In this document: positions 1-64,000 of the stretch, in pieces | Numbering within the stretch: position 1 is the first letter of the stretch | Layout of the letters: every line of letters starts with the position of its first letter | DNA from: Thelephora terrestris | Lineage: Eukaryota > Basidiomycota > Agaricomycetes > Thelephorales > Thelephoraceae | DNA length: 64,000 bases | Reading direction: 5' to 3' | Assembly (NCBI GenBank): GCA_015956445.1 | Contig: WIUZ02000002.1 | Span: 3,286,001-3,350,000 of the forward strand | The notes under the pieces: generated by a model | Databases searched by the model: none | Told to the model about the DNA's origin: nothing | What the model saw: only the letters and a program-made list of their open reading frames with translations | Program-made: the position numbers and the translations under genes

Positions 1-1594
1 GCGTACTCGAGCTCTTCTCTTCAGCATCGGCTCCGCCTTCCTCGTCCGCTAGGGTGGAAAAATTCTCCTTATCCTTCTTTCCCCGTCCGCCCATTACCGA
101 GTCTATGGCGGAAGATGCCCATCCAGCGACGCTCAACCGAACGGAGGTCTTATCCTTGTCCTTCTCTTTTTCTTTCTCCTTGTCCTCCCCTTTCTCACTA
201 GCTCCGACCGTCGCGGCACTGTCAGCCCTTTGTCTCGATGTCCTCGAGGAAGGACGAGACGAAACCTTCTCTGTGTCGGACCTGTGTCTAGCGCTCGAGG
301 ACTTCCTCCTCGTCAACTTTGCTGGTGCAGCCACGTCGTCCTCATCAGATGACTCGATCACCTGTGATCGAGTAGAACGATGGGATCTTACGGACCCTTG
401 TTTATTGTTGGGGGTTGAATGTGCAGATGCGGGTGGGCGAGGGGGAGGCCTTGCGGCCGCGACGCGCTCCAAGGTTACGCTTTACAGGGGTTAGAAAACC
501 GCCATGCTGGGGAGTTGGCCACGCACTCGTCAATCCAATCTTCTTTTACACCCCTGAGAACATCCAGATACTGCTCCGCAAATCTGATCTCCATCTCGAG
601 GAATCTCGAGAGTTCTCGAAGTTGATCGATCTCGTTTTCCTGAATAGCGTGCATCCTAGCCCGGACATCTTCCGACGTCTCTTCGCTAATTGCACGGTCT
701 AAGATTCGCCTCGAGGGTGACGAGAACTACTCACTATTTGCTCTTGCAGATGTCAAACTCGACATCGGCCTCTTCCTTGTCCTTGTCCTTTTTGGAGTTC
801 TTTAACCGCTCAACTTTGCTGTTTGCAGCGTCGTAGTTCGCTCTATTGAGGGCCGTGGGTGACAACGAACCGCGTGTTTGCATATATCTTCTTACCTTCG
901 ATTCTCAAGCTTCTTTCTTTGGACATGGTATTCCTTGATCTCGTCATGATACATCTTGAGAGACGCGAAGAAGGTATCCTTGAATGTCAAAGCTTGCGTC
1001 TCCTGCAGTGTAGCTAGTCTGCACATCCCTTGGCCGAACTTCACGAGAGAAGACCCTGCAAGTTGATTGCAGCGATTAGGCACCGAGGCCTTTATCGACG
1101 GGATGACGGAGCGGACTCACCGAAAGCCGAATCTTCCCCAAATTCCTCTCCGTGAGATATCATGACAATCCCAAACGCATCACGGGCGGACAGCTTCGCG
1201 GATTCTTCCGAGAGAATTTCTTTTTTCTTTGACAAGAACCTGTGGTAGTTCTCCGACACAAGCTGGAGCCTACAAACAAACAAAAGAGTGTAACGTTAAG
1301 CTCTACGGTGTTCGACCCAAGGGTAAACCTTAGCTCGAGGACATACCTAGCAATCCCTTTGCGCCTAAGTTCGATATCGTTCTCGAGCGCTTTGAACTCG
1401 TCGGTAACGGCCGTTTTGTCTTTGAAAGGAATCACTTCTCCGGCCCACTAGACGGAGATAAATGCCGGCCACAATTCGAGAACGGGGTGACAGACCTGAC
1501 GCAGCTTGTCCAGCTACAGCACGGCGCTTCGTCAGCCACCTGTAACGAACAATGGCCCGATGTCAGAAGATGTACGCACTTTCTTGCTGGCCAT
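1..1594 (-). CDS. BAR-domain protein (5' part, runs off left edge)
   Basis: Eight exons fit in phase: 1580-1594, 1496-1513, 1347-1447, 1121-1269, 896-1055, 735-842, 527-685 and <1-479. The start is the ATG at 1594 (MASKK), and the 18-nt second exon encodes LDKLRQ. The helical part contains ALENDIELRRKGIAR, ENYHRFLSKKKE, LTFKDTFFASL, EIKEYHVQRKKLENR and RFLEMEIRFAEQYLDVLRG, which is the pattern of fungal BAR-domain proteins that bend or bind membranes. After residue 230 or so the chain becomes low-complexity: Pro-rich, then Ser/Arg-rich, then a Lys/Glu/Asp run. It ends near a short conserved-looking piece around WASSAIDSVMGGRGKK and is still open at base 1, so the C-terminus is missing. The family call rests on recognised motifs. 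The exact paralogue (Gvp36-like or other) cannot be told. Confidence 0.8.
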
Positions 1595-2647
1595 CGCTCA
1601 AAGTCGCAATTGAAGGTGTAGGAGTGTGTGAATGAGGGTTTCAGACAAAGGTTGGCTGTGAGGTGAAGAGGCGAGGTATAAATGCGTGAGTGGCCTGATC
1701 AGCCAGGGCCGTCCGCCCATGATCGGTGCTAACAAAAGCCGATGCCCGATTGAATCTCCCTCACAATCGTGCTTACAACGGCTCGAAAAGGCAACAGTTC
1801 CGTTACCCGTTGAAGAATGGTGAGAAGAACAAGACAGCAAAGCGACTAAGGTTACGAAGAAGTTCACGAGTCCTTTTGCGAAAGCTCAAACCGAATCGCG
1901 ACTGTCTCCTCCACACACATGGTAGCGTGAAGAAATTCGCTCCTCTTCGGATCCTTCAGTCGAATCTCACCATCCGAAATTCCGCTTCCGAAACCGAACT
2001 CAACATCCCAAGACTGATCCCTGCACCCTCACCTGCGAACGAATGGAGGAACTGCGACCTGTTGGGGTGTAAGAGGCTGGTAGGGGGAACGCAAGTCCAC
2101 ACCTCATTATCGGCATCCGACCAAGCGGCCTCAGCGTGGCCTGATTTGCGTCAAGCGTGACTTTCTACGTACGGTGTTTAAGGGATAGGTCCTCCGGTTT
2201 AACCTCGACGTCCCAAGCGAGTGGTGGCTCAGGCGGCCCAGGGAACCGATTTACAATCTCGGGAGACTCCGCGAAGTGCACGGTTTCCGCCCAAAAAGCT
2301 GCACAATAATCATTGTAAGCACCGCAAGGAAAGCACGTTTACCCACGACTCCTCCTTCAGGCGGAGAAGATTAGGTACTTCGTGGGTGGCCATCTAAGAC
2401 TAGGTTCTCGGTACATTTCTCGATGTCAGTGCCACTTTCGGCCTTAGTTCGGGAGTCTGCTCAACTTTCAACATGTGACTACAAATTCGAGGTTTGATTT
2501 CCAGTTACGGGGGAAAAGGCGTCACACACGACGAAGCCCTATGGATAATCACACGCCCAATCCACACACGAGCCAGGTATTACAACCGACGAAAAGTCCG
2601 CCTCCCTCCCTAACTCCTTACCCGCAACCGCCTTCCCCCGTGGGGGA
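1595..2647. other. Gap: no supported gene
   Basis: This stretch includes the region upstream of the BAR gene. One plus-strand open frame (1726-2160, 144 codons) is rich in Arg, Ser and Asn and shows no domain, splice continuation or recognisable motif. I do not call it a gene. A tandem-like CCTCC/CCCC-rich stretch lies at about 2600-2640. Confidence 0.4.
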
Positions 2648-5600
2648 TCACGTCCGAGGAGGAAATACAACCTCCTGAGCTGACAAACCCGGGGGATACG
2701 ATGGCAATCGTCCATGCGAAGCGAGTCTGGTAGCGTCGACCGTCGAACCCTTGCCGCTCGACACAGAAGACCCCCCGGGGCGTGATAGGAAGAGGTGGAA
2801 GTGCAATGGGAGACCGTCGGCGATGTATCGTTCCAAATCTTCCAGGCGTCCTATCCCGTGGGTTTGATAGAACAAGGCCGTACCTCGCTCAATCAACCCC
2901 CAGGCTTCACGGTCCTCGACATTGAAGACACCGACAGTCCAAGCCCACATGATCACAACTTCGGCAATGTTCAAACATTGAAGCTCTTCGAGGCGCCTAA
3001 TGGCGGCGACGACCTTCGCAGCCGTACAAAGCAATTCCAGCCCAGATTTTGCTTCTTGTGAAAGCATGTGCCGAATCGCAGTCCTCTTGCCTTTTTTCTG
3101 TAGACAGAAACTCCTCACAAGTGATGAAATTCGAGGTTTGGAGGTGGCTTCGCCACAAGTCCGACGACGCAAATTCGATCAGGACAACTGCCGTGTCAAT
3201 GGGTTCGGAATGATCGGGCCCCAATAGATGACTTCGCGGATTCGGGGGAGAAGTATCTCGGGTGAATGAAAATGGGTCGCCAACTACCCGGAGAAGGTTC
3301 TCGAGGTTCTCACCTGCGACATTCTCCATCTGCAGAGAGAACCACACCATCGCGGATGCGGTGAAGACCTGGAGGGCCAGACTACGTGATTGTAGAGCGT
3401 GTGTTGGAAGGAGCGTCAATGAGAGGGCTGGGAAGATCGTCGGGCCGAAGTCAGCGGATACATGCGCAACCGAAAGAATGCGGAGGGCGATGGATCCTGC
3501 ATATGGTGGGGGTTCCGTCGCGTAGAACTTCTCGCTCAGCGACAAGAAGCCCAAGAGGAGATGTATCCGTGTAGGCGTCACGAAGAATTCCGGATAGGAG
3601 ATATCCCCATAATCTTTCTTGGGAAAGAAAAAATTTCCTAGGAGTTGCACCATACTGCTTGCCATCTGGTAACGACTCCTCTCCGAAAATCCGGAGCTGA
3701 GAATATCCGCGATTAACGTAAAGCCCATCTCTCCGTCTCGTGTGATTACAAACGGGTCGAGGTGAACCAGTGCGGATAGAACCCCCTCTATCGTAGTGCC
3801 CCCGGGGTTATATCCCCGCCCGATTGTGGTCTTCAACTGCTGACAGGCAAGCTTAACCGCTTTTTGTAACGCTTCGCTGCGACTTAATGAGAAAACCACA
3901 TGGAAAGAACGGAAGAGGACACATACATGGTGTTGGGAGGATATAGATCACGACTGTCAACTTCGAGTCCCAGGAAGATTGCAATAAGGAGGAAATAGCT
4001 CGTTTTCAGAATGGTGGGGGTATTGTCGAAATTGGTCATTGTTCCTGTGTACAAGAACCGATCTGGAAAGTGGGGCAAGATGTTGGAGCCATACGAAAGC
4101 CTCCACCGCCAGAAAATCTGGAGCATCACCCTGCTCAACCAGAGCTTGATGGTAGTGGTTAAGTGATCGACTCCACGGAGGTCCAATCTTATGCCTGGCA
4201 AAAGTCCCATCCACTCATTCACAGCGCTCAGGCCCCCCAACACTTCTAAGAATTTCCGAAACCAAGAGCCACTTTCGGTCAAGCAGAGATACGTCCCCGA
4301 TACCTCCCGAAATGCGCCGACAGAGTTCCCTAAGCTCCTGACTCTCGGGTTCCATGACGAGACGGATGCTAAGTACCGAAGCCAGTGCCATCCCTATTGC
4401 ACTCGCGTGCTCCAACTTCCCGGGAATCACTTGTCGATTCAAAAAACAATCGAAGAGGAGATCTGTAAGAATATGGGGTGACACGACCCTCGCAATCTCC
4501 GGATACCAGATCATGTCCGCAGCGAACCGGGCAGTGGAGGATAATACGTCGGGGTCCCCGGTATAGTCGAATACCCACCAGATACAACGGGAATCTACGT
4601 TGCAAACCTCCAAGTCCACATAGATGTCCTCGAAAACCCGAATGGGTGACACAAGGACAGCCGCTTGTGCTGTATGCTCTGCTCCCCCTTCTACAGTCGA
4701 ACCGCAATGAAAGCCCCCCAATCGCCGACAAAGTCCGGATAGAAAATACCCAAGAAGCCGTCCTAGATCTCTAGTGGAAGGAAAAGATGAGATAAACAAT
4801 CGCAGCGAGCGAACGAATGCGGAATCGATCTGCTCTATGCACCGGATGACGGTTCTGATGAGGGCGGAAGGGGGTGTTTGGTAGGGGCAGTTGTAGTAGA
4901 ACGTTGCTGCGAGAGTGAAGAAGACATATGAGGTGATCCCTAAAAGTGCGAACGCGAGGGTGACTCCGGCGACAGTTCGGCTGATTGTCCACAGATAGAG
5001 CGTCAACGCACAGCCAAGCAACAGCAAAGCGAGCTGAAGCATCACCGGGAGGCTTTCGATCGTGAGCTGTAAATTCCACTTCTTGAATCCATCCAGTTTT
5101 CGCTGTCTGTCTCGGCTCTTCTCCGCAGCAGAGCCTCCTTGCTTCCGAAGATATCTGTTGACCCATTGTTTTCCGAGCATCGCGATAAATGCAGCGAAGA
5201 GTGACGTGGCGAGGCTGGAGTAGAGCAGTGTTTGCACGGTTACGATCTCGGGAGGAGGCCCGGTCCAGGTGGTAGAACTGGGGTCTGCATCGGGGAAGAG
5301 GGAGCTGTTCATGTTGTGGATCAGGATCCGCATGTAGGCGGCAGTCATCTCGTTCGGATCCGGTTGGAGGTTTGTTTGGACGTCGATGATGAACGCCGAG
5401 CTGACTGCGGAGAACAGACCGGCCTGCGTACTTGTAGGTTCAGTGTTCGGCACAGAAGTCGGGAACCCGACGACTTACGAAGATGAGGGACGTGTTCAAG
5501 TCCTCGTCGAACTTCCCCGCGTAATCTCGGTCAAACTCTTCAGATTCCCTCCGATAGATGGCGAAGAAGTCGGTCCGCGAGTCGTTAGTCCTCAGTGGGT

Positions 5601-5761
5601 CGAAAAATTCCTTTAGTGCAGAATGGAGGCTGAATACTGTCAACGATGGTCTGTCTGCCATATGGTCGGGTGCCAACGCACCATTTTGGATCGATCTGGA
5701 CGAGCGTCGGTTCTCAGTCTGGGGTCGTTTGCGTGTGATCACCAGAAGGAGCTGGGTTCAT
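2648..5761 (-). pseudogene. DUF6535 membrane protein, degenerate copy
   Basis: Exon layout matches the intact paralogue at 48.5-51.8 kb: 5682-5761, 5479-5629, 3927-5423 and 2648-3876. Exon 2 is exactly the same length in both (151 nt) and all three intron phases agree. The N-terminal half has the DUF6535 features: LKEFFDPLRTND, DEDLNTSLIF, AGLFSAVSSAFIIDVQ, GKQWVNRYLR, then about four membrane helices (LATSLFAAFIAML, SLPVMLQLALLLLGCAL and two more) ending at YYNCPYQTPPS. The long C-terminal half is helical and unnamed. Three lesions are visible against the paralogue: an in-frame TGA in exon 1 (5714-5716), a frame change near a run of six C at about 4233-4238, and another near a run of six T at about 3093-3098. 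It is either a young pseudogene or partly a product of homopolymer errors. The role of DUF6535 proteins is unknown. Confidence 0.8.
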
Positions 5762-6094
5762 GCTTGATGATTGTAGTGAGGTTGAAAGATGCGGCGCTTG
5801 GCCGACCAGTCAGCGCCGCATCAACTTGCTAAGAACATAGTACTGCGACATCTCCCTCTCACGTTTGCTTCCTCTTACCGATCGTGCATCGCAGGGGTGG
5901 AAACATCGTACAGATATCATACAGGTCAAAGACGTTCCTGTGGACAGTGCCAAACTCTCGGTTATCGAATAGCGGTATTCCGGAGCTTTCCGGACATTGA
6001 CCCTAAAGGAACTGCCTTGCCAGAGCGCTCTCTAGGGTCGGACTCGTCTGGAGCCCAGGGGTCCACGTCGACTCTTTGTTGCACGGCGTCCACG
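5762..6094. promoter_or_regulatory. Shared upstream region of DUF6535 copy A and M28 copy 1
   Basis: About 330 bp separate the two divergent start codons. I see no clear TATA box. An open frame runs in phase from 5789 into the peptidase start, but the residues before 6095 do not look like protein, and the hydrophobic leader typical of the family begins at 6095. Confidence 0.4.
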
Positions 6095-7888
6095 ATGGTG
6101 CTGCCAACTACGCCAGCTCTACTCACTCTCCTCATCACCAATGCAACCTTGGACAGTTTCAACCAAGTCCGCCAGAGCTGCCTCGTCGACCGGTATTATG
6201 GCACATATGGCGACCAAAGCCTATTCATGGTGGACCCTAATCTCCACTGTGACCCTTTCAAGCTCAAGTTAGACTTGGATTGGCAGTGGGACTTGATTTC
6301 TGTTCACCCAGATCACGAACTTTTGTTCCTCAAGAAAATGGAGATCGAGGACGCGATTTCTGGCGAGGATACACTCATTGGTGGACTCGAGCGTCTCGTT
6401 GAGTACACGAGCAATGACCCTCCAGCCGCATCTGGTGCCCAATGGCCTCTAATCGAAGTCGCGCCCACGTATTCTATCCTGTATCATGCGGAGCACTCCG
6501 CTATCCTATCGATATCCCCTCACCTCCTCCCATACATCGATAACGCCCTTCCCCCCTCGTATAAAGCTTATGCCCTCCCGAAGATCCCACTTCCATCTCG
6601 TCGCGTCCCCGAGGAGGCTAAAAGACGGATCCGACTCTGGACTGATTTAGTGGAATATGATGACGACGTCAACCGGATAGTTGAGGGATTGTCTAGCCGC
6701 AAACTACGACAGGACGTTCGATACCTCACCGGAGAGGATTCAAACTCCCCGATCCTGTCTAGGAGCTCGTTCTCTGAAGGTGGCCGATTGGCCGCGGAAT
6801 GGATTTTTGAGCAGATCAACCAAACTGGCGCAGAATGTGAGTTGAAGCAGTTTTTGCCAGGCTTTGCTCCGAATGTGATCTGGTGCGTCCTTTCCTCTCA
6901 TTCCGGTGTGAGTTCTCATGAAATACCGCCCTCCTGTCAGCAAGTACCAGTCCCTGGATGAATCAGCAGGCACGATAATATTGAGCTCTCACTATGATAG
7001 TCGAGGATCACGCGGAAAGTTTCGCGCCCCAGGGGGTGACGACAACGGTCAGTATCCACGAATTCGCGCAGGAAAATCGGACCTCAAATTTAGACAGGAT
7101 CCGGAACGGCAGCGATTCTCTCAATCGCACGCGCAATAGCGAGAAACGGCATCGTCTTCAAGTCAAACGTGCAGTTGATCGCATTTGTAAGTTGACCCGA
7201 CCACGCTCGACTGAACCCTTGGCCTTCGATCTAACCTGCCACGCAAGGCGGGCGAAGAACAGGGTCTGTGGGGGTCCCGTGGCTACGCCCGTGAGTGGTA
7301 CCAACACATTCGCCCTACGACAGCCTTGACCAAACAAGTGTCTCATAGTCGAATTATGGAACCAAGGAGCGAACATCACGTTGATGGCACACTCCGATAT
7401 GCTTGCATATCGTGTGCCGGGGGAGCCTGCCCAACTTGCTTTTCCAAAGTCTGTAGGTTTAAACGTTGTGACGCGTGACGAACGATGACCTAAAGCGATA
7501 GGATTGGCACGGGAGAGGTTGTGGACTTGATAAGTAAGGTCGCATCAATATACAGCCCCGAACTTGTCGTGGGTTCCACCCCAGTGCGTGTTGAGAACGT
7601 ACCCCGCGGAAGCTTCTAACGGGAAATCACCAGGCCTGTTGTAGTGACCACCAAACATTTCATGAACAAGGGTTCCCTGCTGCTCAGCTCTTTGAACGTG
7701 GCGGGCCGATCGCAGATCCCATGTACCATAACTCAGGCAAGCCGTTCACCTGACCTCCCGTTCAAGTTTTCGCGGCTGACCCGCGAGTCGCAATTGCAGG
7801 AGATCTCAGTGATAGAGAAGGGTATGATTTCGAGCAACTGAGGAGCATCACGAAGGCTCTGGTGCAGTCAGCACATTTCTCACTTTGA
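6095..7888 (+). CDS. M28-family zinc metallopeptidase, copy 1 (secreted)
   Basis: Eight exons fit in phase: 6095-6882, 6941-7047, 7098-7186, 7248-7290, 7349-7448, 7502-7583, 7634-7736 and 7800-7888, giving 466 residues. The protein starts with a short hydrophobic leader (MVLPTTPALLTLLI). M28 zinc ligands are in order: His/Asp in SSHYDSRG, Asp in GGDDNG, Glu pair in AGEEQG, Asp in HSDMLAY, and His in MYHNSG followed by Asp in DLSDREG. M28 enzymes cleave N-terminal residues from peptides, usually outside the cell or in the vacuole. Exons 2-4 have exactly the same lengths as in copy 2 at 44.3 kb (107, 89, 43 nt). Two extra introns divide what is one final exon in copy 2. The last intron (7737-7799) uses GC-AG ends, and the 7449-7501 intron has a weak GTCTGT donor. 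The C-terminus is about 10 residues shorter than copy 2. It appears intact. Confidence 0.8.
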
Positions 7889-10844
7889 CCCCTGCTGATC
7901 TTTCGCGTCGCCGCGTCTAGATGGCAACCCTTTTGCATACTGCCGAATACGAGCTCCTTGGATGGCCCTGTGTGAGGCAACAGACTAGCGAGTCTGACAT
8001 GGTCTAGTCACACCATCGTGTAATCTGGACCTCAAATCGTTAAAAAAACAGAGATTGATCGTGGTCACGAATACCAACGTGAGATGGAAAAACACAATTC
8101 TGTATCTGTTAATTTTTGCTGTGTACAATACAAAGTCTCTTCCGGCTATAGTCAGGAGATATGATATGATATTTCTTCCGGGTTTTGACCAGTGGGCAAG
8201 ACCTTGGCCAATTTGTTCTTCGAGCCAGGTACAATATACGCAATACATTCGGTGACCCTTGGGTATGGGGTTCGACGTGAAGATATTAAGCGAAAGAAGT
8301 TCTACGACGACATGAAGCCCTCAGGCTATCGCCTATGATATTTAAGGGGGACGTATCAAGAAATTGCAAAGTGTCGCAGGCCAAACTATGGCCGGATATG
8401 ATGGGAAACGAATCAACACTCCCCTCTAAGCCCCGTTTTGCACTGTTGATAAGTCAAGGGCAGAATTGGGTCAGTTGCCACGAGGAAACAAGAGGGGTAT
8501 GCAAGCGGTCAGTAAGCGCGACGCGGATGCGATATGAATTGCTAGAATTCCGAGCGAACTTTGATGATCGTCCACTCTCCCACCGCCGGCGTAAGAGAAT
8601 TATAATTGGAAGGGGCGTTGGGGCGGCAGAAGGAAGGACGTCTGGGGTAATTAGTATCGTGAAGTCTATCGAGACGGCAGATTACTGAATGGGCTATTTC
8701 GAATTTGTGCTTTTTAAGCTTTTTATTCTCTCGCGAGGTTTTTAGCAAAGACAACCTGAACCGGCAGAAATTCTGAATGAACACACTGGGGCGTTTGATG
8801 GACGTACCCACAACCTACACAGCTTTCAGTGACCGTGACCCCTGAAAGCTGATATCGAGCCATTGATCCTAACGAAGTTCGCAATGACCGCCACGGGTGA
8901 CCTGTGTCCAGGCCAATCTCCCGATAACTGGGACATTGCAATGGCTTAACCTTCCAGGAAGTGCTATCTCAATGATTTTCTCCAAGCGCACGAAGCCTGA
9001 ATGAAAGGCATCAGTGAAAGCGTCGAAAAGACACCTTTTTAGTTTTTATCGATCCAAGATGCCACTCTATGGCAACATACTGTGGGTCGCAAAATAGCTC
9101 TGAGGCCCCTAAAATCCCCATAGAAAACCTTGGAGACCTTGTCAGTGGGCGGAAAAAGGAAAGACAACAAAATGGGTTTCAATAGGATGAGGTGGGGAGA
9201 AAACGGCTCGCCGGTCAAGCGGCGCAAATATGTGGAAATTGACTCGCTTTGCAACAGGTGCCAGCACGACGTTTGAAACGTTGAAACTTGGGCCCACGTG
9301 CTCGAAGGAAGGTCCATTCGCACGGCGCTGGAACTTGTCAGGGGACAGCGGCAGCGATAGTGTCACTGCTATGAAGCTGTGGTTCCGTCGCAGTACGAAG
9401 TACTCGATGGCTGCGCTGATGTTCCGTAGGCGAGGAAATCAACAGAATCCATGTCGGAGGCAAAAGGGGAAGCACGTGGACAGGCGCTCGTTCGTGTGCA
9501 AGTATCATCGTGTGGTCTAGCCAGAGGAGTGGCCTGGAGACGAAGCCATGGTGTCTAGGCTGATTCAAACGCATGGCATCAGGTTCTAGTAAGGGTGTAC
9601 TAGGTAGCGACACTCACAAGTCAGCGGGCGTGCTATTGTGATGGTTTGCCCATCTCTTTCACCCAGTTCAGCAGACAGAACGCAATTCAACCCCGAGCGG
9701 TACACATGCGTCGCGTCAAGAGAAGCGGCCTTTTTCGAACATGATATCTTTCGCGAGAAATCGGCTTTAATCGGTGTTCTCCCTCTGCACAAAGTGTTTA
9801 GCCTATTGCCGAGGTCCGCCAATCATGGCCAGGATCAACTCCACTCAACTTTCGATCTCCCTGCGGGAATAATCCTCCTCAAAACAACTGAAGGGAACGT
9901 AAGCGTCGTGGATCTGTTGCACAACTTAAAATAATCTGTACTTATGATTCCCGGAAGACTAGTGGTGAACCATTGGGTCGTAGGTTTTCAACGGGGACGA
10001 CGGAGTCAATAAACGCGCAGGGGTGGTACCATGGGACTTCCAATCTAGCTTTGGTGATACCTCAAGGCATTGATGAGATTAGTTTGATCCCCTTCGGTAA
10101 CTTGGCAACGAGAATGAAGTCCTATGAAGTCTCGGGAGTGACTGCATGCGATCATCGACAACAGATTTTGGACGAACACGGTGAGTCCAATAACACGTCT
10201 GGGCCATGTTCCAACGTTGTTCATCAGGACACGAGACAGCAAGTGAGGTCAGGCGGGAGGAGGAGCATTGAACGGAAATTGCCGTTGTGATGTTGGCTCG
10301 GTGTCTGATCGAAGAAGAGCCTCCTCTACGCCAAGCTGCGTAGTTACTCACCCTCGATTGCCACTCCGCTTGGTTAAAGTCTCTTCCTCCTCCTTCTTTC
10401 CTTCTTAACTTCTCCTCTTTTCTTGGCTGGTCCGAACCCACATTTATACCCTAGCGGTCGTCTGTCTCAATTGCCCCGGAGGCTCCTTCTCATCAGTCCC
10501 AGCAAACCGACCTTTCCGTCGACAAATGTCCTGAAGTCAACTACGGCTCACTGGTCACCTTGCATACCTACCACAGACTCTGATCCCACAGCATCACTTC
10601 TTCCCCTTACCTGTGATACGCTCCGTAACACCCCGAAGTCCGCCTCTTTCGCCCACTCGTCTGGCATCGGTCGAACAGATCCAGGCTAGCCCTGATCCCC
10701 CTCTCTAAACATCACGCTCCTTTCCAAACCTTACCACCATGTCCTTATCAGGCATCCGACAGCGAGTGATAAATGGAGTGCGTCACGATCCTCTCGAACC
10801 TGCGACTTCAAACTGACTAGCCACCCACATAGTATCAACACATC
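7889..10844. other. Gap of 3 kb: no supported gene
   Basis: Both strands carry only short frames without motifs or credible splice chains. A moderately A/T-rich part (about 8040-8260) lies downstream of the peptidase. Pyrimidine-rich DNA at 10380-10740 with a TTTATACC element near 10442 may be the promoter and leader of the membrane-protein gene that starts at 10845. I see no repeats or transposon ends here. Confidence 0.4.
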
Positions 10845-13221
10845 ATGGCTTGCCCCCTCGTCAGGGCCTGGGTCTTTCTCGTTATTGGGCACTTCATCGT
10901 CCAAGTAGCACTTCAAGGTGTTACCTTGAGAGATAACCAGCAGGGAATGGACATGACAGGCCTTTGTATCTCCCTCGCAGGCGTACCAGCTGGGATACCA
11001 CTCCTGGACAACGATAACCTGATCCAATGCGATGGAATCCCTGGACACTCCAATGTCACCTGCACAGTCATTGCCTCCACAAAGAACTCGGCGCTATCCC
11101 CGATTCTAGAAGATGCGGGCACGAATTACTCGACGGACTATGACTTGGACCAAGTGTTGAACATCACAGTATTCGGTCACGAGCATTTCATCACCAGGAG
11201 ATGTGCAGCCTCGCTGCAATATATGTACGGCGCGTAAGTATTTCAACTCTCTTTGGCATGTTCTGCTTGACACTGTCACAGTTTTCGACACAATGCGGCC
11301 GAAGACATTGCTACGATCTGCTTTCAGTTCTGGCTCTTAATCATCTCCATATTGGCAGTAAGAAAACACTTGCTTTTCCTCCCCCATTGTCTAAAACCCG
11401 TGTCGTACAGGTCCTACAGGACTCAATCCCTCATCTGTACGAAAACACCTCTTACTTCAACCCTGCGTGTTCATCCTTTCCGACAGTGTCGTCTGTATTG
11501 CGAGCCACGTGCTCGACGTTGCCTGGGCTGGGTTCAGGATAAGAACCACCATTGCCCTCAGACAAGATTACTACGAACTTATCGTTGGTAATGCGTGTGG
11601 AGGGGAGGATATGCTTGGGAACTGGTGGGAGCAACGTCTTGGTCATGCAGTGAGTCTTGACCCAAGCTTTGACCATCCTCGCGCTGATCTTGTTGATAGG
11701 TGCCATTGTTTGGAACCAATGTGATCGCCCTTGTGCTGCTTGCAGCTCTCGCCGTTGTCTTGTTTAGCGTAGGTACAATTGGCTGTCGGTCAGCACCACC
11801 TGGACTAATCTGATTCGCTGTAGCGCTACGCCAAGATCAATTTCTGCCACATGGGCGCTTCCCCATCTATCAACAGGATGTACAAGGTGAGATCCTCGAC
11901 ACTCCTCCACTGTAAATTCATCTAAGCGGTCACCTGTCCCACAGATCGCATTGTTATTCTCAGCGTTCTTGCAGCTGGCCGCGTTCTTCACTATCCTGGC
12001 GGTTGGGCTGTGGATTGATCTCCTCTCTTGTTCTGTGATTGCGGCCCTCGCTGGGGACGTCCAACCGGATCAAGCCGCATTCTTTGTCCTCGCTGTGGTC
12101 AGTAAATCGGTTCCCGGGTCCACTGCTGCTAACATTGACTAAACTCGCGATGGCATTCCAGGTACTTGCTCCGTGGATGATATCTGTAAGCTCTTTCCCT
12201 GCTCTCTGACGAATTTCGCTGAACACATTGAACAGGGCTGGTGGGCGGTCTTCAGAGAGGTCAAGTGGGCTTTCATCCTCTTCACGGTGATCCACGCGTT
12301 CCTCCTTGCCCTTTGGCCAGGAATGTTCGCAAGCCCCCTCTTCCGATACGTGCTCAAGGTTTGGTCGTTTTTCACCGCCGTTTCCGTGACCGGTTATTTG
12401 TTCGTGGTTGCGGCCGCAATCATGGCGATCGTATGTCGTTTGAACTTCGGGAAAGGTTTGGCACACTTCTGTAAGCCTTCTCTTGTCTCTTTTCATGCCA
12501 TGATATGAAGTCCTGATGGTGTTTGACGACAGTGAGGGTGGAGTCAGATTTGAGCTCAAGCGGGTTCCCAGCTACCTTCTTCACGAATGATCCAGACGCG
12601 AAAGAACGTTGCGATTCGCCACCGCCGTTCGACTTCGACATTCGAGACACAGAGAAACTTCAGAAGGGGTCTATGGGTGATGACCCCCTGGACATCCGTC
12701 CGTTCGCCCTCGAATCGACCAAATACTCCGCACACTCCCTCTCGTTCGGGCCATCGAAGGACGCCCCCGAGGTCCCCATTATGGTGGCGTTTCCCACTGC
12801 CCGTAGAACAAGCGCGGCGATCGTCCAAGCCTTGAACAAGGGTACCGAGAAGGCTTTGCCTGCGGTGAAGTCCAATTCCAACTCCCGGCCCTCTACCGCA
12901 GACAAGGACAGGTACCCGATTCAACCTCTTCCGGAAGCATGTCTCCAAGATCCATACAAGAGGACTATGATGAGGACTTCCAGCTTGTCGACTCAGGCGA
13001 CTGGCATGTCGGCAAACTCATGCTCTCAGGCGGAGGTCACCTTCGCACGGAGGGATCAGGTCGTCAGCGCAACTGCTACGACGATGGCGGTGACCTCCGC
13101 GTCCTCTTCACGCACGTCATTGCCTTTCGGTGCGGCTATGCCGCATGAAAATCATCCAAGTACGAATTCAAGGGCCAAGCCCAAATTCATTCCACAACCA
13201 GATCGTTATGGGAGGATATAA
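10845..13221 (+). CDS. Multi-pass membrane protein, basidiomycete family without a name
   Basis: The start is the ATG at 10845 with a hydrophobic N-terminus (LVRAWVFLVIGHFIVQVAL). Exon 1 (10845-11233) ends with a Cys-rich, probably lumenal or outer domain containing N-glycosylation sequons (NVT, NYS, NIT). Further exons give membrane helices: FQFWLLIISILAVLQDSIPHL, VVCIASHVLDVAWAG, VIALVLLAALAVVLF, IALLFSAFLQLAAFFTILAV, then WWAVFREVKWAFILFTVIHA and SFFTAVSVTGYLFVVAAAI, followed by VCRLNFGKGL. The last exon (from about 12533) is a Ser/Thr/Pro-rich cytosolic tail ending at 13221. The order of helices and the RLNFGKGL motif resemble a family I recall from many Agaricomycete proteomes, all without known function. 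Introns are short GT-AG. I verified phase for the first junctions (11234, about 11355, about 11440), not for all. Confidence 0.75.
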
Positions 13222-15912
13222 ATATTATCTCTCAAAAATTTTACTGTTCGCGCGGAATTCTTCCCGTGAGTTGCTCTCTTTCCCCCCCTCCCTTGTATTT
13301 ATTATCCGCGTGCTACACAAGCCTTGCTGCTCCATACGCTTTCATTTGCTGAGTTGATTCATTCTGTGCTCTTGTGAGCACAAGGATGAATTCTTTGAAT
13401 CAGTTCCTGTCCTTTCCCTTGCACTCCCTTCTTTCAGATTCGCATCACCCAACCACCATTGAGTGGATTGCGCGTACTATACGAATGCTTAGTAAAACCT
13501 GTGGACCGTGTATGCTAATTATCAACTCGTGTATTCATTTACCCGACCCTGTCAAGGTCGTCAGTTGATCATGCAGACACTCTTCCGCCGGCGACCAAAT
13601 GGGACGGGAGGCCTGGATACGGGTTGATCGGAGTCCTCGGCTGACAACGCTCACCATCGTCACCCCGTCGCATCGTCACCAAGCGCTGTAGAGAGGTTGT
13701 CTGATAAATTTTCTCCGCCTGCTGTGACCTTTGAAGGCGTTGTCAAGCTCAATTTTGCACACGGCACGACCGACTTTCAAATTCTGGAACCTCCCGTTCT
13801 CCAGTTCCAATGGCGGATTGAGCGCGATTTCGTTGGCAACAATCGTCTTTGATATGTCGTGTTTACCTGTTGTGTAGGTCGGGTATTTGACGTGTGTTCT
13901 TCCTTTATCTTTCTTGTGTCGGCGGTTCTGTGTTGACGTTTGCTTTCACTCCCGGAGTTCGAGCTCATTCCGCCGTGTGAGGCGATTCCCACTATATTGC
14001 TGGTTGCTAACCTCCTCGAGCAGGTCACCGGCGATGGTAGTTATACGCTGTTGCCAGCCCGCGTGGTGGATAACACTCGAGGGAGTGAACATTACGGGAG
14101 CTGGTGCTGAAGCTCGCTCACTATTGGCAAGTATCCCTTCTTTTTTCTACCCTCATGGTCCACGGCGTTCCTCTTAGGTCATAGCTAGTTGAACGTGGTT
14201 GAACAGTTGGCTTGATGGTGACGGAAATTTCTGCCTCGTATGACCGGTTTCTGTCGTCGTCAGGACGGCGCGACATCTGTCCTCTGTTGCTGTTGGACGA
14301 ACGTATCCCGTGGGATGCTTCTTTCTCCCATGCCATGTAACCTCTTGAAATGCTGCGGAGGTCTCGACGTTCTATTTTGCCAGACAGCTCTTCCCCATGG
14401 GCACCAGGATGACCTTTCATTCTCATGGTCATCGATTCCTTCTTCAGGGTGTATACCAGCGCGGCTGAGAGCCAGCTTCCACTGATCATCGAAATTGATG
14501 TTGGTTGCTCGCTTCTGCTCGGGCTTTCTGAAGGTTCCCGGTGTCCCCACTTTTTGATCCGCTTTCGATCTTGCCAGCATCTCATCACGGAGGATTGTCC
14601 TGACGATATGTGTGCGGAACGAATGGACAACCCAAGTGCTCACCGGGGTACGTACCTCAGGGTGGGAAGTAGGCGTCAAACACACTACCAGGAGGTAGGT
14701 TATTGTAGGAGGTCGCAGCTTTTGAGTCGACCCTGCTGGAAGCTGTGCGATATGGTTGGCTTGGCGAGGACACGCATAAGGCACCGTCCTATCCCAGAAC
14801 GGCACTGAAACAGACTGAAACATTCAAACAAATCCTTTCCTTCACGCCAAGCCGGGATCACAAGAATTCGCGATGTAGCCCTCAAAGCCTCGATCAGTTC
14901 AATTCGTGTCTTTTTATCCCCTTCCCGTCTCTGAAAATCTATGTAGCCAAGCCGGACGGGGATCTCAAAACGTCTTGTGCCCGTCGCTACACTATAAACG
15001 ACCTGGACGGCGGGTGACGTTCTCCGTGCCAAGCGTATAGTTCCATTCTCTGGGCCCGAGCATCACGGGGTGCGTGAGCGCCCCGATCTTCCGTTTTCCA
15101 AGATATCACCAAGTCGCCTCCCAACATCAACCCCTAATCGCCTCTGATCTTACCCCCTTGCATTCGGAGGACGATAATCGCTTTGAAGGTGGTGTACTGG
15201 ATCGACCCATCGTTTACCGTAGATCCCCGCTAATCGTACGTCTGCGTACAGGATTCTCAAACTGTTCATACCCCTTGGGTGCGTGGACCTCTTGCAAGGT
15301 TTTGCTTGTGGCTACCGCGAGAACATGCATGCCTACGGGGAAAGATCCGTCCCACCTTAGCGAAATGAATTTACTGTACATGAGTGAAGGTGCTGTACAA
15401 TTACGGCTGGCACCTGCGCCCTATTGCGCTTGGCATCTCTAGGTAGACACGAGATCACCTCGTCTGCCGACACTTTTTTCGCGCCCGATTCCCCCGCTTC
15501 AGGTTTTTGTACGCTTTGCTCACTGTTGGAGCAAGCATTCTCTCCTTGCGCACTTTAACATCCTCCCACTATATCGACAAACACTGGGGAGCAGTTCCAC
15601 GGGCAGGCGCATCACCCGCGTACCAGTCGATCTCATCGAGCTCGATCAGGATCTTCATTAGATATCGTTTGCAGCGCTCAGGCACCCCCATCACTTCATA
15701 TTTCAGACCAAAAGCTCGTCCTCGTGCTCGATTGTGCTGGGCGGCGTCGGAACGAAATAAGGGTAACATGTCAGGCCAACGGAACGCCTGAGAGTTCAAA
15801 AAGACATTTCAACGCCAGACCCTTTTGGCACTTCTTGGCTGTTTCGCCGGTCTTACCACCCTTCTGCCTCTCTCGCCCTCCCGTATACATTTTCTCCAGC
15901 CTTTGAGCTCCA
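13222..15912. other. Gap of 2.7 kb with exon-like fragments
   Basis: A/T-rich 3' DNA follows the membrane gene to about 13370. Protein-like pieces on the plus strand lie at 13683-13851 and 13955-14110 and are listed separately. Overlapping minus-strand frames at 14121-15032 are Arg/Ser-rich without a known motif. Nothing else is supported. Confidence 0.4.
13683..14110 (+). other. Two exon-like fragments of an unrecognised gene
   Basis: Frame 13683-13851 reads a protein-like stretch including LNFAHGTTDFQILEPP and VLQFQWRIERDFVG, then stops. Frame 13955-14110 reads EFELIPPCEAIPTILL and VTGDGSYTLLPARVVD, ending at TGA 14108-14110. They could be joined by an intron of roughly 100 nt, but I found no pair of sites that closes the phase, and no start is evident. 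This may be a remnant or part of a gene with other exons. I do not recognise the family. Confidence 0.3.
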
Positions 15913-16988
15913 ATGCTGCTTCGTTGCTTGGCGATCATCCTTGCGGCTGTGGCCCAGGCAATCTTTGTGACTGGTCAGGATTTCGCGCCCCCCGAGATTC
16001 TCGCCGCCGATTCGGACTCCGGCCTGGAGCCTCTTGCTGGTCTACCTACTGACGCGTATGAAGCGGTCGATACATCGAAGGTGATTCGTGGGCTTCTGGG
16101 TAGACGTCAGCTTGGCTGTTCCAGCAGTTACTTTGCTTGCGGCACCGGGTGAGTCGAATAGCACTTTGATTAGGCCGGTGCTAATTGTGGTTAAAGGTGT
16201 TGCCCGAACGGAGGTGATTGTTGTACTGGTCAACGCACGTTTCTCAACCTCGCTGCTCTGATTGGGAGTCACTCACCAGAGTTCCCTTGCAGAGTGTTGC
16301 TCCTCTGGAAGGTACTGCTATGGTACTGGTTGCTGTCGCCTCGGTGATATTGGATGCGAAGGAAATTCGTGTTGCTCGTCGCGTCAGACCTGCTGTAACG
16401 GTACGTCGCTTCCACTCCACCACGTTGATCATTTTGAGTGCTCACGCCCGCGATTTAGGCGGCGGGTGCTGTAATCCTGGGTGAGTACGTTCACGTGGCT
16501 CGTGTTGACCTCTGGCTCATGTTTCTGCCTTAGTTACCACTGCGTCGACTCGAACGGAGTCAAGGGTTGTTGCAAGAATGGAAGAACCTGCAACGGAGTC
16601 AAAGACACGGCCCCGGTCTGCACCATCAAAGGATACGTCCGTTGTCCAGGAGAGAACTTTTGCTGCCGTAAGCAACCTTCTCCCCCCCTCGCAATCATAG
16701 CTCCCCATCAATGCCTACTGTTTAGCGACCAGCTACGAGTGCTTTCGAGACGACACCGGTGCTCCACAATGCAGCTCATCCCGAAATGCAACAAATCCCA
16801 CAACCCCAGCTGCCAGTCTCCAGTCGGCCTCCGCTTCGAACGCTTCAAAGAAATCTTTCAGCCTCTTCGGTATTGCACCATTCCTCGGTTGGGTCGGTAA
16901 GTGTCTTGTATTCAGTGAAGGATGGTCGTACTCATGGACGAGGATCTCCTCTGGACAGCTTATCTTTTATGAACGCGTCTTTTCATGA
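15913..16988 (+). CDS. Secreted cysteine-rich protein
   Basis: Six exons fit in phase: 15913-16148, 16197-16228, 16293-16400, 16459-16480, 16534-16667 and 16726-16988. The start has a clear signal peptide (LLRCLAIILAAVAQAIFVTG). A short acidic stretch follows, then an RRQ processing-like site, and then about ten Cys pairs or singles: GCCPNGGDCCTG, ECCSSGRYCYGTGCC, NSCCSSRQTCCNG, GGCCNPGYHC, KGCCKNGRTC, ENFCC and YECF. A Ser/Ala/Thr-rich tail with N-glycosylation sites ends in a short hydrophobic piece (FGIAPFLGWVG) and a few more residues. Spacing resembles other fungal secreted Cys-rich proteins, with no enzyme motif. The last exon could contain one more intron after 16903, which would alter only the tail. 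Confidence 0.7.
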
Positions 16989-17280
16989 ATCAGTGATCAT
17001 ACCCCTCTTCCTTATTATCACGAATGGGAACGATATAGGGCCATCTCGGCCCAATAGGACAATAATTTTACACCGGTCTGGACTCCAGGACTTTATGGGA
17101 CAATTCGTAACCTCACGTGTTTACTCGTAGGATGGTATATGTCAGAATTACATGTGTATTGGTATACAAAGCCGGACGTTGAAGAAGAGAGGAAGTGGAA
17201 GAAATCTACATGATAAATTGTCCCCGGCCGATCCTGGCCTTCACCCATTCCGCTAAAACCTTTACATTAGCACTGATTTT
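16989..17280. other. Intergenic, convergent 3' ends
   Basis: Short spacer between the Cys-rich gene (plus) and the F-box gene (minus). No motif seen. Confidence 0.4.
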
Positions 17281-18613
17281 CTACACCGCCCCCGAATGCC
17301 GAACTAGCTCAACTGCCATGATCCCCTTCTTTGAGACATTCGAAAATCGCTTCCCAATGAACGCCCTAACTGCATCACCATCGTCACCTATAAGGCCCAC
17401 CCGGAATGTGACTCTGAAGGTAGGCTGAAATTTGGACCAGAGAAAAAGGTAGGCGTCGACGGTTTTCCAGTTATCGCCACTCATGGTCGTGCTCAAGTCA
17501 GCGGCGGTGGAACAGTCCGAAACCGAGATGATGAACTCCCTAAACGCTGGCGAGTTGATTTTACAGAGGGTGCGATAGAGCCAGCCCGGGGCACTAGCGA
17601 GATTTGCGCATTCGGTCTTGAATTCGAATTTCTCGAGTACGGAACTGACTTTGAGGTCTAGGGCACGACCTGCAACTGGAGGGGATGATCAACACGCGGG
17701 TTCCGAAAGGAACTAAGTAATACTCGCTCGTGGTAGTGGTCCAAGTGTACGATATCGACCTCAGAGAGAGTTGACACGCGGCGATAACAGCCGATGGTTT
17801 CCCACATCCTTTCAACTCAATGGAGGTGAAATTGAGCCCTCCCGGGAACTGAGCCAAGGCCTCGCAAAGACTCTGGGAATCCACGATAAGAGACAAATTC
17901 AGATGTCCCCGAAAAGGTGGCGATGTTCGGAACAAAGGAGGCGAAGGGCCGAGAAAGAAATAGTGGGTGTGACAATGTCGGATGCTTAGGTCTTCGAGCA
18001 ACGGGAATTGACCGATGAACCAGAGCAATTGACGATCGGAGTCCCAAATGTGCCTGATATCGAGGCTCCGCAAGGAACTGGTGAACATCCCAAGGCAAGG
18101 GTAAAACACGGGTATGAACGCAGTGACGTCCAAGCCATCTATGGCGAGGGTTTGCAGTTTGTCGATGGAGGAGAAATATGCGAGGAATGGTTGTAGTGAT
18201 TCTGGCAAGGGCGAAGAATCCTCCATCTTGAGAACCATGTGGCGGGTGTGCGGCAAAAGTCCTCGGTTCTGGTTATCGGACAACATTGCGAGACCGTCGA
18301 CGGTTTTCTTGGACAGGTGTAAGAAGGATTTCATAGATCGAGCCTTCGACTTCCGCTTCCGGGATGAACTAATGTAAAGCCAGCTTCCGATCAGGGGGCG
18401 CGCGGAATCGTGCAGAATCTTGCATGTTAGCGAGCAAGCTTTCAACGCGGGTAGGTCTTCCGATAAGTATTGCAGGATCTCGTCGACCAATTCTGGGGGA
18501 AGTAGGTTCCATCGGCTGTCACATTTTGCGGCAGATGCTCGTTGCAATCTATTCCTCGACCTCGCTGGGAAAAGCTTCCTTCGAAATATGGACACAAACC
18601 CTGCTGTAGTCAC
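17281..18613 (-). CDS. F-box protein
   Basis: The start is the ATG at 18613. Residues about 30-75 form an F-box: WNLLPPELVDEILQYL, then LKACSLTCKILHDSARPLI. F-box proteins bind Skp1 and choose targets for SCF ubiquitin ligases. The rest has weak leucine-rich spacing (LRSLDIRHI, FPLLEDLSIRHC, LNFTSIELKGC), as is usual in basidiomycete F-box families. The first frame runs to 17594. Past about 17690 a second frame is the protein-like one (VSSVLEKFEFKTECANLA and onwards) and ends at the stop 17281-17283. At least one intron must lie at about 17670-17730, but I could not fix its ends. The target is unknown. Confidence 0.75.
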
Positions 18614-21600
18614 GGCTGCTCAGTGAAGAAAAAAGACCCTGGGATTGAGTAGGCGACCAACCGAAGGTAAATTTGGCTGTCATTCCAGGATGTTGGTGGT
18701 TATTCGAGAAGGGTGATATCGAGGTCTCGCCACCATTGCACACATGGCGTTTGGGCGTTCATTCTGTGGCAGGCACAGCATCACGAGGACATGTCGCGGG
18801 TCTTCGGAGAGCGGGGCTGTCCGTAGGGACCTTGCGGTGTTTCCTGGAGCGTGGTTGTTGGATATAAGGATAGAGGCACGAAAGACGCGTAGGAGAGGGT
18901 CAGGCGCAAGTCAGGCGTTTCCATGAACCCGATATGAAACAGAAGCCCAGAACTTGCTCAAGGGTGGCTGAAGACTGATTCCATCACGGGGAATCCCGAG
19001 GCACACCCGCACCTCGCGGCAACAGGCTTTTCCGAGTGTCTCTTGAAAAATCCCCATCTTCAGGATGCCTGTACTATCCTGTCCGAACAGTGTTTCACAA
19101 TCAACCGTAGACTTCAATTTCGAGGAATGGGACTGCTCCCAGTTTCGAACTTCTGGCCGGTCGACCGCGTTTGGAGACTTCGCGATAGGACATCCTGTCC
19201 TGTCCTGAGAACATACCTGTCGGATACCGACGTCGAAGTCCTCTGTTCAAACGTTAATGACTGCCCTCGTCGCCCCATGCTCTCCGTTCATGCGACATGC
19301 AATGGATGCACGGGGCATTTGCAGGACTGGCCAAATCATTTCGGTGAGAACGGTCGTCTGATGACCTTGGTGGTCCTCGTCGTATTTTGCGGATACTTTG
19401 GAATCTCCTTATCCCCTTTTCAGGTTCTAGAGCGTCGACATCGTACTTCTACGCTTTGATTCGCTTAGTGCATGGGCAAGGACACCAAGCAGAACAAGGC
19501 AGGAAGGAAGGAGGAGGGAACCCATATTTTTTCATGAAACCATCAAACGGATTCGGATACCCGACCTACTGCGCTTCCGAAAACATCTCCGGTACAGGGT
19601 TATTAATGTACTGCCCCTCCCCATCCATAAGATCCCTGGATTAAGCATCAGTTCGACCAAGAGTCCAAGTTCTTCATCACTGCATCTTGCAGACGAACGA
19701 ATCACTGTCCCCCGCGGCTCCCCGATCTTCGAGTTTTCTCGCTTCATCTGAATCGGGTATTGGAAGAAGGCTGGACGAAGCGGTAAGGATATTTGCCAGT
19801 TCGGGGGCTCGTCTCGTCTTATAAAGAGTCCGGGGATGCCCTCAAGCCAGAGTTCAACTAGCGAGAAGATCCGAAACCAATCTCTCTCTGCCGAGGATTA
19901 AAGACCGTCTCGAGGGGGTGAGTCTGTGGGGAAGCTGATCGCATACCGCTCGTCACTTAGGCCAAGTCTGCGTATCCAAGAGGCCCCTGATTGAAGGGAC
20001 CTGAGCCACTGCCGTTGACTGTCGACGCTCTACTTCCGAACAGTGATCTCGAATGTTTGTTGCGGCTGAGCGACTATCGATGCAGGATGACTGTCAGAGC
20101 AGCCGGTATATCGGTGACAGAGCAGGCTATTTCCAACGCGGAGGGCATGAAACGGCTGCACTTACTTAGATGTATTCTAGGTGGATAAAATGCAGTCTGA
20201 TCACGGCGGTGACTTGACTACTCACCGGGACGATCGCCCGCGGCAGATCCACATTTCATCCCGCGCGCTCTCGTCCATTCCTCCTCCCTATCGACGGTGG
20301 CGTGCGGGAAGTGGGTATAATGCCTGGATCAGGTAGGAGGGCAGTCCCTGGTCAGCCGGCAACCTCATGCGGAAGCACAAACCCACGGCAGCAGGGAAGT
20401 CAAAGCTAACGGCATAGACATGCCCGAGGACACGCGGAAAGCGGACAGATCCTAGGAGCCCGGTTTTCATCTTCAGCCTTCTGCAGCCGTGGAGGGGAGT
20501 AGAAGAGCGCCTGGGTACACGTTTGTCGAGTAATTGCATCCATTAACTTGTTTTCCATCCTCCAATTTTGTCCTACACCGAGAGACTTGTAGGACGTCGG
20601 GGGATGGTCGATGTCGATGGGGCTTACGGGCCGAAGCGCGCGCCCTGTGTGGCTCATTCCTACATCCTCACCCACACATTGCCACGTAGGACCGGGTGTC
20701 ATCGGTGACAGCGAATGATGTTCAACACTCACATAACCTGTCCATCTAGTGGCGGCTTCTTCATGTTTAACGGGACAAAGGCACACACGGCATTTCAGCA
20801 TCCTTCTGTCAGTGTTATTGTCTTCCATCTAATTGCTGACGTCTAATTTGTGTCGTTATGTAGGAGTTGCGCTCGGAAATTTGTTTGTAGGACCTAATGA
20901 GCCGTTAGAAGCGACCGGCCTGGGCAACAATGCGCGAAGTCCACCAGGCTAGGCCTCTGATTCATAAGTCTCGCGGGCGCGAGGCTAGCTTCCTTGTGGA
21001 AAGATGCGGTGGACCCGTGGGGCGCACGGGTGAAATAAATTCCTCACACACCATGTGTATCCTCCAGGCGCTTCCGGTCACCGTCGAAAGGGCCCCAGGG
21101 CCCTCTTTCCCTCCGGTTCATGATTGGGACTTTTGATCGACATCTGTAAAAACATCCAAACCGTTAAGGCTGGAACCCCAGAAGATATCATAGAGACGCT
21201 GGCTATCCATCCCCTCTGGGAATGAGCTAACCCATCTTACGTCGCGGGGGCAATTCTTTGTAGACGCAAACAGGTCACACTCCGTGAAGGGCAAGAATTC
21301 CGCCCGAATGTAGGCAAGACCACATCTTCACAGCATTTCAGTCGAACACATCTGTGAGTAATAGGCTGAGTCGTGTACTCTGTTGATGTACGTCCGAAAC
21401 ACTCGCTAGGTGAAATTCAGCAAAGTCTCATTTAGATCGAGATCTGTATGCGTCCTGAGTTTCGCTTCGCCCCAACTTACCTTACAACACTCGCTCGATA
21501 TGGTTACTGCTAGATCCCAGACAGCGACCGCACGTTTCACAATTCAGGCAGTGGTGGATCGTGATTCAAGACGCCCCAACTGCTAGGGTGAAACTTCATC

Positions 21601-22605
21601 CTGATCTAGGCCTTCCCGTTTTTGCTATCCTAAGAGATCTCCGGCGATCTCGCCCTCACTGATCACTCGATCTTCGTGCCTTGCTTGTCGTTTCTATCAC
21701 CGGCCTTCCGGGAGGTCACCCTTCCAAGCGAACATCTCGCTGTCGAGGGGATCCCGACAGCCCATGGCCAGATTGAGCGTCTCCAAAAAGGTGGCCCATG
21801 ATGGGGATGGTTGGACTGTAGACCGCAAGACAGAGTGACGATCCGAACAGGCACGGAATAGGGCGAGTCGCAGGACCGCTAGTAACTGAAAGGGACTAGA
21901 AGGACTGAGGTTAGTCCTCCACTTTTTTCCTCCTGAACTACCGCAAGTGTGAGACCATTTGGAGTACCGGATTCGAGTACCCGAATTCACTCGGCATTTT
22001 CCTATGTACCCCGTCATGTTAGCTGCGTCAATGCCGCTCACATTGTAGACGTTGATTGCTGTCCAGTTGGGTGGATATCAGTCCTCGCACCCGGAGAATC
22101 AGCATATGTCACAATATCATTAACGGCAGCTCTCCCTTCATTTCGAGGGATCGATAGCTTGGTATCTTGAGTTCCGCACTTTCACTCAATTGGATGAACG
22201 CGATAACTCGTTTTCTGGAACGTTGACAAACGCTGGCTGGTTCGGACGTGGCAGCTTTTCTGATGGTCTGCGCAATTTAGCCACGATAGGTACTGACTTG
22301 TATGTCTCTCGACGGCGTCGCTCCCTAGTCAAGTATCAAACACGATGGGCAGACAAGGCGTGTACCTGCTATTCCAGCAAGTGAACTGCGTGATTCATTT
22401 TTTGGAGGGAGACATTGAAACAACCCAGCGGTGCTACTGTTCCGGTGCGTGTTGACGCGCCTTGGGTTCGCACTGGATGGACTTCAAACCTCATGCCCCC
22501 TGAGAGGGTTAACGGAAGCATTCGCGAGGTAGACGTCACGTGGGAACGCGCTAAGCCTTACCGTGGCCAAGTAGCACATGACCTGACGTCGTCCCGTTTC
22601 CTCTG
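18614..22605. other. Gap of 4 kb: no supported gene
   Basis: Only short unconnected frames occur on either strand, for example 19043-19459 plus (one hydrophobic stretch near its end) and 20406-20828 minus. None has a motif or a convincing splice chain. I see no terminal repeats, tRNA or long low-complexity DNA. Confidence 0.35.
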
Positions 22606-25600
22606 CATGTCCTCCTCGAGACCCAGTCGTCGGTCATCGTCCTCTTCTTCCTCCACAACTTTAAATCATAACTCCAAGCCCAAGTGGCGATCTCCCTACT
22701 ACAAGGACGCACGTGCCAAAACAACACTGTCGCTTGTATTCGCTGAACCCGAGGAACCCAAATCTATATCTCCAGGTACTGCGGAGAAACATATCGCGTC
22801 GATGCACGATGCAATAAACAGTGAATACACTCCGCTCTGTGTACAATGATTGCTTAATTCTGACGGGTCTCTCACAGAACCTCCGGTAGACACAGTGTCT
22901 GAACAAGTCATACCCGAGACGCGCAAGGGATCATGGTTCGGCTCTATTTCCAGGAAACGCAGACGGAACGATACAGCTCGGCCAGTGCTGGAAACCCAGA
23001 TGACCGAAGAACCACCGAACACCATTCCTGAAGTTGAGTTGACACTTCTTCCCCAAGATACAAGCAACGGAAGCCCAACCGCGAACGATGCTCCACTGGC
23101 ATCACCGCCCGCACGTAGCAACCCTGTGGAGCCGCCAATGCAGGTGCCGCCCGACGTTCCTCCCCCCTCGTGGCCTACAACGGCTCAACCACAGACTGGA
23201 TCCGGGAACGTCCAAGGTGTGCTGTCCAAACCCGCCCACCTTGACGTTCTAAGCCCAACGATATCCATCTCTTCCGTAGACGATTTCGTGCCACAACTCA
23301 AGTCTTCGCCCAATGTCTCGATCCCGGTCCCACCGCAAAATCCCGTGCCGATTACTGTTGGTGTCGGCGATTTTACTACCACCACGGGCATCACTCCTGC
23401 AACGACATCCCGGTTCACACTTCGTATTCCCTTATTGGGTAGACCCAAAGTTCCGTTGAACCAAGCCATGGCTGTTGCTCAAGCCGAGGACATTCGGAAC
23501 TTGGTCCAAGCCCAACCTGTTAACGATGATTCTGCTCCTTCGAGTACTGCCACAACCGAGGATGTTCCAAGGCCGAGTATTCCTGCTATTCCGTCCAATA
23601 CCAGTGCGTGGCAAATCGTTCCGTTGTCTCATACACCAATGTCAGCCTCCGTTAGACGTACTATCGGAACAAGTGGATCAAGCGCAGTCTGTTGGCATAA
23701 CCACTCTAGAAGATACCTCAAAAACGATCGAAGAGCTTGCCATCGAACCGAATACTCCTGAGACCGAAGAGAATCCTCAAGCTCAACATGAAGCCGCCTC
23801 TCCCCCGCCCAGTTCATGGTGGAACTACATTGGATGGAGTGGGACTCAACCCACAGAAAGCCCACAACTTCCTTCGATTTCAGTCGATGTCGCTTCCCCC
23901 ATTGGACAGACGGAACCCTCCAGCAACGAGCCACCCTCCGCTGTGCCAACAGAATCTCCGGTCTTATCGAATCCGCAATCTCCCTTAAGCCCTCTCCCGC
24001 CTCCTGCTCAAGACTCTGACGCAGATGATACCACAAAACCAGCTTCGATAGCGTCATCTGAAGCGCAGTCGTCGTCGTGGCTCACCCCCTGGAACTGGTA
24101 CTCAAGCTCAGCTGTTACACCTCCGCCACCGCGATCTCCATTACCCCCTGTTGAGGAAGAATGCGAACGAGGTCTGACAGAATCTCAGATGATTAGGGAG
24201 GCCGCTCTCGCTCGGGATAGTCAACCACCAGCTCCAGCGTCGGAGAACGTTGAAGTAATAGACATCGTAAAGGATGATAAGGCATACCCGGACGAAGTCA
24301 ATCCCATTCGAAGTACTATTGGAACTAATAGGTCGGGGTGGACGTCATTCTTTATGGCCCGGAACGTAAAGTCCATTACCGAGGATGGCGAGAAGAACTC
24401 GATTCGAAATGAACCCGAAACTGGTGAGATGGAGGTGATGGAAGTCCCTGATCCAGAAGACTTACCTTCGGATGTGACCTCCACTACAACTGTGACCCCA
24501 GCAAACCCCGCTCCCACATCTGGTGGAACCAGCACCGTGGCGACGATAATGAATCAGTTTATATCAAAATCTTCCGCACCCTCCGTCAACTCGTCATCGT
24601 CAAAGGTACCTGGATCGCCCGCTCAGCCTTTGAGGAAGGAGATAGAGAAGGAACAAGAACGTGGAGATAAGGAGCCCAAGAAGAAGGATCTCCCAGCCCC
24701 TCCATTGACCAATTCGGAGAACATCAAGAAAGAAACCGTGAAGAAAACATCCGAACGTCCTCCGTCTCCATCGCCTTCGAAACGATCAGGAACCTCCCGC
24801 CCTATATCCCCACGCAACGGCCCCCCGAACCTGGTCCTTCCCACGTGGGAGGACATCTTCCATGCTCCGCCTCGGTCCCTTTTGCCCATATCAATGATCC
24901 GCAAAGAGGATGGGAAAGAGGAGTACGCCGTGACCAAGACGATCAAAACGCTGTGGTCGATGGGTTGGGGGGTGGGTGGGATGGGGAGCGTGAAGGGAAA
25001 GGAGCGAGCTGGAACTCGAGGCGCCAGCGGGGAGGCCAGTCCTTCGGAGCTTGCAGATTTTGGAAAGGAATTACCGAGGGCTTTGAATGTGTTGGGAAAT
25101 CAAATCGACCCAGAGCTACTACAAGGAACCTGTAGAGTCGTTGTCATTGGTCTCGCCGGCTGGTCCCCGGGTGCAGTGACTAGAACAATCGCCGGCGGCG
25201 TAAGTTAATCTTTTCTATTGGTTCTTCCATCTTCGATTACTCATAAATCATCTCATATTGACCTGAACGCAGTTGCCATCCTCTAGCACAAAATTCGTAA
25301 ACATGACCTGCGACGCTTTGGAATCTTTCGAAGCAGAGCATGATCTCAAGTTTTCCAAAGTGACGAAGATCCCGCTGGAGGGTGATGGTACTATATCTCG
25401 GAAAGTGGAAAAGTGCGTTTGCCCTCTGCGCTTGCGATTGATCCGATCTCATTGTTTGCCACGACGCCCAGGGTCTATCAACACCTGCTGTCTTCTGAGG
25501 AGTGGGTCAATGATATCCACGCTGCGGATGTCATCTTTGTATCCGCTCATTCACAAGGTTGCATCGTCTCGACGCATCTTGTGGACCTATTGATCCGGGA

Positions 25601-26947
25601 TGGACATGTTATCACGTCCTCAACCGGGGACGTGGGAAAGCAGGCCGACGATAACACTAACGACGCCAAGTCTAGTCCCAAGGGAAGACAGCGGGTCTGC
25701 TGCCTGAGCTTGTGTGGGATTCATCTCGGCCCATTGAGATATCTGAAATTAAGCAGTTTTATCCAACCATACATCCAGGTTGGTGCTTTCCAACGGCCTA
25801 CTGGTTTCAGGCTTCCAGCTGATCTCGACAACGTAGTATTTCGAAAACACTGCTGCGCAGGAAATATTCCAGTTTCAGGTGTGTGTCACGTTGGCGTCAG
25901 CCAGCCAGGGTACTCAGGGTCTTTGTTTTCCTTACGTCCAGGATACAGAGAACGTGGTATCAAGGGAATATGTAAAGGCGTTGAGTAATGTCATGCGCCA
26001 CGGGGTAGGGTCACGTTTCATTCATCTACTCGATCGCGTGTGAGCTTTGTTGATGCCTCGTTTGCGCGCCTTTCTACATAGACAAAGATGGTCTACGTTG
26101 CCTCGTTGAACGATCAAATGGTGCCAATTTACTCGGGGATATTTGCCGCTGCCAATCACCCAAGAATTCTCCGAGCACTATACATCGACGGTGATGCTTA
26201 TCAGTGAGTCACGGTCGTTCCTAGCTGATGGACCTTCAACTGTCGTGTGCCCACTGTCCATCAGAGGGCTTGACATGAACGATGTTTCATGTTGAGGGCA
26301 TCCCTTGTTGCGATTCTGCGTCTATGCTTGTCCGGTATACTGATGACATCCGCGTTTGAATTGTCGAGCAGTTCATCAGATTTCCTGTCGAACCTACTGG
26401 TCCTTCTTCTACGGATCATGAACGCAGGGCTTTCGGATGGAGGTCTGCTGACTCATTTGAGTGAAGCCACCGCCGGAAGTTTAAGTGGTGTCGGCCACTC
26501 GAGCGTTTACGAGGACCCAGGCGTATTTGAGTAAGGATCCAGGCCTTGTTACATGAATCCTCTAATCGTGCTTCTAGATTGGCAGTAAAGTACCAATTCT
26601 TAGCCAATGATGGCGGGGATACCCATCATGACCTCCAAGTTGATTCGTTCAACGCCGTTCAGGAACTAAACGATTACGAGGTCGGTGGAAATTGCTGGAC
26701 TCTATGTGAGAACGACTAACGGAAAACAAACTAGATACCATGGTCGCTTCGTGACCTGATAGCCAATGAGCGCGTGGCTCACTTCTTCTCTCGGGAGTTC
26801 GTGACGCTTCGAGACGCGTTCTGCGACTGGCAGCCCAAGACCAGCATTCTCAGAGATGTCAAACGGAAACTTCAGCCGATTCAACGGCTGTCGTTGGTTG
26901 AACGGACGACTTCCCCACCCCCGCCGACCACGCTCAACAAACTATAA
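22606..26947 (+). CDS. YMC020W-like alpha/beta hydrolase-fold protein
   Basis: The start is the ATG at 22606. Confirmed exons are 22606-22775, 22878-23603, 23656-25199, and 25273 to about 25411, followed by about seven more to the stop at 26945-26947. The product is about 1200 residues. The first two thirds is disordered (Ser/Pro/Thr) with scattered short Trp motifs. The C-terminal third is the hydrolase: WEDIFHAPP, CRVVVIGLAGWSPGAVTR, the nucleophile elbow VSAHSQGC (Ser in G/A-H-S-x-G), CCLSLCGIHLGPL, then MVYVASLNDQMVPIYSG (likely acid Asp) and GVGHSSVYED (likely catalytic His). The arrangement matches the fungal family named after yeast YML020W/YMC020W, whose substrate is unknown. Later junctions such as PYIQ to YFENTAAQEIFQFQ to DTENVV close in phase. 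It appears intact. Confidence 0.8.
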
Positions 26948-27747
26948 GACCACTCTCCCTCTTCCTTGTCTACCTTGCGTCGTTGGCATTGTCTTACTTC
27001 GGTCGCTCATGTCCTGTTTTTTTTTCCAACTTGCTGTCGTTTTCCATGCTTCTGGTTAATTCCGCTCTGAGGTTTAGAGACCGGTGTTTTGTGTGAAAGT
27101 CACTCTGTACGTGTGTGCCTATCACCCTCCACACCATCCGTGCCTGCGATCGCCTTTCAAGGTCGACGCTTTACGCGCTCGCGCTCGTTTTCAACGTTTT
27201 ACCCCCATGTACACAAACACACACGATCATCTTTCACAGCTGCTTATCCGCTTTCGGGCAACACGTCCACTCTTTTTCAATTGGTTGGCCGGATATCGGG
27301 CACTCATAGAGTCCCGGTTGTAGATTTAGTACACATACACACACACATGCCCTCTCATACAAGGACGATCACGTTGCTTACCCGTTTCTTACGCATCCAC
27401 CACACAATTAGATTGGGCACTGACCGGATATATAGGGGCGCGCATCGATGGAATTCAATCCTTAGGCCCGGTCATTCCCAAGATGAGCGAGCAGTGCATC
27501 AGGGGGTTTTTCCAGGCATCAATTGATGGGAGCGTTCGTAGTTTACTTATCTTGCGCTCAGGCTCTTGAAGCGCCCCCCCTCCAGATGCAACAACCACGC
27601 GAGGGGGGGGGGGGGGGCAACTCGTTCCGGATCCGAGATATACCGACGATTTTTCACTTGAAGAGCTCCGCGACCGGGGCGTCTTGAACGCTCTCGAGTT
27701 TTGGTGAAGAAGTGCGGTTGATCGCTAGGTGCAGTCCCAAGGCCAAA
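26948..27747. other. Gap: 3' region, then a poly-G run
   Basis: The 3' side of the hydrolase gene has T-rich and CA-rich stretches (27190-27360). A run of about 16 G lies at 27603-27618 (possible assembly-sensitive site). No gene is supported. Confidence 0.4.
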
Positions 27748-27783
27748 CACTGTAGGAAAGGATTAGGTCGGTTTTCGACCAAA
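27748..27783 (+). repeat. Left terminal inverted repeat
   Basis: 36-nt end of the transposon, starting CACTGTAGGAAAGG and ending TTTTCGACCAAA. It matches the right end with six mismatches. Confidence 0.8.
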
Positions 27784-29140
27784 CTTAGGTCACTCACCTG
27801 TATTTCGACCAAATTTTGGTTGGTTTCGGGTATTTTTGATTTCTGATTACATCTGCCAAATTTGGCTCAACCAAACTTTGGTCGATTTGAGCGATTTGAA
27901 TTGCGCGTGTTACCGAAATGGCCCATTTGGGTTCGGAGTTCGGGTCCGCTTTGACCCGCTGCCCTACTTGAACGTCGGTGGGGAAATTTTTTCTAAGTCA
28001 ACGTCTCTCTTTCTTTCCCTTAATCACCACCTCCAGCAACGGGCGCCTTCGCTAATTTACGTATACTTAGATTCCTCCGCAAGGGCAGAGACAAGGGGAT
28101 GGAAGAATTACCCCCTTATCATCGGAGGAAACCGTTGGACTCACGGTATGTGTCGCCAAGTGTCAGAAGTGGCCGGTGAACAGGATTTTTGCGCCCACAA
28201 TAGGTCCTCTTTGCAAGACGATTGCGAGTCCTCCCCACTGCGCCCTCACGAGAACCTTCCACTGTGCGCTTACAACAATTCCCACCGCACCCTCACAAGG
28301 TTTCCGCATGTTCAAGAAAAATGCAAGTGTCCCCGCCCACTTCCTCATCTGCACTCACCGAAAGCAATGAAGTCGACCATCAACTGACCGCAAGATCCCC
28401 TCCCGAGACAAATCCAGGGTTTCATCTCGACCATGGCCACAGCTTCCCCGACCCAGCGCTCAGGATTTCCGTGAACGACAACGTATCCCAATGCATTCGG
28501 GGGTCCTTCCGCGCTTCGACTGGGTGGGCGGTCTGGGACGTTCGGTTTGTCATAACGCCATAGTAAGTCAGACCCGAAGTGCGCTATGTAATTTGTTGAC
28601 CGACAACGGTGCTAGATTGTGACTTTCAAGCCGAGGACAGAACTAACGTGTAAGTCCCGCACCTCTGTTCTCTCGAGGACCCGCTAACCAACACATTTTT
28701 GCTAGTACGTTGACCTCTATCGTTCTCACCCGCGGCTCCCCGTCGTCTTTGAAAATAGTGCCGGAATTTTCGAACGTTCTCCCTCCCTCCCGATCATCGT
28801 CTGCCACAACAACTGCCACAACGACCCATGTGTTCGCCAGGAGTATGGGCGCTGTGGTTAGGATACCCTCATCTCGTTACATGTATTTATCTACCTGAAC
28901 CGGGCTGAATATACATGATTACCTGTGATTGGCTGAGCAAACCTGGATCCTGTTGTACCGTACCGAGCCGGCATCAGCCCATCAACTCTGGATGACGTGG
29001 GTTTGGTCGAAAACCGACCTACACGATTAGGTCGAAGTGCACCTTTTTAGGTCGAAAATCGACCAAACCTAAGTGTGGGATAGTACGGATTTTCGACCAA
29101 ACTGTTTGGTTGATTTTCGGCCAATATTAGGTCAATATCA

Positions 29141-29176
29141 TTTGGTCGAAAAACGACCCAACGGTTTTCTACAGTG
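29141..29176 (-). repeat. Right terminal inverted repeat
   Basis: The partner of the left end. It reads CACTGTAGAAAACC inward from 29176. Confidence 0.8.
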
Positions 29177-29734
29177 AAAGAACCGATCGAGGAAGATCGA
29201 ACGAGATGAGCGAAACGATGGACCGGTTTTCCTCTCGAGCTACTCTTAACAGTCAACCGCTCGAAATCATGGGCCCATCAAAGAACTGTTTTGAATGATC
29301 GTATCCATGAGAGAGAGAGGCCCATGAACAGAGCCGTGCAGCGTCTCCTCCTCCTCCCCCCGATGCCCGGATAGAGATAAAGATGAAAGATAAAGATGTT
29401 GACGCGACGTGATGGGAACGAGAGGTCGGTAGTTCCGTGTATATATATATATATATATATATATACCCACACAAAAAGAGCTTCCGAGTCTGGTGATTCA
29501 AAGAGTGAAAGAGAAAGATAAGATATGGGCGTGAGCGCTCCGTTGGGTGCGGAAAGAGTATATACAGTGTGTGGGCTTTTTCAATAATGAATGGATAACT
29601 AGATATGATGGATCAGGTGTGCGTCTCTCGAGAGAGAGAGGGAGAGCAAAGGGTGTGTGTGTGCGGTGTGTGGGGTGCCGTTATAGCCGCGCCACGAACC
29701 GAACTCTTCTCTCTTGGGTAAGTGTGTGTGTAGA
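29177..29734. other. Spacer with TA microsatellite
   Basis: A TA repeat of about 26 nt lies at 29439-29465, with GA and TG runs near 29625-29670. It lies downstream of the aldo/keto reductase. No gene is supported. Confidence 0.5.
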
Positions 29735-31874
29735 TTATCTATACTCAGCCCCGCAATCTCCGATCGTCGCTATGAGCCTGTCCCCGTTCGAGTTTTCCAA
29801 AACGGCCTGAATGGCGGCGTTATCTTGCGCGGTTAACGCAAACCCAAACGTCTTCTTGTTATCGTCCTTGTGTTCGGCGATGCCCATCCGGACGCCTAGA
29901 AACAAGGAAAGGAAACGGGCGCGAAGATGTGTTCGGGATAGGCAAGGGGTGTGGTTGTTTGGCCACCCGAATGGATTTTTGATTGTGTGATGTGGCGGGG
30001 AAGGGAAGATGATGCGTGTATGTGAGTGTGTGTGCGGTGAGATGATGGAAAAGGTGAGGGGATGTGTGGGGTGTGTGTTTGATAGGCTTACCGATGATTA
30101 CGGCCCCTACGCCCGGTTGATCAAGGACCCATCGGGTGGCGACGTTGGCGATGCTGACCCCCCCATGGCGGTCCCCAATCGATCGCAAGACTGAGAGCAG
30201 TTCCTGAAAGAGCGACCAATCCCCCCACGCTTTCAGTATCATATCGAGATACTATGGGGATCGAAGCGGAGTGGATGTCGGAAGGGGTCAGCTGAGCCCG
30301 GAAGGAAAGGGTGGGGTCCTTGCCACACGGACGAACCTTTCGTTGGGAAGGCGTGAGAGATCCATCGTAGAGTTGCGGTTCTGGTTCTCCCAACCACGAA
30401 TCGGATAGGAACCCGCCGCACTGATTTTTCAGAACGAGAGTAAGAGTTTAATCACTGCGGGGCAAAAACGCGCGGGATCGGTGTCACGTACCAAAGTACC
30501 GTACGTGAGCAGTTTGGCGTTGTGCTTCTGGCACACGTCAGTCATCCCGTGCAACGGCCGAGTGTCGATGAGTGAGAACTACATGAGCCGAAAACGGTCA
30601 GAATGCGTCCACTCCCCCCACACACACACACACGCGAGAGGGTGGTTACGGAAAGAGGAAAAAATAGGGCGGAGGTGTGACGTAGAGGATGACATGGGAC
30701 ATGGGGAAATCGAAGCTGCTGTTCCGTGTAGGGTGTGATTATATCACCCGCGATTGCCTGCCCAGGCTGACGGGAAGAAAGGAAAAACGGGGACGATCGA
30801 AGGAAGAAGCACACCTGAACCTGATTTGAAACGATGGAATCCGGGCCTAGGGTGGTACAGATCTCGTCCATCCGGATAGCGTCGAAGTTGCACAGGCCGA
30901 GGGCTGTAATTAGACCTTCCCTTTGAAGGTCTTGGAGCAGCTGAAGCGCGACGATGTACCCATGGTCGGAATAGTCGTTCCAGTGGAACTGTATGGGGGT
31001 GTTTCAGGTAAATCGATAACGCGTGGTCTGTGTGTGTGTGTGTAGCATCATCAACGGAAAGAGACCGACCTGCAACAGGTCGACGCAATCTGATTGCATG
31101 CGATCCATCCTCTCACGTACAGCCTCCTCCACGATCGGTCGCGTCACTTCCGTGGGCCGAAAAACGCACCACTTTGTTGCACCGACGATTTTGATCGGGG
31201 ATACGACATCTTTGACAGCTCGGCCCTGGCGACGAAGTAAAGAACGATTGAAACGAACGAGAGAGTGGGGAGGGAGGGAGGAAGAGAGGGGGGACCCTGG
31301 ACGTTAACCAAAAGTGTTTTAGGCGAGGATGTAAGCGGCGTCGCTCTCACAAACATGATCTCGGCGCTCCCGTAATGATCAGCTAAGGGGAAAAAAATGC
31401 AGCCCAAGAAAGAGATATTGTGAGCGCTTGAGCGTGTGTGTCTTGTGCCTGAGCAACCCGAAACCGCGGATCGTACTCACCCTGGGTCACATTCGTGTGT
31501 GTGGGGGGAGAGGGAGGGAGATTAGGAGGTGGGGGGAAACACGGGTCAAGACCGAGCACGGCGTTTGGAACACGCACCATATCTACAGATCGCGGTTTAC
31601 AGCACGTCACACTGAAGGGCGGGAAGCAAGACGTACCGAAAGCTGTGTAACCGTTTTCGGCGTGACCGGCGATGGCCCTGCGGACCTTTGCTGCGGGTGC
31701 CGAACCCCAGGCGACGCTCGAAAGCTGCCATAAACTTTTGGTCCGGGAGTGTGTGTCATTATAAGCAAGATCGTGAAGTCCCGATGGATCGGGCCGCACT
31801 CACCCAGTGAAGATGCGTGGGCAGGTCAGTGGACCCAATTCAAACGTTTCGATTTCTTGCTGGTGATCAGTCAT
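29735..31874 (-). CDS. Aldo/keto reductase with candidate 5-nt and 1-nt micro-exons
   Basis: The model has 31804-31874, 31637-31734, 31578-31582, 31481, 31351-31382, 31070-31225, 30815-30988, 30492-30578, 30337-30420, 30092-30251 and 29735-29895: 1029 nt, 342 residues, all junctions in phase. Family motifs are FTGLWQLSSVAWG at the N-terminus, FDMADHYGSAE (tetrad Asp and Tyr), IVGATKW (tetrad Lys), LLQFHWNDYSDHG (tetrad His), GLCNFD, SNQVQFSLIDTRP and VATRWVLDQPGVGAVIIG (NADPH-binding part). The enzyme should reduce carbonyl groups using NADPH in the cytosol; its substrate is unknown. The Asp-Met of FDMADHYG appear only if exons of 5 and 1 nt are used. Without them the two flanking exons still join in frame, but the catalytic Asp is lost. 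Introns are TG/CA- and GA-rich. Confidence 0.85.
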
Positions 31875-32208
31875 GTGGGGGAGGAGGAAAGGTGAAAGAA
31901 AGAAGGGTGTGAGATGGGGGAGAGCTTATAACTTTTTTCGTGTGAGAGGGGGGATGATCAAAGTCAAAACGGAGCTTCCGTCGTTGAAGTGGGGTGGAAA
32001 CGGACCAGGGGGGAGGGATAGCCACGGGAATTCAGGAAGTGACCGGCTGCTGAGAAGATTCGTGGAAAGTGCCAGGTCCCCCCCCCCTCGTCAGGGGTTT
32101 ATTGCACTGGAAGAGACTAGCGTGCACGGTATATAAACAGATGACCATGGCCCGACCTCCTCTCCCCCTCCTCACACACACTCGTACTCCCCACTTCGCT
32201 CAAACGAG
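31875..32208 (+). promoter_or_regulatory. Region between divergent genes, with TATA box
   Basis: Lies between the aldo/keto reductase (minus) and the orphan gene at 32209 (plus). TATATAAA at 32130-32137 is about 72 nt before the plus-strand ATG and is a good TATA box for it. The rest is G-rich with a run of C at 32078-32088. Confidence 0.5.
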
Positions 32209-32971
32209 ATGCCCGCCCTCGACATCCACCACCAAAAGTCCAACGAACCTTCCTTCGAGCATGTGTACGCACACAGATCAACCGCCGCGATCGACCTCGT
32301 TCTGACGTTTTGTTCTGCAGCAATCTCATGGTTGACACTTTCCTGGCCAACGCCGACCCTGAAGAGTACGGATCGTTTTCCCACTTTCAACCCATACACT
32401 TCTCCCCCATCCTCACCCTCCTTTGGTTCTCCACGCTAGGCTAAGAGGGATAGTCCGAAACCTGCTAGCTTCATCACCTCCCAGCGTCTCCGCCAGGTTG
32501 GCCACCATCGCGCGTACCCGTTTGAAACACAAACTCTCAGCACGCGGATCAACCGCGATTCCAGCCTCGTCCTCCCCGCTCTTCCTCACCTCCAAAGACG
32601 GCTCCTCGCCACGACCGGCCGATCCCTTCTACCACACCCTTCGGGCCGCCCGATCGATGTACGGCGTCGGTCTCGGGTTTATGGCTCTCCGACATCTCAC
32701 GCCCGCCATGCAGCAGACGATAGGGCTCCGATGGGAAGATGACGATGAGATGGCGGATTCGCTCGCGATACTGGATGCGGATATGACGCAGGCGATACAG
32801 AGCGGCAAGGAAGAACTTTTGCGAGAAAAGGGGGCCAGCGTCAATGAGGCGAGGGCGGTCGTGAAGGAGTTGCGTTTGCGGTTATCGGAGGCTTTGGCGA
32901 GCGTCAGGTCGTGGGGAGGCGAGTTCCCGTTTGAAAGGACCCAAGCAAGCTTAGAACACTGGAAACTCTAA
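32209..32971 (+). CDS. Orphan protein of 210 residues
   Basis: Three exons fit in phase: 32209-32264, 32321-32365 and 32440-32971, giving 633 nt. The first intron is 56 nt, the second 74 nt with a weak GTACGG donor. Sequence in order: MPALDIHHQKSNEPSFEHV, then DTFLANADPEELRGIVRNLL, a basic stretch (RTRLKHKLSARG), a conserved-looking block RAARSMYGVGLGFMALRHL, and two helices (DSLAILDADMTQAIQSGKEE and ARAVVKELRLRLSEAL), ending HWKL. There is no signal peptide or membrane helix. A TATA box lies upstream. I do not recognise the family and assign no function. Codon structure and phase make it a credible gene. Confidence 0.6.
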
Positions 32972-35900
32972 TCTTTCGCTTTCTCTCTCTCTTTGATTTA
33001 TTTACAATATTGACTATACTAATTATTGTACGACCCCCCGTAGCTTTTTTTGTGGATTTGAAATCGAATGCTGTTTGTTTGCTGTGTGGCCGTTCCTGCT
33101 ACTGGCAACATCGGGCCGCTGACCATGAGAAAGTTCGCAAGTCACGGATCACGTCCGGCCCAAGCCGGCTATTGTGACCGGAAGGAACGGAAAAAGCCAA
33201 ATATGTTTCCGGCAAACACAGCGGTAGCCGAACCGACTGGCCCGTGAGAAGAGAGAAGGACGGGTTCCTGGAGTGGGAAAAAACTGACGGGTCCACTCTC
33301 TTCTAACTATCGCTCAGTCGTTTCCCGGTGTTTGTTGCGTTCGGAGACATCTGTTTGCGTCACTTATTACCCTTGGGGCTGCGCGCTTGCTGCGCCCTTC
33401 ATCAATCAACGCTATAATAGTTGGGGTGGGGCGCCATGTGCGTGGCTATCCCCAGAGAACGGCGAAGAAACCTCTGGAAGCCCCTCTGGTATCACTCCCT
33501 ACCCGGACCTTGTTTACGGAAACGTTCGTGGCGCGCGTTGATTGGCCGGCGTTTACAAGCAGCGCTCCTTGTTCCTGTTTCCCACTGTGCGGCGTGTGAC
33601 GCTAGTACGACCAGACGCCCTAGTGTCTCGACCGAGCTCCCCGTCCTTTCTCTGCGAATGCGACCATAGGATCGTGTTGTAACCGGTGCTTTGACATGCC
33701 CGGGGGAGGGCAGCTATTCAAAACCGACAATCAGGTCCCCTCTTGGCGCGGTGGGTCACGGAGGCCGTTAATTTTCGGGATTCCAACAAAGCCCCGGCGT
33801 CATGTTGCCCAAGAACAGGTTTGCCCCTCGTAATTCGCCCGCCGACCTTTCAGATATCCGTTTTACACTTATCCGGATTTTGCTCGTCCCCCGGGAGCGT
33901 CTAAACTGACGTTTAGGGAGGGGTAAGGTGACTTCCACCGTACTGAGACTGCCACCCCAGGTTGGCGTCACGAACACCGTCAGCCGTACGGATGACCAAC
34001 TCCCTCCCCCTTCTAGGATCGTCGTCTGCTGATCTCCCCGTTTAACCTTCTAGCTCGGAACTACGTTAACCGCACGGAGTTCCGAAGCCAGAGAACCCTC
34101 ACACCCCATGGATACGGCGTCTTTGCTGACAACCGCCCGGTGTACTTGAAAAAGCCTGTGGGAGAGGGCGATTGGTGCGTCTGAACGAATCGAGTACGTT
34201 GTATTGTGTGGTGCCGCACAAAAACGGTTGTTCTAGATAGGAATTGCCCATGACTTCATACAACACAAAGTCGGAAAGCCGTTCAAACGAACGGAAATTG
34301 CTGTTTGGAGCGTTTTTTTGGACTGCACACGGGGATGCCTCGATGTCATCCCGGAAACCGTTCGAAACCCTCGTGGTTCAAGCTTGCCTCCTCCTCTCCC
34401 CCCGTGACCCATGGAGGAGGATGATTTCTGCGAGCGGGAAGTGATTGATCTACGGTTGAGAGAAACGCGGTTGAAAGGAAGCGAAGAACGAGAACGATCG
34501 TCGACCTGTCCGGTGAGCGGTGAGCGTGGGTCTTCTTCTCATGGACTCGGAGGCGCCGTGATCGAAAGTAACCAGGAGATTTCCGAAGATCAAGATCGGA
34601 CATCCGAGATGGGCCACATCCTGTCATCCGATTTCAAAGGCTCGTCATCCGACTCTTGCTTATACAACACTCACTAAGTTTGAGGTTAAAGCACTTTGTT
34701 CGGTTCTCCCCCTTTTTCACCCGCGCTCCCCATACATTTCGCTCACGCGCGGCTGCTTTTCTACAGCCGTCCACGTTTCTTGACCGCATGACCTTTGTAA
34801 CTTTCGAAGAACGGCTCAAGACCGGGGTCACGTTCACGCGGGCACTCATGACCTCCTTACGAATCACAATGAAACCCTTCACGTGTTTTAGGGATTCACA
34901 TATAACTTGGGGTCCCAATGAAGATTCCCTCTTCCGATCCGTGACGTCATTATCGTCCCCGAGTTGAAGGGGCATGGTCACCTGTGCCATTGCTCATTTC
35001 GATTTTCGAACGAGAAGAGAGAGAGAGAGAGAGAGAGGTACGTATTTGACTTGCTGTTGTCCACGTTCGCCGGTGCCATAGAGAGGACTGAGATCGGATT
35101 TGACCGTTTGTTCGAGTGAAGGTTGGATACCCCAAGGATCCCACAACGACCGAGGGCCGCAGTCGCTTCAACAACGTTTTTTTCGTACGTGTACGCGCTT
35201 CAAGCTATAATTTGCGTTGGGCTTTTTTGTTGCCGTACACGTACGAAGGCTCGAGACTTTTTTTTTGATTTTACGAAAGGAGATCGTGTCAAACCAACTC
35301 GCGATCCCCCCACCCTTCTCGTGATGAGCGCTGGCTCGGATCATGAACATGACATGAACGGAACTCCTCTCCCCCCTCTCCCCCGAGTGCGGCTAGATGA
35401 TGCCACCCCGAGAAGGTACGTATGAACAGTTTTCTCTTTTATCGAAAGGAGATAACCCCGACAGGCGCAGTACAGTTCTGTGTCAGCTTTCACCTCCCCC
35501 CCCTCCAAACCTGTTTCATCCCGCAGCCGCATCAAAACCATCGCACGATTGAATCTTTGCAGCGAAACCAAATATCATGGGGGCGCGTGTTTTGCGGCCT
35601 GATCACTTATCGTAGCTCCAACTAGCGTTGTTGGGAACTCCGTTTTACGGGGCGTTGTTTGGGGCTCGAGGGTCTATCGCGCGGTGCCACTTGGCAGCGC
35701 TGGAGATGAACTCACATGACGAGTCGAGGGTATGAAAAAGAGGTTTCGCTCCAATCCGAAAAGTCATTGGGTCGTGTACGTGGTGATTCATTGATCCAAG
35801 GAGCGGAATCGGTACCCCCCCTCACCCCTCATCCTCTAGCCCCCTACCCGCCAACCGCGCACCACGGCTTCGGGAAGCCAGGTCGCAACCCTCTTCCACT

Positions 35901-37592
35901 TCCAGAATGTACCGCTTAGGTTCCCGAGAAACCTATCACCTCCTTCCATCGCTCGTGCCACTTTCGCCGGGAACCATGACGTGAGGCGTGTTTTGATCCA
36001 ACGAACGTGCCCACGCAAGGTGATCTGTAGCGAATTGAAACTCTTGGGGGGCCAGAACCCAAACTTTGCTTTGTTCTCGTAAGGGGCCGATCTACTTCGT
36101 TTCAGGATCCGTTGAACAGGGTTGCCCGCCCGAAACCCCTCCTTGCTCGTGTTATGCACACGATCTCACCGGCGCATGGCCGCGTGGTCTCGATCGTCGT
36201 GCTGGCGCGGGATCTTCGCTTTAGAACCCCTTGGACTTGAACGCCGATATCCAAATAGGAGCAAAAGGCTTAATTGGAGAGGTGGTCCAGGCTCCAGCAC
36301 ACAAGCACGTCAAATGGGGTGCCGCGCCCCCCTCTGAAACTTTCCTTCAGGATATGAAATCGGTTTTAGAAGAACGGGAAAACGAAACCCCCCTTCCCTA
36401 TGGCACACAACCCAAAATCCGCACCCACGAAACCACGGCTTTTTTTTTGCCGAGCCAGAACCGATCCCCTTAACCTCCTATCGCGCCGACATTTGGTGTG
36501 CTTCGGGCGGGCCGGCTGGGATCCCTTCTGCTGATTTGGTTGGGGGTCGCCGAATCCTACTCGTGAGAGAACTTCAAGCTGTCACGGTTCCCCCTTCTCT
36601 ATACACCTGTTATCCTCCCTCACTACTTCAGGGCTCTCCTTAGCAACGTCAGCGCACACTTAGAACGTCCTGCCGGGAGTTGTTCAGAGGACACAACGAT
36701 CCTATCGATCGACTGCGCTTCTCCATATGGGCCAAAAAGTGCTCATATATCTAACGGAGAGACCGCACGTCCGGGAAGTCGTTGGTGCATCTAGCTTCGA
36801 GGTCGAACGGCATTCTTCCCATCAACCTTCACAGAGTACCAGGCATCAAGTTCCCCCAGGAAGGATCGTTCGACTGCTCGACCCCAGACCGGAAGTTCCC
36901 TCATTCCAAGGGAAATCCTACTACGACCATATATTTCACCAGATGTTTTTCTTTGCGGTACCCTGTCCGCCCGACGCCCCGAGAGTTTCACCTCGTATAT
37001 CTGGGTACTCACGCCTCTCTCTCTCTCTCTCGGAAGTTATCGAAACCATTGGAATGTGGAGGGACTGATACGATTTACTTACGTTCTCTTCTCGCGGGAG
37101 AAGTGACCTTTCACTTTGCGCCGCGTGGGTCGAGGGTTTTAAACAATCTCAACTGTTCGAGCTGGTATTTCGGACGTTCTGAGGGCGGTCGTGAAATCAA
37201 TTTCTAGGCACTGTGGAATTCCTCGGGATCAACGTTTCGAACGGGCCAACCTTGGCTCACTTCCTGTGAGTTCTGCACGAAATGAAGATCGTTGAACGCG
37301 ATTGCTCGTCAGGCTGACGATTCAGCGTCACGACTTCCCGCGCCCGGACTAGTCAATGTCCCCAATTTATACACGATTCTCCGACCTGATTGAAGGATCG
37401 ACGCCAACAGCGTGCCGTTGCGGAGCAAAGATCCAATGGTCATTTCGCGACAAACTGGTTTTGGGCGGTCAGAGGTGACCGACTGATAGACAACTCGTCT
37501 GACCGAAAAAATACCACCTCTCCTGGACGCCAGATATAGAAGGGCGCAAAAAAAAACGATCAAAAGTGTGGGTGCTCAGCGACGTCAAAAAA
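32972..37592. other. Gap of 4.6 kb: no supported gene
   Basis: Short A/T-rich 3' DNA of the orphan gene (32990-33080) is followed by sequence with only short scattered frames on both strands. A GA repeat lies at about 35014-35037, a CT repeat at 37019-37031, and C-rich runs at several places. No domain, long splice chain or transposon end was found. Confidence 0.4.
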
Positions 37593-37716
37593 GGGCCTAG
37601 CCGGGAATTGAACCCGGGACCTCCTCCAGGTAGGCGCTTCGACGCCCTTCTGCTGGGGTGAACAAGCAGTCGGGATCAAACCCTAAGAAGGAATCATACT
37701 ACTAGACCACCAGGCC
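37593..37716 (-). tRNA. tRNA-Pro (anticodon AGG) with a 52-nt intron
   Basis: Read on the minus strand, exon 1 (37681-37716) starts GGCCTGG, has the D-arm GGTCTAGTAGTATGA and the anticodon loop TTAGGG. The intron is 37629-37680. Exon 2 (37593-37628) begins TGGAGG, has variable loop AGGT, T-arm CCCGGGTTCAATTCCCGG and 3' acceptor CTAGGCC with discriminator C. The acceptor stem pairs fully (one G-U). The anticodon stem CCTTC/GGAGG closes only after removing the intron, which sits after position 37 as is normal. A run of six T follows at once (Pol III terminator). Confidence 0.9.
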
Positions 37717-39493
37717 GCTGAAACAGGTTTCCTGATCTGCATCCACGATCAACGATGTGCGAGACAGACTGTCACGGTAGCATCCTCAAACCACGCCAGA
37801 AACTTGATGCAATAATGGGCTGAGAAACCCTATAGGACGCCATCCAAGCAACATGGAGAGTGATGTTCGTCGCGCTGGAAATACCAACGCTGACTATCAC
37901 CGCCTCTTTGTCGCAGCTTTGCCATGAGTGACTCACCTCCACTCGCCCACACACCGATACCGTTTTTCATGTACTATGTAGCCTAAAGCTCTGGGCATTC
38001 CCCCAAAAAAGTACTGTAAACGGAAAGGCGCTACCGGGAGTTGATCTCACGTTGGTCTTCGCATGCGCTACACAACTGTTCACAGAACCTGTACGGAGGG
38101 CCAGAACGGCTCGTGTACCCGTATCGGAGATCCAAGAAATCCTTCTCGAATTCGCCTTCGCCAACATCCAGATATTCGGAAGCCGTATCGGACAATGCAG
38201 CAGAGGGCCGGGCAAAAAGACCCACCGGGTGAGAGCTTAACCCAACCGATTCCACGCCTCAAGGATGGTGATGGGGGACGCCAGGTGACGAATAGGCGGG
38301 TGTGTGGGAGAAACGCCAAGCGTTCGGTGAGGGCAGCAGTCGTTACAGCGGGCGTCAGGTGCGTTCTGTGGTCGATTGCTCACTCCTGGAACTCGAGTCC
38401 GGGGCCCGAGGTGCGCCTTTCCAGCCGCAGATTGATTTCGTTTCGTGGTCGGCGAACGGTGGCCGTTCGCCGACCACCACACCAAAGAGACTTTTTCCAT
38501 CCACGTGCCTCACAGGTCAAGCACATCCGATACTGGAGGGAAACGCATTCACGTAAACTTAAGCTACTGGTCGTGGATCAAAAAGATTACCGCCCCTTCG
38601 CGACGGAGAGAGAGAGTCGACGCCATCGGGCCGTCTAATGCAGTGTAAACCATCTGTTCCCTCGCAGGACCATTTTACTCCGCAGACCGTGGTGTGTGGC
38701 ATGCAAGCGGGGAGGGGCGACAGGTGCGATTTCCAAAGAGAGAAGGTTCTGTTAAAAGCCTTGAAAGCCAGCCAAAACGAAAGTTCCATCCAGTGCACGA
38801 GGATGTTAGGGACACGGGCGTAGCCGTACGCAATCTCCCTATGTCGCCGAAAGAATTTCAACTTTCACGGAGATTTCGACGCTAGGGCCCGGGTATACCA
38901 CATAGTTGGGGTAGCGATTGAGTTTTGGTGACGGAGTCCGTGCGTACGTGAGGCCTACGGAAATACAATGAAGCATGCACACAGGAGGGGTATTTCACGG
39001 CCAGCCTGGATAGAATACAGAGATACAGCCTTGAGAACCTGTCCAACCTTCCCACCCAATCTCCCGCAGATTACGCATTGAAATCACACCAAAAGCCTAG
39101 AGGGACTTCTCAACCATGCATTTATTACCATTATCGTGTTATAATCGCGTTGCGTGCGGGGGTTGTAATCCGTAATTAGCTGTGAGTAGTAACAGGAAAG
39201 AAGAGAAAAAAGCATCTACTAAGAATACTCTATATCGAAAGCAACTCTGTGAACGATTTTGAGGGGGAGTATATATAGGTATACTCTTCGAAAAAAACTA
39301 GACCAAGCCGTGGGAGCTGATTGGTCGTGATGAGAATTATATGGTAAGAAAGCAGGTTGTAGGAGACTTCTGTCAGAGAAAATGCAGTGAACAGTGAAGA
39401 GAGGGGGGTGCGTTGAGACCAGGAACGACGAAAGCGACCGAAGAGAGCAACCAGAGAGCACAAAGGAAGCAACGAACCGCGAAAAAGATGCGC
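37717..39493. other. Gap of 1.8 kb: no supported gene
   Basis: Holds the hairpin at 38445-38477 and short frames without motifs. The part from about 39110 to 39400 is A/T-rich and probably the 3' region of the RNA polymerase gene. Confidence 0.4.
38445..38477. repeat. Perfect inverted repeat (15-nt arms, 3-nt loop)
   Basis: GTGGTCGGCGAACGG, loop TGG, then CCGTTCGCCGACCAC. All 15 pairs match, 11 of them G-C. It is not followed by a T run and lies in no supported gene. Confidence 0.8.
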
Positions 39494-42400
39494 CTACGAG
39501 AAGAAGTACAACGACTTCTTGACGGTGTTTACCTCGAAGTTACCCTTCTTTGGCACGGTTGGAAGCAGCTTTGTCAGCTCCACAAATTTGAGTTCATCGC
39601 CAAGACCCAAGGGATAACTAGCCTTCATCTCCTCCCTCGTCCTTCGCTTCTTCCTCTTGGAGACGGCTGGGCCAGTGTCGCCACTGCCCTCAGTTTCTGT
39701 TTTTGCTTCCGTAGGGGTGACCTCGCGCTCCTGGGGTTCATCTTCCTCAAGGTCTTCCTCCGAACCGAGGGCGAGGTCAAGTGCCTCCAAGAGGTCTTCG
39801 GTGGAAGTGTGAGGCCCAACCTCCTTTGGTTCCACCGAATCGCGTTGGGCGGCAGAGTTCAGGATCTCGTCCGATGTCGTGTGTTCACGGGCCGCGAGCT
39901 GCTTGACAAGCGTACCGGACTTGAGCCAAGCGATTGGGACTCGGTAGCCTTTGTATCGTTCCACGAACTACAGATAACTATTAAGTCGATCAGGATACAT
40001 AGGTGGAAGCGGTTCGGCTGACCTCGTCGTGGAGCTTGCCCAAGATGTTGGACGAGTGAAGGGCGATAAAAGTATCACGAATGATGCCTGACATCTGGTC
40101 TACGCTACAGGCATGGGTCCAGTACGAGTCGTGGACAGATGCGAATGTCAACCCCTGGGTCTAAAGCGAACGAGTCAGATAAACTCTCGATGCTTCTCAA
40201 CACAGATCTCTAACCTGGCACTCCAAGGCGGTCAACATCATGTGCGTTGCGTCCAAGCTGTGGATGAAGTTGGGAGGGAACGCCGAAGCTTGTTTTACCG
40301 AGTTCACCGTGGCAGGGGCATTGGGATCCGAGATATAGACGGTCTGGATGGACGTAGCGACCTGCTTCTTTTTAGCTCTCCTGTAAGGCTGAACGATAGG
40401 AAGTCCAAGAGGGGTAGTCCAAATGACTGAGGTCATCTGTTCATCTTTGGTGCTGTCCGTCGCGGAAGTCTTGCGCTTCTTCTGAGGAGCGGAGACCGCG
40501 GCAGGAATTCGAGCGGGCGGAATAGACTTCGAGATGAGCCGGGCACAGATATTGAGCCAAGTCTGGATTTCCTGAGCTCCGGAGAACAAGTTTCCAATGC
40601 ACTCCATAACCTTCTTTGCCAAATACGAAGCAACGAGCCAGCACTCCTCTTCGGGGATGTCTTTCCTTTCCTTTAGCTGTTTCTCGATTTGATCCCTCGC
40701 ACCAACGAAGGTGACACCGTATACGGTTGTCATGACAGTTTGTTTGACAACCTTTCGAGTGATCTTCCCTTCCAGCATCATCGCGAACCTGACCTGCTTC
40801 GCAGCGTCTGACTTTATTCTCTCCTGTACCATAGCTGCGACGTAGCTATAGACATCAGAGGGACGATCGGTAGCGCCAAGGTTGACTTGCTGTGCACCCT
40901 GGGAATCCCCTCCCAGGGCAGCGTAGTGCTGGAGCCCGTTGCACGTGCCATCTTGGTGGACGGGGAAGTTGGACTCGAACGCGAGGGGATCCGGGGATTC
41001 CAGAGCGGAACGGAGCTCCATGCAAGCGGCAAGACATTGCCAAGGATCTTCGGCCTTTTGCCACCATCGGTTTCCCTGGCAAAGGACAGCAATGAGCAGT
41101 CAGTCACGACAACTGTTCAACTGACTCACTTCAAGAGGACGTTCAGCACTATCGTAAATATCCGCCAAGTGGTCGTCGACAAATTGTGCCCGCTCGTCAA
41201 AGCTACCCTTGTCGAATCCGCACAAGTTCGCCAAATGAATCTTCAACCACCTTAAGCCACTTGCACCGAGAGGCTTGGCCTCGGCGAAAAGGAGGAGCCC
41301 ACGAGAGAGATCGTCGCCAATGTGGTTCAGGTGCGGTGGGATAGGGTATGCTCGACCACGGAAATCCATGTTGTGGGGGAGGTAGATCTGATCACCCAAG
41401 AACTACGATCGATGCGTCAGTGACGGTGGAGTAGAAGAGGGGACTGAAGCGGCGTACAGCACGTGCGATCTCAACCTTGTAGTTCACGCTGCACCTACCC
41501 GAGTGGTTATTGGCCTTGCCCTGACTCCATGCCTTCTGCCTTGCCAGGTAAACCATCCTTGCTTTTGGATCTGCCTCATAGTTTTCCGGTTTCTCAGGTT
41601 CGGGAGCATCGTAGACCGCGGGAGGGATCTTGCACATCCTTTCACCAGAGTTCCACACCTTGAGGACTACATCGAAGACTTTTTGGTTGACTTGCCACGG
41701 GGTTGACCCGAGAACGTCCAAGCCAGCGTATACAAGTTCAAGATTGCCCTGGTCAGAGGCGTGTTTGAGGTAGCTCTGTTGTTCTTGGGATTCCTTGAAG
41801 CGCATTGCAGAACCTGGGAAGACGTGATTAGTACGAGTGGCCGAAAAGATGACTGGATCCATACTTTGGCTATAAAAGTAACCACCTTGATCATAGCTCA
41901 ACCAAGGTTTAGGCTTTACTAGCATTGGCAGTTGACGGGGATGTAGAGTTTCTCTGAGACCATCCCGTGACATCCGTTCCGCGACTTCAGGGTTAAGCCT
42001 TACGACCCCAAGCTTGTGTCCTCGAAGGTACTCATACGAATGGAAAAACGCAGGCTGTTCCTCGTAACTGAATGAATAAATCGTCAGCGATGGCGGTAGA
42101 AGGAGTGTGGAGGTATAGGGGCACTCACACAATCTCTCCAGTTTGCTTGATGGTCGTACTCCTGACGACAGTCGCAACATCCATAAGGGCATCGACCAAG
42201 AAACTTCCCACCTTAACTCTCAGGATCTGGGTCCAAGTAGCGGCCCACTCCTCCGAATCTTCCATGAACTTCCTCGCTGCCACCCGCCTCGCGTGCAGAT
42301 CCCTGTAACCAGACTTGGTGAAATAGCCAGGTCCTGTCTGTGGGTTGCTTGTGGGAATTGTGATGTTGTTGCGGCGGCATATCTCGGATTTGTGCTCCAA

Positions 42401-43986
42401 TTCAATGGCCCTCCCGATGGTAAGAAGGGCTCGAGCGGTTTTCATTCCCTCCGACACGCCACCTGAGCCTTGGAGACGCATCAATTCGAGAATGGTGATA
42501 AGGGAGAGCTTATCCGGGGAAACAAGCGAAAGGAATGGCCCTAAACGACTGTTGGCCTTACTGTCGACTGGTGCGGTGCGTCTCATTCAGCGTTGTGTTT
42601 GTGATGTACGGAAACCAAGACTTACCGATCGCCTCCTCCTTCTTGACGACGTCAGCGATCTCGATCTTCAATCTCTTTTGTAACTTCTGGTGCCACTCCC
42701 ACATCCAACTCTGTAGATGGGAGCCCCTGAGGCTTCCGTCTCCCAAGCCAAGTTTGTCGAAGACCTCCGCCTGATGCTTAAGGCGCTCGGCCGCTTCCTC
42801 GTATACGGAATCTTCGAGGAGTTTCTGTCGACTGGCGACGTCGTCAGGAAGGACTCGGCGGGCGAGAGCGAGTTGTCCAAGCTGTTTACGTAGAACTTCG
42901 AGGTTGAACGGAATTTCTTGTTGATCTGGGTCGTTAGGATCGAAAGGTTCTCCCAGGGTTGGATCGTATTCCTAGATCGTTGTTTCTCTCAGTAAGCGTA
43001 ACAATTAGGAGGGGAGAAGGTTAACCTTCGGTCGCAGGACAGGCATGGCCTCCGGAACATCTCGTAGAGGGTCCGGGAAGAGGGAATTTCCCAATGCTTG
43101 GGTCCTGCCAAGCTCGTCGACCACTGAAACGAGGTTCATGTCGACGGCGGTTTTAGAGAGAAGCTTAATGATATCTGCAGCTTCTTTATCTGATGAGATG
43201 GATCGAGAGGCGACGATATGGGAAACGGGAATTTGACGATCGACAAGTCCCCTAAGCAACGCGGGGGGTTCGCGCATGCCTATGTCCGATGGCAATATCG
43301 GTTGGGAAGATTTTGGGTTGAAGCTGAACGAATATGAATGTAGGGCGAATAATTGAGACATTGTTCTCCTACCTGAGCCAAGTTGAGAACATGATTGCGT
43401 AGGTTGTGGCATTCGGAACGGCGACCTCCATCCCAGTCTCCATGGAATTAAAAAGAGTGCACGCGTCCTCCAGCCAAATAAGCCTGTTGTCTATGTCTTT
43501 GGACGTGGCCATAGCAATGAACGACTCAAGTAGTGAATTGTAGAGGCGGATATCCAGAACGACCTCCGCCTTGGGGCTTTTGCGCAAGGTTTCGAAAATC
43601 TGTTTGGCTCGGGAGACGTCGTAGCAGTTGTGAAGACAAGCATCGATGACTGCGAGCGAGTCCTGAGTGACGGAGTCGATGAAATAGAGGTCGTGGAGGT
43701 GGGAGTTGTGGTCGGGTGGCAGTGGGGTGGGCAACAAGGTGAAGGATGTGCTACGGTTGAGGAAGCTCTGCATATCCTCACTCCCCGTTGCATCGCTCTG
43801 GCCCGCGGGTTTGGACATGTAAGGGGGGAGTTCGGGCGGGGCAGGGAGGGATTGCGCCAGGGAAGCATTACGACGCGATGCAGAGGGAGTAGAGTAAAGC
43901 CGAGCCGGGCGGGGCAGAGCCTGTCTCGAGTACGACAGCAAAGTCGTCCCTAGGCTTTTTGTCGCCGACCGTCGGAGGGGAATCAT
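39494..43986 (-). CDS. RPO41: Mitochondrial DNA-directed RNA polymerase (T7-like)
   Basis: Nine exons fit in phase: 43373-43986, 43026-43323, 42626-42971, 42129-42567, 41458-42067, 41130-41402, 40215-41075, 40023-40160 and 39494-39967, giving 1350 residues. The N-terminus is basic and Ser-rich ([12 protein letters not shown]... [14 protein letters not shown]), a mitochondrial targeting sequence. Then comes a PPR-like helical part ([18 protein letters not shown]). The catalytic core has [19 protein letters not shown] (about 780), motif [17 protein letters not shown] (catalytic Asp about 902), motif [11 protein letters not shown] (Lys about 971) and motif [11 protein letters not shown] (Asp about 1158). 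It transcribes mitochondrial DNA. A Lys-rich insertion ([11 protein letters not shown]) precedes [17 protein letters not shown]. An acidic, then basic tail of about 100 residues follows the core, longer than I expect for the family. Confidence 0.95.
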
Positions 43987-44294
43987 CGTCTTCTAACTCG
44001 TAGTCGTGTGTTGTTGACGGAACGGCGGACAACTGAAGAAATTATCCGAAGTGCGGAGGTAGCTGACTAATCAAATGCCCATATCAGGCAAGTATGTCGC
44101 ATGCATTATTTCTGAGCGTTTTCCGGAGGATTTATTGGGATTGTCTTTGGGGAAGAACATTCGGTCTCAGGCATGAGGAGGGGACATGAATATACCGCGA
44201 AAGAGAACACGAGTTGGCCGCATGTGATACGGATATAATACACACACGCGACCTCTTGCTGGCTGCTCACCAGCCTTGTGTCCGAACCACCATC
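43987..44294. promoter_or_regulatory. Divergent promoter of RPO41 and M28 copy 2
   Basis: 308 bp between the two start codons. ATATAATA at 44233-44240, about 55 nt before the plus-strand ATG, may be a TATA box for the peptidase. No clear TATA was seen for RPO41. Confidence 0.5.
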
Positions 44295-45983
44295 ATGCTG
44301 GTCAACGGACTTTTCGGTTTATTCTTCCTTACGACTCCTTTCAAGCCCACAGAGTTTGCAAACGAACGCTGCCTCTCTGATAACTACTACGGAACATATG
44401 GCGACACGAGTCTATTCCTTTTAAGCCCAGATTCCGAGTGCTTTGAATCTCTCCCGGCTGCAGCGCCGCCTGGATTCATAGACTCGGGATCTCTCTCGGT
44501 GCTCGAGGCAAATCACCAGCTCATGTATATTCACAAGGTGCCCGTGCAAGACAACACCGACTCCCTGGCTCAACTCACCGAAGCACTCGATCGTCTCAAC
44601 GTCCCACACCCGAACTCGGGCGCCTCTGACTCTCAAACGCCCTTCGGATTGGGAAGCCAGGACAAGTACTCATTCTTGCACTATACCGGAGCGGATGCAA
44701 TCATCAGCGTCCCGCCTCATCTCGTTCCTCACATCGACAAAGCCCTTCCACGTTCATTCAAGGCTTATGTGATCCCCACCGAGCCTCTTTCAATCACCCC
44801 CGTCCCAGATGAAGCCATCCACCGCGTCAAAATATGGTTAAAGAACCTTGAATCCGACAAAGAGATTGCCTCGATCGTCTCTGACATCTCTATACCTCAA
44901 ATGCGCAACGACATCCGTTACCTCACCGGCGAGGATTTGGGTTCCCCCATCCTCTCAAGACACTCGTTCTCAGAAGGTGCCAGAATCGCTGCAAGCTGGC
45001 TAAGGGACCGGATTGAGAACACCGGAGCTCGTTGCGAACTTAGGCAATTCTTGGTCGGCTTCGCTCCCAACGTCATCTGGTGTGTCCTTCGTTGGAGCAG
45101 ATCGTGTGGAGGCTCATAACCTTCGTAGTAGATACAAGTCTCTGGACGAGGATGCAGGAACGGTCATCATGAGTGCCCACTATGATAGTCGTGGTTCTTT
45201 CGGAAGCGTCCGCCACCCTGGAGGAGACGACGACGGTGTGCACTCACAACCAATTCCCGCATGTTAATCGACTGAACTGTCTTATAGGTTCAGGCACTAC
45301 CGCGATTCTCGCTATCGCTCGTACCATCGCTCGCAAGAGGATTCAATTCAAATCCCACGTAGAGCTCGTACTTTTCGTGCGTCTCCTCCAATTCTACCTG
45401 TCCACCTCTGATTTGCACCCCTGACAGGCTGGCGAAGAACAAGGACTTTTGGGCTCCCGCCATTACTCTCGTCAGTCTGCTCACCCGTGTTCAAAGAACT
45501 TTTGCACTGAGACACTTCTAGGAGAACTCCGTGACAAGGGCACAAACGTCACACTTATGGTCCAATCCGACATGTTGGCCTACCATGCCCCCGGGGAACA
45601 TGCTCAACTAGCTTTCCCGGAAACGTACTACATTTTTTTCTTCCAAAGCAAACGGACAAGGCTGACTTGTTTGGATCTGCAGCATCGGGACTCCAGAAGT
45701 CGCCTACCTCGTCTCCAACGTTTCTTCCCTCTACAGTCCCGAACTTGAACTCGGCTACACTGCAGTCTGCTGCTCAGACCACCAGTCGTTCCACGAGAAC
45801 GGCTTCGCTGCCACTCAGTTATTCGAGCGTGCTGGTCCCATCGCAGATCCAATGTACCACAACACCGGCGACACGAGCGATCGTAAGGGTTTCGACTTTA
45901 ACCAGCTGAGAAGCATCGCAAAGGTCCAACTCGCGACGTTGTTGCACGTTGCCGGATACAAGATCAAGCCGGAGGACTGGTGA
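44295..45983 (+). CDS. M28-family zinc metallopeptidase, copy 2 (secreted)
   Basis: Six exons fit in phase: 44295-45079, 45129-45235, 45288-45376, 45428-45470, 45522-45624 and 45683-45983, giving 475 residues. A hydrophobic leader (MLVNGLFGLFFLTT) suggests secretion. M28 ligands: SAHYDSRG (about 280), GGDDDGSG, AGEEQGLLG (Glu 330/331), QSDMLAYH and MYHNTGDTSD (about 440). The N-terminal 260 residues are conserved with copy 1 (DNYYGTYGDTSLFL, DIRYLTGEDLGSPILSRHSF, LRQFLVGFAPNVI). The first four introns are at the same positions and phases as in copy 1. Copy 2 has no intron at the two positions that split the last part of copy 1. The likely role is aminopeptidase digestion of peptides outside the cell or in the vacuole. 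Confidence 0.88.
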
Positions 45984-46584
45984 ATGGGACTTGTGTGTTT
46001 TTTTATGTACCTCTTGTGCACGCGACGCTGAAACGTCCGCAATGAACAATATCAATATTCGTGTGTATTGAATTCAGGCGTGAATGGCGTGCGTAGCCCG
46101 CATCCCTTGAATGGCCGTGTGCTCAATTTCTGACGCGTGGTTTGGTGGGGATTGCCTTTACCAGGTTCACAGGAGAGCAAAGCCCTTATTTTGACTCGCT
46201 AAGCTCGGACCTGGTGTACTCATATCGTGAACTCGACCCACAGAAAGGCACAGCCACTATAGGTTCATCCGGACGCCTTCAGTGCTGTCCCAATGATGGA
46301 GCGCCGTGGTCCTACCGATCATTCCCGCTCCAGACGCGGGGGTTCGGCCTGCAACGAGTCGCGCCTTTCACTCTGTGGCCGTGTCCTCGGGATAATACCA
46401 GCCAGGACAAGACCACTCTGAGTATTTGCAGTGATGACCTCCGCCGTGGCACTGGATCTCGACGTGCGTTGCTTGGACCTTTGTCCTGCACGGATACCCA
46501 GACAATGTCCTCGCCGCTATAGTGCAAGCTCGATATTTAGCTCCGATGCGCTTCCGATGCGTGCTTTGACGCGCTCCTGAATCC
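45984..46584. other. Gap: no supported gene
   Basis: 3' region of the peptidase, then a 126-codon plus-strand frame (46142-46522) that shows no motif or splice signals and is not called. Confidence 0.4.
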
Positions 46585-46592
46585 TATAAATA
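46585..46592 (+). promoter_or_regulatory. TATA box
   Basis: TATAAATA, about 96 nt upstream of the ATG at 46688-46690, with a CTCACAACCC initiator-like stretch between. It supports a transcription unit starting here. Confidence 0.5.
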
Positions 46593-46687
46593 CCAGAGCG
46601 AGGTGGATAGGGATTGCTCACAACCCCAGTACTCAGACTCTTCTCCTACTCAAGACAACTCGACGACAGCAGGAGTGTTTTTTTTTC

Positions 46688-47180
46688 ATGCCACCGCCAG
46701 AACAAAATCGATCAACGGGCTTGACCTGTGAAGAACATTCTTTACCGATGGATGGTGCGTTCGTCCTCCTAAACTCGCCCCTTCGTTTCATTTCGTCTCA
46801 CCTTTCATGCAGGGATCACCACCTTCCTTCGACCAAACCAAGGAGCCCCCCCATAGCGCCTCCACATCCGGTCGTAAGAGGTACGTTCATTTCCCTTCAT
46901 ACACTTTCGCCTTGTGCGAGTCGCATTGGTCAAAGGGTGAAACTAATCACCCCCAATTCTTCCCACTTCTAGCTGAGATCCCCGCACACTGGCAGGTTCG
47001 ACAGTGGAGATCGGCGCCTGCGTTGAGGAAACCGATGGCACGACTTTGAGGGGCGCGATAAGCCAGATGGATACCTCGCAGCTCTGGAGTCCACTTCCCA
47101 GAGTCTGGGCGTGTACACATCTCTGTTCTTCCCCAAACCCTCATGGCTGTCGGTCCACAACTCGATCAACAGTCAACCTG
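46688..47180 (+). CDS. Possible spliced gene, unrecognised, model incomplete
   Basis: From the ATG after a TATA box, MPPPEQNRSTGLTCEEHSL leads to a GTGCGT donor at about 46756. An exon starting at 46811 (GSPPSFDQTKEPPHSAS) follows, then a GTAAGAGG donor and an exon after about 46997 reading RSTVEIGACVEETDGTTL. Beyond about 47045 the most protein-like frame changes without splice sites: DGYLAALESTSQSLGVYTSL and FFPKPSWLSVHNSINSQPG, ending at about 47190. The change may be an indel or a missed intron. Further protein-like words occur to about 48100 (NWTVTNVGGTETILGAP). The family is not recognised, and the end of the gene is unknown. Confidence 0.3.
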
Positions 47181-47287
47181 GGATATGATTCAGTAGACTT
47201 CAGAGGTCGTTCGATTGGGTATTTGGGGAACCTCCACTAAGGCACGCATCCACGGATCGAACTCCTCTATATACGCAGGCTTCCTTT

Positions 47288-47402
47288 CACGACGCTTCCC
47301 ATCCCCCCCGCAAACAGGCCTCCTGTCACGACGTTTCCCATCCCCCCGCGAACAGGCCTCCTGTCACGACGGTTCCCATCCCCCCGCAAACAGGCCTGCT
47401 GC
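47288..47402. repeat. Tandem repeat, three units of 38-39 nt
   Basis: Units at 47288-47326, 47327-47364 and 47365-47402, each starting CACGACG, with CCCATCCCCCC in the middle and ending AACAGGCCTCCTGT or a close variant. Only a few bases differ between units, so the array is young. Confidence 0.85.
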
Positions 47403-48552
47403 TATGACTACCCCTGTCGACTTCGTCGCCGGCAGAGATGGTGTTCATTCGCGTCGCGTGCAACACGGAGGTACCACCAGAGCTCTCCTATCGGGGCCTA
47501 TCTACGGCCCGCCATCTGTCCACCAGACATTCAACATGAGAACGGATACAACGAGGTATGCACAACGGCTCTTGATCGGCGACGGAGCGCTCATTCGCCA
47601 TTGCTTTAACAGTTGATGTCGGTCGGAACATTTGCCGGTCCGATAGAATCATAGAGTGACGCGTTGGAGGGTCCGGTGAGGGTGGTAGGCGCTGCACTTG
47701 AACCTCTGACACCATTGTGCTGCTGCAAGGGGTAAAAGACGGGCTGCTGTAAGTTGGGGGTGGAGAGAGGGAGAGCAGGCTGGGATGCGCACTCCTTTCC
47801 TAGAACTGGAACCAGACCGCTCCCCAGACACACAGGCCGTATACCCCGCAGCGCGAGGACAAAACTGGACCGTTACAAATGTTGGTGGGACTGAAACGAT
47901 TCTCGGCGCTCCAACCATCTCCCTCCAGTACAATCTCTTACCGCCACCACCACCACCACGACTCAAGTGTTCACAAGCCTCTCCACCCCGGCTTCTCCCC
48001 CCCCGAACTTCGCTTCAATTTCAAACTCTTCCCCTCTCATGGAAACTATCCCATTGCATCGCCACAGTTGGCTCTCTCGATACACCCCGCAGTTTTTACC
48101 TAATGTAGTGGTAGTTCGATGTTCTCGTAGGCTTTTCGAATGGACCTTCGTTGACCTTTCTGACAACCAGCATCCTGGAAAACCTCGCGCAAAAGAAGCC
48201 CGTTTGGGACTCTGTGACTCTGCGGGCTCATCGTCAGGAAAATCTCCATCGTCAAACGCCCACGCGCACGTGAATGTGTTTCGTCTCCACTGAGCCCTTC
48301 AACTGCGGGATAATATACTCATATTTCCGTCTGCTGCTTCGTCACGTACGCGCAAACCGCTCGATCGTGCTAAGCCTTCAATCCCCTCGCGACATAATTA
48401 CGGTACTTTCTACCGTTATCGTCTCGTGAAAGTCCTTTTGCCCGAACTGGGGGGAGGGCGACCAAGTTATCGCCGTGATGGCATCGATTGAAGGTATAAA
48501 TGACAGTCGCGCCTTCGACAAGATAAACGCAAGCATTGCGTGCACTTTAACT
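47403..48552. other. Gap of 1.1 kb: no firm gene
   Basis: Protein-like words on the plus strand up to about 48110 may belong to the incomplete gene that begins at 46688. A CCACCACCACC run lies at about 47942-47957. Nothing else is supported. Confidence 0.35.
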
Positions 48553-51500
48553 TTATGGATAATCGCACGCCCAGTCTGCAAACGGGGCGGGAGCTACAGA
48601 ACATACAGGCAACAGCTCTGCTTCCTCGTCCACGCCAACTTCAACCGCCTCCTTCCACATCGCATGATCATATCCGAAGAGGTGATACAACCTCCGCACT
48701 TGACACGCCAGAGCGAGGCAAATGTACGTTTTACACCAGTCCCAAGACCTGCATCGTGGGTGAGGCGTCGGAACAAGTCTTTGATTATTACCTGTCCGAG
48801 GCTCTGAAGGACCCCAGATTTGTCGCCCGTAGAACCAGATAAGGAGCCTGCGCTCCTCGACCGCCTCAACGATATGCTGCCTCAGGGCGGTTAGGCGTTT
48901 CGTTCCGTGGGCTTGATAGAATCGGAGCGTTTCGCGACCAATCAATCTCTCGTCATCGCGGTTCATCGGGTTCACAGCACCCACTGTCCAGGCCCACATG
49001 ATTACGACTTGAGCTGTGTTGAAGCACCGAAGCTCTTCGAGGCACCTGATGACCATCTCGATCTTCGTAGCCGTACGGAGGACCTCTGACCATGAGTTGT
49101 CCTCCACTTCCAGCATGCACCTGATAGCAGACCTCTGTCCTTCCCTATTGGATAATACCTCTTCGCAGGAAGCGAAATTCGAGTGGCGGAGGCGGTTCCG
49201 CCACAGGCTTGACGATGCTAACCCGATCAAGACGACCGTGGCCATCATTGGTTGGTAACCAGATGGAGCTACAGGTTTACCGTCTTGGAGGGGAAGGTTC
49301 GGGAATTTGAATGGATCACCGACCGCCTGGAGAAGCTTATCGAGAGCGTTGCCTGGAACACCCTCCATCTGCGGGGAGAGCCATCCAGATGTGAATTTAG
49401 TGAAGACTTCCAGAGCCAGAATGCGTGATCGTAGCGGATGGATAGGCAGTAGTGTCGATGTGAGTATAGGGATAATTTCTGTGGCAAGGTCTGCATATCC
49501 TGGACTTATCGATAAAATTCGGAGTGCAGTGAATGCCGGGTCTAGTGTATTGTCCAACTTCTCGCACAGCGACAAGAAGCCTAACACCGGAGGGATCCAA
49601 GTGGGCTGTACAACGACCGTAGGCGCAGAGAAGTTGAGGAAAAGGTGTTTCCCTAGCCCCCCAATTACTACACGGGCCATGCGGTACCGCGCGTCCTCTT
49701 GATATCCGGAATTGAGAATTTGGGCGATCCACAAAAATCCCAACTCTCCATTTTCCGTGACTTGGAACGGGTTGAGGTCAACCAAGGTGCGTAGGACCGA
49801 AGTCAAATAATGGTCGTCAACCGCCCCCTGTACAATGACCGCCTGTAGTTGTCGGTGGAGAAGGCGAATCACCGTCCTCAATGCGTCACTGCCGCTAGGT
49901 GAATGAAACGAATAGGAGGGGGTTGCATACTACTCACTTAGTGCCTGGGAGATACAGATCATGGATATCGAGCTGGAGCCCGATAGAGATTGCGACTGTG
50001 AGGAAACAGTTTATTCTGGGGATGACAGGAATGTGATTATCGCCGGCGGTAAAAGCTTGATAGATGAGTTCCATCCAACAGGGGATAACTTCAGCAGGTC
50101 CTGCAACGCGCGTTCGGCGCCAAATCATCTGGAGCATTATCCTACTAAACCAAAGCATGTTCGCGGTCGATAGGTGGTCGGGTGTACTGCTGCAGATTTG
50201 CAAGAGAGTTGCCACGCGGTTGGTGGAGTCGCCTGCAATAAATTGAAGGACTGCCACAACCAGTGAGAAAGTTGACCGGGGCCAAGTTGTGGATTCCTTT
50301 TGAAGTTTGGAGTTGATGTGTCTGCAGAGTTCTTTGAGGCCCCCGGCCTCAGGTTCCATGCCAAGTTGGACGCTAAAAATTGAGGCCAGTGCCATCCCTA
50401 CTGAGCTCGCATACTCCAGCTTGCCAGGAATGACCTGCCCATCCAAAAAACAATCGAAGAAGAGATCCGCCAAAACGTGGGGTGACACCGCTCCCGCAAT
50501 CTCTGGGTACCAGATCGTGTCCGCAGCAAACCGCACAGTCGAGAATATGACGTCTGTATCTGTGGTGGACTCGAGGACCCAAGAGATGCAACGGGCGTCT
50601 GCCTTGAAATCCACCAAGTCGATGGAAATGTCCCAGAGGATTTCGGTGGGTGGTGCTAGAGCGACAGCGAGTGGTATGTATTCCGCTTCCGTTGTTCCAG
50701 ATAAGACATGATTGAGGCTCTTCAACACCGTGGAAATTCCGAAGCGAAGGCGCTGGAGGACCGATCTGAGGTTTTTTAAAGAGGGGAGGGATCCGGCAAG
50801 GGATCGTAGCGAGCGAGCGAGTTTGTCCTCACCGCGCGTCAGGTATTTGATAACGGTTCGTATGATGATCGAGGGAGGTGTTTGATAGGGACAATCATAG
50901 TAGAGCGTTGCTACGAGAGAGAGAAACAAATATGAAGTGACCCCGAAAAGCGTGACGGCGGCCACAACCCCAGCGACGGTACGGCTAATTGCCCAGAGGT
51001 ACTGCGACAGGGCACACCCCAGCAACAGCAAAGAGACCTGGAGCATCACCGGAAGGCTTTCAATGGCGAGATGAAAATGCCACTTCTCAAACCCATCCAG
51101 TTTCCGCTGCCTATCTCGACTCTTGTCTGCGGCAGAACCTCCGCGGTTCCGGATATATCGATTGACCCACTGTTTTCCGAGCATCGCAAGGAACGCCGCG
51201 AAGAGCGAGGTCGCGAGACTTGCATAAAGTAGAGATTGGACATTGACAATCCTGGGCGGAGGACCGGTCCAGGTAACGAGGCTAGGGTCTGCGTCAGGGA
51301 AGAGGGAGTTGTTCATGTTGTGGATCAGAATTCGCAAGTAGGCGGCGGACATCTCATTCAGATTCGGTTGTAGGTTTGACTGGACATCGATAATGAATGC
51401 TGAACTGACTGCAGAGAAAAGACCAGCCTGTGTAGTTCCTGTTTTAGCGTTACTCGTGAAGGGTGGATCCTGGAACACTCACGAAAATTAGGGACGTGTT

Positions 51501-51781
51501 CAAGTCTTCGTCGTACTTGTTCCCATAATCTTGGTCAAATTCTGCGGACTCCTTTCGGTAGACGGCAAAAAAGTCGGTGCGGGGATCATTGGTCCTCAGC
51601 GGCTCAAAAAACTCTTTGAGAGCAGAGTGGAGGCTGGGTCGCAGGTCAGAAGCGATCTCAGGTTGGCATTCACAACTGTGAGATTGGTGCACCATTTTGG
51701 GTCTAGTTGAACAAATTTCGGTTCCTGTTTTCCTGTTGCCGACTTTCCTTCTTTTTGAGGCGAAGAAGGAGATTCCTCCAT
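48553..51781 (-). CDS. DUF6535 membrane protein, intact copy
   Basis: Four exons fit in phase: 51693-51781, 51483-51633, 49938-51427 and 48553-49894, giving 1023 residues. Start MEESPSSPQKEGKSA. DUF6535 part: LHSALKEFFEPLRTND, DEDLNTSLIF, AGLFSAVSSAFIIDVQ, then TGPPPRIV, membrane helices around YASLATSLFAAFLAMLG, SLPVMLQVSLLLLGCAL, TVAGVVAAVTLFGVTSY and LFLSLVATLYYDCPYQTPP. The C-terminal two thirds is soluble and helical, with RWxW-like patterns and no named domain (SRIMLQMIW, VVIMWAWTVGAVN). DUF6535 proteins are expanded in Agaricomycetes and have no known function. The paralogue at 2.6-5.8 kb is degenerate. Convergent with M28 copy 2 across a 2.6 kb spacer. Confidence 0.88.
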
Positions 51782-54119
51782 CGTTGGGAAGTCGTAATGA
51801 AGGAGAAGGCCAACGATCGTTCAAACGCCCACCGATGTCGTGACTCATGTTTAGCCGCGCTCCGCATCCAAACCACTCTCGCGCGTGAAAACAGTTTATT
51901 GGCTCAACGTACGAAGAGAAACGCCAACCACTCTTAGGGTCGCAACTCTCGCCGGTGGGGTTGCGTTCGTCGTAGTTCCGGGAGCAACAAAGGGAACCAG
52001 TAGAGGTACTACTCTCCAACATTGCCCAAAGGCACGATAGACCTTTCCGGAAATCTCACCAAGCCCCAAACTACCAGCAACCAGCTGCATCCCAACGGAT
52101 GGGACCTTGAAAAGCCGGCTCACCAAGTTCTTCATGGCTGTGACGGCCGAGACGGAAGACGCGTTGGAGAGCCATGAAGTTGCCAAGCACAGTTGTGTGA
52201 TCAGTCGCAGATGCACCGGAAAATCCCGAATTTTTCACGACACAACCACATGGCACAAGCCCATCGATGCCCTACACTCGCGGAGTTTGAATCGCGTCCC
52301 GCCAGGACAGCGAGACTAGAGACACCTCAACGGTCCTTTGCCCGAAGAGTTGACGAATGGTGCCCCGTTGTGAATCGGATGTGGAGGAATGACCCGTAGC
52401 TGACTCGGTGTTTGTTGGTACGCGTCCGAAGCTCCTAGGTCCCAACCGTATGCGACTACTTGCCGCTGGAGCAAAATTGAGATCTGTCAAGGTGATTCGT
52501 GGCCCACGCCTCGGGCTGGTCTCCGGGGTTTCTAAGAATTGTCCACATCTTCGGGGCATGTCGTTTGATGGCTGCGGCGCAGGACGAGGATTACTGTTAC
52601 ATGTACCAGAATGCGTCCACGGACACGAACCTTTGCTAGCGACAGTATATGATATGGCTAGGGGGTAATCGGTATGTTGTCACTATATGTTGGGTATCTT
52701 GATAGAGTCGCTATCGTTGGCCTGAGCGTCAAAGCTGGCTAGGAAGAATCGAGGAATCATGCACACATTCGGCGACAGATAGAGAAGGCAGAGTCATACG
52801 ACGGGATGAGTATTGATAGGTTGTGGGTTGCCTCGCGCTGATTGACCATGACTTGAGGCTGGTGAAGGGTCGGGGTCGGTGAAAAGCTGACGACAGGGAT
52901 GCGGCTGCCCCGGCGGTGGAAGAGGGTTGTGACGCGTCCGTAGACGATCCAGTTGATCTCGAACCCTAGGACTGCCACAGATCATGTCCCTGGTTCACAG
53001 TCTCTGGCTAGATCGTTAGAAAGCGATGCCGTGTATGCGAGTTCACTTGTCAATGATGGAAAGGCTTTAGTTGCAATGATCTCGACTAAATTGACTGCAG
53101 CGAGTTCCCGACTACAAGTAGTCGTGAGGAATAGACTGGGAGTGTGCAGTGTAACGCACAGGAACGTGCTTTGTGAGAAAATGCAATGACGTGTGAGTTG
53201 CTGCTTCAAGCAATCCCGATCTTTCCTGCCCTCTACCTTCATTGCCAAAACGAAAACACTCAGAAACAAGGCCCAAGTCGTGGCCTCTGGTAAACTCTTC
53301 ACACGGCCTGTTTGCGCGACCATCTGCGCAGTCACAATAACCAGATTTCCACGGCCGCGGACAGGATGCTAACCAAAAAAGTGATTGAGGCGGGTGGTTT
53401 GTATCGTTCATTTAGGCCCATCGCGACAACCAAACCGCTGTTTCTGGGCCATGGTAGATCTTAAATTCCCTGTGGATGCGCCCTCGTTCGATAAATTCAT
53501 TCTGCACAGGAACACAAATCCTCGTGGACGGGGGACAAATAGCAGTTTCCTGTCTGCAGCCTCACCAGTCATGGATTTGTCCGCGTTTACGGGACATAAC
53601 CCCTCCATAGTCGACCAAACTTCCCACCCTTTCGGACACTATGATCCATTTATGATTTCCCTACTACCAACAAGGATTTCCATTCACAACGCGTCCTCTC
53701 CTCACGTTCTATGCTCCCTTGGCCGTGGATTTGTAGTCGAGTTATCGCTGTGCATATTCGCGTCCGCATCCAGAGAGGAGGAGGATTTAATCCGTCGAGA
53801 ATGAGTGGTGGGTTTCTCTACCCTCCCCTCAGGTCCAGAGCAATATTCTGACCTAGTATCCCCCCCTTCGTCCACCGAATCTCGATGAATAAACAGCAGA
53901 ACACTCACTTCCAAGAGGGTGCTTCCAAACCTATCCAGTTTAAAATGAGGTTCGTAAGCCACCGTGCTGCTGACACAACTTCTGGCTTACCTCTATGACC
54001 CCTCGGTGCACCCCAAATCCTCGCAGTTCTCTGGCAGGTGTGCTCATTTTCCTCGTCTTGTGCAAGTTTATTGATCAAGTACCAAAACTAATCCGCGGTT
54101 CTCATTGTTAACCTAGATA
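51782..54119. other. Gap of 2.3 kb: no supported gene
   Basis: A minus frame at 51896-52216 has a hydrophobic start but no motif and no splice support. Other frames are short. The last 300 nt before 54120 are A/T-rich and may serve as promoter for the small gene there. Confidence 0.35.
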
Positions 54120-54639
54120 ATGCCAACAACCAAGCGTGAGGATAGCGGTGCATTCCTGAGCGGCGCAAAGGGACTGAACGATCTTCCCATTCTTAATAGC
54201 ACCGCCACCCAACAAGCTCTTAACACTCAAATGCTCCTGGCGTCCCAGCCATCAGGCTTGAGGCCCATTCTTCCTAAAAAGGACCCCCCTCAGGCCTCAC
54301 AGAAGTAAGTGTCATTCCCCCATCTTTGTCAAGCATTGTGGACTAATATGCGTAATGTTAATCAGTTCATCCGGGGATCCCCTGAAGTTTATCAAGTATG
54401 TTTTTGCTTACTCGCCGACGACCTGAAACCTGACGTCTCTGCCCACTCAAGTCAGAAGCAATCTCAAGCTAGGCAGTACCACAAAACTTCCCAATCGTTC
54501 AAGTGAAGCACTGCATTCATGTTCCTTTCCCCCATCCACACTCAGCTTGGTTTCCTACCCCATTGACACCATCTTTGTTTCTGATTACCTTGGACTTCTC
54601 GAGCATTCTCTTACCGCATCGCCCTCCCGTGACTCTTGA
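54120..54639 (+). CDS. Small spliced gene upstream of the Helitron helicase, unrecognised
   Basis: Exons 54120-54304, 54366-54395 and 54456-54639 join in phase (399 nt, 132 residues) using GTAAGT and GTATGT donors and AATCAG and AGTCAG acceptors. The product starts MPTTKREDSGAFLSGAKG, continues ILNSTATQQALNTQMLLASQ and ends with VSYPIDTIFVSDYLGLLEHS and SPSRDS. An alternative acceptor four bases earlier gives a shorter basic end. There is no signal peptide or known domain. It lies 790 nt before the Helitron helicase start and in the same direction, so it may be an element gene or a host gene at the border. I cannot decide which. Confidence 0.4.
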
Positions 54640-55428
54640 AGAGTCTCTCCCCTACACTAGTACATAGATTCATCGTGCACAATTACACGCACCTTGTATT
54701 CACTGTGATTCTGCAGCCGCTACAGCTTTACCCTATATCAACTTGTTTTTTAGGCGTTGAATATATTCGGCGTCCGTGGACTAGCTACCTCGGGGCAAGT
54801 GCAGCGACCCCGACATCTTCAAGCTCGCAGTTCGTCGTTGAGCAAATGGGTTGGGATTATATGTATAGAAAAGAGGAAAGCCCTCGCCCGGGTTTTCCGT
54901 TCCATTGCTTGCACCGTGCAGGGAAGGACGTTATCCAGTGCGATCCGTAGGCCCCTCCACGGGTTCAGGTAGTCAAGGGGAGTAGCACGCGAGGACAAGA
55001 GCGCGGCCGTGTACGCCCCAAAAAGACGTAGAATGAAATTCGACCCCCAGGCAGAGATTTGTGATCCCGATTCCTGGCTGTTTTCGGTCAGACCTCTTCA
55101 TGAGCCAAAGCCACTTACTCTTCCGTGACTCAAGAAGAGAAGGTGTACTTACGGAAGACGCGCCTTCCACAAGATTATTCGGTACCAAGCTTTCCGAGCT
55201 TTTGCAGGCCCTGTTCATCAGTTGTGTGTTGAACGTTCCCGGGACGATAGTACTGGGTCTTATCGACCTTTATTCTCAAAACCACGATTTTACGGTAAGA
55301 GTTTGATGGCGCATCAGATCAGCACATGACCAATTTTATTGTCTCATGTTTTGACTGTCCTTTATCCGGTTCCTAGTTAAAAATTTGCACGATGCCCACC
55401 AATCCGCCTCTCCCCACCCCCTCCCACG
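54640..55428. other. Gap before the Helitron helicase
   Basis: Short frames only. The 5' end of the Helitron should lie in or upstream of here, but a TC-start cannot be picked out by eye without a second copy. Confidence 0.4.
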
Positions 55429-58400
55429 ATGATCGCTTTCACCTGTCGCGGTTTCCTTGGAGAGAACACAGTTTCTCTATCTATCAATGGTGCCGCTCAA
55501 GAGTCACAGGTCTCGGCTTCCATCGTCTTTGCCCTCAATGTTCCTTGCGTCTTTGACAGACTCGGGTGCCAAAGGTCTTCTGTCGTCGTCAAGGTCCCCA
55601 CTTTGAATGGTTTTTACATCTCCAAAATGAACCTCTCGGTGTCCTATGGTCTTCTAACCGACGTGTCTCTTGGTTCTGATTGGATACTCCTATGTCAACC
55701 CGTCTTCATCAACGACCACCCATCCATCTCGAACCCGACGCTCGATACCATCCAGGCACTTCCCCCTCTCCATAGCTGGCAGCCGACTAGTGGTTCGTTC
55801 ATTCATTCTTCTTCAAAGCAACGTCTCTCTCCTGACTTACCGTTTAGTTACAGTAAATCTCGCTCAACTGCTCACAACTTCCCAGCGCGAAGCGCGTGAT
55901 GCACTGTCGTCCGTGCTGGGGAGTTGTTGCACCAGTGCCGTATTTTGTAATGAAATGTTTATGAACCATCGTATTGAGACACATTGTCAAACCGACGAGG
56001 AACAGCGCGATGCCGTTCTCCATCACTTGTTGAATGGAATGTGTTTTTTACGGCCGGATGTTCTTTCATGTCAATCTCTTAGCCGCCGCCTTGCATCGAC
56101 GATGCACCTCTCGTACGACATTTGTACCTCATTGTTGATTACATATAGGCATAAACAACTGGATCTGAGTACATTCCAGTTGTGTTGTGCGTCCCTGGAC
56201 ATGAGAAGCAACGGGTCGAACCCTGGACGTGATCTATCTCATCAGTTGCAGCAACGCCTGACACGTTGGGGCCCACTCCAGAAGTGCGAGGATGCGGTTG
56301 ATATGATTTCTCATGTCGAGTCGTTTGGTTTCGGTTCCCTCCTCGAGCTTGCTTCTCTCCACGGCATTTGTATGGACGTGAGCACCTCTGACAAAAATGA
56401 ATTTCGCAATGCCATCGTCAATCACCTCGTGTCCGGGGAATGCCAAACGAAAAATGCGGTGTTGTGTGCCTCTCTCTGTTCTATTCTGCTTCCACCCAGC
56501 AAACACAACACGCTATGTAATCTGAGACGACTCGTTTTAGGTGCTGTAATCAAATTGGGTGCCAAAAAAACTCTCCAACGTGGACTCAACTGTGTTGGGA
56601 TTATTAATGACCCGGCAGACCCCATCAGCAATCTGCGGTCTTTGTTGAACCAACACCGAGACACACTCTTTGTGGGAGGACCGCCACACTTACAACACAA
56701 CGAACACGCCAGTGCTGCTTTGGATGATGTTGCTGACAACTGGCCCCAGCGAATCTCCCATTCTGACAAGGCCCGGATCGTCCATGATTTCCGTACTGCG
56801 ACATCATCAAATGAACTGGAAACCCTGACTTGTGCCTCATGCGCTGAAAGAGTTTGTGTCAGGAAGATTTCAAATCAGTTCGTGTCTGATCTTGATCTCG
56901 ATGTACTCCATAACCTTTCGTCGACGTCTGTCTCCTCTGACCGAATCGATGTCGTCCAACCTCCCTTACCATATACAGAAGGTCCCCTGGCTGGGATTCT
57001 AGTCGATCCAGCCGGTGTTCACTGCAACGAAGACGGTACTCTGTACCTCTCGTTGTGTTTATTTTGCAAGAGTGCGCTATCACGAAGGAAGCTTCCGAAA
57101 TACACCCTTGCTAATTTGAATGTCATTGGTGCCGTTCCACCAGAGCTACAGTCCCTCACACTTGTGGAGGAACTCATCGTTTCCAGATGTAGGGCAAAGT
57201 TGTGCATCGTAAAACTGCAAGACCGCAAATACGACGTTGACCTGCCTGTGGTTCAGCGCGGCATGAAAGGACATATCATTGTCTTTCCCCAACATCCTGA
57301 GCGCCTACCCGACGTAATGCCCCCCACGATTAGTGATATAATCTCACCTATTTGTGTGCTTTTCTGTGGATCCACTACCCCGACCCCGCAGTGGTTGAAG
57401 GAGAAGGCGCGTCCATTGGTCGTGCGTCGTGAAGTTGTTTTAGTGGCCCTCCGCTGGCTATCTGTGCACAACCAGTTGTACCACGATATTATTATTGACA
57501 TGGACCGCATTTCAATGTTGCCAGAAAACGATGTCCTTGATTACCACATTGAACAGATTGAGACATCGGTTGCTGCTCATACACTTGTCTCACGTTACGA
57601 TAACTTGGACAACCATCCCACTGAATCCCCTCCCGATGCACCTATCCAGTTCGAAAGTGTTCTTATTACAGATGTTGATGCCAACGCCCCCTCGTGTCAG
57701 TTGAAAGCTGCTGCCCTTCGACACGCTAAACGAGGAGGATCATTTGTTCAAATTCCCCATGATCCCAACCCGGTGAACGAGTTTTTCAACCCAGCTATGT
57801 TCCCTATGCTCTACCCCACTCTCTTCCCCTATGGTATCGGCGGGTTTGAAGATAGACGCAGATTGGTTCCAATCGGTTTTGAAAGTCACGTTAAGCACAT
57901 GCTTTCTCTTGGTGATAGGCGCTTCCAAGAACACTACTCATTTATGTTTGTTGCCTTCAATATCATCCAACGGAGAAAGCTCCTACTTCACACAAGCCTT
58001 CGAGTGAATCAGAAAAACTTCCATAATTGGGCCCAGAAATTTGTTAATGTCTCTGTTGATACAATGCAAATTCTCGCTGAACGTGCTTCGGGTGGCTCTC
58101 TACCGACAGCAACAACTGACGACGAGCAGCAGGCACTCGATTTGTTGAAAGAAGTCAAGCTCATTGCCGCAAACATACCAGGTTCTGCCGCATCTCGTCT
58201 GACTATGAGAAATGAAATTCGTGCGAATATCCTCTCACTAGGTGTACCCAGTTTTTATGTCACGGTCAACCCCGCTGATGTCTACAACCCAGTGGTTCGC
58301 TTCCTTGCCGGGAACAATATTGACGTTGATGACCTGTTGTCCCACGAAGTTCCGACGTACTGGGACCAGGCGAAATTAGTGGCTCGGAATCCATGTGTAG

Positions 58401-61400
58401 CGGCTGAATTCTTTCATGTGTATATGACTGCTTTCATATCTGCAATCCTGGGATATGATCCGAAACAACGTTCAGTCACCCCCGGTATCCTTGGCGTCAC
58501 AAGAGCTTACTACGGCTGTGTAGAAGCACAAGGTCGTGGATCCTTGCACTGCCACATGGTTGTGTGGATACACGGTGGCATGACGTCTGACGAGATTCGG
58601 GAAAGAGCAATGGTCGATCTGACATGGAGAGATCGCCTAATTGAGTTCCTCGACGACACTGTTTGCAATGTCATTCCTGCAGATCCAGATCCCTCTATGA
58701 CAGTGCAATCCTCCAAACACCACCCGTGTGCTGTCCGCGGCATTGACATGAACGCGGATCCTGGTGCGGAAAACACGTTGAAAGCATTATTGAAAGACTT
58801 AAGAAATGTCGTCCTGGAGTCACAACGACACTCGCACACAAAGACATGTTTCAAGTACGGTGGCTCGGGTGACAGATCTTGCCGTTTCAACCTTGATGAA
58901 AACAATGTAACACCTGTCACGTCATTTGACGAAGAGGTGGGTTCAGTCGTGATGCGCCATCTGGATGGCATGGTCAACAATTACAATCCAACGATAGCAG
59001 TAGCAACACGCTGCAACGGTGACATCAAGTTCATAACATCTGGAAATGCTGCCAAATCCGTGTTATTCTACATCACTGACTATATCACCAAGAACCAACT
59101 GAAATCACATGTTTCATTCAGCGCCCTTGAAGCTGCGCTCAAAAGGCTTGGAGACCGTGATCCTGCTGATACAGATACAGAGTTGAGAGCAAAGAGGATG
59201 CTACAGAAGTGCGCATACTCCATAATTTCGCACCAAGAGCTCTCGGGTCAGCAAGTTGCCGCCTATCTCAGGGATTATGGAGATCATTACAGTAGCCACA
59301 AGTACAGGAGTTTATACTGGACCGCATTTGAGAAGAGCGTGGACATGGATTCCCCCTCACCAGAATGTTACCGTTCACACGACGATGACATTCACAACAG
59401 AGACGGTCTGCCGATCACCCAGGAACTTAACTCTGAACTGAATCGACCCGACACTGATGGCGAACTGGATGGAACAAACCCGACAGTCTTAGTAGATCAT
59501 GCCGAGTCTGACAACAATGCTGCCGAAGATGAGGACGTCACTGTGGTTGCGACACAAGGTGGAAACATTGTGCAATGCAGCACCCAAGTCCTCGACTACC
59601 GCTTTCGTTCTCCAGCGTTGAGTCACCTATCAGTTTGGGATTTTGTTTCACAGGTAGACAAGGTCAGAAAACCATCCGTTGCACGCAGTTCGAACAACAA
59701 CCAAAGCAGCATTGATTATTCGGAAGGCTCTGACGATGACAAAGATGATGACCTGACTCACGAGAACAACGGAGACAACTTCCTGGATCAACACCAGCCG
59801 CAAAGTGCTCAAAGAGGTAGAAAGTCTAGGACATTCCTGCTCCACGCACAACACACACAGGTTAGCAGCAAGGCCCAAAGGCTTCGTAGTGACCCCTCAG
59901 GGTACTTTGTTCCTGTACCCATCGGACCTGCATTACCCCGTCGTGACCGCTCAGAATTGTTCCCGAAATACTGCCGTTTGATGCTAATTTTGTTCAAGCC
60001 GTGGTGCACGGTGGAGGATCTGCGGGCACCCGACCAAACGTGGCCCAACGCATTCAACGAGTTTGTAGCGAGATCTGACAACAACACGAAATCAATTCTT
60101 GACAACATGCAGGTGTTGCACGAGTGCCGTGATGCGAAGGACACTGAAGACCAACGCAGGAGGGACACATACCGCGATAATGGTCGATCGGGCTGGACTC
60201 AACGACATGGGGTTGAACAACTCGCGGGTGATGTTTGTGAAGACGAATTACTCGACCACATTGACTCGGTGGTTAATTACGCATCTGACTGGCATTCGAA
60301 AATAAATGCAGACGTAGTTGAATGCCTGAGTGAGATAGCGCAGTCGGGGATCTTCTCAAGTACCGCTAATCATCAGGGCCAGGCAGAGAACCTTGCGGAT
60401 GATGTGGACGACCTAGTTCTCCCAGACGATCTACCGCTTGAGATCATGTGGAGGGCTACCTATGACAATCGTCACAAAATGTGGAAACAGACACTGTGCA
60501 CCCCTCCTGAAACCTCGACTGGTCCAGAACAAGTACGAAATAACCCTACGGTATCCAACTTGGACGCTGTACATGTACCGTCAGTCATGAGCCTTGAGTC
60601 ACAGCCACTCCTGCCTTCTGTGAACATCGGCGAAGTAATTGCAAAGTGGACGCTGAACGTTGAACAGGCACGAGCCTTTTCACTCATCGCGTCTCATGCG
60701 CAGCAAAACCAGATTTCGGAACCGATGAGGATGTATCTTGGTGGGTCCGGAGGAACGGGGAAATCGCGAGTCATTGCTGCACTGACCGATTTTTTCGCCC
60801 GGCGTGGAGAATCCAGGAGGCTACGACTCGCATCATTCACAGGGATCGCCGCAAAAAACATAAAGGGCACAACTTTGCACACAGCCCTAGCCTTGAACCA
60901 GCATCAGAAAAACCGAAAAAAGGGAAACGGAAAGACGAAGGCAGACCTTGTTGCAATGTGGACTGGCGTCGATTACCTTTTCGTTGACGAGGTTTCGATG
61001 ATTGGTTGTGGACTCCTCTTACAAATCCATGAGGCATTGGTGGATGCAAAGGGCCACACAGAGCCGTTCGGCGGTGTGAATGTGATATTTGCTGGAGACT
61101 TTGCGCAATTGCCCCCTGTAAGTCAGACAAAGTTGTTCAGCCAGGCGAAATCCACAAAGGAGACAACAATATTCGGCCAGCTTTTATGGAGATCGATTAC
61201 GACAGTAGTCATGCTCACCGAACAGATGCGCCAGGCAGGACGTGATAATGAACTTTTTGTCGGAATGCTCTCGAGACTCCGTGACGGCAGGTGTACCCAG
61301 GATGATTATGATCTCTTGAATACTCGCCTGTTGAGTGTCGCTCTGGATAAAACCTCCCAGGCGCAATGGCAATGTGCTCCAATGGTGGTTTACACAAATG

Positions 61401-62332
61401 CGATTAAAGACGCAATAAACCTCGAAGCGACGAAGGCATTCGCAAGGAGAAATAATCGGCAGATCAATTGGTATTATGCTGTAGACACGTACCACGGGAC
61501 ACCGATTGAGGATGAGGCGATCAGTAATGTTCTTGATACCATGCCCTCTAACAAAACTGGTGGCCGCATTCGAGTTCTGCCTTTGGTGTTGGGCATGCCG
61601 GTTGTGGTGACCGAAAATTTTGACGTGGCTGGAGGCATTGTGAACGGGAGCACAGGGATCCTCCGGAAGGTTCGGTACCATGTTGACGATACCGACAAGA
61701 GGTATCTCACCTCTTGCATAGTCGAGCTGCCCGATATGACGGCCGATGCCCTTCCGAACCTTCCCCCCAAGCACATCGCTGTGTTACCGAATGAAACGGA
61801 GATGAAACCACTTCGTCATCCGAATACTGGACACAGCTGCACTCTTCACCGATATCAGGTACCTCTAGACGCGGGTTTTGCAATCACCGCACACAAGGCA
61901 CAGGGCCAGACACTGGGGAATGTCGTTGTCGACCTGGCCAGCTGCATTGGAATGGAAGCCGCATACGTCATGGTTTCCCGGTGTACGAGCCTCAATGGGT
62001 TGATGATTCTCCGCCCCTTTCCCATAGGAAAGATCAAGGCCCATCGGTCACAAGAGGCTCGGGACGAGTTCCGTCGCTTAGACGGACTCAACACCCAAAC
62101 GATGGCCAAATGCGGAGATCACACAATGAGCTATGTCAGCCCATCGGCCGTTCACAGGCCACCCCACACTGGAGGTGTTTCACAAATCACAACTTTATTT
62201 TCTGGGGTAAACCCTCCGGATGTTGGCAGTGCAAGCCGGCTCCTCGATCAGGTACGGGACGCTGGGGGAGACAGTGGTATGTTGCTTCTAGCCCATCTCC
62301 CGATTGTCCACACATGTTCCACTAACACATGA
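55429..62332 (+). CDS. Helitron Rep/helicase with spliced N-terminal exon
   Basis: Exons 55429-55792 and 55848-62332, joined by a 55-nt GT-AG intron in phase, give 2282 residues. Domains in order: an N-terminal module of about 120 residues with SYGLLTDVSLGSDWIL; a DUF6570-type region (LTLVEELIVSRCRAKLCIV, RGMKGHIIVFPQHPERL, VALRWLSVHNQLYHDI, about 560-690); a Helitron N-terminal domain (FFNPAMFPMLYPTLFPYG); the Rep nuclease with the metal-binding HUH-type motif GRGSLHCHMVVWIHG (about 1020) and the paired tyrosines in LFYITDYITK (about 1195); an acidic linker; and a Pif1-like helicase with Walker A GGSGGTGKSR (about 1752), VDEVSMIG (about 1835), GDFAQLPPV and TAHKAQGQTLGN. Rep nicks and rejoins DNA, and the helicase unwinds it during rolling-circle transposition. 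No stop or frame change occurs in exon 2. Confidence 0.9.
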
Positions 62333-62526
62333 TCCGTGAAGAACCAAGACGTAACAAAAGGAAGGTCCCTCGTCCAGATTCCACCTATGAACGTGCATCC
62401 AAGCGGATCAACAGTGCCTCAGGGAGTCTTGATATTTAAACACTCGCATTCGTCCAAATAACCGCTCCGTCTCTGCCACTCCCCATTGAGCCCACACCAT
62501 CCCACATCTGTACCATCCCACCGTCC

Positions 62527-63883
62527 ATGTCTCCCCTCCCTTTTGAAGAGCGTGCCACCTCTGGCCGCTATGACGAACTTGCACTGACTTTTGATGAGAA
62601 CACTGATTCCCTCGCTAGCGTCGACTATGGCACCCACTTCACCGCTGAGTCGGTTGCATGGCGTGACGGGGATGTAAAAAATTACCGAACGACTTTCATC
62701 CCAATGGATCAGCCCTCTGAAGAAGGTACGAATGTGGAAGTAGTTGTAAACATCATTGGTGAGGTTGCCCGCGAGGGCTGCGAATTGGGCGCGCGAGGAA
62801 ACGCGTGGTTGAAGCGTGGCCAGAAGATTGTCGACAGATCTTCCGTCAGGGATGTCCTAGTGCTAGCCTTACCGGCGATGGCAACGGAGCCCTTGGCGAT
62901 CCTCTATGGGAATCAGATTTGTACCCTCAAGGACATCGAGGAAAAAACAGTGCTTCCCGTTCCCAAGGTGCGCATAATTTCATTCGCGCATCTCTCGTTA
63001 CTCATTTTAGCGCGCAGGCCGCCAAGCTCACCCGCTGTGTTCGGCCAACGGATTCTGAAGGCGACACGATTGTCATCATGTTTCCGCACAAGTACAAGGC
63101 AGGCATTCTGATGTTTTGTCATGCGGTGACGTTCTCATCTAGGATGTCAGACTCCGGATGGAGATTTCCGTGTCGCTCGTCCAAGGCTTAAGCGTTCGCT
63201 GACGGCTGCAAAGTCCAACACGAATATCATGACTCGTGAGCGCTCCAAGCCCTCGTTGTTGTTCAGTCCCATTCCGCTTACACGCCTGCTTCCAGGTCCC
63301 GAGCCCCAGCTTGGAAGTTTGTATGAGCCACGGCTCCAACCTGACTACGACCCAAGCATTTTTGACTTGAAGACGGACTTGCTCGCCCAGCAAGAGATAT
63401 ACGACATTGACAGCAAATTGGTTCCCCCGTGGGATGTTCGTTCCGCTCTCCGCCCTGGAACTCTTGTGGCCGTTGAGGCAACACTCATTGTGTATAATTT
63501 TTGTTACGAGAACCCCTCTACCGTATGCCTTTCAGTCACCGCCGCTGGCTATAGAACTGATGGATAGGCAGGTTTTTCAGGTTCAGAGCCGCCGTGTTCA
63601 AATTCTGGAACAATCTCCGTTGCCGGCTGAGCGCGTTGTCGTCGGCCGCATCCTCGCTACACCTCCACAGGCACATTCGCCCTCAAAGCTCTTCTCGCTC
63701 CTTTCTACGCCCCCTCGCCAGCCCACCAATGAGAGGCGTTCGGCAGGATCCCCCACCGAATCAAATCCCGCTTCTGCCTCTCCTGCCGCCATCCCTCATG
63801 GACCTGCTTCCGTCCCCACTGCAACCATCCCTAATGAATCCCCCCGCAAGACTTTGGGTAGACAGAAGAAGCGAGACAATTGA
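62527..63883 (+). CDS. Second Helitron-linked gene, possible OB-fold protein
   Basis: Exons 62527-62967, 63018-63125, 63151-63522 and 63572-63883 give 410 residues. It starts 195 nt after the helicase stop, in the same direction. Sequence: MSPLPFEERATSGRYDELAL, LASVDYGTHFTAESVAWRD, VMFPHKYKAG-like block (IVIMFPHKYKAGILMFCHA), PDGDFRVARPRLKRSL, then PPWDVRSALRPGTLVAVEAT and VFQVQSRRVQILEQSPLPAE, ending in a Pro/Ser-rich tail with a basic end (RKTLGRQKKRDN). The strand-rich LRPGTLVAVEATLIVYNF block looks like an OB-fold, as in single-strand DNA-binding proteins, but this is inference. The gap 63126-63150 is only 25 nt, too short for a normal intron. It may be a small frameshift instead. Confidence 0.6.
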
Positions 63884-64000
63884 TAACCCACGTTGATCGG
63901 GTTCCCCTTTGCCTTCGTCTCTCGCCTATCGGTTTGATACTCCCCGCCACCGTTCTACTTGCTATGGAATTGATGTACGAATATTCATATGCTTACTTCT
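63884..64000. other. Right edge: 3' region of the second Helitron gene
   Basis: A/T-rich after 63950. No Helitron terminus seen. Confidence 0.4.

Follow-up and report, generated by a model that had tools for sequence, protein, structure and literature searches.

We identified in Thelephora terrestris a gene that very probably encodes a working aldo/keto reductase and whose sequence points to constitutive exons of only 5 and 1 nt, with three spliceosomal introns falling within six coding nucleotides. The window, that is, the whole stretch of DNA analyzed here, comprises 64,000 nt of contig WIUZ02000002.1 and comes from a genome of 40.6 Mb in 60 contigs; positions below are counted from its first letter. 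The gene is complete, runs along the minus strand (31874..29735), and belongs to the aldo/keto reductase superfamily (PF00248). The model has 11 exons, nine ordinary exons and two micro-exons, supported individually by the reading frame or by the reading frame and homolog alignment:

31804..31874 (-), exon 1, 71 nt, with ATG at 31874; reading frame and homolog alignment
31637..31734 (-), exon 2, 98 nt, ending in TTC G; reading frame and homolog alignment
31583..31636 (-), predicted intron, 54 nt, GTACGT...CTGTAG; donor 7.9 bits, acceptor 6.2 bits
31578..31582 (-), predicted 5-nt micro-exon ATATG; completes the Asp57 codon (second and third letters) and encodes Met58
31482..31577 (-), predicted intron, 96 nt, GTGCGT...CCCAG; donor 7.8 bits, acceptor 3.9 bits
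31481..31481 (-), predicted 1-nt micro-exon G; opens the Ala59 codon
31383..31480 (-), predicted intron, 98 nt, GTGAGT...CCTTAG; donor 8.3 bits, acceptor 7.0 bits
31351..31382 (-), exon 5, 32 nt, CT GAT CAT TAC..., encoding ADHYGSAEIMF; reading frame and homolog alignment
31070..31225 (-), exon 6, 156 nt, carrying tetrad Lys87; reading frame and homolog alignment
30815..30988 (-), exon 7, 174 nt, carrying tetrad His123; reading frame and homolog alignment
30492..30578 (-), exon 8, 87 nt; reading frame
30337..30420 (-), exon 9, 84 nt; reading frame
30092..30251 (-), exon 10, 160 nt; reading frame
29735..29895 (-), exon 11, 161 nt, ending in GAEYR and the stop; reading frame

With both micro-exons included, the gene reads from ATG to stop as 342 aa without an internal stop. 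ATATG and G give FDMADHYGSAE in phase and leave introns of 54, 96, and 98 nt, as the first-pass annotation had proposed, and the coordinates and sequences on which that proposal was built all agreed with the DNA. The annotation had further held that the frame closes without the micro-exons at the cost of the tetrad Asp. This was also the case: the model lacking both is 340 aa long and still in frame, minus Asp-Met. The PF00248 score was 177.4 bits with Asp-Met and 161.9 bits without it (cutoff, 24).

The region in question is the 254-nt gap between the end of exon 2 (31637) and the start of exon 5 (31382), which divides as 54 + 5 + 96 + 1 + 98. Exon 2 ends ...TTCG at 31637 and is followed by GTACGT; ATATG (31582-31578) is flanked by CTGTAG and GTGCGT; the G at 31481 is flanked by CCCAG and GTGAGT; and exon 5 begins at 31382 with CTGATCATTAC. 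Two of the three introns would interrupt the Asp57 and Ala59 codons, each behind its first letter, and the third would lie between them, directly behind the Met58 codon. In the spliced mRNA, the predicted junction is TTCGATATGGCTGATCAT with both micro-exons included and TTCGCTGATCAT with both skipped. Taken as one intron, the 254 nt remove exactly Asp57-Met58, and exon 2 joined directly to exon 5 encodes FADHYG with the frame open.

Alignment of the micro-exon model to a solved structure (1pz1) matched D57, Y62, K87, and H123, with Asp placed on Asp; Asp, Tyr, Lys, and His at these positions are what we take to be the catalytic tetrad of the family. Of 585 matching records, 30 were listed, and ten plasmid-borne homologs were fetched from these. 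FDMADHYG was present in seven of the ten (40.8 to 43.4% identity in the initial comparison and 42 to 44% in a later alignment); the other three, which are more distant, have DCADIY and thereby keep Asp. In a wider prokaryotic set, consisting of the best 80 of 578 relatives, Asp occurred in 80/80 and a gap at the site in 0, and the tetrad as a whole was retained at D in 80, Y in 80, K in 78, and H in 80. Residues 56 to 63 in these best 80 of 578 read FDMADHYG in 64 (a count biased upward because FDMADHY itself served as one of the two search patterns), WDLADIYG in 9, WDMADIYG in 4, and WDLADHYG in 3; Asp was also found in all 16 kept loci without FDMADHYG. At the junctions between the other ordinary exons (seven introns), the homolog alignment, read by eye, had no residues missing at the splice points. 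Relatives came neither from the prokaryote contigs searched with the protein alone nor from viral contigs. Among the best candidates scored in its own genome, eight of eight protein matches were the window gene itself, with no close paralog among them; other aldo/keto reductases are present elsewhere in the genome. The earlier claim that the micro-exons restore the catalytic Asp is thus supported by the 1pz1 alignment and the 80/80 homologs, and likewise by the sole GT/GC-AG route and the donor strengths given below.

Exon 2 supplies the first letter of Asp and exon 5 the last two letters of Ala, so that the six letters AYATGG are required from the gap. We searched exhaustively for every spelling of GYTAFDMADHYG in genome order, from 31734 to 31351, with introns of at least 25 nt. 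Exactly one GT/GC-AG route led to FDMADHYG, namely, ATATG at 31582-31578 plus G at 31481. This G, a single nucleotide with AG before it and GT after it, keeps the frame and restores the conserved protein. In a separate enumeration of chains with GT-AG introns of at least 40 nt and added exons of at most 60 nt, 14 of 56 chains stayed in frame and free of stops. Among these 14, the 5+1 chain had the top splice-site score (26.2 bits, versus 21.0 for the runner-up) and was the only one to give FDMADHY. A 9-nt exon, ATATGGTGC, was rejected: it is in frame, but it encodes FDMVPDHYG, with one residue extra between Asp and Tyr, and its donor is weak (2.1 bits). The other in-frame chains starting at 31582 insert 2 to 18 extra residues in the motif, and Asp is absent from the last two.

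Splice sites were scored with a model trained on 161,415 bases (the window, five 10-kb stretches, and 14 of 37 aldo/keto reductase loci) and seeded with a generic donor consensus. Its introns (n = 147), which are predicted and not observed, had a median length of 56 nt, a 95th percentile of 342 nt, and the donor GTRNGT. The present gene lies outside the kept window models; therefore, the model was not trained on the gene itself. The donors at 31636, 31577, and 31480 scored 7.9, 7.8, and 8.3 bits, within the top 1.3, 1.7, and 0.9% of 19,340 GTs, respectively. There are 19 GTs in the gap, and the best of the 16 unused ones scored 5.4 bits. At the rate seen inside model introns (3 per 11,347 nt), a stretch of 252 nt should contain 0.07 internal donors scoring 7.8 bits or more, and at the rate for all sequence, 0.20; two were observed in the gap, both where needed, and none inside the gene's other seven introns. 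One of the gene's introns (236 nt) contains a GT repeat at 30619-30633 (-) that forms five overlapping donor-like sites of 7.2 bits.

The acceptors scored 6.2, 3.9, and 7.0 bits (58th, 18th, and 78th percentiles of model introns), the one preceding the 1-nt exon being mediocre. The case for the micro-exons is weakest in its branch signals. Branch-like CTAAT and CTCAC lie ~40 nt upstream of the ends of the 96- and 98-nt introns, respectively; none of the motif forms sought occurs in the 54-nt intron. A branch-like motif was present in 92 of 133 model introns, and the distance from motif to intron end had a median of 17 nt and a 95th percentile of 54 nt (n = 50 model introns measured).

We then quantified how often chance alone would produce a route to the same residues that uses at most three micro-exons and introns no shorter than 40 nt. 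An Asp-Met route appeared in 51 of 668,579 dinucleotide shuffles of the gap (7.6 × 10−5) and in 16 of 12,502 real genome stretches (1.3 × 10−3; overlapping stretches at 25-nt steps, with the end letters set to GT and AG). Among these Asp-Met routes, the observed splice-site score was matched in 0 shuffles and 0 real stretches. When any residue was allowed after Asp, routes were found in 1,091 of 111,429 shuffles and 528 of 12,502 stretches, none of which reached the observed score. In a smaller pilot, the counts were 0 of 5,000 shuffles, or 13 of 1,500 when the residue after Asp was left free. AGGGT combined with a donor of at least 7.8 bits occurred 4 times in 322,830 bases on both strands, the present one included; at that rate, 0.0014 occurrences are expected across the 116 nt in which it would be usable. 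The frame, the motif, the uniqueness of the canonical route, the donor strength, and the improbability by chance are all results of computation; we infer that the cell splices the gene by the 5+1 route.

It is quite unlikely that the 254 nt form a single intron, yielding a protein without Asp-Met that would be an inactive or altered enzyme or the product of a decaying gene. Such an intron would fit the closure of the frame without the micro-exons and would lie inside the predicted range (95th percentile, 342 nt). However, the predicted median is just 56 nt, the remainder of the frame is intact, Asp is kept in 80/80 homologs (best 80 of 578), and 0 of 668,579 shuffles reached the motif with equal site scores.

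Splicing of the 5+1 route would likely proceed by ordinary GT-AG chemistry, with the three short introns removed singly in turn. The 5'-site and 3'-site machinery cannot fit such a small exon at once, so each short intron would be recognized separately. For example, removal of the 96-nt intron would join ATATG to G, abutting the strong donor GTGAGT, and each removal would leave the next donor in place. In plants, reads near micro-exons suggest consecutive removal of the flanking introns (PMC8831610). The arrangement may well have originated by successive intron gain around codons held unchanged by selection. Gradual intronization is proposed in a paper on Zygnema. An origin of these introns as introner copies was unsupported, the 254 nt having no other match in the genome in a search that skipped simple repeats and common words.

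The two micro-exons add up to six letters, so omitting both would be frame-silent, costing only the catalytic Asp and Met; by arithmetic, skipping just one micro-exon (5 or 1 nt) shifts the frame. It is conceivable, though unlikely, that this frame-silent skipping could make splicing efficiency an on/off control of the active site. That both forms are made, inclusion giving active enzyme and skipping giving an in-frame form without the catalytic Asp that would escape nonsense-mediated decay, with splicing setting activity, we consider very unlikely. Preservation of the frame when both micro-exons are skipped, and its loss when one is, would suit such a system; nevertheless, there is no sign of regulation here, and the family motif alone also explains the six nucleotides.

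The least probable alternative is that Asp-Met is present in the mRNA but that the G is supplied via a noncanonical splice site. A search over the site classes tried gave three such variants, each with an identical mature mRNA: a single 6-nt exon ATATGG (31582-31577) with a TG donor; the 5-nt exon followed by a next exon from 31383, after an intron ending in TA; and a 1-nt exon at 31472 whose acceptor is AC and whose donor is AT. Splice sites of this kind are generally very rare, and each variant needs an accidental textbook 1-nt exon in the right interval, expected 0.0014 times. Since the three variants yield the same mRNA, reads of the finished message alone cannot prove the 1-nt exon: finished mRNA can reveal Asp-Met, not the source of the G. 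More generally, a neighboring splice site can lend the same letter, making finished-mRNA sequencing insufficient proof of a 1-nt exon.

One-nucleotide exons have already been published. The first-pass annotation had described them as extremely rare and named a plant case, APC11; the APC11 case was borne out, but the rarity was overstated, VPS55 and Fusarium CYP621A having also been published. In Arabidopsis APC11, a 1-nt exon (A) was proved by a base substitution recovered in cDNA (PMC4674806). Like the exon predicted here, it is a constitutive single nucleotide between GT and AG; unlike it, it is a lone micro-exon in a plant gene. The 1-nt microexon of plant VPS55 shares its GTRAGT donor with the present gene (PMC8831610, PMC11096116). 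In CYP621A, a fungal nuclear gene, the 1-nt exon is a single G in AGGGT (PMC12940212). The two fungal genes are alike in this G in AGGGT, in a conserved motif whose failure without the exon led to its detection, and in an intronless homolog that serves as a length marker. In CYP621A, however, exon phase is lost on omission, and the evidence includes a comparison of 20 orthologs as well as SRA reads, whereas the exon predicted here from the sequence is paired with a 5-nt exon, and double skipping keeps the frame. The same source mentions 8-nt and other micro-exons in the basidiomycete Phanerochaete (PMC12940212).

Adjacent 5- and 12-nt micro-exons have been described in a rice transcript (PMC8831610) and in a peptidase M1 gene (PMC11096116). 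The peptidase M1 pair resembles the present one in being two adjacent micro-exons, the first of 5 nt, but measures 5 + 12 nt versus 5 + 1 nt here, six nucleotides in total. A single-base exon is also found in placozoan cox1 (PMC5436844), which is mitochondrial, in contrast to the nuclear spliceosomal gene described here. The closest fungal class by mechanism is that of stwintrons (spliceosomal twin introns), described as two introns that meet at one point and are removed in consecutive reactions. There, an internal intron splits a splice signal and zero nucleotides are retained, whereas the present gene must retain one G, and it falls outside the class by both frame and sequence. For the [D1,2] type, the sequence 3' of the acceptor at 31482 is GGTGAGT, not TGAGT; a stwintron reading that joins ATATG straight to 31382 adds 5 nt, which is out of frame and outside the 14 in-frame chains.

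A literature search of titles and the starts of abstracts, with most subscription papers outside its scope, found neither a 5+1 pair nor a basidiomycete 1-nt exon among the matches listed, and passages of PMC8042270 and PMC4014442, like a term search of PMC12403724, yielded nothing further on 1-nt exons. A 5+1 tandem that places three introns in six coding nucleotides around a catalytic residue seems to be new. If true, it would be the most compact micro-exon tandem among the published cases found and a telling example of spliceosomal handling of exons below the size that exon-based recognition requires. It would also represent an annotation hazard, in that a model omitting the pair keeps its frame and seems unremarkable despite the missing catalytic residue.

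Several features of the homologs and of the window were observed in addition. In seven bacterial homologs (loci L038-L044), the annotated genes are 1,443 to 1,488 nt long and extend ~150 residues beyond GDEYR; the fungal protein stops at GAEYR, the point matching this GDEYR. A branched-chain amino acid ABC permease gene is next to the homolog, or overlaps with it, in five of these loci (L039-L043). Two distant homologs of the DCADIY type (L046 and L047), one from an archaeon and one from Mesorhizobium, adjoin a gene of the TIGR04076 family. A Pfam scan of the window covered 9 of its 49 long frames and returned DUF6535 twice, a Helitron protein, a PF00940 RNA polymerase, and an F-box-like match just below the cutoff; four of the nine scanned frames had no Pfam match. 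This domain content, DUF6535 in particular, would fit a mushroom-forming basidiomycete. The DUF6535 frames (4218-5474 and 49937-51478, both on the minus strand) are ~45 kb apart. At 55658-62332 (+), an unbroken stop-to-stop frame of 2,224 aa carries DUF6570, Helitron-like N-terminal, and PIF1 helicase domains; it is a Helitron transposon protein with its frame open. The gene with the PF00940 RNA polymerase domain lies at 39494-43818 (-), has 10 predicted exons, and presumably encodes the mitochondrial polymerase.
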